Positions 1 to 34,660 of a DNA stretch of 34,660 bases are shown piece after piece. The stretch covers positions 1 to 34,660 of IMG/VR virus record IMGVR_UViG_3300029286_000143. One strand, 5' to 3'. Both the position numbers and the translations under genes were made by a program. Every line of letters begins with the position of its first letter. Within the stretch, counting starts at the first letter, position 1. Below the pieces are notes generated by a model. It was not told the DNA's origin. It ran no database searches and saw only the letters and a list, made by a program, of their open reading frames with translations. This DNA is from a virus.

Positions 1-57
1 TGTGCAATAGGTAATATTTCAGCAAGCATGGATGTAGCATATCAAGGTGCTCAATAA
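1..57 (+). CDS. C-terminal end of an upstream phage protein (partial)
   Basis: Frame 1 is open from the first base and stops with TAA at 55-57, leaving 18 codons that end in DVAYQGAQ. A strong ribosome binding site (AAAGGAGG) for the next gene follows directly, as expected in a packed phage structural operon. The remnant is too short to assign a function. By position it is probably a virion protein. Confidence 0.6.
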   Translation, partial: CAIGNISASMDVAYQGAQ

Positions 58-71
58 AAAGGAGGTTCATC

Positions 72-722
72 ATGTCTCGACCAGCAGTTAATATTTTATT
101 CAATACTTCAGGAAACGATGTTGTATGTTCAAATCCCGCTGGAGATTCTAATTTCATTTTGTTTGGTACAGGTGATAAATTAGTTTGGCGGGATGCTCAA
201 CAGATGACTGGTGATCTTATTTCTGGAGCAAGCTATCCTACTATAATTCCAGCATCAGGAGATTTGGATGCAGCAAAAATGTTTCTGATGGATTTTAGCA
301 CAGGATTGTATGATCAAATCATTCTTGCAGGTTCTACTCTAAACAGTGGAACTGGTGGTAATTATCGTTATGTATGTGCTGCTTGGTTTAGTGGTGTGAC
401 TGTAACTATCCCTTATCTTGAAGCTTATGATGATAATACTCATGCAACATGGGAAAGTGAACCTCTTGGTGATGGTACTCCTGCTAACAGTGTTTTTAAA
501 GCAATCACAACTACAAACGGATTACCTGGTTCTGCTACATGGGCAGGCACACCCCTTGCAGGAACTGATTCCCGAATAGCTCTTGACACTGTTCCAATTC
601 CTTCAGCTCAATATGTCTATTGGAATATGAGACAAGTCTTATCAGACTGGATGGCAAGTTGGCCTACAAGTGCTTGGTATAATAATGATTTAGTATTTGC
701 CATTCACTTTACTTACAATTGA
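72..722 (+). CDS. Phage structural protein, unknown function
   Basis: This 216-residue protein starts at an ATG preceded by AAAGGAGG. I do not recognise the family. It is rich in Gly, Ser, Thr, Trp and aromatic residues, has no membrane segment or signal peptide, and is probably mostly beta-strand, which is typical of tail or baseplate-associated proteins. A candidate ligand-facing stretch near the C-terminus is rich in Trp and Tyr (YVYWNMRQVLSDWMASWP). It heads the tail and adhesin cluster and the downstream gene follows after 11 bases, so co-transcription is likely. A role as a virion component is inferred from context alone. Confidence 0.7.
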   Translation: MSRPAVNILFNTSGNDVVCSNPAGDSNFILFGTGDKLVWRDAQQMTGDLISGASYPTIIPASGDLDAAKMFLMDFSTGLYDQIILAGSTLNSGTGGNYRYVCAAWFSGVTVTIPYLEAYDDNTHATWESEPLGDGTPANSVFKAITTTNGLPGSATWAGTPLAGTDSRIALDTVPIPSAQYVYWNMRQVLSDWMASWPTSAWYNNDLVFAIHFTYN

Positions 723-733
723 GGTGAAAGAAT

Positions 734-1153
734 ATGTGGAAAATCAATCTGTTTTTAGAAGATGGTAAAGTCCTTGAATTGGGAGATGTTAGAACAAGTA
801 AACCAGGTTGGGGAGAAAGTTCTCCAACAAAAATAGCAAAGATGGAATTTTCATTTGTGGGAAAAGAGTATGAAAAACAACAACCTATGAAATTAATTCT
901 TGCTGGAATGAAAGAGTATAATTTCTTTGTGGAAGCTATGAAATCAGTTGTAAATGGGAAATTGACAATAAAGGGTTTATGGTTTTTAGGAAAAATACCA
1001 AACACTAACAGAATAACTGGTTTTGTTATTCAAGATTCCATGAAGATTATTAATGCTGTAGAAGGTCGTGAGTTTAATGGTGGTCCTACAGCAGGGTGGA
1101 AACAAGGGATACCAGGAACAGTCGTTTCAACGATTGTTAAGGAGGTATTATGA
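734..1153 (+). CDS. Phage protein of unknown function (139 aa)
   Basis: The start ATG at 734 follows a GAGGTGAAAG ribosome binding site. The protein is small, without signal peptide or membrane segment, and has an N-terminal region (MWKINLFLEDGKVLELGDVR) that reads as a beta-hairpin-rich domain. Its stop overlaps the next start by 4 bases, indicating translational coupling within the virion gene cluster. A long reverse-strand frame across this gene (709-1005) was judged a shadow. I cannot name a family. A minor tail or chaperone role is possible but not shown by sequence. Confidence 0.65.
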   Translation: MWKINLFLEDGKVLELGDVRTSKPGWGESSPTKIAKMEFSFVGKEYEKQQPMKLILAGMKEYNFFVEAMKSVVNGKLTIKGLWFLGKIPNTNRITGFVIQDSMKIINAVEGREFNGGPTAGWKQGIPGTVVSTIVKEVL

Positions 1154-1578
1154 GTATTGGATTTGATGAAGATTTAAGAAATACTAGAGCATCTGCAATA
1201 GCATCAGCTATTGACGCAGGTGGTGATGAGTATGATTCCGGACATTTACTTATATATTCTGGAGATCGTCCTGATACAGGAGACCACATTGATGAGTATG
1301 ATAATGAGCTTTTAGTAGAATTTGTTTTTCCTTTTCCTTGTGGAACTGTTAGTGCTGGAGTTCTGACATTTGATACCATTGCGGATGCAACCTCTGTTGC
1401 TGCCGGAACAGCTACTTGGGCTCGCATAACTGATGCTGATGATGTTTTTGTTATGGATCTTTCTGTTACAGATACAGGAGGATCAGGAGATGTTAAAGTA
1501 GCTACTACCGGAGCAGTAATAACTGATAATACCATTATCAGTTGTACTGTAGCAACAATAACGGAAGGTAATTCATAG
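1150..1578 (+). CDS. Tail-associated phage protein, small beta-sandwich type
   Basis: This 142-residue protein begins at an ATG after AAGGAGG and overlaps the preceding stop. The pattern, with an N-terminal helix then LLIYSGDRPDTGD, a hydrophobic LLVEFVF strand, a GTATWARI strand and a C-terminal run of short strands (VKVATTGAVITDNTIISCTV), resembles a small protein family I have often seen among tail genes of dsDNA phages, where it has no assigned function. The resemblance comes from memory of the family pattern, not from a search. Cytosolic or virion location is expected because there is no signal peptide. Confidence 0.6.
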   Translation: MSIGFDEDLRNTRASAIASAIDAGGDEYDSGHLLIYSGDRPDTGDHIDEYDNELLVEFVFPFPCGTVSAGVLTFDTIADATSVAAGTATWARITDADDVFVMDLSVTDTGGSGDVKVATTGAVITDNTIISCTVATITEGNS

Positions 1579-1588
1579 AGGATTTAAA

Positions 1589-3412
1589 ATGCCAGTCGTC
1601 GCTACAGGTGGAATAGAAACCACAGTAAGTGGTTATAAATATCATGTTTTCACAGGAGTAGGGGAAGGAGTAGGTCCTCTAGTAGTAACTACTGGTGGAA
1701 ACGTAGAAGTTCTTGTAGTTGCAGGAGGAGGAGCTGGTGGTACTTTCTGCGGTGGTGCTGGTGGTGCTGGTGGTGTTCTTTATGAAGCTGTTCACGCCAT
1801 AACTGCTAAAGAATATACTATTACTGTTGGTGCTGGTGGTCCTCATCCATCAACTAATTCTCCAGGAAGTGATGGGGAAGATTCAGTATTTGATGACATG
1901 ACCGCTATTAAAGGTGGTGGTGGAGCAAATTATAATGTAAAGATTGGTCGCAATGGTGGTAGTGGTGGTGGTGGAGCTTATGGTACAAATGCTGCTGGTG
2001 GTACTGGAACAGCAGGACCACCCAGACAGGGTTATGATGGTGGTGTTGCTACAGCAGGATATCTAGGAGGTGGAGGAGGAGGTTCTGCTGAAGCAGGTAA
2101 TACTAATGGAAATGGTCATGGTGGAGATGGAACATCAGCTTATTCTGATTTGTTGATTGCTGCAGGAATGGGTGTTGATGTTGGTGGAGTGCATTACATT
2201 GCTGGTGGTGGTGGTGGTTGGGTAAATGGAAATGACGCAGCAATTAAACCTGGTGGAGCTGGTGGTGGTGGAGCTGGTGGTTCTGCTCAAGATCAAAGTG
2301 GTACTTTAGAAGGAGTTGCAGGAACTCCTAACACAGGAAGTGGTGGTGGTGGAGGACATTATTCAGATTATAGTTTACACGGTGGTGCTGGTGGTTCTGG
2401 GGTTATCATTATTAAATATTCGGAAACTGACCCACCTATTGATATTGCTTTAGCTTCCACATTAGATGATGTGGTTTCTAATTTTTTATTATCTTTTTCC
2501 GGTTTAAATTTTGAAGATATTACAGTTGAATTTTCCTTACTTGCAGAAACATTTGATGATTTTGCAGTAATGACGGAATACCAAGCTGTTTGTTATAAGG
2601 ATTTAGAAGCAAGATTTGAGTTGGTTCAAGTAAATGCTTATGATTATGAAGACATTTCCGTTCTATTTGAAACTCTTTTAGGAGAAACTTACGAAGATGT
2701 TTCGGTAATTTTCAGCATTGTTAAAGAATCCCAATCCTTTAAATCCTACATTTTGCAAAAACTATACTGTGTTGTGTCTTACATAGGTGGTTATTTTTAT
2801 TATGATGTGGTTTTAGAGAATTGGAATGTGTCTCCTAACAAAACATGGTTTGTTTCTGTTCTAGGGTATTATATTGATGAATATGAAACAGGCAATTTGA
2901 TCACTCTGTATGATACTCTAACAGACTTGCAGAATCACACAAATGCGGTTAGTTACGGTTATCTTGATACAGTCACACTAGAAGTCGTTTTAGAACCGGT
3001 TGATGAATATGACGAGGCAATTCCCTACTATTATCAAGATTTGAAATACCATCTCATGCTGTCAGGGATAGTAGCAGAAGGTGAGGAGTATTTATTCAAA
3101 GTAAAACCTTTGACAGATTTAGATGAAATCCGACATCCTATTTACAATAATTCTAACATTGCTCTTTCCCGAGGTGAAGCAGAATTAGACCTTCATACTT
3201 ATGCTGTTATTGGCAGGGAGCTTGTGCTAGGGACACACATACCTGAATTAGAACCTGGTGAAACAGTCAATCTCACAAGTGTAAGGAGAGGAGAGACTTC
3301 AAAGAAAAGTCAAATTCTTGGTGAAACAATAGCTGGGACTATCAATGAAGATGGAACAGCTTCTTTAATTACATCCATAAATGTTGCTAATTACTTGGAG
3401 TTATCCAGATGA
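1589..3412 (+). CDS. Poly-glycine-rich tail adhesin-like protein
   Basis: A 607-residue protein in two parts. Residues about 1-275 form a glycine-rich domain: an N-terminal strand region (YKYHVFTGVGEG, VEVLVVAGGGAGG) followed by many runs of 3-5 glycines, ending in VIIIKYSE. This architecture is known from phage tail and adhesin proteins in which glycine-rich helices pack into a sandwich and bind host receptors. Residues about 280-400 hold imperfect repeats of the form YEDISVxFExLxGETYEDV, and the C-terminal third is an unassigned acidic, Tyr-rich domain. It overlaps the next gene by 4 bases. A receptor-binding or tail-tip role is inferred. Confidence 0.7.
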   Translation: MPVVATGGIETTVSGYKYHVFTGVGEGVGPLVVTTGGNVEVLVVAGGGAGGTFCGGAGGAGGVLYEAVHAITAKEYTITVGAGGPHPSTNSPGSDGEDSVFDDMTAIKGGGGANYNVKIGRNGGSGGGGAYGTNAAGGTGTAGPPRQGYDGGVATAGYLGGGGGGSAEAGNTNGNGHGGDGTSAYSDLLIAAGMGVDVGGVHYIAGGGGGWVNGNDAAIKPGGAGGGGAGGSAQDQSGTLEGVAGTPNTGSGGGGGHYSDYSLHGGAGGSGVIIIKYSETDPPIDIALASTLDDVVSNFLLSFSGLNFEDITVEFSLLAETFDDFAVMTEYQAVCYKDLEARFELVQVNAYDYEDISVLFETLLGETYEDVSVIFSIVKESQSFKSYILQKLYCVVSYIGGYFYYDVVLENWNVSPNKTWFVSVLGYYIDEYETGNLITLYDTLTDLQNHTNAVSYGYLDTVTLEVVLEPVDEYDEAIPYYYQDLKYHLMLSGIVAEGEEYLFKVKPLTDLDEIRHPIYNNSNIALSRGEAELDLHTYAVIGRELVLGTHIPELEPGETVNLTSVRRGETSKKSQILGETIAGTINEDGTASLITSINVANYLELSR

Positions 3413-4962
3413 GTGAAGATTATTTTTACAACAAGAAACGGATAGACGATCTTGAAGAAGGAAAGATTGTAGCCATTGACAGACTCAAAGGTAGAGTCTC
3501 TTTGTATCTAAGAAATGGTTTAGTATCCACAGGCACTTATTTATATGACATAAAGAATCTCCGAGAAGGAATGAGTGTTCTTATTGGAAGGGTAAGTAAT
3601 TCTTATGTCATCATAAATGAAGTAAAAGGAATTCCAAAAGAATCAGTGGCATCTTGTAAGTCTAAAACAAGTACAATGGATTGGAGTGCTTTTTATACAG
3701 CTTCCGGAGCAACAGCAGTTAAAAGGGCTGCCAGAATAAATAATAAATTACTTGCTGTAGGAAACAACGGAGAGAAGATGTACACAGAAGATCCAACAGG
3801 GGGTTCAGGTTGGAACACTTTATGTGGTGGTGCTCATATAGGGAATATTCCTGAGAATCCTTTAGTCAACGTAACTTACGAATTGACTATTGAATCTGGA
3901 GATTCTTCTCCTTTCGGTCCTTTGTATATGGTTAAAGTATCTGGTGAAGGTACTTTTGAGGATAATTATTATACACCAAGAATTCCTGCACTGGGATGCA
4001 CTGGACAGGATGTAATAGAATTACGAACTTCCTTAGAAATACAAGAGACTTACACAGAAGGAGATCCTCCTGTCGATCATACTGAAGATGAGAATTATGA
4101 GGTTTGTCAAACTCTCAATTCGGATGTCAATGTAACTGCTACTTGTGGTAATGCTACAATAGGTTATGTAGGTTCTTTGACTTTGAAACCCGGAGAAACT
4201 ACAACTTTCTCCATAGAAGGAGCTGAAACTCATGTTGGTGCTTTGACTCTTTATATGGAAGAAGGGGGAAATGGTTCTTTTGTTAATGGTGTTTATACAG
4301 CTTCTCTAGCAACCGATGATTGTATGGGAAGTGCTACTATAAAACTAAAATCCGTATCTTCGGAAACTTGTTTTACTGCTTGTGATTCAGTGGAAATAGA
4401 AGTAGATGGACAACCTAAATGTAATGGAGCAACTATAGGATTTACTACTCAACAAATGGCTGTAGGGGAATCTCAAACTTTAACAATAATAGAAGGAGAA
4501 ACTCCTCCTTACGGAACTATGAGATTTAATTTATGGTCTGGTGGTGGTTCTTTTTCTGAAAATACTTATACAGCAGCAGCCGAAAATCCCGACTGTGTTA
4601 ATAATGCAGGAATTCAGTTGCTTTGTGAAATAGATGGATGTTCCCCAGAAATATGTGATACTTTGAATATTTCGGTGAATGCTGTATTGGGAGATGACCC
4701 AGCAGGATTTGATAGAATAGCAAAGAGTGAACAGTGTGAGTATTGGCCTAGTGGTTGTGGTGAAACATGGTGGTGTTTATCTACATGTTGGGACAGATAT
4801 TTTAAATGTGATGGAACAGTGCTATCTCAAAATAGCACAAGTTTAGCTGGTCCATATTGTGTTGGTTGTGGTTGTGCCGCAGCTAACTGTCCAATACCTT
4901 TTGAAGATAGACGAACACCTGCTATGATAGCTGCTGGTTGTTGTCCAGAACAATTATTGTAA
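3409..4962 (+). CDS. Cysteine-rich tail protein with Ig-like repeats
   Basis: This 517-residue protein overlaps the previous stop (ATGA). Residues about 1-75 look like a small OB or SH3-like barrel (KIVAIDRLKGRVSLYLRNG). Residues about 150-425 contain three related Ig-like repeats, each with an ATIGY or TYELTI strand, a GE..T.SIEG turn and a GSF..GVYTA strand, with cysteines at comparable positions. The last 80 residues hold 11 cysteines, including CxxC, CxC and CC clusters and several Trp. That density is unusual for a protein assembled in the bacterial cytoplasm and suggests metal binding or disulfides formed after release. Probably part of the tail tip or adhesin complex. Confidence 0.7.
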   Translation: MSEDYFYNKKRIDDLEEGKIVAIDRLKGRVSLYLRNGLVSTGTYLYDIKNLREGMSVLIGRVSNSYVIINEVKGIPKESVASCKSKTSTMDWSAFYTASGATAVKRAARINNKLLAVGNNGEKMYTEDPTGGSGWNTLCGGAHIGNIPENPLVNVTYELTIESGDSSPFGPLYMVKVSGEGTFEDNYYTPRIPALGCTGQDVIELRTSLEIQETYTEGDPPVDHTEDENYEVCQTLNSDVNVTATCGNATIGYVGSLTLKPGETTTFSIEGAETHVGALTLYMEEGGNGSFVNGVYTASLATDDCMGSATIKLKSVSSETCFTACDSVEIEVDGQPKCNGATIGFTTQQMAVGESQTLTIIEGETPPYGTMRFNLWSGGGSFSENTYTAAAENPDCVNNAGIQLLCEIDGCSPEICDTLNISVNAVLGDDPAGFDRIAKSEQCEYWPSGCGETWWCLSTCWDRYFKCDGTVLSQNSTSLAGPYCVGCGCAAANCPIPFEDRRTPAMIAAGCCPEQLL

Positions 4963-4973
4963 AAGGAGAAGTC

Positions 4974-5354
4974 ATGAAACAATTGACAGAACAAGAATTT
5001 AAGGATAGAGTGGAAGCAATTCAGAGAGCTAGAAAGATATTTGTTATGTCAGGATTGACCGATAATATCAGCACAGCTTTTGCAATATACCAAGAAATTT
5101 TTGCAGAAACAGAACGACAACTATTGATTACCACAGAACAGAAAGTTCCAATAGGAATGAGACTTTCTCCGTTAGATGATTATGAAAGACCAAAATGTCC
5201 AACTTGTAATGAAGAAATGGCTTTGAGAGCAATACCAGAAAATGAACAAGGTTTCAAAACTCAATGGGTTTGCCCAACAGAAACATGTGATGTGCTTAAT
5301 TCTGAAAACGATATTAATTGGTGGTTTGACAATTTAAAAAGAAAGGAAAGTTAA
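4974..5354 (+). CDS. Small zinc-ribbon protein
   Basis: I chose the ATG at 4974 because it follows AAAAGGAGAAGTC. An upstream in-frame start would sit inside the preceding gene. The 126-residue protein has an N-terminal helical half (EQEFKDRVEAIQRARKIFV) and a C-terminal zinc ribbon with CPTC (cysteines spaced by two) and a second knuckle WVCPTETC, about 30 residues apart. The role is unknown. Such ribbons often mediate protein or nucleic-acid contacts. The gene is one of a run of three small coupled genes and is followed without gap by another zinc-ribbon gene. Confidence 0.7.
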   Translation: MKQLTEQEFKDRVEAIQRARKIFVMSGLTDNISTAFAIYQEIFAETERQLLITTEQKVPIGMRLSPLDDYERPKCPTCNEEMALRAIPENEQGFKTQWVCPTETCDVLNSENDINWWFDNLKRKES

Positions 5355-5542
5355 TGGATATCCAAGCATTAATAAATTCCTTAAAAAAGACATCAAAGAA
5401 AGATCCTATTCCTGGAACAACTGAAGGGGAAGTTCGGAAGTGCCCTTCTTGTGAGAATACCACTTTGTATAATTACAAAAAGTGTTGTGGTAATCCTAAT
5501 GGATATTTGGGATGTAAGTGTGGTTACAAGGTGTCATTATGA
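5354..5542 (+). CDS. Very small zinc-ribbon protein (62 aa)
   Basis: The start codon shares its first base with the preceding stop (TAATG), a typical coupling. The protein has an N-terminal helix (IQALINSLKKTSKK) followed by two cysteine pairs, KCPSCENTTLYNYKKCC and YLGCKCGYK, which together can ligate one zinc ion. The function is unknown. It may act with the neighbouring zinc-ribbon protein encoded directly upstream. Its stop overlaps the next start. Confidence 0.65.
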   Translation: MDIQALINSLKKTSKKDPIPGTTEGEVRKCPSCENTTLYNYKKCCGNPNGYLGCKCGYKVSL

Positions 5543-5886
5543 TTGAAATTATAGCAATGGTTATTTTTGCAGAAGCAATTGTAAATCTTGTTTTCAAAGG
5601 AACAGTTCTCCAACCTTTGAGAGATACTATAATCAATCATACAGATTTTTTAAGAGTAAGAGGAGAGCATCCTCTAGAATGCAAACTTTGTGTTTCTGTA
5701 TGGGTAGGTTTGTTATCAAGTTTGGTTTATCTGTTTTTAGGAATAGTTTGTATTAAATGGTTTGTGATGGGCATTGTTATTCACAGACTAAGTAATTGGT
5801 TTCATTTAGTAATAAGTCTACTTGCAGATATTCAGATGGATAAAAGAATAGATAGAAGAAAAAACTTGCAACAAAAGCCCAATTAG
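5539..5886 (+). CDS. Small membrane protein, DUF1360-like
   Basis: The ATG at 5539 overlaps the previous stop (ATGA), so I prefer it to the upstream in-frame ATG at 5518. The 115-residue protein has a hydrophobic N-terminal helix (IIAMVIFAEAIVNLVF), a central motif PLECKLCVSVWVGLL and a second long hydrophobic stretch (about residues 57-95), giving two to three membrane helices and a basic C-terminal tail (KRIDRRKN). A CxxCxxxWVG motif before a membrane helix is characteristic of the small DUF1360 membrane proteins seen in phages and sporulating bacteria. The function of that family is not established. The assignment is by motif only. Confidence 0.6.
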   Translation: MIEIIAMVIFAEAIVNLVFKGTVLQPLRDTIINHTDFLRVRGEHPLECKLCVSVWVGLLSSLVYLFLGIVCIKWFVMGIVIHRLSNWFHLVISLLADIQMDKRIDRRKNLQQKPN

Positions 5887-5892
5887 TGTATG

Positions 5893-5922
5893 AGAGTTTT
5901 AAGGATGAATTATGAAAACTCT
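5893..5922 (+). other. Inverted repeat enclosing a start site
   Basis: AGAGTTTT at 5893-5900 pairs perfectly with AAAACTCT at 5915-5922 around a 14-base loop that contains AAGGA and an ATG. It could modulate translation of the short frame beginning at 5912 or be a chance structure in AT-rich DNA. It lies in the only intergenic gap over 100 bases in the first 16 kb. Nothing else is evident in 5887-6020 apart from the ribosome binding site of the next gene. Confidence 0.25.
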
Positions 5923-6052
5923 AAATACATTCTCAAATACAGTAAAACCCATCGGCGTTCCTGCCCATACCTTAAAGAACCACACAAATGAAATGAAGTA
6001 CATAAATAGGAGGTTTTACCATGTCTATGCAGAAATTTCTACAAGCGGCTGA
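5912..6052 (+). CDS. Possible 46-aa small protein
   Basis: This short open frame starts at an ATG seven bases after AAGGA and runs 46 codons (beginning MKTLNTFSNTVKPIGVP), overlapping the start of the 6021 gene by 32 bases in another frame. It is the only coding candidate in the 134-base gap. There is no recognisable domain. It may be noise. Support is limited to the ribosome binding site and the gap it fills. Confidence 0.2.
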   Translation: MKTLNTFSNTVKPIGVPAHTLKNHTNEMKYINRRFYHVYAEISTSG

Positions 6053-6374
6053 TCCTATATATAAAAACCCAATTTCTTCTTTTCCTCTCACAGATACGGA
6101 TAAGCTAGCATTGACGGCAGATGTTCCTAAATTGTATGCTATTCCTAGCAATACGGAAATTCTATTATTTCAGTCAACAAAGGATTTTTATGTTCTTTTT
6201 GGAGATTCTACAGTGGTAGTAGAAGTTCCGGATGAATATGATATTCTTGATGGTTCCGCACCAATGCTTAATCCCGAAAAGATTTGTAATGTTTCTTTTT
6301 CCAATTACACTCATGTGTCCATAATCAGTGAAAGTAATTGTGCTGTATTTGTGCAAAGATGGTCAAGGAGATAA
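6021..6374 (+). CDS. Phage protein of unknown function (117 aa)
   Basis: Start at the ATG following TAGGAGGTTTTACC, a strong ribosome binding site. The 117-residue protein begins MSMQKFLQAADPIYKNPISS and is predicted to be mainly beta-strand (KLYAIPSNTEILLFQSTKDFYVLFGDSTVVVEVPD). There is no signal peptide or membrane segment. By size, composition and position between tail proteins it is probably a minor virion or tail-assembly component. I recognise no family. Confidence 0.65.
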   Translation: MSMQKFLQAADPIYKNPISSFPLTDTDKLALTADVPKLYAIPSNTEILLFQSTKDFYVLFGDSTVVVEVPDEYDILDGSAPMLNPEKICNVSFSNYTHVSIISESNCAVFVQRWSRR

Positions 6375-6377
6375 TCA

Positions 6378-6794
6378 ATGTGCATAAGAGCCAATGTAGA
6401 CATAACAATTGTTGAGGGAGGAACATTTAACCAGACTTTTCAATGGAAGACTGGAGACCCTTCTGTAATAGTTGATATTACTGGATACACGGGTGATATG
6501 CAGATCCGTGCCAAAGTCAGAAGTGAAACAGTTTTGCTTGATGTTCCTTTTCAAACAATACCTTGGGTTGCTGATGGAGCCACAGGAATTTACATTTACC
6601 CTAATGGCACTCTTGATGTAGATAAAGGAAAATGGCGTATTTACTTAAAAGATGATGATACCCAAGGATTGTGTGCAGTTCATAAAAACATTATTGGTGT
6701 TTATGACTGTTTCTTGTACAATATTGATGAAGAAGCAGTTTTGCAAATGTATGGAGTAGCTACCATTATTGCAGCGGTGACAAGAGATGAATGA
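6378..6794 (+). CDS. Tail/baseplate small beta-sandwich protein
   Basis: A 138-residue protein with the pattern ITIVEGGTFNQTFQWK, then a DITGYTGDMQIRAKV strand pair, then GIYIYPN and KGKWRIYL. This order (V-E-G-A/G-T-F-x-x-x-F-x-W, then DLTGY-x-A/G-x-MQIR) is one I associate with small phage tail or baseplate-attached proteins in diverse dsDNA phages, usually encoded next to fibre genes. The exact role is not established. It overlaps the downstream collagen-like gene by 8 bases, so the two are translationally coupled and may assemble together. Confidence 0.65.
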   Translation: MCIRANVDITIVEGGTFNQTFQWKTGDPSVIVDITGYTGDMQIRAKVRSETVLLDVPFQTIPWVADGATGIYIYPNGTLDVDKGKWRIYLKDDDTQGLCAVHKNIIGVYDCFLYNIDEEAVLQMYGVATIIAAVTRDE

Positions 6795-7050
6795 TGTAAT
6801 CATTACTACCGAAGAAGGTGTGGTCACTGTAATAGAATCCATAGAAATTGGTCCTCAAGGTCCAGTAGGACCAGTTGGTCCTCAAGGTCCTCAAGGTCCA
6901 GTAGGACCAGTTGGTCCTCAAGGTCCTCAAGGGGAGGGTGTAGTTGATGGTGAAATCCATTTTACACCAAAGAGTGGTTCTACAGGACCCGTAGGAACAG
7001 TTTATTTTGATTCAGATGATGAGCATTTGTGGGTAAGCATAACATCTTAA
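6787..7050 (+). CDS. Collagen-like tail protein
   Basis: This 87-residue protein contains about ten consecutive Gly-X-Y triplets (residues 22-51, GPQGPVGPVGPQGPQ repeated), the sequence rule of a collagen triple helix, followed by a short C-terminal beta module (GTVYFDSDDEHLWVSITS). Collagen-like repeats are well known in phage tail fibres, where they form trimeric linkers. Proline occupies the X and Gln or Val the Y positions, as in other bacterial and phage collagens. The 3-prime end lies in a 77-bp tandem duplication. Because the gene is so short, it likely supplies a linker joining trimeric fibre subunits. Confidence 0.75.
   Translation: MNDVIITTEEGVVTVIESIEIGPQGPVGPVGPQGPQGPVGPVGPQGPQGEGVVDGEIHFTPKSGSTGPVGTVYFDSDDEHLWVSITS
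6850..6921 (+). repeat. Two identical 36-bp collagen-coding repeats
   Basis: Two perfect copies of a 36-base unit (6850-6885 and 6886-6921), each coding for four Gly-X-Y triplets, are followed by a partial third. Identical codons in both copies point to recent slippage or unequal exchange. Copy number may vary between related phages. Confidence 0.85.
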
Positions 7051-7147
7051 AGAAAGGAGGAATCATGAAAGGAACAGTTTATTTTGATTCAGATGATGAG
7101 CATTTGTGGGTAAGCGTAACATCTTAAAGAAAGGAGGAATCATGAAA
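6994..7147 (+). repeat. 77-bp tandem duplication with one mismatch
   Basis: Unit 6994-7070 is repeated directly at 7071-7147 with a single A-to-G difference (GCATAAC versus GCGTAAC). Each copy carries the last 18 codons of the collagen-like gene, its stop, a ribosome binding site (AAAGGAGG) and the ATGAAA start of a following frame. Confidence 0.9.
7065..7127 (+). CDS. Possible 20-aa peptide created by the duplication
   Basis: The tandem duplication places an AAAGGAGGAATC ribosome binding site and ATGAAA directly in frame with the duplicated C-terminal coding segment. The result is a complete 20-codon frame (MKGTVYFDSDDEHLW and five more residues) ending in TAA at 7125-7127. It has every signal needed for translation, but whether the peptide is stable or useful is unknown. 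It is identical to the C-terminal module of the collagen-like protein apart from Ile-to-Val near the end. Confidence 0.35.
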   Translation: MKGTVYFDSDDEHLWVSVTS

Positions 7148-7303
7148 GGAACAGTTTTTATTAAAGATAAAAAAATCACATTATCTATTGGTGAATCAGG
7201 TAAAGTGCCTGAAGTTTCTATAGAGTTAGTTTCTCCTCAATTTATCTTTGATGGCGATAAGGTAACAATTATTGAAGGTCAGATGGATACTATAAAGAAA
7301 TAA
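7142..7303 (+). CDS. Small phage protein of unknown function (53 aa)
   Basis: I use the ATG at 7142, which follows AAAGGAGGAATC. An upstream in-frame ATG at 7106 lies inside the duplicated segment and lacks this site. The 53-residue protein (MKGTVFIKDKKITLSIGES) is a likely all-beta mini-domain with no cysteines or membrane segment. Its first four codons match those of the peptide made by the duplication, because the duplication endpoint lies inside this gene. Function unknown. The next gene follows after 11 bases. Confidence 0.55.
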   Translation: MKGTVFIKDKKITLSIGESGKVPEVSIELVSPQFIFDGDKVTIIEGQMDTIKK

Positions 7304-7314
7304 GGAGGGTAGTT

Positions 7315-7698
7315 ATGGCAACCTGGAATAAAGTAGCATATACAGATGATGTGATTCTCAAATCACTATTAACAGCTCATGGACAGATTATTTATGCATC
7401 TGCCGCAAATACTCCGGCAGCTTTGAATCATGGTGATGATGGAGATGTGATGACAATCTCATCGTCACTTCCTTCATGGGCAGCTCCAGGAGCACCTGCC
7501 GCTCATGCAGCTAGTCATCATACCGGAGAATCAGATGAATTGCATTTAAGTGATCTTATAGCAGGAGCAGCAGTAGATTTTGCAGGATTTCAGGCGACTG
7601 ATATGGTTTTAGAAAATCTTGCTTCTCCTGGTACAGCAGTTGTTGGAAAGATTTATTTTGATACAGACGGATATCCTTATGTCTGTTCAGCTTTATAA
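7315..7698 (+). CDS. Tail fibre-associated protein, MAxW family copy 1
   Basis: A 127-residue protein starting MATWNKVAYTDDVILKSLL, after GGAGGG. It shares with the next gene the order of an N-terminal module, a GDVMTISSSLPSW segment, an AAHAASHH(T/D)G histidine-rich turn, an LSDLIAG..VDFAGFQATDMV segment and a C-terminal GKIYFDTDGYPYVC strand. Segments of the type AAHAASH..G.D....SDL are common in phage fibre proteins. The N-terminal module also begins the 678-residue fibre gene downstream, so it probably docks to a common tail site. Confidence 0.65.
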   Translation: MATWNKVAYTDDVILKSLLTAHGQIIYASAANTPAALNHGDDGDVMTISSSLPSWAAPGAPAAHAASHHTGESDELHLSDLIAGAAVDFAGFQATDMVLENLASPGTAVVGKIYFDTDGYPYVCSAL

Positions 7699-7710
7699 GG
7701 AGGTGGGAAC

Positions 7711-8118
7711 ATGGCAGTCTGGAAACGTGTTGCCTATGAAAGTGAGGCAATTCTAAAAACTGTTTTAGGAACCACAGGGGATATTCTGTACAGTAATGAA
7801 TCTGTAGAACCTGCTGGATTTCCTATTGGGGTAGAACCTGATGGTAAAGTTCTCAGTATTCAAGCAGGTGTTCCTGTCTGGATAGATGAACCCGCATCTG
7901 CGGCTCATGCAGCTTCTCATAAGCATGATGGAGTTACTGATGTACTGGCTCTAAGTGATTTAGTAGCTGGTGGAAATGTAGCTTTTGCAGGATTTGAAGC
8001 TAAAGATTTAGTAGTCCAGAACAAGACTACTCCCCCAGTTGTTCCTGTTGTTGGTAAGTGGTATTATGACACTTTGACTGATACAGGATTATATGTTTGC
8101 ACGGATGCAAGCGCATAG
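7711..8118 (+). CDS. Tail fibre-associated protein, MAxW family copy 2
   Basis: This 135-residue protein (MAVWKRVAYESEAILKTVLG) is a full-length paralogue of the preceding gene, aligning from end to end: GKVLSIQAGVPVW, AAHAASHKHDG, LSDLVAGGNVAFAGFEAKDLVVQN and GKWYYDTLTDTGLYVC correspond to segments of copy 1. The tandem arrangement points to gene duplication followed by divergence at both protein and codon level. The ribosome binding site is AAGGAGGTGGG. Likely a virion component. Whether the two copies form a hetero-oligomer or substitute for one another cannot be told. Confidence 0.65.
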   Translation: MAVWKRVAYESEAILKTVLGTTGDILYSNESVEPAGFPIGVEPDGKVLSIQAGVPVWIDEPASAAHAASHKHDGVTDVLALSDLVAGGNVAFAGFEAKDLVVQNKTTPPVVPVVGKWYYDTLTDTGLYVCTDASA

Positions 8119-8131
8119 GAGGAAAGATCCT

Positions 8132-8305
8132 ATGATTGATCATTCAAAGGGAGCTATTTCGGAAATGGCTACTCTCAATAATAATATTGTCACACTCCTT
8201 GACGAATCAAAGGTAACTCCTTGTGAGGCAGTAATGGTTCTTACTCTTATTAGGGCATCTCTTATTCATGCTTTTGAGGTGAGGGCCACTAAGGAGGATA
8301 CCTAA
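8132..8305 (+). CDS. Small helical phage protein (57 aa)
   Basis: The ATG at 8132 follows AGGAGGAAAGATCCT. The longer frame upstream overlaps the preceding gene and lacks such a site. The 57-residue product is predicted to be almost entirely alpha-helical (MIDHSKGAISEMATLNNNIVTLLDESKVTPCEAVMVLTLIRASL split over two helices) with no membrane segment. Its stop shares a base with the next ATG (TAATG), so it is coupled to the 678-residue fibre gene and could be an assembly chaperone, though this is inference only. Confidence 0.6.
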   Translation: MIDHSKGAISEMATLNNNIVTLLDESKVTPCEAVMVLTLIRASLIHAFEVRATKEDT

Positions 8306-10341
8306 TGGCAACTTGGAGACGTTTAGCCTACATAGATGACACATTCACCAGTTTACTGCTAGATCCTTCTCCCACTATCGCGGGACATGTAGAAGGAAGG
8401 ATCTATTACGATGAAGTGTGGAAAACTCTGTCTGCCAATATTAGTACAGATGTGACATTGAATATTGGTCAAGAAGACCTTCGGATGATTTATAATGATA
8501 CTGGGGTGACTATCCATAACGGGTACACTATTTATATCAACGGGGTGTACACGGCAGGGACTAATGATGTTCCAACAGTAGCTAAAGCAAAGGCTGATGC
8601 TGCTGCTACTGCATTAGTTGCGGGGATAGCTACACAGGAAATTGCTGATGAAAGTTACGGATTAGTATCTATTCGTGGGAATGTCAACGATATAGATACG
8701 ATGTCTATCGGGGCAGCATGGTTACTTTCTCAAAATATCATCCTTGCATTAAAGATTGGCGGAGTTGCTGGTAATGCTAACACTTTTGAGGTTGTTAATT
8801 CTGGAAGTGGTGGATTATCATTTACTGATGCAGAAGCTCTTGTAGTTCAGTTAGGTGGCACTACCCCGACAGCCTCACAGGTTGTCACGTTGCTTGACAC
8901 ATCTACACTTTACAGAGCTGCTTTAGCTGGTCCTGATGATGCTGTTATTGTTGCTGGTGCAGTCAGTTTTGCAAATGGGGTTGATGTTGCAGAGGGAGAC
9001 ATTTTATATCTTAGTCCTACTATAGCAGGGATGTATGATAACGTAATTCCCGAAGCTCCAAATCTTCAGGTTAAAGTTGGGAGACTTATAACTAAACATG
9101 CAACGGCAGGCAGGATATGGGTCGATATACAGCAGGTACTTCGTCTTAATGATCTTGCTGATGTGTCTGTTCCTTCTCCAGTAGTTGATAATGTTCTAAA
9201 GTTTGACGGAAATGATTGGGTACCTGGAAGTGGAGTTACAGTTTCAGGAGCAATGGGAGTAGAGTTTTTTTCCGATGACACAACAATTCTTGCTGTTACT
9301 CCTACTCTTGCTTCTAATAGAAGGTTAGTTGAATCTTTACTCAAGTCACCTACCGCTACTGGACAACAAGCAGAAGCGTGGACAACAACTTCTGCTTTAG
9401 TCTTTGGAGAGGCTTATTTATACAATGCAGCACTTACAAGGGATAAGTTGGATGCGGGTGTGTGGACGTTTGATATTTATTGTTCCACAAGTAGCATCAA
9501 CAGTTCTCCGCAGTTAGATCAAAATATTTATCGTGTTATCCAAGGGGTGGGAACATTATCTACTGTCCGTACTTCAACGACACTCCAGGCAACGTCAGCG
9601 TCAGGAACTCCTTTCATATCAGAAGATGGAACAGCAGATTTATCCACTTGTTCTTATTTGCAGACCCCCAAAGGATTGTTTGAGATTACAGTAGGAGCAG
9701 TAGGGGCAGATGCAAAGAAGGCTACTGCTGTATGTTTGGCTGCTTACGGTGCAGATGAAACGGATATCCCCGCAGGTGATTGGAAGGTATGGCGGAAACT
9801 ATTCGGAGTGAATACCGGAAATATAACAAATATTACCCCTGCATATGGTTTAGTTGCTAAACAAAGTGTGCAACCTGAAATAGCATTAACAGCCGATCTT
9901 TCAGATAGACTCGGATCTATACTGTTTGCAAGGTCAACGAATACGGGTAGGATTATTACTTATGTTCATAACGGGGCAAATTATGCTAGTCACTTCCAGA
10001 CTCCGTTGATCACTCTGCATAATAACCTTGCAGGGCTGAATCTAGGCAATTATCAGCACCTAACCTCTGCCCAATTATCTGCACTTCATGCGGCAGTAAC
10101 CGTATCAGCTCCGATTGTCTTGTCAGGTCAAGCAATAGAACTGAAGAATAATGCAGGATCACCTGCACAGGTTACAGCAATTGATATTGGAGCATTAGCA
10201 AATAGTGATACGGTTGTGCCTACAAGTAAGGCTGTAGCTACTGCCATATCAGATGGAAGAGCCATTTATTATGGAACTGATGCAACTCCACCGGCGGGAA
10301 CGTATGCTGATGGGGCAATTTACATTCAACATGAAGCATAG
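8305..10341 (+). CDS. Large tail fibre protein (678 aa)
   Basis: Starts with MATWRRLAYIDDTFTSLLL, the same attachment-like module as the two proteins encoded upstream. Residues about 45-290 hold beta-rich segments with VAEGDILYLSPTIAGMYDNV and VKVGRLITKHATAGRIWVDI, typical of phage appendage proteins. LNDLADVSVPSPVVDNVLKFDG at about 290 is a common fibre linker motif. The middle (about 320-560) looks like a receptor-facing beta-sandwich. The C-terminus (NLGNYQHLTSAQLSALHAAV, then YGTDATPPAGTYADGAIYI) matches the terminal region of many side-fibre proteins. No autocleavage chaperone was recognised. Confidence 0.75.
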   Translation: MATWRRLAYIDDTFTSLLLDPSPTIAGHVEGRIYYDEVWKTLSANISTDVTLNIGQEDLRMIYNDTGVTIHNGYTIYINGVYTAGTNDVPTVAKAKADAAATALVAGIATQEIADESYGLVSIRGNVNDIDTMSIGAAWLLSQNIILALKIGGVAGNANTFEVVNSGSGGLSFTDAEALVVQLGGTTPTASQVVTLLDTSTLYRAALAGPDDAVIVAGAVSFANGVDVAEGDILYLSPTIAGMYDNVIPEAPNLQVKVGRLITKHATAGRIWVDIQQVLRLNDLADVSVPSPVVDNVLKFDGNDWVPGSGVTVSGAMGVEFFSDDTTILAVTPTLASNRRLVESLLKSPTATGQQAEAWTTTSALVFGEAYLYNAALTRDKLDAGVWTFDIYCSTSSINSSPQLDQNIYRVIQGVGTLSTVRTSTTLQATSASGTPFISEDGTADLSTCSYLQTPKGLFEITVGAVGADAKKATAVCLAAYGADETDIPAGDWKVWRKLFGVNTGNITNITPAYGLVAKQSVQPEIALTADLSDRLGSILFARSTNTGRIITYVHNGANYASHFQTPLITLHNNLAGLNLGNYQHLTSAQLSALHAAVTVSAPIVLSGQAIELKNNAGSPAQVTAIDIGALANSDTVVPTSKAVATAISDGRAIYYGTDATPPAGTYADGAIYIQHEA

Positions 10342-10350
10342 GAGATAATC

Positions 10351-13300
10351 GTGGCATACACAAACGCAATATTTTACATGGACTACGAGCTGGGCGTTGA
10401 TGCAGCTCGGACAGCGTTGACTGACGTTGCCTTCGCTACCAGCGGTGGGGTGGTGAGAGGAACGAAGAACACTCACGGTCTTGTGACAGGTGCGGCCATT
10501 ACAATCTCAGGTGGAACGGTTTATGACGGGGATTGGCTCGTCAACAAGATAAACGACAACACTTTCGACCTCTACACAACCAACGCATTCGGAACGATAA
10601 CTGTTAGCGGGACACCGGTAGCCGATCAGACCTTTGTCGTTGGGGCGCAAACCTTTACATTTAAGGCTACACGGTCCGGAGCAGGCGAGGTGACCATAAG
10701 TGCGGACAATGTCGTACAGGCCACTAACATTGTGACTGCAATCCTGACAGACCTCACTTCAACCATAATGGCATACAACCACGACACAGCGATTGTGACC
10801 GTGAGAAATATAATCGGCGGGACGGCAGGCAATACCGTTGACTTTACGGAGTCGGCTACGGGTGTTGCAGTAAGTGGATCAGGGCATCTTGCAAGTGGTG
10901 CTGATTCAACTTACATTTCAGACGCAACAGGAACAGTCACCCCATTCGGAGGACAAAGTTTTATTGATGCATGGAAGACAATAACCTTAGGGGCAACGGC
11001 TGCACGAATAGCGCCTGGGGACGTTGTGAGGATTGCGAAGAGTTCCGACCCTGTTTCAATAGGGGATGGACAGTGGACGGGGAATTCAGTTTTTGCTGAT
11101 GGTTCTTTGTATGCCTTTACAATTTCAGTTTCAGTTTCAGATACGACCCCTGTTGTGGTAACCATAGGGTCGGGTTATTTGAAAACAATCAATGCCACTC
11201 CTACTGCAGGTGGTTCGGGGTATACTGTGGGGGATATCCTGACGGTTAGTCCCGGTTTGGGAACCGTTGAAGTTACAGGAGTTTCTGCGGGATCAGTTAC
11301 GTCGGTGTCTTTGTTGACTAAGGGTCAAACAACACATACTGTGGGGGTAGGGAGATCGACGACAGTCTCCCCAGTTGGAGGAACGGGCTGCTCTTTAGAA
11401 ATTATAGAAATCTATCATAACTTCACAAACGGTCAAGTTGTTTATGTCTATAGTTTAGGTGCTTTGGAAGCGATCGGGTTTTGGCAAGTAGCAAACAAAA
11501 CAGACACCACTTTTGAGTTAGAGGGGGCTGTGGCGAGTGGGGTTGGTACTAGTGGGTCGATATATCCGGCTGACAGGCATTGTGTGGTATTAGCTGCCGC
11601 ACGGACAAAGACAGTAGATAGGTGCGAGGTTGCTTGGACTGGGGGAACCTATTGTACCTCCAACAGATTGGATTCGGCCGTTCAAGCATATAAGTATTCA
11701 CAACCACCAGCCAACACGAAGTTAGCGTATAAGACTTTATCTGCGGTTGATTTGGACTTCAGTCTCTACGATCGTATAAATTTTGTTTTGATGACCATGT
11801 ATGCCATTGGAGCTGGGAATTTGAAGTTTTGTTTGTGCTCTGATAATGTAGGAGCGACTATTGTTGATGAATTTGAATTTGGAGCCATTTCTTATCTGAA
11901 TACCACTGGCTGTGCTGCCGTAATTGACTTAGTTAAAACAGGTGGTGGGACATTGGGTGAACATATTAGATCCGTGGCTTTGTATAGTTCTACCGCACCC
12001 CCTGCTCAGTACAGTATAGTTTTTGATCAAATAGTTGCTTGTAAAACGGGGGATCTTGACTTATTTTCAAAGATCAGCAAGTCTTCTTCAAATGACGGGG
12101 GAAATGAGGGTTGGTATGGAGTTGGCAATATAAGTCAAACAGGTAAGATCATTAATTTTAAGGTTTCGTGGAATCAGACTTCTATACCTTCCCCCCAATT
12201 GTATCGGACGGGGTATGCAGGCGCGACAGAGAATGTCTCGACATATATGCGTAAGCCTGTTAAATTGCCTATCGGCAACTTGGCGTCGAGTTGGAACATA
12301 ATTCAAGATTCAGGGGCGGAGGGAAACCCAATCCAATTTCAAGCTGGGTTTGACGTAGCAACGGGGTTACAAGATGATGAAACAGCTTTTTCCATGGACA
12401 GTTCTATATATGCAGGCGGGAATGGTCTTGCTTGTAAGGCAAACGTTTCAAACTTGTGTATCAACAGGATTGGTGTTTTTGGCTGTTATTATGGGTTTAA
12501 TATATCGACCACAAATCTGAATGTGACTTTTACAAAAATTTTTAATGCGGCCTGTAATGAGGCCGGTGGGTTTGTGTCAACAGGACCGGGATTAAAAGTG
12601 GGCATTATTGTAAATGCAAACAATAACGGTGGCACTGGGGTTCAAGTGAGTGCAACTACTCCGAGTGCAACTACTCCGATTTTTGTGATTGATAAGATTG
12701 TAAATGCGGTCGGGAATTTTGCATCAGGGGTTTCGGTTGGAGGAAGTGTCACATCGTATGGTACTGTAACAGAAATTGAGAGGATTAGTAATAACAATAT
12801 TGGGGCACAAATTGCTTATTCGACGATCCTTTTAATTTCATATATAGGGTATGGTGACGGATACGGGTTATATGTTTATGGAGGATCTTTAATTGGGGAA
12901 GTAACTGAAATATATAAAATGGCCTCAGGCGGGGTGTATTTTGCGGGTCCAGCAATCATTAATTCACTACCTAAAATATCCCATTCTGCGGCGGGTGCGA
13001 TTTTAGGATCCCCTGCTGCCGTAGGAGCTAAAGTATTAAGTTTGGGGGACGTTCATGGAAACACGACGGGGTTTGTTATAGATGCCGGGTCTTTGATAAC
13101 GGTTTTGGGCGGAGAAGTGAAGGAAAGCGCTTTGGCATACTCCATAGCTGGTGGGGGAAGTCTTTTATTGTTTGATACTATTTTGAGTGATAGTATGGAC
13201 ATTAACCCGATCGCTGCTACTAGCCTGTTCGTTAGGGCGACTCGACTTGATGACACGGACAATAATCATTGGACTCTTTATAGTTACGGCACTATAAATT

Positions 13301-13686
13301 TTCAAACGGTTGTCAAACAAACAGGAGCTATTGGGTCATGGAAATTCATGCCAATAAAGACAACTGTAACGGCATCATCTCCTCTGTATTTTGTATTAGT
13401 ACGAGTTGCTTGTGTGGCAAGCAAGTTAGTTACAGTCAAAGGTTGGGTGAGGAGGGATAACCTTGGGTTAACAATGTCACTTGTTTGTAAACAAGGTCAA
13501 TTATCGGGTGTCGGTCCACCCGACTTGGTGTCAACGATTACAGCGGATGTGGATGTATGGGAAGAACTTGAATTGACTTTTACTCCATCGGTGTCGGGAG
13601 TTGTTGAAATAGAAGCACAGGTTTACGGTGGAACAACTTACACCGGATATGTTAGTGGCCCTTTAACGATAACTCAAGCAGCGTAG
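10351..13686 (+). CDS. Very large tail fibre or tailspike protein (1111 aa)
   Basis: The frame opens with GTG at 10351 after AGGAGATAATC. There is no closer ATG before the conserved N-terminus. The N-terminal 200 residues are beta-rich with a GTKNTHGLVTGAAITISGG segment of the type found in phage fibre domains. A Gly-rich segment with VGDILTVSPGLGTVEV is near residues 280-320. Residues about 700-960 are a long series of short strands with regular Gly/Asn turns (GYGLYVYGGSLIGEVTEI), suggesting a parallel beta-helix such as that of tailspikes that cut surface polysaccharide. The last 120 residues look like a carbohydrate-binding beta-sandwich (VTVKGWVRRD). No catalytic residues could be fixed. 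G+C is higher than in the first 8 kb. Confidence 0.7.
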   Translation: MAYTNAIFYMDYELGVDAARTALTDVAFATSGGVVRGTKNTHGLVTGAAITISGGTVYDGDWLVNKINDNTFDLYTTNAFGTITVSGTPVADQTFVVGAQTFTFKATRSGAGEVTISADNVVQATNIVTAILTDLTSTIMAYNHDTAIVTVRNIIGGTAGNTVDFTESATGVAVSGSGHLASGADSTYISDATGTVTPFGGQSFIDAWKTITLGATAARIAPGDVVRIAKSSDPVSIGDGQWTGNSVFADGSLYAFTISVSVSDTTPVVVTIGSGYLKTINATPTAGGSGYTVGDILTVSPGLGTVEVTGVSAGSVTSVSLLTKGQTTHTVGVGRSTTVSPVGGTGCSLEIIEIYHNFTNGQVVYVYSLGALEAIGFWQVANKTDTTFELEGAVASGVGTSGSIYPADRHCVVLAAARTKTVDRCEVAWTGGTYCTSNRLDSAVQAYKYSQPPANTKLAYKTLSAVDLDFSLYDRINFVLMTMYAIGAGNLKFCLCSDNVGATIVDEFEFGAISYLNTTGCAAVIDLVKTGGGTLGEHIRSVALYSSTAPPAQYSIVFDQIVACKTGDLDLFSKISKSSSNDGGNEGWYGVGNISQTGKIINFKVSWNQTSIPSPQLYRTGYAGATENVSTYMRKPVKLPIGNLASSWNIIQDSGAEGNPIQFQAGFDVATGLQDDETAFSMDSSIYAGGNGLACKANVSNLCINRIGVFGCYYGFNISTTNLNVTFTKIFNAACNEAGGFVSTGPGLKVGIIVNANNNGGTGVQVSATTPSATTPIFVIDKIVNAVGNFASGVSVGGSVTSYGTVTEIERISNNNIGAQIAYSTILLISYIGYGDGYGLYVYGGSLIGEVTEIYKMASGGVYFAGPAIINSLPKISHSAAGAILGSPAAVGAKVLSLGDVHGNTTGFVIDAGSLITVLGGEVKESALAYSIAGGGSLLLFDTILSDSMDINPIAATSLFVRATRLDDTDNNHWTLYSYGTINFQTVVKQTGAIGSWKFMPIKTTVTASSPLYFVLVRVACVASKLVTVKGWVRRDNLGLTMSLVCKQGQLSGVGPPDLVSTITADVDVWEELELTFTPSVSGVVEIEAQVYGGTTYTGYVSGPLTITQAA
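12649..12678 (+). repeat. 15-bp tandem repeat inside the spike gene
   Basis: AGTGCAACTACTCCG occurs twice in direct succession, adding the five residues SATTP in frame. A small in-frame slippage product in the putative beta-helix region. Confidence 0.7.
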
Positions 13687-13695
13687 GAGAAGAAT

Positions 13696-13938
13696 ATGGC
13701 TTACGAGATTTGGAAGGTAGAGCGTGACGAGGCAGGGAAATATCGGGTGAATGTGAAGATTTCCCCAGAGGAATCTATCACACTCAAGTTTCAGAATTTC
13801 CCATCTGAAGCAAACATTCAGTCCATTGCAGAACAGGCTGTAACAAACAGGGTAGCAGAGGAAGAGGCTCGAAGGGTTGCCGAAGAAGCACGACTGGAAG
13901 CGGAACGAAAAGCGTTAGAACCGGTGCAGGAGCCGTAA
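13696..13938 (+). CDS. Small protein with C-terminal coiled coil (80 aa)
   Basis: Starts at the ATG after AGGAGAAGAAT. Residues 1-45 form a small beta domain (YEIWKVERDEAGKYRVNVK) and residues 50-75 are a highly charged helix (AEEEARRVAEEARLEAERKA) with heptad spacing. There are no cysteines and no membrane segment. The protein may be a fibre-associated trimerisation or chaperone factor given its place between two large fibre genes, but that is an inference from context. The next gene begins one base after its stop. Confidence 0.6.
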   Translation: MAYEIWKVERDEAGKYRVNVKISPEESITLKFQNFPSEANIQSIAEQAVTNRVAEEEARRVAEEARLEAERKALEPVQEP

Positions 13939-13939
13939 T

Positions 13940-14485
13940 ATGCCCTCGTCGCTGAAGACAAGAACTGAACTCCTAAACGCTGATGTTGTTTTTAAGGCCC
14001 AGCCATATGTGGAAGTCCCTGCAAAGGATTCAATCGACTTACTGACGGCCGATGTTGCTTTCCAGGCCCAGCCGTTTGTAACACCCTTTCCTGTTGAGAT
14101 AGGACCAGACACTGACCATCCAACGGTTGTATCTACCAACCCTGCTTCAGCAGCGGTACGAGTAGGACTTTTACCGGTCTTGAAGGCAGTCTTCAGTGAA
14201 CCGATAGACGAAGCTACGCTGATCGCTGCTAACTTCTACGTTACAGGCGCAACAGGGACAGTAACTTATAAGGCATCGACAAGGCAGGCCATACTGACCA
14301 TCACGTCTGCGTTGAACTATACGACTGAATATACTGCAACATTGACTACTGACATTCAGGACGTTGCCGGTAATGCAATGGAAGCTGACTACACCTGGAG
14401 TTTTACGACGAGGGATGAATTCAATCCTTCAATGGTAATCTCTTACTTACGAAATCTGCTGGCTGGAGGACAAAGACCATGCTGA
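13940..14485 (+). CDS. Ig-like (SbsA/Big_5 type) virion protein
   Basis: A 181-residue protein. The N-terminal region has two short direct repeats of the form LLxADVxFxAQPxV (residues about 11-46). Residues about 55-155 match the bacterial Ig-like Big_5 or SbsA domain: a PTVVSTNPASAAVRVGL opening, LKAVFSEPID, LTITSALNYTTEYTATLTTDIQD and a closing DYTWSFTTRD. Such domains decorate phage tails and capsids and are thought to aid adhesion to surfaces. The C-terminus (about 26 residues) is helical. It overlaps the next start by 7 bases. Confidence 0.7.
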   Translation: MPSSLKTRTELLNADVVFKAQPYVEVPAKDSIDLLTADVAFQAQPFVTPFPVEIGPDTDHPTVVSTNPASAAVRVGLLPVLKAVFSEPIDEATLIAANFYVTGATGTVTYKASTRQAILTITSALNYTTEYTATLTTDIQDVAGNAMEADYTWSFTTRDEFNPSMVISYLRNLLAGGQRPC

Positions 14486-16473
14486 AAAATGTTGCGAGTC
14501 AAAAATGGATTGTGTTTGCCTATGATTCAACTACAGGGCTCGCTAAAACGGGCGATGCTGGCAATATAACCGCGAACATACGAATTGATGGTGGAGCGGC
14601 TGGTGCGGTAGGCGATACAAACCCAACGGAGCTTGAGGACGGGTATTATGTCTTCGATATGACCCAGGCTGAAACAAATGGGAACCTACTTCTCCTTTGT
14701 CCCGCATCCGGAACGGCGGACATCATCGTGATAGGCGTGCCGGGGGCAGTATGGACGAGGGACGCTACCACTGTGCAGATGGGCGTCAACCTTGTCAATA
14801 TCGCAGGGGTAGCGGTTAGTGTGACAACGGCTCAGCTCGGCGTCAACGTGGTTCAGGTTAGTGCAGATGCAACAGCAGCGGACAACCTTGAAGCGGCCTA
14901 CGACGGAACAGGGTATGCTGGGGGGACGATCAAACAGAAAGTAGATGTTGACACAATCAAGACGCAGACAGTCACCTGTAATGCAGGCGTTACCATAGGC
15001 GCTTACGTGGGGAATGCGACAGCAGCAATATCCGTCGATGCAAGTGGCCGTTTGGATATCATAAAGATCGCAGGTATGACACAAACGGCTCGGGATATCG
15101 GAACGAGCGTCCTTCTTTCATCTGGGACGGGGACAGGGCAACTCAACTTCACGAGCGGGGTTGTGAGCGCTAACATGACGCAGTACAACGGTGCCACGGC
15201 TCACACCGGGACGACGTCGGGTCTTATACCGGCAGAGCTTCACCAGATACTTGGTCAGTCGGTAACGTGTGCAGCGGGTGTGACCTTTGGTGCTTACGTT
15301 GGGAACGCGGGTGCTTTGCAGTACACGGATGCAAACGGTCGAGTTGATATTATAAAAATCGCAGGTACAACACAAACAGCTCGGGACATCGGATTAAGTG
15401 TTCTTCTTTCTTCTGGTACTGGTACTGGTCAGATAAGCTTTACTAGTGGCATTGTGAGTGCAAACATTACACAGTACAATGGTACTACAGCCCATACTGG
15501 AACAACATCCGGACTTATACCAGCAGAACTCCATCAGGTACTTGGTCAGTCGGTAACGTGTGCAGCGGGTGTGACCTTTGGTGCTTACGTTGGGAACGCG
15601 GGTGCTTTGCAGTACACGGATGCAAACGGTCGAGTTGATATTATAAAGATGGCAGGGACCACATTGACTGCTAGAGACATTGGAACAAGTGTTTTACTAT
15701 CGTCCGGTACTGGAACAGGTCAACTTGACTTTACATCAGGTGTGGTCAAATCTAACATGGTTCAAATTCTTGCAGCAGCTATTACAGGAACGGCTGCACA
15801 GATTGTGGCAGCATTCACAAAGTGGTTCAATGTTTCTTCACCTACAGGAACAGTGAACAGTATTCCGGACGCTGTTGCAGGAGCAACAAACGGATTGCAG
15901 ATATGCGGGACTTGTGCTGCAACAACTTATGCAAGTTTGACAGTAACAAACGCTCTCACAACAGGTTCCATTGTCAATAGTGGTGTATTTACACAAACAG
16001 GAACGATGACTTTGAATGCTCTGACAGTTACAAATAATCTACTTGTGAGTGGAACAACCACTTTAACAGGAAATGTGACATTATCAGGTACACTAGGAGT
16101 TGGGGCTACTACATTATCAGCTTTGACGGTTACAAATAACCTGCTAATCAGCGGTACAACTACTCATACTGGAGCAGTCACTTTGACTGCTGGCATAAAT
16201 GCTGGAGCAATATCTGGAACATTAGCCAATAATTTTATTACAGCAGTAAGTATTAAAGCTGATGCCATTGATGCCATTCATGATGAAGTAGTAGAAGGGT
16301 CACTAACCTTTAGGCAGATTACGAGACTTGCTTTAGCTGTATTAGCAGGAGAAAGTGCTGGTGGTGGGACAGCAACGATTACGTTCCGAGATAATGCGGA
16401 TAGTAAAAATAGAATATCAGCAACAGTTGATGTTGATGGTAACAGAACGGCGGTGACATTAGATGCCACGTAA
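14479..16473 (+). CDS. Repetitive tail fibre protein (664 aa)
   Basis: The N-terminal 90 residues (ASQKWIVFAYDSTTGLAKTG then LEDGYYVFDMTQAETNG) match a module common at the start of phage tail-associated fibres. From residue 163, two full copies and a partial third of a 97-residue repeat follow (QxVTCxAGVTxGAYVGN ... IPAELHQ), each built of IKIAGxTxTARDIG and SSGTGTGQLxFTSG segments. Residues about 480-580 carry Ala/Thr-rich short strands (SLTVTNALTTGSIVNSG and LTVTNNLLxSGTTT repeats) suggesting a triple beta-helix. The C-terminus is a helical cap then a beta hairpin (ISATVDVDGNRTAVTL). Codon usage changes abruptly inside the gene near 15360. Confidence 0.75.
   Translation: MLKNVASQKWIVFAYDSTTGLAKTGDAGNITANIRIDGGAAGAVGDTNPTELEDGYYVFDMTQAETNGNLLLLCPASGTADIIVIGVPGAVWTRDATTVQMGVNLVNIAGVAVSVTTAQLGVNVVQVSADATAADNLEAAYDGTGYAGGTIKQKVDVDTIKTQTVTCNAGVTIGAYVGNATAAISVDASGRLDIIKIAGMTQTARDIGTSVLLSSGTGTGQLNFTSGVVSANMTQYNGATAHTGTTSGLIPAELHQILGQSVTCAAGVTFGAYVGNAGALQYTDANGRVDIIKIAGTTQTARDIGLSVLLSSGTGTGQISFTSGIVSANITQYNGTTAHTGTTSGLIPAELHQVLGQSVTCAAGVTFGAYVGNAGALQYTDANGRVDIIKMAGTTLTARDIGTSVLLSSGTGTGQLDFTSGVVKSNMVQILAAAITGTAAQIVAAFTKWFNVSSPTGTVNSIPDAVAGATNGLQICGTCAATTYASLTVTNALTTGSIVNSGVFTQTGTMTLNALTVTNNLLVSGTTTLTGNVTLSGTLGVGATTLSALTVTNNLLISGTTTHTGAVTLTAGINAGAISGTLANNFITAVSIKADAIDAIHDEVVEGSLTFRQITRLALAVLAGESAGGGTATITFRDNADSKNRISATVDVDGNRTAVTLDAT
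15248..15647 (+). repeat. Perfect 109-bp direct repeat (two copies) in fibre gene
   Basis: Bases 15248-15356 and 15539-15647 are identical over 109 bases, 291 bases apart, in phase with the 97-codon protein repeat. The sequence between the copies encodes the same protein motif as the segment upstream of the first copy but with many synonymous changes, so the identity of the 109-bp blocks is local and probably recent. Given are the outer limits of the two copies. Confidence 0.9.
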
Positions 16474-16681
16474 ACCAGGATATTGGCCAAAGTATTATTT
16501 TCAAGAAACTTATTGGTCTGATGGATTTTGGGTAGGAGTTTTAGAAGCTCTCCGAAATATCAAGATCATGATTTCAGATATTTGGAAAAATGCTGATGCT
16601 AAGGTAATCAGAGTATCTGGGGAATGGAAAGCAATTACATCCATGAAAGTAAAAGTTAGTGGAACATGGAAAAATATCTAG
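16463..16681 (+). CDS. Small virion-associated protein (72 aa)
   Basis: Starts at an ATG overlapping the end of the fibre gene by 11 bases in another frame. The 72-residue protein is Trp/Tyr-rich (YWPKYYFQETYWSDGFWVG) and has two short related segments, KVIRVSGEWKAI and KVKVSGTWKNI, that look like a duplicated beta-hairpin. There is no membrane segment or signal peptide. Proteins of this size with V-x-x-S-G-x-W-K repeats occur at the end of fibre operons in other phages, as far as I recall, but no function is known to me. Confidence 0.6.
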   Translation: MPRKPGYWPKYYFQETYWSDGFWVGVLEALRNIKIMISDIWKNADAKVIRVSGEWKAITSMKVKVSGTWKNI

Positions 16682-16713
16682 TAGTGAAATACTCTGAAAA
16701 GGAGACCAAGTGA

Positions 16714-17214
16714 ATGGGAGACAAGGAATATTGTGAGCACCACATTGCCAATTCAGAAAGAATAAAAGCATTGGAGGTTGAAATGGACGGCCATGATGAA
16801 AAGACAGCAGTTCTATTCAAAAAGATGGATGACAATACAGCCATACTTGGCCAAATCCAGCACTGTGTTGACACGATGAATCACAGCATGTTGACAGGGT
16901 TCACAACCATGAACAGGGACATGGAGAATCTCAAACAGGCCTTCGATCAACGGTCAGAGGGATTTGACGAGCTGATTGCCGATTCTCTGGCGACGATAAG
17001 TGACATTACTGATCGTGTAGCGGCTTCGGAAGTCACCTTGAAGAACTTTGAGTGGTTCCGTAGCCCAATGAACTCCATCAATGCCAACCTGAGTAAATGT
17101 GTAGCTGGGTGGATATTGAAGGGATTCGGCATATTCCTCATAGTGATGATTGCAATTCATTATCAGGAAATTGGTGCACGATTACTACGATGGCTGACTA
17201 AGCAGGGAGGGTAA
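16714..17214 (+). CDS. XhlA/holin-like coiled-coil protein with C-terminal membrane anchor
   Basis: The ATG at 16714 follows AAAAGGAGACCAAGTGA. The 166-residue protein has an N-terminal CEHH motif, a long coiled coil (about residues 12-110, with ERIKALEVEMDGHDEKTAVL) and a single hydrophobic helix at about 130-150 (GWILKGFGIFLIVMIAIHY) followed by a basic tail. This layout, coiled coil then C-terminal membrane helix, is that of XhlA-like lysis accessory proteins, though those are usually only 80-100 residues. It is the first gene of the lysis cassette and is followed four bases later by the endolysin gene. A tail chaperone is the alternative. Confidence 0.6.
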   Translation: MGDKEYCEHHIANSERIKALEVEMDGHDEKTAVLFKKMDDNTAILGQIQHCVDTMNHSMLTGFTTMNRDMENLKQAFDQRSEGFDELIADSLATISDITDRVAASEVTLKNFEWFRSPMNSINANLSKCVAGWILKGFGIFLIVMIAIHYQEIGARLLRWLTKQGG

Positions 17215-17217
17215 CAA

Positions 17218-17787
17218 ATGAGAGAAACCTTTGAGAAAGCTCTTCCGAAGATTCTGAAATATGAGGGCGGCTACAGCAATCATCCTCTTGACAAAGGTGG
17301 CCCAACCAATCTCGGTATTACCTTGAGCACCGTTCAGCACTTCTATGAGGATTATGATTATGGCGATCTAGATGGTGACGGCGATATTGACATTGATGAC
17401 ATCAAATTGCTGGATACTCCGGAGGAAGCAGCCCCTATCTACAAGAAGTATTACTGGGACAAGATGCGACTTGACGAGTTCCCTGCCGGCATTGATTTCT
17501 TGATGTTTGATTTTGGGGTAAATTCAGGTCCAAAGAATGCAATCAAGATTCTTCAGCGTGCATTGAATATGCAGAGTTACGGACTTGAGGTGGACGGTCT
17601 TCTTGGTGCCAGGACTTTATTCTGCACCAATTCTTGTGTCCGAGACACCCTGATACTGTACATGATCATCCAGAGGGAGGACTTTTACAACAGGATAGTT
17701 ACCAACAATCCTTCCCAACAGGTCTTTTATAACGGCTGGATGAACCGTCTTCGGAGAGTATCACAGGAAGTGTGGGAATTGACATGA
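17218..17787 (+). CDS. GH108 muramidase endolysin with EF-hand-like insert
   Basis: The endolysin cleaves the glycan backbone of peptidoglycan to release progeny. The N-terminal motif ILKYEGGYSNHP carries the expected catalytic Glu (E16), followed by KGGPTNLGIT, an IYKKYYWDKMR segment, DFLMFDFGVNSG and a C-terminal helical VDGLLGARTL region (PG_binding_3-like), in the order typical of GH108 enzymes of about 180 residues. Residues 50-61 (DLDGDGDIDIDD) fit a 12-residue EF-hand calcium loop with acidic residues at positions 1, 3, 5, 7, 9 and 12, followed by IKLL as in dockerin-type helices. It occupies the place of a short helix in ordinary GH108 proteins. There is no signal peptide, so export depends on a holin. 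The stop overlaps the next ATG. Confidence 0.88.
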   Translation: MRETFEKALPKILKYEGGYSNHPLDKGGPTNLGITLSTVQHFYEDYDYGDLDGDGDIDIDDIKLLDTPEEAAPIYKKYYWDKMRLDEFPAGIDFLMFDFGVNSGPKNAIKILQRALNMQSYGLEVDGLLGARTLFCTNSCVRDTLILYMIIQREDFYNRIVTNNPSQQVFYNGWMNRLRRVSQEVWELT

Positions 17788-18095
17788 AAGAAACAGCATC
17801 CTACTTCAAGCGACTTCTCGACCCGAAGGACAACCAGTCTGCTGGTAGGTTTGCATTTTTGTTCCAGGTTATCACTTCCAATGTGGTCGTGTGGTACGCT
17901 TGGGTGATAGCCTGCATTTTGAAGCAGGAATTGGTGCAAATCCCGTCGGGGGTTGTTGAGATATATCTTGCTGCCAATGGGACAGCGTTTGTCGGCAAAG
18001 GCATCCAGTCCTTCACGGAAAGAAAGTATAGGGATGTTGAATGTATTGAACCCACTCAAAAGACAAACATTGATCCCTACAAGGAGGACATATGA
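17784..18095 (+). CDS. Holin-like small membrane protein
   Basis: I use the ATG at 17784, which overlaps the endolysin stop (ATGA). A GTG at 17772 is possible. The 103-residue protein has a cytoplasmic N-terminal helix (ETASYFKRLLDPKDNQSAGR), a clear membrane helix (residues about 24-47, FLFQVITSNVVVWYAWVIACIL) and a weaker hydrophobic segment (54-72) before a charged tail. Its size, position directly after the endolysin, and one or two helices fit a holin or antiholin, but no family signature proves it. Its stop overlaps the next start, so the lysis genes are translationally coupled. Confidence 0.6.
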   Translation: MKETASYFKRLLDPKDNQSAGRFAFLFQVITSNVVVWYAWVIACILKQELVQIPSGVVEIYLAANGTAFVGKGIQSFTERKYRDVECIEPTQKTNIDPYKEDI

Positions 18096-18436
18096 AGATG
18101 GAATATTGGATCATCGCTGGCATCATTGGTGCGGTCATCGTGGGGATATTATCGTATTCATACGGCAGATGCAGCCCAACCCCTGATGTCGTCAATCAAA
18201 TCTCCGAGGCAGCAAGACTTCAATCCGTCAAGGTATACGAGGAACGAATTATTGCGTTGACCAAAGAAAGTCAAGAGAATAAGCGTCTTCTTGCTTTGTC
18301 TGATGCAAGATATAACACCATAATCAGAAAACTTGAGGATATCAAGAAAGGAAAAGCCAATGTGCAGAAACCTACTACTGAGCAAGATCGTCTTGATCGC
18401 CTTAATGCTCTGGGCCTTACCCCTGTGGGCAAGTGA
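18092..18436 (+). CDS. Rz-like inner-membrane spanin candidate
   Basis: Starts at the ATG after AAGGAGGACAT, overlapping the preceding stop. The 114-residue protein has an N-terminal membrane helix (residues 5-24, YWIIAGIIGAVIVGILSYSY) with a periplasmic helical coiled-coil domain (SEAARLQSVKVYEERIIALT onward), the layout of Rz (i-spanin) proteins that bridge the inner and outer membranes during Gram-negative lysis. It ends GLTPVGK. A second frame begins inside it at 18360, as in Rz/Rz1 pairs. This is the main argument for a Gram-negative host. Confidence 0.65.
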   Translation: MKMEYWIIAGIIGAVIVGILSYSYGRCSPTPDVVNQISEAARLQSVKVYEERIIALTKESQENKRLLALSDARYNTIIRKLEDIKKGKANVQKPTTEQDRLDRLNALGLTPVGK

Positions 18437-18764
18437 ACCAATCTGTTTCACCACTGATCAAGTTGACTTAATGGTTGTCAAGATTGAGCAAGGCGATATG
18501 TGCAAACAGCAGGAACCTTTGTATGAGCAGGCTCTGACCGAAAGGGACTTGCAGATTGATGTGTTAAAAAAAGATACTATTATTTTTAACAAAAAGTTTG
18601 AGGAATGCTCTACTCAAAGACAGACAGAATCTAAGATTGCTGAGGAAAAAGATAAAGCTAGGGTTCAAGAGATTAAAGAAGCTGGTAAGATACAGTGGAG
18701 TTTACTATTTGGTGGATTTGGAGCAGGTGCTATTCTAGTAGGTTTGCTTGTTATTCTCTTTTAA
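18360..18764 (+). CDS. Nested secreted coiled-coil protein, atypical Rz1-position gene
   Basis: I use the ATG at 18360 after AAAGGAAAAGCCA. The 134-residue protein has a signal peptide (CRNLLLSKIVLIALMLWALP then LWAS|EP), a charged helical middle (ALTERDLQIDVLKKDTIIF) and a C-terminal membrane helix (residues about 112-134, SLLFGGFGAGAILVGLLVIL). It overlaps the Rz-like gene by 77 bases in another frame, as Rz1 does, but lacks a lipobox cysteine at the cleavage site and has a second membrane segment. It may be a divergent spanin partner or another envelope protein. Base composition falls toward AT from about 18440 on. Its end overlaps the convergent gene on the other strand by 30 bases. Confidence 0.55.
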   Translation: MCRNLLLSKIVLIALMLWALPLWASEPICFTTDQVDLMVVKIEQGDMCKQQEPLYEQALTERDLQIDVLKKDTIIFNKKFEECSTQRQTESKIAEEKDKARVQEIKEAGKIQWSLLFGGFGAGAILVGLLVILF

Positions 18765-19097
18765 TCGTTCCTTCCTGAGTTTTAATTCATATGAAGCTAA
18801 CCAATTCCAAAGAGCTTGAGCTTGGTGAGGTAAGCCGCTGTCAGAGTCAAATTCTTCGTGTCTGGATTTGAGTAGGTGTCTCCAAGCTGCGTCCTTATAT
18901 CGTTGTTCTCCGTTATCTACTTCTTGCCATCCTCCGGGGCTATAATGTGTTGCTCCATAATCTAATACTTCAGCTACAGCTAGAAGTGCAAGACTGAAAT
19001 CCTCTAGGAGACTTACTCTTACTTTTCCTTTGTCTAATTTTGCCCCCGGTTCATGTTGGTCTAATCCGTTTGGATCAGTTTCATCAGATTTGCTCAT
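18735..19097 (-). CDS. dATP/dGTP diphosphohydrolase-like protein (DUF5664 / MazZ-type domain)
   Basis: This 120-residue protein follows AAGGAGG and overlaps the stop of the upstream gene (ATGA). The order KGKVRVSLL, LAVAEVLDYGATHYSPGGW, RYKDAAWRHLLKSRHEEFDSDSGLPH and ALWNWLASYEL matches, from memory, the phage family named as an N-terminal domain of dATP/dGTP diphosphohydrolase in the vibriophage phiVC8 MazZ, an all-alpha MazG-type fold. The conserved EE at 81-82, Asp at 84 and 86 and SGLPH could bind metal and substrate. It would hydrolyse purine dNTPs to dNMPs. The family also occurs in phages with ordinary genomes. It ends 30 bases inside the convergent + strand gene. Confidence 0.7.
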   Translation of the reverse strand: MSKSDETDPNGLDQHEPGAKLDKGKVRVSLLEDFSLALLAVAEVLDYGATHYSPGGWQEVDNGEQRYKDAAWRHLLKSRHEEFDSDSGLPHQAQALWNWLASYELKLRKERLKENNKQTY

Positions 19098-19327
19098 GGC
19101 TTTGCCTCCTTGAAAAACTCAATAGCTTTACTTGCTAACAGACCAGTTTTGTCATCCATATAATCATCTGGATATATCCAAGCGTGGAACTCGCGGCAGT
19201 AGAATGCTCCAACCGAGCGATAGAAATCATGAAAATTAGGCAGACTTCTGACTATATAAATTACCTGTGCGGGGTCTTTGAACTCAGGCATTTTTAGCCT
19301 CTTGCAGATTTCTTCGCTTGCGGTCAT
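19094..19327 (-). CDS. Small protein of unknown function (77 aa)
   Basis: ATGA overlaps join this gene to both neighbours. The 77-residue protein starts MTASEEICKRLKMPEFKDPA and continues through an aromatic-rich segment (SLPNFHDFYRSVGAFYCREF then HAWIYPDDYMDD) to a helical C-terminus (LASKAIEFFKEAKP). No metal-binding or membrane motif is present. It belongs to the accessory block of coupled small genes. I recognise no family. Confidence 0.6.
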   Translation of the reverse strand: MTASEEICKRLKMPEFKDPAQVIYIVRSLPNFHDFYRSVGAFYCREFHAWIYPDDYMDDKTGLLASKAIEFFKEAKP

Positions 19328-19680
19328 ACCTCCACCCCTTCCTGCGCGGCAAGGGCTTTGAGAATGGCGAGGGTTGGGGTTGTCTTACCAAACATCAAAT
19401 CAAGCATAAGTTTCAGTTTTGAATGTTCGGAGGTGCTATCCCAAATTTTGGGCCAATCCACCATCCCCCAAAGTGACCTCTGCCTTGCCTCATCGCTGGA
19501 GTCGTCGATTGTGCGGGGGATTATCAAATAATCCTTGCATGATGCCGAATCTCTAAACTCTCTGCGAAGAATTATATAGCCTGTTCCCGGAAATAGTAGT
19601 TGGTCATCGTCTTTTTCCATCATCGTCTCCAGAAACTTCGGCTGTAATGCTACCATGTATCTAAGCGTTTCATCCTTCAT
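19324..19680 (-). CDS. Protein of unknown function (118 aa)
   Basis: I use the ATG at 19680, which follows GGAGGAGGCTCAAA and opens MKDETLRYMVALQPKFLETM. Longer in-frame starts lie inside the upstream small gene. The sequence has a beta-rich centre (GTGYIILRREFRDSASCKDY) and a helical C-terminus (HSKLKLMLDLMFGKTTPTLA) that ends AAQEGVEV. There is no signal peptide, membrane helix or zinc site. It looks like a phage accessory protein. No function can be given. Its stop overlaps the downstream ATG. Confidence 0.6.
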   Translation of the reverse strand: MKDETLRYMVALQPKFLETMMEKDDDQLLFPGTGYIILRREFRDSASCKDYLIIPRTIDDSSDEARQRSLWGMVDWPKIWDSTSEHSKLKLMLDLMFGKTTPTLAILKALAAQEGVEV

Positions 19681-19819
19681 TTTGAGCCTCCTCCAGCAGC
19701 TTAATTGCTTCATCAATCTGCATCTTGACAAAATCATCCATAGGCTTGCCTATCCTCATAATGTTGTCCACATTTATCTTTGCACACTCAAGTAATTCAA
19801 TTATGGCTTCTTTCTTCAT
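19670..19819 (-). CDS. Small helical protein (49 aa)
   Basis: A complete 49-codon frame starts at 19819 after GGAGGGATTGAA and ends with TGA at 19670, overlapping both neighbours (4 bases upstream, 11 downstream), which is the coupling used throughout this block. The product starts MKKEAIIELLECAKINVDNI and is predicted to form two helices joined by a loop, with no membrane segment. It fills what would otherwise be an unexplained gap between the 118- and 121-residue genes. Unknown function. Confidence 0.6.
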   Translation of the reverse strand: MKKEAIIELLECAKINVDNIMRIGKPMDDFVKMQIDEAIKLLEEAQNEG

Positions 19820-20181
19820 TTCAATCCCTCCAAGAACTCCGCGCACAGCCGACAGAAATGTGGGTTGCCAGACTCATCTGTGGGGCGGAAGAGCCAAACA
19901 TTAAAGTTCCTTATACCGCTTTTCTCTGATACCCACCTTTTGGTACAAAACGACTCAAACGCTTCCCACAACCCCTTCTCCACCAGTTTCTCCATACAGT
20001 CTCCGAGGTCTTGGTAGGTTGAGAAGGTGCGATAATCACTACGTTGATGCTCACAACTCCAACAAGTCCTTGCAGGGCAAGGATGACGTTGCTCGTTGGT
20101 AGCAACACATTTATAGTATGGAGGTTCTTCCTCAAGTAGCTTCTCAGTTAGCATCTTGCGTTGATCTTCGGTTAGGTTCAT
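19816..20181 (-). CDS. Cysteine-containing protein of unknown function (121 aa)
   Basis: The ATG at 20181 overlaps the stop of the upstream gene (ATGA) and is preferred over the ORF-extending ATG at 20226. The product begins MNLTEDQRKMLTEKLLEEEP and contains Cys/His pairs: HPCPARTCWSCEHQR near residue 34, a second CTKRW, and FCRLCAEFL near the C-terminus, which could make one or two zinc sites. The middle RTFSTYQDLGDCMEKLVEKG resembles uncharacterised phage proteins I have seen. A role is unknown. It is part of the G+C-richer accessory block. Confidence 0.6.
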   Translation of the reverse strand: MNLTEDQRKMLTEKLLEEEPPYYKCVATNEQRHPCPARTCWSCEHQRSDYRTFSTYQDLGDCMEKLVEKGLWEAFESFCTKRWVSEKSGIRNFNVWLFRPTDESGNPHFCRLCAEFLEGLK

Positions 20182-20354
20182 GGCTGATTCCTCACTTTCT
20201 CCACTCCAAGTCCATGCAGTAAGCATTTTGCATATCCTGGTTTGTGAATATTACAGATATAAAGCCCTGTTAATTCCTTACCACATTCAATGCAGCGTTT
20301 TATTGGGGCTGTTAAATTGTATTTTGGTATTTTTACCTGTTCGTCTTCATTCAT
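20178..20354 (-). CDS. Small zinc-finger-like protein (58 aa)
   Basis: A 58-codon frame from ATG at 20354 to TGA at 20178 overlaps both neighbouring genes by the ATGA pattern. The product (starting MNEDEQVKIPKYNLTAPIKR) carries C21-x2-C24 then C34, H37, C44 and H48, a plausible single zinc site of knuckle type followed by a helix. It sits in a conserved coupling position and explains the spacing between the 121- and 125-residue genes. The + strand frame across it is judged a shadow. Confidence 0.6.
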   Translation of the reverse strand: MNEDEQVKIPKYNLTAPIKRCIECGKELTGLYICNIHKPGYAKCLLHGLGVEKVRNQP

Positions 20355-20728
20355 CCCTTCTCCCTCCCTTTCACCCAGATAAGAAGTTCGGCCAGAGCAT
20401 CGGAGGGGTTGGCGCTAAGAAATAATTCCACGGTACGAGACTCAAGGCTCTCGTAGGTTGCAACATTTACATCCCTGAACCCCTTTAGTGTCTTGTTGTA
20501 GGTAATTCCGTCACGCTCAATACTAACCGGCAACTCCCTCCACAATTCAGCGAAGGACGGGGCGGGATATTGCTCCTTGTATGGGAATAATGGCCTTTGT
20601 ATCAGGTCGTATTTACTACCGCTTAATCCATCAGAACAGAGTACCCAAACCGCTTCCGTCTTCAAATCTATCCCGTTCTCTACCAGCTTGCGGGATAGGG
20701 GCAAGGATGTGTAGTTTAGTTCATTCAT
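20351..20728 (-). CDS. Protein of unknown function (125 aa)
   Basis: Starts at the ATG at 20728 after AAGGAAATCACTA. The 125-residue protein includes the motif YPAPSFAELWRELP in its middle and a C-terminal stretch NPSDALAELLIWVKGREKG. This combination (a [YF]PAPxxxELxxxLP segment, then NP-x-[DE]A-x-A-x-L-x-x-W) recurs in uncharacterised phage and prophage proteins, in my recollection. It has no metal or membrane motif. It marks the upstream border of the G+C-richer accessory block: DNA beyond it (20730 onward) is AT-rich. Confidence 0.6.
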   Translation of the reverse strand: MNELNYTSLPLSRKLVENGIDLKTEAVWVLCSDGLSGSKYDLIQRPLFPYKEQYPAPSFAELWRELPVSIERDGITYNKTLKGFRDVNVATYESLESRTVELFLSANPSDALAELLIWVKGREKG

Positions 20729-20752
20729 TAGTGATTTCCTTTCTTATGTAAT

Positions 20753-20911
20753 CTACCCTCCCAATAACTCAACTATTTTTGTAAGGTACTTACCAACTAA
20801 GGTCAATAACAAAAACGAGGAAACACCGAAGAGAACAAGTAGAGTGATAATTATCTTCAAATTATCATCAATCGAAACTAGCAGTTCCTCAATACTCTTT
20901 TTTGTTTTCAT
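20753..20911 (-). CDS. Small membrane protein (52 aa)
   Basis: A 52-codon frame starts at 20911 (AAGGATAAATT upstream) and stops at 20753. The product has a short N-terminal amphipathic helix (KKSIEELLVSIDDNLK) and one strongly hydrophobic helix (IIITLLVLFGVSSFLLLTLV) followed by a lysine-containing tail, giving a single-pass topology. It occupies an otherwise empty 230-base gap between the accessory block and the recombination genes. The function is unknown. Candidates include a superinfection-exclusion or membrane-anchoring factor, but nothing in the sequence decides. Confidence 0.55.
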   Translation of the reverse strand: MKTKKSIEELLVSIDDNLKIIITLLVLFGVSSFLLLTLVGKYLTKIVELLGG

Positions 20912-20930
20912 AATTTATCCTTAAGTCTAT

Positions 20931-20946
20931 AAACCTAAACAGGTTT
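20931..20946 (-). terminator. Weak hairpin, possible transcription pause site
   Basis: AAACCT and AGGTTT form a 6-bp stem with a 4-base loop between the 66-residue gene and the 52-residue membrane gene. The stem is AT-rich and not followed by a clean T-run on the - strand, so it is a weak candidate at best for an intrinsic terminator. Confidence 0.2.
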
Positions 20947-20958
20947 ATTTTATCTTCT

Positions 20959-21159
20959 TCAGTTTTCACATTTTTCTTCGGTTATAGTTATTGATGGTAT
21001 TCCTTCATTCTGACCTTTCCAGAAAGAAAGAATTTTTTGAAAATGATTTGTTCCACTTTCTCTTTTCATAATGTAAAGTTCACATGTGTTATGGGAAGCA
21101 TAAATTATTGCATCATCAGCAACATCTTTTAGGGAATCTACCAAATCTTTCTTAGTCAT
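20959..21159 (-). CDS. Small phage protein (66 aa), unknown function
   Basis: Starts at ATG 21159, overlapping the Rad50 C-terminal gene stop by 8 bases. The layout MTKKDLVDSLKDVADDAIIY followed by two short strands is the pattern of a widely seen small phage protein ([ML]TK-x-[DE]L-[IV]-x-x-L-x-x-x-x-DD-A-x-[IV]-x-[FY]), which has no proven function. It is the last gene of the recombination run before the small membrane gene. Confidence 0.6.
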   Translation of the reverse strand: MTKKDLVDSLKDVADDAIIYASHNTCELYIMKRESGTNHFQKILSFWKGQNEGIPSITITEEKCEN

Positions 21160-21748
21160 TTACAGTTACCTCTCCTTTATTATTTAGAATATTAAAAACT
21201 TTATCGGCATTGTTTATTATCTCAGGAATGTGAGAAATAACAATCAGTTGGATTCCTAATTTGTTGCTTATCATTTTGAGCATTTCTCCAAACTTTTCTT
21301 GAAGATTTCGGGAAATGAATTTACCAGGTTCATCTAAAAATAAAACTTTTCGGGAAGGTTTAATACTCCATGCTGCCGCTCGTAAAGCAAAAGAGGCTAC
21401 GTCTAAAGCTCCACCCCCTGATACATCCATAGGATCTCCTTCATTTCCGTCTTTCATAAAAATCAAATCAGCTTCAGTTTTATTCCTTCTCTGCACAAAT
21501 CTTAAAATGAATTCATATGGATCAGGAAATACAGATGACAAAGCCATACTCACAAGATTTGAAATATGGTATTCAATTTTCTTTTGAGTCTGTTCAGCCA
21601 CAATTTGCACATAAGACCTGACCTTTTGACAATTCTCTAAATGAAGTTCGGCATTGATCAAAGAGGTTTCTGTGTCGGTTAATTGTTTAACCAACAAGTC
21701 TCTTTGTCCTATAGCTTTATTGTACCTAGTTCGATATTCTTTTACCAT
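21152..21748 (-). CDS. C-terminal half of Rad50/SbcC-like ATPase (split protein)
   Basis: The 198-residue protein has only the C-terminal parts of a Rad50/SbcC (T4 gp46-like) recombination ATPase: a short coiled coil (residues 1-65, EYRTRYNKAIGQRDLLVKQL), a beta region, the ABC signature VSGGGALDVASF (109-120), Walker B KVLFLDE (134-140) and the H-loop ISHIPE (171-176). It has no Walker A, which is supplied by the protein encoded at 23279-24385. With the Mre11-like nuclease encoded between, the three should form an end-processing complex. The gene is coupled to the upstream coiled-coil gene. A second, independent ATPase is excluded by the missing P-loop. Confidence 0.85.
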   Translation of the reverse strand: MVKEYRTRYNKAIGQRDLLVKQLTDTETSLINAELHLENCQKVRSYVQIVAEQTQKKIEYHISNLVSMALSSVFPDPYEFILRFVQRRNKTEADLIFMKDGNEGDPMDVSGGGALDVASFALRAAAWSIKPSRKVLFLDEPGKFISRNLQEKFGEMLKMISNKLGIQLIVISHIPEIINNADKVFNILNNKGEVTVND

Positions 21749-21981
21749 TCAGCAATCTCCTTTAAAGAAGCATACTCCTCTTTAATAATAGTCGTTAGTG
21801 CTAGTTCTTCTTTCTCTAGCTTTTGGATCTCTTTCTCTGCTGCTTCTACCGAGGATAAATTGAAAGTATTCTTTAATTGAGACAATGTTTCTTGTTCACG
21901 ACCATCTAACTTAGCAAGATTTGTTTTTGCCTCATCAATGCCTCTCTTTAATGATGTCAATTCTTTGGTGATCTCCTGCAT
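21742..21981 (-). CDS. Coiled-coil protein, possible third Rad50 fragment
   Basis: This 79-residue protein is a single long coiled coil, starting MQEITKELTSLKRGIDEAKT and including EKEIQKLEKEELALTTIIKE, with heptads throughout and no ATPase motif. It ends inside the start of the Rad50 C-terminal gene (7-base overlap), so it lies exactly where the descending arm of a Rad50 coiled coil would be encoded if the gene were whole. It could be the missing part of the arm, made separately, or a stabilising partner. The alternative is an unrelated small helical phage protein. Confidence 0.6.
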   Translation of the reverse strand: MQEITKELTSLKRGIDEAKTNLAKLDGREQETLSQLKNTFNLSSVEAAEKEIQKLEKEELALTTIIKEEYASLKEIAEW

Positions 21982-22193
21982 GTGTTGTCTCCTTTTCGTT
22001 GATAAGTTAAGTAAGGGTTAGATAAATATTTAATGGTAACATGACCAAATTTTTCTTCAAGCCAATCAAAAAGATTTTTACTTGGTTGCCCAACAAATCT
22101 GTGTAAGATAGGTGCCGTCTCTGTGATTATTCGTTTTTCATTAACGGTTAACCTTACAGTCATTTTGCTACAAGATACCCAAAAGTGCATCAT
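21957..22193 (-). CDS. Small protein of unknown function (up to 78 aa)
   Basis: The frame starts at 22193 (ATGATG, overlapping the Mre11-like stop), with a further possible start at the Met in KMTVRLTV. It ends 25 bases inside the coiled-coil gene. The C-terminal part FVGQPSKNLFDWLEEKFGHV suggests a small alpha/beta fold, with a lysine/arginine-rich tail (TYQRKGDNTCRRSPKN). No family is recognised. It sits between Mre11 and the Rad50 C-terminal parts and might be part of the complex. Support is coupling, length and lack of any other frame. Confidence 0.5.
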   Translation of the reverse strand: MMHFWVSCSKMTVRLTVNEKRIITETAPILHRFVGQPSKNLFDWLEEKFGHVTIKYLSNPYLTYQRKGDNTCRRSPKN

Positions 22194-23080
22194 ACTTCCA
22201 CCATACTATCACGACGAATTTTGATAAGTTCTGGGGGTATTTTGTTGACCTCTTCGTAGTTCATTAAGTCAGCAACAAAACTTAACCCAATGTCTTTCTG
22301 CATAGTTAACCCTTCTACAAAGGCTTCAAGCTTTTCATTCCGTTCTTTTTGTTTTACTATTGTTTCCAACTGAAAAACACGTTCTGATGGTTCAATTGGT
22401 ATCTTTATCACTTCCCATTCTTCAGGATATTCTGTGTCAAAAGCAATGATTGATGGCTCATGTTCTGTCTGATCAATTGTGGATCGTAACAAAGAACCCA
22501 TATTAAACAAGTGTTGGTTCCCCAGATTAAGATGAAAAGTCTTATGATTATCTCCACTTACTACAAGATGGTATTTATTATTTTTGAGAAAATTATTGGC
22601 AAATTCATGACCCTCTTGATCTTCCCAAAGTTTTTTATCAATAATCATCTTATGAATGAGTAAAATACTAAAACGGAATTCTATATTTCGATCAGGAATG
22701 CTTTGTCCCCAAGAACATCCTTGTATGTGCATTGGTTCATCACTAGGTTTTAGCAAATGAACATTCTCACAAGCATGGTGCAATGTGACTAAAGCTGTGT
22801 CAGCTTCATTACGGTACTTTAAATCATGTTGTCCCATGATGGTGTAGACAGACACCTCTGGAAAATAATTAAACATATCAAGGATTTTGCAGAAGAATTC
22901 ATAAGAAGGTTTGGGGTTGTCAAACATGTCTCCGGGTTGAAGAATAGCATCACAACCACAATCTTTTGCCGTTTCAAAGATGAAAAGCAGTTTTGACAAT
23001 ACGGCTTTTTCATAATCATCAATACGATTTTCAGGTTTTTTATCAGTCAGATGCCAATCTCCAGTTATGATATATTTCAT
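22190..23080 (-). CDS. Mre11/SbcD-like nuclease (phage gp47-type)
   Basis: A 296-residue metallophosphoesterase with the ordered motifs of Mre11/SbcD: GDWHL (residues 7-11), PGDMFDNP (49-56), MGQHD (82-86, where most relatives have GNHD), LIHK (141-144) and SGDNHKT (175-181), all metal-binding. The C-terminal 80 residues form the usual helical capping region for binding Rad50 (KIPIEPSERVFQLETIVKQK). It degrades DNA ends in an ATP-dependent complex, creating 3-prime tails for recombination-dependent replication. It is encoded between the two halves of Rad50. Confidence 0.92.
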   Translation of the reverse strand: MKYIITGDWHLTDKKPENRIDDYEKAVLSKLLFIFETAKDCGCDAILQPGDMFDNPKPSYEFFCKILDMFNYFPEVSVYTIMGQHDLKYRNEADTALVTLHHACENVHLLKPSDEPMHIQGCSWGQSIPDRNIEFRFSILLIHKMIIDKKLWEDQEGHEFANNFLKNNKYHLVVSGDNHKTFHLNLGNQHLFNMGSLLRSTIDQTEHEPSIIAFDTEYPEEWEVIKIPIEPSERVFQLETIVKQKERNEKLEAFVEGLTMQKDIGLSFVADLMNYEEVNKIPPELIKIRRDSMVEV

Positions 23081-23081
23081 C

Positions 23082-23276
23082 TTATTCCTCCACTACGATG
23101 TTAAAATCATTACGGTATTTGCGTTCTAATAATGCCATTCTGTATAAAGTAGGGTGACGAGTCTCCACAAATTCTTGATCTTCCATCCATGTTAAATAGG
23201 AATTAGGAACATCAGCTAGTAACCGTCCTTTGAATTTACCAAACTCAAGTCGTACATCTTTATATTTTTCTGGCAT
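23082..23276 (-). CDS. Small DUF3820-like protein (64 aa)
   Basis: The motif FGKFKGRLLADVPNSYLTWM (residues 12-31) is the hallmark of DUF3820 proteins, which have the form [MF]PFGK[YF]KG-x-x-L-x-[DE]VPxxYLxWL. These occur in phages and bacteria, some as small stand-alone proteins, others fused to exonucleases. Their biochemical role is not firmly established, though they often accompany DNA-processing genes, as here between the Rad50 N-terminal gene and Mre11. It follows the upstream gene after 2 bases, so it is co-transcribed. Confidence 0.75.
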   Translation of the reverse strand: MPEKYKDVRLEFGKFKGRLLADVPNSYLTWMEDQEFVETRHPTLYRMALLERKYRNDFNIVVEE

Positions 23277-23278
23277 GA

Positions 23279-24385
23279 TTATAACTCCTTTGTAATAGAT
23301 TTAATTTTGCTGTCTGTTATAGGAGACATACAAGTGGGGCAGATTTTATTTTTTTCCAATAACGAAACATACTCCTTTATGGCGTGTACCTTTTTTATCT
23401 TTTCCACAGATTTAGAGTTTTGAATGTTACTATTGATGTTTAAGAATGATTGGATTTTTCTTCTCTGGTCTTTGATCTTTTCCAAAGTCTCAATTTTTGT
23501 ACTGATCACTGTGTAGTATGGTTCAAGATCAATCCATTGCCGATCTTCTTCTCTAAACTCTTGGATTTGTTTTGCCGAAGCAATGAGGGTTTTTAATTCT
23601 TTGATTTTTTTCCTTGCTGCTAAAACAGAGTTGATCTTGTCAAGTAATAAATTGACGGGTGATTCTAATTCAAGCAGCGGAGACAGCGTTTCCCGCTTTG
23701 AATTTATTTCTTTGAGCGTTGATACGTTTTTTCTTAGATCGTTCAAGGATGATGCTATTACCGACGCTGTAGCTTCTTTCTGTTCGATAGAGTCAAGTAG
23801 CTTTCCTACAGCTTCAAGATTTTCAAATTTTTCCAATGATGTTTCAAATTTATCTCTTTCAGATTTGAGGAAATTTATGCGGGAAGTAGTTTCTCGGATC
23901 TTACTCGTTAAGTTTTTGAACATGGTATCAATGACGGTAAGACCGATTAAGTCATTTAACTTCTGGGCAACTGTTCCAGGAGAGTCTTGTAATAGAAAAT
24001 ATTCTTGATGTTGGGTCTGAATACTCCTCTCAGGAATATTTAAAGCTGCTGTAATTTCTTCTGGAACATCTGTTTTTATAGCAGAAAAAGTTGTTTCTTT
24101 GCCATTATCTGATAAGAGATAGGTATTTTTCCCGTTAATTCTTGATAAGGATACTGTTTTTGAATCATCTAAGGTTATTTCTACAGACACGGAATCATCT
24201 TTACCAGCATCCCAATTCTTAAAAGCATCCCCAGAGGGTCTATTAGTGATGACCCATTTTGAAGCTCTCATTAAAGAAGTTTTACCGGAGTCACTTGATC
24301 CGGTAATGACATTTACTCCTTCTACAAATTCTAAGTAAGTTTCTTTATGAGCTTGGAAGTTTTCAACAGCGATGGTTTTGAGCAT
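23279..24385 (-). CDS. N-terminal half of Rad50/SbcC-like ATPase, ending at zinc hook
   Basis: This 368-residue protein has the N-terminal lobe of Rad50/SbcC: MLKTIAVENFQAHKETYLEF, Walker A GSSDSGKT (29-36), a Q-loop near QTQHQEYFLLQDSPG, then a coiled coil of about 180 residues and the zinc-hook motif CPTC at 349-352, 16 residues before the stop. It lacks signature and Walker B, which are encoded at 21152-21748. The stop lies just after the zinc hook, so the split separates the two arms exactly at the hinge. The start follows AAGGAGTGTGCT. It overlaps the upstream nuclease gene by 55 bases. Confidence 0.9.
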   Translation of the reverse strand: MLKTIAVENFQAHKETYLEFVEGVNVITGSSDSGKTSLMRASKWVITNRPSGDAFKNWDAGKDDSVSVEITLDDSKTVSLSRINGKNTYLLSDNGKETTFSAIKTDVPEEITAALNIPERSIQTQHQEYFLLQDSPGTVAQKLNDLIGLTVIDTMFKNLTSKIRETTSRINFLKSERDKFETSLEKFENLEAVGKLLDSIEQKEATASVIASSLNDLRKNVSTLKEINSKRETLSPLLELESPVNLLLDKINSVLAARKKIKELKTLIASAKQIQEFREEDRQWIDLEPYYTVISTKIETLEKIKDQRRKIQSFLNINSNIQNSKSVEKIKKVHAIKEYVSLLEKNKICPTCMSPITDSKIKSITKEL

Positions 24386-24975
24386 AGCACACTCCTTGGA
24401 TCAGGAATCCATTCAAAGAAATCTTGTAAAGGCATGATAGTATAAGTATCAAACCAATCTAATATTATTGAACATTTGTTACAGACTTTACCAAAATAGT
24501 TTTCCAACTCTTGTTTTAGATGATCATCAAACATGATGCAAGGTGATCTTCCGTTTCTTCTAAAAATTAAAATAGGTGTTCTGTCAGTAAGAACAGCGTC
24601 CCTGTAACTTTGTTGCCACATCTTTTCTAAAATAGTCTCCCTTTGCTTAGAATCAATGATATCCAATATATCCCAACGTATCATTTCATCTTTAACTTTC
24701 TCTCCATCTTTATCTTTTATTTGTTTCTTTGTACCATATCCTGTTTTGATTTCGATAGACCATTTTTTTATAAGAGGTTCTCCGGAAGGATCAGAACAAG
24801 TTATATCCCCACCTTGCAAAGCTGTGTCTTTTCCTACTTTTTTTCTCACTGTAAATCTACCACCTGATGACTGTGAACGGTAAAAAATATCATCTCGTTC
24901 ACTATCACTCCACCATAAAGAAAGTAGTGCAGCAATTTCCCTTTCAAAGCTTCCACCTTTACTCTTACTAGACAT
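24331..24975 (-). CDS. PD-(D/E)XK nuclease, Holliday-junction-resolvase-like
   Basis: The ATG at 24975 is preferred because it overlaps the flap endonuclease stop and opens MSSKSKGGSFEREIAALLSL, the typical start of this fold. The longer frame would run through the upstream gene. The core has E11, then GGD (D57) and SIEIKTG (E75, K77), the PD-(D/E)XK metal and catalytic residues, with a strand-loop-strand between. Archaeal Hjc-like resolvases share this order, but so do repair and restriction-like nucleases, so the substrate is not certain. With Rad50/Mre11, RecA and flap endonuclease next to it, a role in branched DNA resolution is likely. Its 3-prime end overlaps the Rad50 N-terminal gene by 55 bases. 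Confidence 0.75.
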   Translation of the reverse strand: MSSKSKGGSFEREIAALLSLWWSDSERDDIFYRSQSSGGRFTVRKKVGKDTALQGGDITCSDPSGEPLIKKWSIEIKTGYGTKKQIKDKDGEKVKDEMIRWDILDIIDSKQRETILEKMWQQSYRDAVLTDRTPILIFRRNGRSPCIMFDDHLKQELENYFGKVCNKCSIILDWFDTYTIMPLQDFFEWIPDPRSVLCSKPSLLKTSKLIKKLT

Positions 24976-25828
24976 TGCTGTTCTCCTTAAAAATATGATC
25001 TTTCCATTGAGAAAGTTTATCTTTTTCAAGGAATGATCTAAACCCATTTTGGGTACAAACATTTTGAAAAGATCGGAAAGATAATTTATCTGGTGTAAAC
25101 ATTTTGATTTGTGGAGTTCCTTCAAAAGGAAGTCTTACCAATTTTTTATTGAATTCAATCAGTTCTTTATTTTCTCTAATGGCTTTATAAGCTTTGCTTG
25201 TGACAGGGAGTTTTCTGGTAAGGTATTTACAAGCTGTGATTTCCCCTACACCAGGTACCCCTGGGACACCATCAGAAGAACAACCTCCTATAGCTTTCAC
25301 ATCAGCCCATTCTCTAGGAGTAATGCGAAAGTCTTTCCACAGATTATGTTGGGTGTACGATTTCTTTTTCCTTGTTGAATACATGTAAACATTGTCGGAA
25401 AGAAGCTGGTATAAATCTTCATCAGTTGATATGATGGAGAAATTTTCTTTGGTGTTTTCTCTAACGATACTGGCAATCAAATCATCAGCTTCAAATCCTT
25501 CTTCCATGAGATTATTTTTAAAACCTATAGTAGGTAATATGTATGTTCTTATTTCATGGAATTGTTCATAGGCAATATTATCAAGCCTTTCTTCATCTGG
25601 AGTTTTATCTCTCCTACGAGCTATTTTATAATTAGGAAAAATCTTTTTTCTGTTGGATTCTCTAGAATCCCAGACAAAAATAAACTCATTAGATTCCATC
25701 GTCTTTGCTAAGGTAAGCATTTGATTCAGAAATCCAAAGATCACTCCTGTTTGTTTTTCTTCCCAAGAAAGACCACCCATAGAGTGTTTAGCTTGATGTG
25801 CCACACTGTTAGCATCAACAAGGATCAT
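24968..25828 (-). CDS. 5'-3' exonuclease / flap endonuclease (T5 D15-like)
   Basis: A 286-residue protein with the FEN/PIN-type layout: VDANS (D5), an FVWDSRESNRKKIFPNYKIA segment with the arginine/lysine-rich helical arch, GFEADDLIAS (111-120), STDEDLYQLL (134-143) and the helix-three-turn-helix DGVPGVPGVGEITACKYLT (186-204). These acidic residues bind two metals. It removes RNA primers and flaps during lagging-strand synthesis. The size and order agree with T5 and T7-like phage enzymes. It overlaps both neighbours by 4-8 bases. Confidence 0.92.
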   Translation of the reverse strand: MILVDANSVAHQAKHSMGGLSWEEKQTGVIFGFLNQMLTLAKTMESNEFIFVWDSRESNRKKIFPNYKIARRRDKTPDEERLDNIAYEQFHEIRTYILPTIGFKNNLMEEGFEADDLIASIVRENTKENFSIISTDEDLYQLLSDNVYMYSTRKKKSYTQHNLWKDFRITPREWADVKAIGGCSSDGVPGVPGVGEITACKYLTRKLPVTSKAYKAIRENKELIEFNKKLVRLPFEGTPQIKMFTPDKLSFRSFQNVCTQNGFRSFLEKDKLSQWKDHIFKENSNV

Positions 25829-26148
25829 TTTATTCCCTCCGGCATATTAGGAATTTTATCAGCAATTACGAGTCCTGTGGTTTCTTTGATATAATTATCC
25901 TTGAGTTCTTTGTTTAAGATTTTGTATCCAAAAACCGGTGATCGTACAAGAATGAGTTCATCAGGATCACCGATCATGGAGGCAAGTCTCATTTTTGGGG
26001 GTTGATTAGGAATATTTTGTGTCTGAATAACTCTCGGATTTTTGATGATTGTTGCATCTTTATTCATTTTACCAAAAACAAGACCTACTCCTTCAATCAT
26101 TACACAAGCCACTTTATCAGAAATTTTTTCACTAAAGATGCTTCTCAT
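25825..26148 (-). CDS. Protein of unknown function in the recombination operon (107 aa)
   Basis: A 107-residue protein coupled to the flap endonuclease gene by an ATGA overlap and one or two bases from the RecA-like gene. It begins MRSIFSEKISDKVACVMIEG and seems to be an alpha/beta protein, rich in short strands (GLVFGKMNKDATIIKNPRVI, ELILVRSPVFGYKIL). There is no metal-binding or membrane motif. Conserved position between RecA and the flap endonuclease suggests a replication or repair role, but I recognise no family. Confidence 0.65.
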   Translation of the reverse strand: MRSIFSEKISDKVACVMIEGVGLVFGKMNKDATIIKNPRVIQTQNIPNQPPKMRLASMIGDPDELILVRSPVFGYKILNKELKDNYIKETTGLVIADKIPNMPEGIK

Positions 26149-26150
26149 AA

Positions 26151-27251
26151 TTACCTCACTTTCTTTACACGGTTAAGGTTAAATTTAGCTTCAATTGTTT
26201 CCCATAAATCAATGGTGTTTTCTCTTAGCTGTTCGACAAGATTGTTTCTTTCAATCCAAAGAATAGCAGCATTGATGGCCACATACGTCTTACCGTCAGG
26301 ACATTCGTAAACGGTATTATTCGTCATGTCCTTAGTGTATTGAAGATTTCCACGAATGTCATCAATACCGTATCCGAACATAATATAAATAGGAGCAGTT
26401 CGGTAAGGATCATCAATACTTTTTGTGACTGTTACTTCGGTTTCAATACCAAGAATTTTAGTAACCTCTGATTTAGATTTCTTTTTCTTATCAGAAGGTT
26501 CTTCATCTTCTGGTATTTCTTTTCCAGAAAGATTCAGTTTAATGGTTTTTTTAACTTCATCCATTTGCCGTAAACGCAGACGTATGGAAGCATAAAAGGC
26601 TGTAGCCATTCCTCCTGGAGTAGTTTCTCCGTAATCTCCTTGACGTACTTGATTTGTACAAACCCATAACCAATTTTTATTGACAATGATTCTTGCAGTT
26701 TTACGGAAACCAGCAGAGAATTCTTTGCCCCTTCTCATGCCCATCTTGTCACCTTTGATACTCATTTCCAATTCAGTAGTCAAAGCAGCAAGGGAATCTG
26801 TTCCTCGGGCATTGATAACATTAGCATTTTTAGGTTTCCAAGTTTGAGCATTAGCAAATATTTGTTCTACTGTATCCGGACGACTGTATCCTTTCTTGTC
26901 AATATCAAGTCCGTATATACGAGAATATTCTTTATCCAATCTTCCTTCAGGATCTTCTAAAGAAATTTCCCCTCCTTTTGCCTGAACAGATGCTAAGATT
27001 TCAGCCATAACGGCTGTCTTTCCGGACTGTGATCTTCCGTATACTTCCATAAGAAGACCACCAGGTACTCCCCCACCCCGTTTTCTCTTGCCAGAAATGG
27101 CAAGATCAAGTAAAGTGGACCCGGTAGAAACTACCGAGTCCACTTCAATCTTACGAGTAGTGAAGGAGAAATCCGAAGTATCTACATCAGCCTCTATTGT
27201 TTTCTTAATATCGGCTACTACTTCTTCAGTTCTCTTTCGGATTATTGGCAT
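26151..27251 (-). CDS. RecA/UvsX-like recombinase
   Basis: This 366-residue protein has Walker A GRSQSGKT (72-79) following STGSTLLDLAISG, a GEISLEDPEGRLD segment equivalent to the RecA IDAE region, a Walker B-type segment VINARGTDSLAAL, and NQVRQGDYGETTPGGMATAF with the loop-2/strand elements that bind DNA. This is the RecA core, with an added charged insert (EDEEPSDKKKKSKSEV) and a C-terminal helical domain. It would form filaments on single strands and drive strand exchange, helped by the UvsY-like and gp32-like proteins encoded just upstream. The start shares bases with the upstream stop (TAATG). Confidence 0.9.
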   Translation of the reverse strand: MPIIRKRTEEVVADIKKTIEADVDTSDFSFTTRKIEVDSVVSTGSTLLDLAISGKRKRGGGVPGGLLMEVYGRSQSGKTAVMAEILASVQAKGGEISLEDPEGRLDKEYSRIYGLDIDKKGYSRPDTVEQIFANAQTWKPKNANVINARGTDSLAALTTELEMSIKGDKMGMRRGKEFSAGFRKTARIIVNKNWLWVCTNQVRQGDYGETTPGGMATAFYASIRLRLRQMDEVKKTIKLNLSGKEIPEDEEPSDKKKKSKSEVTKILGIETEVTVTKSIDDPYRTAPIYIMFGYGIDDIRGNLQYTKDMTNNTVYECPDGKTYVAINAAILWIERNNLVEQLRENTIDLWETIEAKFNLNRVKKVR

Positions 27252-28300
27252 TACCGTTCTCTCCTTGTAAGCTTTTTCTTTTCTTCGGGTGCTGTGGCTG
27301 CTTTAGCCATTGCTTCGGCTTCATCAAGCTCATCTTTCTTGTCTCGGCATTTCTTCCTCACATCACAAGAACGACATTCCTCATAAGCATTGTAATCAGA
27401 ACCATAAGCAGCCCCGTAAGGACAATCATCATCAGAAGGAATAACAGGTTCCGGGACATCTTTAGGCTCTGCTTTCTTCTCCTCAACAGGTGCTTTCTTC
27501 TCCTCAACAGGTGCTTTCTTTTCTTCCTGCTTAGGTTTGCGTTCTTCCTCTTTAGCAGGAGCTTCTTCCTCTTCTTTCGCAGCCCAGAAAGCTTCATGAA
27601 CCTCATCATATGTAGGAATATGAACCAATTCATCAAGAGAAACAGCATTGTCCAATTCTTCTTCTGTCAATTCCGGACGATTTTTGAATTCAAAAGCTGT
27701 GTATTTGAGAGTACGTTTTGAACCGGATTGTTGAAAATTAATGATCTTACCATCATCAATATCAGCATAAGCAACTTCTCCACCCTCTCTCTTTTTGTGA
27801 GCAAATTCTTCAAGAGGAATTGTGAAGAGCCAATGAGACACATCAAAAATTTGAACACCTTTTGCTCTATCACTTGGTGCATCACAATGAACAACATTGT
27901 AAATGGTTCGTTTTGTGGGATTCAATGCCTTGATTGTATCATCATCAGCATCACTTTCCCTAAGCTCTGCTTGATAATCACAAATAGGGCAGCGTTTTCG
28001 GTATGTCCTGTTAAGACAAACATAACTATCCTCATTTGGTCCCACCCCTCTGTGTACGAATACTTCAAGAGAAAAAGCAACTTTGTTGGGTTTCAATTTC
28101 GGATGCTGTGTTCCTGTGATGTAAGGAACAATGTAAAACTCATGAGTGTCTTCCTTCAATTTTAGGAATTTTACTCCTGCTTTCTTTTCGGGTTCATAAA
28201 TATCCCGAAAACGCCCACTGTCATCTTTGCTTGCATAACTTTCATCATGCCGTTGTTTCATTTCTGCTTTGTAAAGGGCTCTCCTATCTGCTGCTTTCAT
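27251..28300 (-). CDS. gp32-like single-strand DNA binding protein
   Basis: This 349-residue protein has an N-terminal basic helix (KAADRRALYKAEMKQRHDES), and a core with H83-x11-C95-x8-C104-x2-C107, nearly the spacing of the T4 gp32 zinc site (His, Cys, Cys, Cys) within an OB fold. The rest of the core extends to about 235. An acidic, Lys/Pro/Glu-rich linker (about 245-300, with KKAPVEE repeats) leads to a second cysteine cluster (DCPYGAAYGSDYNAYEECRS then CDVRKKC) and a basic end (KKLTRRER). It protects single strands and organises replication. The end lacks an SSB-type acidic tip. Ribosome binding site AAAGGAGGTTTAAAAG. Confidence 0.85.
   Translation of the reverse strand: MKAADRRALYKAEMKQRHDESYASKDDSGRFRDIYEPEKKAGVKFLKLKEDTHEFYIVPYITGTQHPKLKPNKVAFSLEVFVHRGVGPNEDSYVCLNRTYRKRCPICDYQAELRESDADDDTIKALNPTKRTIYNVVHCDAPSDRAKGVQIFDVSHWLFTIPLEEFAHKKREGGEVAYADIDDGKIINFQQSGSKRTLKYTAFEFKNRPELTEEELDNAVSLDELVHIPTYDEVHEAFWAAKEEEEAPAKEEERKPKQEEKKAPVEEKKAPVEEKKAEPKDVPEPVIPSDDDCPYGAAYGSDYNAYEECRSCDVRKKCRDKKDELDEAEAMAKAATAPEEKKKLTRRER
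27471..27512 (-). repeat. Two identical 21-bp repeats in the SSB linker
   Basis: Two perfect copies of a 21-base unit (27471-27491 and 27492-27512) encode APVEEKK twice on the - strand, and a related partial copy adjoins. The repeat lengthens the flexible charged linker between the OB core and the C-terminal cysteine cluster. Confidence 0.8.
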
Positions 28301-28442
28301 CTTTTAAACCTCCTTTGTTCCTTTCCATTTCAAATTTAACTTCATAAAAAGACCTCACAATGGCCGATGTCATCCATCTTACAAAGAAATAAAGATATAC
28401 CGGACCACCAATTAAGATTGCCGCTAATGCTAAACTGTTCAT
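28284..28442 (-). CDS. Small membrane protein (52 aa) between UvsY-like and SSB genes
   Basis: A 52-codon frame starts at 28442, with an ATGA overlap to the UvsY-like gene, and ends 17 bases inside the SSB gene. The product has an N-terminal hydrophobic helix (SLALAAILIGGPVYLYFFV) with an Arg-rich flank (RWMTSAIVRSFYEV) and a charged tail, so it is single-pass with N-terminus probably outside. The ribosome binding site of the SSB gene lies within it. The coupling supports a real gene. A role in tethering replication to the membrane is speculation. Confidence 0.6.
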   Translation of the reverse strand: MNSLALAAILIGGPVYLYFFVRWMTSAIVRSFYEVKFEMERNKGGLKDESSR

Positions 28443-28939
28443 GTTCTGTTCATCCTCTTGAGCATTCTGGGATTACTTTCCATTTTTTCCCTCTGCTTTT
28501 CTTGAGCAATTTCTATTGCCATTTCATGCGGGGAATGTGTTCGGGAAGAAGCAGAAAAATAATTCCCTTTATAAAGTTCTGTAAGGATCTTTAATGCTGC
28601 TAATCTGTGGTCAAAAGCTTCTTTACCTATTGCCAAAATACTTACGTCTTTAGAAGCCTCTAAAAGAGCATCATTAGCCTCAATTACTTCAGGAACAGTA
28701 TTGATTTGATAAGCAATCCAAGTTTCTGTAGCTTTTCCTATTACACCGTAAGAATCAGGATTTTGTCTGATAGCAGCATCAGCCGTAGCTTTTGCCATTG
28801 CAAGTTGCTCTTTTAAACGATCTCTTTCGGCAACTGCTTCTGCCCATGCTCTACCCTGTTGCTCATACAAAGCAGGTTGTTCAAGAATAGCGGTGTCTAA
28901 ATCCAGTATGTCTAATTTAAGATCCTCAGCTAATCCCAT
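28439..28939 (-). CDS. UvsY-like recombination mediator candidate
   Basis: Three in-frame ATGs follow GAAAGGAG. I take the third (28939) because it has the best spacing (9 bases). The first would start directly on the ribosome binding site. The 166-residue protein is all-helical: an N-terminal coiled coil (AWAEAVAERDRLKEQLAMAK), then IRQNPDSYGVIGKATETWIA, a central helix (VPEVIEANDALLEASKDVSI), and AFDHRLAALKILTELYKGNY. This order of motifs resembles the phage UvsY-like or gp32-accessory family as I recall it. It would load the RecA-like protein on SSB-coated DNA. First gene after a promoter-like motif. Confidence 0.6.
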   Translation of the reverse strand: MGLAEDLKLDILDLDTAILEQPALYEQQGRAWAEAVAERDRLKEQLAMAKATADAAIRQNPDSYGVIGKATETWIAYQINTVPEVIEANDALLEASKDVSILAIGKEAFDHRLAALKILTELYKGNYFSASSRTHSPHEMAIEIAQEKQREKMESNPRMLKRMNRT

Positions 28940-28965
28940 CTTCATCATCTCCTTTCTGTTTATTA

Positions 28966-28984
28966 TATTATATCACACTTTTAC
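28966..28984 (-). promoter_or_regulatory. Phage promoter motif with extended -10 (recombination run)
   Basis: Read on the - strand, GTAAAAGTGTGATATAATA carries an extended -10 (TGA then TATAAT). It is identical over 19 bases to the motif at 33954-33972. It begins at the stop codon of the 62-residue zinc protein and lies 17-35 bases upstream of the UvsY-like gene. No clear -35 (TTGACA) precedes it at normal spacing. Confidence 0.7.
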
Positions 28985-29172
28985 TAAATATTTTTAGACT
29001 TTTTACAGGCATATTTATTACCCATCATATTTATCATTCGTCCCCCTTTGATTTTTCTTTTTCCTCCATCAGGACCTTCTCCTGTGCCGTTGCAATTTAA
29101 ACAAATTATTTCACCACGAAACAAGAGTTTTACTTTTCCGATTCCTTTACACCAGTTACATTTCATAATCAT
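28984..29172 (-). CDS. Small DnaJ-type zinc-finger protein (62 aa)
   Basis: The start at 29172 overlaps the clamp loader stop (ATGA). A start at 29166 is equally possible. The protein has two CxxCxGxG knuckles: CNWCKGIG and CLNCNGTG, 18 residues apart, as in DnaJ-type zinc fingers, followed by a Gly/Lys-rich stretch (PDGGKRKIKGGRMINMMGN) and a basic tail (KKSKN). Such proteins occur in phage replication clusters, sometimes as small accessory or chaperone-like factors. The function is unknown. Confidence 0.7.
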   Translation of the reverse strand: MIMKCNWCKGIGKVKLLFRGEIICLNCNGTGEGPDGGKRKIKGGRMINMMGNKYACKKSKNI

Positions 29173-30089
29173 TTCAGCAACAAGGAAGTATAAATTTGAT
29201 TTACAATTCCTGATTTAGCATTGTAAAAATTTGGTTCTGAAAAAGTATCAATGACTTGGGATAGTCTGTCATCCCGATCCTTGTTGAGGAGAACAGCAGT
29301 CATGTATCCCAGAATCATTTGACGCAGTTTTTCAGGTTCTACTTCCATAAGAATTTCTTTAACTGACTTCTTCACTTCTTTCCAAGGGGTTCCTTTTAAG
29401 ATTGCTTGACATAATTCTTTAGTGTTGATGCTTGACAAAGATACTGATGAGAGTGCGGCAATTGCTTTGCCCTCATCTTCAATGTCAATAATTGAGTCTA
29501 ACATCACAAGAGCATTTCTGGGCAAACCTTCTGCTAGAGAAATGATTTCTTTTAGTATAGATTCTGGGTAATCTTCCAAGTTTTCTTTCTTGACAACACT
29601 CTTTAAAAGATCCATCATTTCTGAATATTTCAAAGTCTTTACTTGATACTGATGGCAACGCCCTAGAATAGCAGGAAGTAGTTGATCAGGATCAGTTGTA
29701 CAAAGAGCAAAGAACACATGACTAGGAGGATCTTCCAACAATTTCAGCAAAGCATTTTGTGCATCCTTAGTCTGCCGATGAATTTCATCAAGGACATAAA
29801 ATCGTACATCTCCTAAGATAGGAGCATATATGCAAGTTTCCGCAAGACTTCTTACTGAATCAATACCTCTAAGATTGGACATATTTAATTCTTCAATGTT
29901 ATCACATTTCAACATTGTTCCGACAATTCTTGCAAAGGTTGTTTTACCACATCCTGTTGGTCCTGAGAATAGAAAAGCATGAGGGAAATCTTTCTTGCGT
30001 AGAAAGATGCTTTCTAAACTGTCTTTGGTTCCTTGATTTCCGAAAACATCTTTAAGTTCGTTCGGTCTGTGTGTAATCTGTAATGGCAT
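29169..30089 (-). CDS. Clamp loader ATPase (DnaX / gp44-type)
   Basis: A 306-residue AAA+ protein with Walker A GPTGCGKT (43-50), Walker B VLDEIH (99-104), sensor-1 CTTDPDQLLPAILGRCHQYQ (with GRC for the usual SRC arginine-finger motif), and a C-terminal helical region. It loads the sliding clamp onto primed DNA, matching the DnaN-like clamp encoded two genes upstream. Only one subunit type is seen, so it may act as a homo-oligomer or with a small partner not in view. It is coupled to the zinc-finger gene. Confidence 0.88.
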   Translation of the reverse strand: MPLQITHRPNELKDVFGNQGTKDSLESIFLRKKDFPHAFLFSGPTGCGKTTFARIVGTMLKCDNIEELNMSNLRGIDSVRSLAETCIYAPILGDVRFYVLDEIHRQTKDAQNALLKLLEDPPSHVFFALCTTDPDQLLPAILGRCHQYQVKTLKYSEMMDLLKSVVKKENLEDYPESILKEIISLAEGLPRNALVMLDSIIDIEDEGKAIAALSSVSLSSINTKELCQAILKGTPWKEVKKSVKEILMEVEPEKLRQMILGYMTAVLLNKDRDDRLSQVIDTFSEPNFYNAKSGIVNQIYTSLLLK

Positions 30090-30101
30090 AATTTATTCTC
30101 C

Positions 30102-32633
30102 TTAGTCTTCTTTAATTTCAGATTTTCCATACCAACTTTCATCAATGTTTGTAGCTTCCCATTCAATAGGAATAGGAACATTGATCCATTTAAAATGTTC
30201 TAAGATTCTTTCGGTTGCTATTTCTGTTCCTAACTTGATGACAAATTCTTTTTCATCAGGATGACAGTCAATGATACAGCAATCATGAATTTGCCCGATC
30301 ACTTTAGATTTCATTCTACGTTGAATAAATTCAGCATTGAGTTGGGTTAGACTCCAAAGCAAGCAATGAAAAGCAGAACCTTGAAATGCATAATTAACTA
30401 TGGCATTTCTTCCCATGTAACCTGAACATCTAAAACCTGTGAGTAATTCTACATATCCTTTCTTTTCATATTTATCATACCAACCTGTTTGCCATTCTTT
30501 GAATACATTAAACTTTTTCCAGTAAGCAGTTTCAACATTTTTAACATGCTGAATAAATTCAATGTCTGGTTTGCCTTTAGTAGAAAGAACACCTATATTT
30601 TTCAAGTGTTCTGTAACAGTTATGCCATCTCCGGTAGGAAGTTTAGAGCATTCTCTCCATATATTTTTAGCACAATTCTTGTAATAAGAACCATACCATT
30701 CAGGAAAGATAAATCCGTTCTTTGTATAAAATCTTAAATTTTTGGTAACTTTGTCAGCAGGTAATGAAAAAATATCTGCTGCTGTATCTCGGTGCATGTC
30801 TGTGCTGGGGTCTTTACAGTAAGCAATAAGAACAGGATCTCCTGTGTAACAACATCCCATCTTGACTTCAATACCACTGTAATCATAATCTACAATGATG
30901 TTACCTTTAGAAGGAATGATTCCTGATCTTGCATATCTTTTTGCTTCTTCATTACGAACAGGAACATTCTGCAAGTTAGGCTTATCTGATTGTCCACGAT
31001 AAGTACGGGGAATGATTAATCCGAAGAAAGGATGGATACGATTATCATCATCAATTTCTCGGATAAATTGCTTCATGTAAGTACCATCAATCTTTTTAAT
31101 TCTGCTCAAGTCTGTGATTTCTTTTGCAAGAGGAGTATCTAGTTTAGCCATTGTGTCAGCATCAACTGAATTGTTTCCTTTGTCTGTTACTTTAGGAGGT
31201 TTGAGTTTAAGGATATCAAAGAATAGTATTCTTAAATCATCGGATGATCCTAAGTTAGGAAATCTTCCTGTGACTTTGAGAAACTTTTTACATTCCTCAT
31301 AATCAAGCAATTCTATTTTTCTTTCCTCTATTCTCTTTTCTAATTCAATGTGGGAGTTCCTGTAATATTCAACATTAACATTAACCCCATTGATCTGAAC
31401 ATCTCCTAAAGCTAGAGTACCTTCTATAAACAGATCAAGACCATTTTCAAGATGGTCATCTATTAAATCCTTCTGCAAAAAGAATAAATCTCTCGTAAGC
31501 ATAGAATCTATTCCGCCATACAAGAGAAGTTTATTCAAAGGAGCTTGCATTATTCGATTGAAACCAGTTTCATTGACATCCTCAATGTAAGGTTTCATTT
31601 CTTTGTCGTAATTAGGAGTGCCCCAATGAATGAATGATTGAAATTTTAATCCTGAATATTTTGATCGGTTGTCTATGATGTGGGCAGCAATCATCGAACA
31701 CCAGTTCCAATTTCTTGGTTCTGTGTTAAGGATTACTTTAGACCACACATCTTCAAATTGAATATTGTGAGCTGTCTTTTTTGAACTGTTCAGCAAAACT
31801 TCTTTCCATCTTGACATGATATTCTTTTGTTGATGGTTATTCCAATAATTATGTTGAAAGGCAAAAGCATTTGCTCCTTTAATTCTTTCTGTAGAATAAG
31901 AAATAGATGCAATCTTATGGTTTGCTCTATAAGGTTTTAATCCTGTAGTCTCATAATCAAACACTAGATACTTAGAAGGATTATCTATTTCATATTCCAA
32001 TGCGTCACAGACATCATCATAGTCCATGACTATTTTAACATCATCAAAGTTTGGATATTTTATTTCTTTAACTTCTCCTTTTGTTTTTATGCAGTTGATG
32101 GCAAATGATAAGTCTCTGTTGAATTGAGACATGGTTAGGGAATCATCATTATTTTTGTAAGCAAATCCGGGATGATATATGGGAATGATCCATGCATTCT
32201 TTTCATGATCAGGAATGCATAAACCTCTCCAACGAGCAGGAGATAGCTCACTGAAACGATCCATATAAAAAGAAGTTATTGCAGCTTCTCCCATTAACCA
32301 TATGAATTTAGGTTTTAAATCTTTGATGGCTTTTTTTATGTGGGGAAAACAACATGCAATCTCTTGACGAGTTGGTTCTCTGTCTTCTGTTATCCTACAT
32401 CGGATAGCATCTGTTTTCCAGAAATCCTTATAAAGATCAATCCCTAAATCTGCTAATTTGTTTTTGAAAAAAGCACCAATATCTCCATCACCAGGAGATT
32501 CCCCGATGATTAAAGTTTTTAGTCTGCCTTCTCCTTTTGTTTCTGATTTATTGCCTTTGTTTAGTCCACAATCAGGACACATGTGCTCCGTAGAACGAGT
32601 CACAAAATCGTCCATTGAGAAAAAACCATTCAT
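30102..32633 (-). CDS. Uracil-DNA glycosylase domain fused to family A DNA polymerase
   Basis: An 843-residue replicative polymerase. Residues 1-190 are a family 4-like UDG: C19/C22, GESPGDG (44-50), C79, C94/95 and IYHPGF (152-157), with four cysteines able to hold an iron-sulfur cluster. The 3'-5' exonuclease follows: DYETTG (226-231), AHNIQFED (288-295), YGGIDSMLT (372-380). The polymerase has motif A VDYDYSGIE (581-589), motif B R634..K638..F643..YG (647-648) and motif C QIHDCC (781-786). The K-to-F spacing in motif B is one residue longer than in E. coli Pol I, and a Cys follows the catalytic Asp784 where Glu is usual. This fits UDG-PolA fusions seen in other phages. Confidence 0.9.
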   Translation of the reverse strand: MNGFFSMDDFVTRSTEHMCPDCGLNKGNKSETKGEGRLKTLIIGESPGDGDIGAFFKNKLADLGIDLYKDFWKTDAIRCRITEDREPTRQEIACCFPHIKKAIKDLKPKFIWLMGEAAITSFYMDRFSELSPARWRGLCIPDHEKNAWIIPIYHPGFAYKNNDDSLTMSQFNRDLSFAINCIKTKGEVKEIKYPNFDDVKIVMDYDDVCDALEYEIDNPSKYLVFDYETTGLKPYRANHKIASISYSTERIKGANAFAFQHNYWNNHQQKNIMSRWKEVLLNSSKKTAHNIQFEDVWSKVILNTEPRNWNWCSMIAAHIIDNRSKYSGLKFQSFIHWGTPNYDKEMKPYIEDVNETGFNRIMQAPLNKLLLYGGIDSMLTRDLFFLQKDLIDDHLENGLDLFIEGTLALGDVQINGVNVNVEYYRNSHIELEKRIEERKIELLDYEECKKFLKVTGRFPNLGSSDDLRILFFDILKLKPPKVTDKGNNSVDADTMAKLDTPLAKEITDLSRIKKIDGTYMKQFIREIDDDNRIHPFFGLIIPRTYRGQSDKPNLQNVPVRNEEAKRYARSGIIPSKGNIIVDYDYSGIEVKMGCCYTGDPVLIAYCKDPSTDMHRDTAADIFSLPADKVTKNLRFYTKNGFIFPEWYGSYYKNCAKNIWRECSKLPTGDGITVTEHLKNIGVLSTKGKPDIEFIQHVKNVETAYWKKFNVFKEWQTGWYDKYEKKGYVELLTGFRCSGYMGRNAIVNYAFQGSAFHCLLWSLTQLNAEFIQRRMKSKVIGQIHDCCIIDCHPDEKEFVIKLGTEIATERILEHFKWINVPIPIEWEATNIDESWYGKSEIKED

Positions 32634-32646
32634 AATTTACCCCTTC

Positions 32647-33771
32647 TCAAAAAGGAACATCAGCATCATAATTAGTATTATCAGTAGTAGGAGGAGAAGT
32701 AGTTTTCTTCAAAGAGGGTTTTTCTTCTTCAGGTTCTGGTTTACTTATCTGCATCAGAACATGGAGAAAGTCTCCACTAGAGAAATAAAGCGCAGTTTTG
32801 AACCAAGAAAGCTTTGTAGATTTTTGAAGGATTTGAGACAAGAAACGGTTGTTGATTCCGATGTCTATAGGATCTCCACTGTATTTGCATTTGAGACTTT
32901 TCTCTACCCACCCAAGATCATTTGATGCTTTAACAGTGATTTCATTATCTTCTATGTGAAGGAATGATGCTTTACCTGTTCTATCTGACATATCCGCAGC
33001 TAACATTGTGACATTATCAAGAGTTGCTTTTAAATCACCAGGTAATTCAAGAGATGGAAAATCCTGTATGTTAGAAAACAAAGCTTTGATCTTATTGATT
33101 GGCAAATCTCCTTGAATGAAAGAAGTGCTGAAAGTTACTCCATCTTCTGTTCTGAAATGAAGCCATTTACCTTGCATACAGTATTCAATCACAGGAAATT
33201 TAGAAAGTTCCATTGCTTCTTTGCTGAAGATGTTAAAATCATTCTCATTTATTTCAGAGGACATGGTGTATTGACTGATGCGATTTCCGTCAGTAGCATA
33301 GCATTTGTTTCCGACAACGGCAACACAAGCTCGCACACCAGAACTAAGATCAGGAGAAGCAGAGAAAGCACAAAGAGAAACACCATCTAAAAAGTTTTCA
33401 GGAACAGGTTGCCATTCATCCATGTTTTCTAACATCTTCTTGATTAATGCAGGAAGGTTATTCTGATCTTCTCCTATTGTAGCCATTGAAGATGTAGTGG
33501 TTTTGGATCGGACTTTGATCTTGTTGTTCTTCAGTTCGATGATAATTTCCTTATCAGTAATACCATCAATGAGTCTGAAGAATTCTTCACCTTTAACTGA
33601 GAATTGGATATTACATTCAAAAGGAATAGTGATAAGGATTTTATCATTAAAGGTGCATATTAAGTTATCAAAGAAAATGAAGTGGGTAGCTTGTGCTACG
33701 AATTCCCTTTTAGCTAACCCTGGTTTAAGAGCTGCTAACTTATCCCGTAATTCTTTTCTGTCTGTTTTCAT
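32647..33771 (-). CDS. DnaN-like sliding clamp with SSB-like C-terminal tip
   Basis: The 374-residue protein has the pattern of DnaN beta-clamps: CYATDGNRISQYTM (159-164 for ATDGNR), then FLSQIL, KASNDLGWVEKSL and short strand repeats typical of three domain repeats. It is the processivity clamp for the polymerase encoded next. After residue about 340 a flexible tail follows (KPEPEEEKPSLKKTTSPPTT) and ends NYDADVPF, closely resembling the DDDIPF tip of bacterial SSB. That tip normally recruits replication and repair proteins. The start follows AAAAGGAGACTAG. Confidence 0.85.
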   Translation of the reverse strand: MKTDRKELRDKLAALKPGLAKREFVAQATHFIFFDNLICTFNDKILITIPFECNIQFSVKGEEFFRLIDGITDKEIIIELKNNKIKVRSKTTTSSMATIGEDQNNLPALIKKMLENMDEWQPVPENFLDGVSLCAFSASPDLSSGVRACVAVVGNKCYATDGNRISQYTMSSEINENDFNIFSKEAMELSKFPVIEYCMQGKWLHFRTEDGVTFSTSFIQGDLPINKIKALFSNIQDFPSLELPGDLKATLDNVTMLAADMSDRTGKASFLHIEDNEITVKASNDLGWVEKSLKCKYSGDPIDIGINNRFLSQILQKSTKLSWFKTALYFSSGDFLHVLMQISKPEPEEEKPSLKKTTSPPTTDNTNYDADVPF

Positions 33772-33934
33772 CTAGTCTCCTTTTAACAGTTAGTATGGTT
33801 TGACAATCTTTTATGTAGTAGAAGGTCATCAGACGATGATATTCTAATCCCATTTCCACAATACGATCAGCCATTGCTTGTTCTTTTTCTACTTTAGAAA
33901 GTTGTGGAAAATTACCTGATAAATACAGAATCAT
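33740..33934 (-). CDS. Small conserved-looking phage protein (64 aa)
   Basis: Starts at 33934 just after a promoter-like motif and AAGGTGATA. It runs into the clamp gene by 32 bases. The motif MILYLSGNFPQLSKVEKEQAM followed by VEMGLEYHRLMTFYYIKDCQ is one I associate with small phage proteins near nucleotide or modification genes, without a known function. It is predicted to be alpha/beta. It may be a leader gene whose translation affects clamp synthesis, given the overlap. It is the first gene of the replisome run. Confidence 0.65.
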   Translation of the reverse strand: MILYLSGNFPQLSKVEKEQAMADRIVEMGLEYHRLMTFYYIKDCQTILTVKRRLDENRQKRITG

Positions 33935-33953
33935 ATTATCACCTTATTTCTTT

Positions 33954-33972
33954 TATTATATCACACTTTTAC
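33954..33972 (-). promoter_or_regulatory. Phage promoter motif with extended -10 (replisome run)
   Basis: GTAAAAGTGTGATATAATA read on the - strand, with TGATATAAT as an extended -10. It is 20-38 bases upstream of the 64-residue gene and just after the end of the transglycosylase gene. A 19-base identical copy occurs at 28966-28984. No good -35 is visible. Confidence 0.7.
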
Positions 33973-33980
33973 ATAAAATT

Positions 33981-34660
33981 TTAATCAAAAATAGATTTTT
34001 TTGCTGACCAACGCCAAGGATATTTTGGTTGACTTTGTGTTAATTCCAGAAAGTACATTAAATTCAAAGAATCTCTTAATTCTCCATTAGTGCATAGACC
34101 ATCTTCAACTATTACTTCTACCCTAGATTTGTCTTTTCGGTCAAACCAATGTTCATTGTTCTTTAAAACGTAATCGGAATTAACTTGTTTGTAAAGAGTT
34201 CGACCAATTTTAAATCCCCTAATTTCACAGTAATTGATAATCCAATTTTTCTCCATAGAAGATAGGTTCTTGAAGTGTTCTGCATCTTTTATGGATTTAG
34301 ATCGAGATGATATAGCTATTGTATATGGTGGAAAATCATATCGAAATTCACCATACTTTATTCTTGGCACAAGTATTATTCCATATCTACCATACTGAAC
34401 CCAACTGGTAGAATCAATGCTATACCAGGGAAACATATTTATTATTTCAGGAGTTGCTATTCCAAATCCATGTACTTTATGAGTAGGAAAATAGTCGGAT
34501 TTTTCAGTGCATATTTTTTCAAATACGGTTTGTAAAAAAGGAGCTAATGATCTTCCTTTAGCAGAAGCTAAACCACCTACAGCAAAATAAGGATATTCCA
34601 TACACATATCAAGATATTTTGAAGGTTCATCTAGGTGATAAACAGGAATAGGATTTAGTC
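33981..34660 (-). CDS. dpdA: DpdA-like DNA 7-deazaguanine transglycosylase (partial, 5' end outside)
   Basis: The frame is open to the window edge, so the start codon lies outside. The ATG at 34607 is internal: 17 in-frame codons upstream (LNPIPVYHLDEPSKYLD) continue the domain. The motifs IPVYH, EYPYFAVGGLAS, KVHGFGIATPEIIN, and PWYSIDSTSW..YGRYG match tRNA-guanine transglycosylase-like proteins of the DpdA family, where the Asp of SIDST is the predicted nucleophile. DpdA replaces guanine in DNA by a 7-deazaguanine base such as preQ0, protecting phage DNA from host nucleases. The precursor synthesis genes would be expected nearby outside the window. Confidence 0.85.
   Translation of the reverse strand, partial: LNPIPVYHLDEPSKYLDMCMEYPYFAVGGLASAKGRSLAPFLQTVFEKICTEKSDYFPTHKVHGFGIATPEIINMFPWYSIDSTSWVQYGRYGIILVPRIKYGEFRYDFPPYTIAISSRSKSIKDAEHFKNLSSMEKNWIINYCEIRGFKIGRTLYKQVNSDYVLKNNEHWFDRKDKSRVEVIVEDGLCTNGELRDSLNLMYFLELTQSQPKYPWRWSAKKSIFD

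Follow-up and report, generated by a model that had tools for sequence, protein, structure and literature searches.

A 9g-type DpdA at a contig edge and a QueC-like, radical SAM and HAD gene module that may mark a variant route to 7-deazaguanine in phage DNA

Phages with DpdA are already known, and in every phage with a measured DNA base that we compared the QueC protein has canonical or Gat-type motifs. In phages 9g, CAjan and EC151 the DpdA protein has a DSGAF motif, its gene is adjoined by those for a sliding clamp and a DNA polymerase, and folE, queD and queE are nearby; the locus described here resembles theirs in all of these respects. FolE, QueD and QueE make 7-carboxy-7-deazaguanine (CDG) from GTP. 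Canonical QueC carries the signature YxQxHxxE plus YPDC, and the E. coli QueC mutants Y35A and Y131A are dead; E. coli needs both motif tyrosines to form preQ0 (PMC13329287). The QueC-like protein Cap9 forms a 7-amido-7-deazaguanine conjugate of a protein N-terminus (PMC11996544), and glycine is the amine that the phage protein CmoY joins to a base carboxylate as an amide (PMC12783734).

The window analyzed here is a 34,660-nucleotide stretch of viral DNA (IMG/VR record IMGVR_UViG_3300029286_000143, positions 1 to 34,660). At its right end, on the minus strand (33981-34658), lies a frame that stays open for 225 codons and has no start; its stop is at 33981 and its other side is cut by the contig edge. 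The original prediction took this region (33981-34660) to encode a DpdA-like transglycosylase, and this was borne out as follows: the fragment matches PHROG 887 (queuine tRNA-ribosyltransferase) with E=2e-24, and the full-length DpdA of a sister contig (L001) matches the same family with E=6.5e-47. By tblastn the fragment is matched in 180 phage records, with a best E of about 1e-19; 9g-like and EC151-like phages rank at the top. The full-length protein aligns in blastp, over about 228 aa, with the DpdA proteins of 9g (36% identity, E=6e-43), EC151 (35%, E=1e-43) and CAjan (33%, E=5e-37), whereas E. coli tRNA TGT (Tgt) gives a non-significant E=0.21; a match to tRNA-specific TGT alone, which would have told against the original prediction, is thus not what is seen. 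Nor is it significantly similar to the DpdA2 of nt-1 (blastp E=4.8).

The DpdA core motif KVHGFGIATPEIIN-MF-PWYSIDSTSW (34401-34478, minus strand; alignment of 39 relatives) comprises KVHGFGIATPEIIN at 34437-34478 and PWYSIDSTSW at 34401-34430 in the window frame. The 9g DpdA has KVHGFGITSRPLM and YPWYSCDSSSW in the same two places, and the segments common to the two proteins, KVHGFGI and PWYSxDSxSW, are exactly the two that the original prediction had picked out as phage DpdA motifs. Nine positions are invariant in the 39 relatives (D8-S9-G10, Y26, D44, H71, H126, S143 and D145), and they include the His of VHGFG (codon 34470-34472; residue 196 in 9g, 134 in the joined protein below and 126 in L001) and the Asp of IDS (codon 34413-34415). 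His196 in 9g numbering is a hallmark of 9g-type DpdA and is absent from DpdA2 (PMC6884629).

Neither Pfam TGT (PF01702) nor the NCBIfam DpdA equivalog scores above its cut-off, so the protein is a divergent phage-type member. PDB sequence searches, whether started from the fragment or from a profile of two sequences, likewise found no usable TGT match, and the protein had to be placed by its fold; in an hhalign comparison of the DpdA alignment with the single E. coli TGT sequence only the DSG region aligned. The AlphaFold2 model of DpdA from the 39 sequences (mean pLDDT 91.7) has transglycosylases as all of its best structural matches, archaeosine TGT (1j2b, Z 13.2) and the DNA preQ0 insertase DpdA (7ui4, Z 13.1) among them, with Foldseek E-values above 0.001. 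The predicted fold is that of TGT with both putative catalytic Asp residues, D8 of DSG and D145 of (V/I)DS, invariant; by analogy with TGT, from which these Asp roles are carried over, the Asp of IDS would be the nucleophile.

Could the fragment instead be a tRNA-acting TGT that supports host tRNA modification? The name of PHROG 887 and a fold common to tRNA TGTs would fit such a role, but Pfam TGT is unmatched, E. coli TGT is not significantly similar, the gene adjoins replication genes and the substrate of the 9g DpdA is DNA (PMC6884629), and we consider it extremely improbable. Sequence and model together support the reading of the fragment as a 9g-type (DpdA1) DNA-guanine transglycosylase rather than a tRNA TGT, and DpdA itself is an already known kind of enzyme.

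The window holds the 3' three-quarters of dpdA (225 of 296 aa), and the codons for its first 71 residues are on contig L002 (IMGVR_UViG_3300029286_000074), from 9788. The two contigs share an exact end-to-end overlap of 127 identical bases (34534-34660 in the window), past which L002 carries the rest of dpdA, the genes for a HAD-type protein, a divergent QueC-like protein (QueC*) and a radical SAM protein (rSAM2), and folE, queE and queD. We infer that this overlap is the trace of a k=127 assembly graph between neighbouring contigs. The contig reached across it may belong to a strain variant, but the sister contigs L001 and L007 each hold both halves of the junction in one piece and in the same order. 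The joined DpdA is 296 aa long and 74% identical to the L001 protein (289 aa). The other end of L002's contig has no overlap with the window, so the genome does not close into a circle, and some of it may lie beyond the roughly 80.5 kb that the window and the adjoining contig make up together.

On the other side of dpdA, and directly after it, is a gene for a small conserved protein of 64 aa (33740-33934, minus strand) that is also present in the sister phage (L001:10731-10916). The DNA polymerase processivity factor (sliding clamp; 32647-33771, minus strand; phrog_947 E=1.2e-25) and a UDG / 3'-5' exonuclease / family A DNA polymerase fusion (30102-32633, minus strand; PF03167 E=2.2e-11, DNA_pol_A E=1.3e-44) follow, and the fusion is a member of the conserved dpdA-clamp-polymerase neighbourhood. 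The original prediction had added this fusion and a dATP/dGTP diphosphohydrolase-like protein (PF18909 E=1.4e-23) to its case for base-level control of the DNA; both are real, but neither is evidence for deazaguanine. Elsewhere in the window an 87 aa collagen-like protein with GPxGPx repeats is encoded among the tail genes (6787-7050). In L001 the helicase (3-2288) and clamp-loader (16121-18202) genes have, by eye, apparent inteins that the window homologues lack, and an HNH-like ORF (10992-11642, also by eye) lies between dpdA and the clamp gene.

The queD, queE and folE genes and the remainder of dpdA, for which the original prediction had looked to the adjoining DNA, are all on L002. The order there, towards dpdA, is HD protein, QueD, QueE, K/E-rich protein, FolE, rSAM2, QueC-like protein and HAD-type protein, and the precursor gene order is repeated in L001 and L007. 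The L002 QueD scores 103.7 bits against TIGR03367 (cut-off 89.25), its FolE matches PF01227 with E=4e-48, and its QueE-like protein matches phrog_2076 (E=2e-37) and TIGR03963 (E=2e-44, but below NCBIfam's cut-off). No QueF was found in the window, L002's contig or the 89-93 kb sister contigs; the weak QueF hits among the viral contigs were all under the cut-off. In L007 an intein with an HNH domain interrupts the QueE gene (4835-6547). A 9g-type DpdA accompanied by FolE, QueD and QueE supports the original view that the phage DNA carries a 7-deazaguanine, and we regard such modification by this DpdA as very probable.

A queC had also been sought in the adjoining DNA, and a QueC homologue is indeed present, but two essential preQ0-synthase motifs are gone from it. 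QueC* scores about 45 bits against PF06508, compared with 189-241 for canonical phage QueCs. It retains the ATP and zinc motifs (SGGLDS, IPYRN and C151-X8-C160-xx-C163-xx-C166), while in the L002 protein the Y35 position is Leu and VNDK stands instead of YPDC. Among the 22 module loci defined below the Tyr of Y35 is missing in 21 and YPDC occurs in none, LxTPY and V-(S/N)-DK being the replacements for the Y35-Q and YPDC motifs. In a maximum-likelihood tree QueC* forms a single clade (100/100 support) apart from the QueCs of phages with measured dPreQ0, dPreQ1, dADG and dG+. The motif losses predict, without proving, that QueC* is unable to make preQ0, the PxRN motif and zinc site remaining. 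No second QueC was found in the window, L002's contig or the 89-93 kb sister contigs, and host QueC could be a source of preQ0. Of the module's 21 viral contigs, 19 have QueC* in place of a canonical or Gat-type QueC; the other two, which are more distant contigs, carry a Gat-QueC beside it, and since they have both, the two proteins are suggested to have different jobs.

These properties bear on the simplest alternative, an ordinary dPreQ0 or dADG phage in which QueC*, its altered motifs notwithstanding, would yield preQ0 or go no further than the amide ADG, DpdA would insert that product, and rSAM2 and HAD would act elsewhere or only fine-tune. In its favour, dPreQ0 arises in CAjan from FolE, QueD, QueE, a QueC homologue and DpdA (PMC6884629), all of which are encoded here, and the ATP, PxRN and zinc motifs of QueC* are intact. 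However, the QueCs of CAjan (dPreQ0), nt-1, Dp-1, CPt10 (dADG) and 9g (dG+) all keep Tyr35 and the Y/F of YPDC, which QueC* does not, Gat-QueC is retained beside QueC* in two loci, and the constant partnership with rSAM2 (below) would be left unexplained; we therefore judge this alternative unlikely, though it deserves serious consideration. The original prediction had left the precursor as preQ0 or another compound. Deazaguanine pathway genes were found, but plain preQ0 is unlikely to be the precursor, since the one QueC homologue lacks the essential motifs and is accompanied by an extra radical SAM protein and a HAD phosphatase.

How constant is the association of QueC* with rSAM2? A profile search with rSAM2 gave 23 viral loci and one Sulfuricurvum MAG locus, of which 22 were kept after a duplicate and one cut-off contig were dropped. 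QueC* is present in 22/22, dpdA in 21/22 and the HAD protein in 20/22, figures that are counts and not independent events, as related loci, with some near-duplicates among them, were counted. The rSAM2-QueC*-DpdA partnership is thus fixed as seen from rSAM2, and in a search for dpdA loci made without rSAM2 none of the 16 with canonical QueC has it. From the QueC* side the pairing is not obligate, since four dpdA loci (L023, L029, L042 and L046) have QueC* and no rSAM2. The DpdA proteins of the module are scattered over several places of the DpdA tree, some of whose branches are poorly supported.

The rSAM2 model (pLDDT 90.7) has BlsE as its best match (Z 24.7, 301 of 330 residues aligned), followed by SuiB (21.3) and PqqE (20.3), but a fold match at this level of identity (16%) does not show that rSAM2 carries out the BlsE reaction. 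Against the BlsE family TIGR04466 it scores 24.6 bits, where the cut-off is 400, and a sequence search of PDB chains with rSAM2 did not match BlsE. Residues C15/C19/C22, C244, C265, C300 and C303 are invariant in 19 sequences and G260 is nearly so; the pattern CxxxCxxC, C-X15-G-X4-C ... CxxC, its spacing assigned by inspection, agrees with a twitch-type radical SAM protein with a predicted auxiliary cluster. A viperin-like identity, raised by PADLOC pVip hits and viperin PDB hits, was dropped on the whole-length Z values (BlsE 24.7, viperin at most 20.1).

Would rSAM2 then be a BlsE-like decarboxylase that converts CDG to 7-deazaguanine (dDG), the base that Cui et al. 2023 reportedly assigned to 'DpdL'? 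BlsE does its chemistry on a sugar, which is unlike removing an aromatic carboxylate by radical decarboxylation. Simple decarboxylation, moreover, needs no carboxylate-activating QueC*, yet QueC* accompanies rSAM2 in every locus, and the published DpdL, if it came from an isolate, is not detectably rSAM2, as phage isolate records have no full-length rSAM2 relative. We consider this quite improbable even though the nucleoside decarboxylase BlsE (PMC3715490) is the best fold match. QueC* relatives occur in five phage isolate records, none of them among the measured-base phages named above, so that the product of QueC*-rSAM2 phages has probably never been measured. The literature searched, which excluded Cui et al. 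2023 (DpdL/DpdM/DpdN), gives no account of a QueC*-rSAM2-HAD variant.

Weak QatC profile hits for QueC*, and the loss of the same motifs from QueC* and QatC (PMC13329287), raise the different idea that QueC* is a Cap9/QatC-like protein deazaguanylase, for defence or counter-defence, that is in the dpdA operon by chance. However, the neighbouring genes include no recognised qatABD or CBASS partner, most loci have the module embedded between folE and dpdA, and at 222 aa QueC* is too short for the QatC extensions, all of which make this idea very improbable.

We favour a reading in which the phage would swap some of its DNA guanines for a 7-deazaguanine derivative through a variant pathway, with QueC* and rSAM2 in place of canonical QueC; taken as a whole, this statement is about evenly poised between right and wrong. 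The steps, in their presumed order, would be as follows: FolE, QueD and QueE would convert GTP to CDG; QueC* would activate the CDG carboxylate with ATP and join a small amine to it, instead of performing the two rounds of nitrogen chemistry of preQ0 synthesis; rSAM2 and usually the HAD phosphatase would tailor the amine or the conjugate; and the 9g-type DpdA, whose step is well supported, would exchange DNA guanine for the finished base. An amide ligase role for QueC* is proposed because it keeps the ATP carboxylate-activation residues in a changed pocket and because Cap9 and CmoY offer precedents. That the final base differs from the published derivatives is about an even bet. Its more specific form, an undescribed hypermodified 7-deazaguanine made from CDG that QueC* amidates with a phage-specific amine, that the radical SAM protein reshapes and that methyltransferases decorate in some relatives, is put forward tentatively, at slightly less than even chances.

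The module and its surroundings vary among the loci. Methyltransferase-like genes lie within it at L030:1519-2049, L008:9942-10424, L059:9723-10319 and L057:10363-11052, which suggests varied final decoration of the base. L008 also has two distinct DpdA-like genes in tandem on one phage contig (11050-11958 and 11955-12980), and L023 (5639-7313), which lacks rSAM2, has HAD and, in tandem, QueC* and another divergent QueC-like protein. Two dpdA loci without QueC (L028:2423-8825 and L033:2326-8849) have three extra genes between folE and dpdA, whose products are a second small protein that resembles QueD, a radical SAM protein of 450 aa (PF04055) and a glycosyltransferase-like protein, possibly another deazaguanine route. 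The Sulfuricurvum MAG contig (L056, JAQTTG010000010.1) carries the complete module, is probably a phage contig or prophage and as such hints at a host; the same genome has a canonical QueC elsewhere.

The conservation of this unit in uncultured phages, at 22 loci or more, suggests that new base chemistry is at work, and QueC*, rSAM2 and HAD form a concrete gene set for a new DNA base. It could further mean a new substrate for a repurposed QueC scaffold and possibly a new phage escape from host nucleases.

Compared with the known systems, the window DpdA shares VHGFG...PWYSxDSxSW with the 9g protein, but the present DpdAs have a shorter N-terminus than those of 9g, CAjan and EC151, starting just before DSGAF and being 287-296 aa long, and the window polymerase differs from theirs in being an A-type UDG fusion. 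The partner is QueC* here, against Gat-QueC in 9g and canonical QueC in CAjan; PF06508, SGGxDS, PxRN and CX8CxxCxxC are common to QueC* and the canonical and Gat-type proteins, and its length is similar to that of QueC. The rSAM2 model aligns end to end with BlsE, a radical SAM cytosylglucuronate decarboxylase, with a common CxxxCxxC core and C-terminal cysteines arranged in a way that fits one auxiliary cluster; it differs at 16% identity and in having GAEP for GGEP, and the likeness seen is one of predicted fold. Finally, although its base, enzymes and fold are different and the parallel is an analogy only, CmoA-CmoX-CmoY of Synechococcus phage S-B43 follows the same idea as the pathway proposed for QueC*, the use of a base carboxylate as the handle for ATP-dependent amide ligation.
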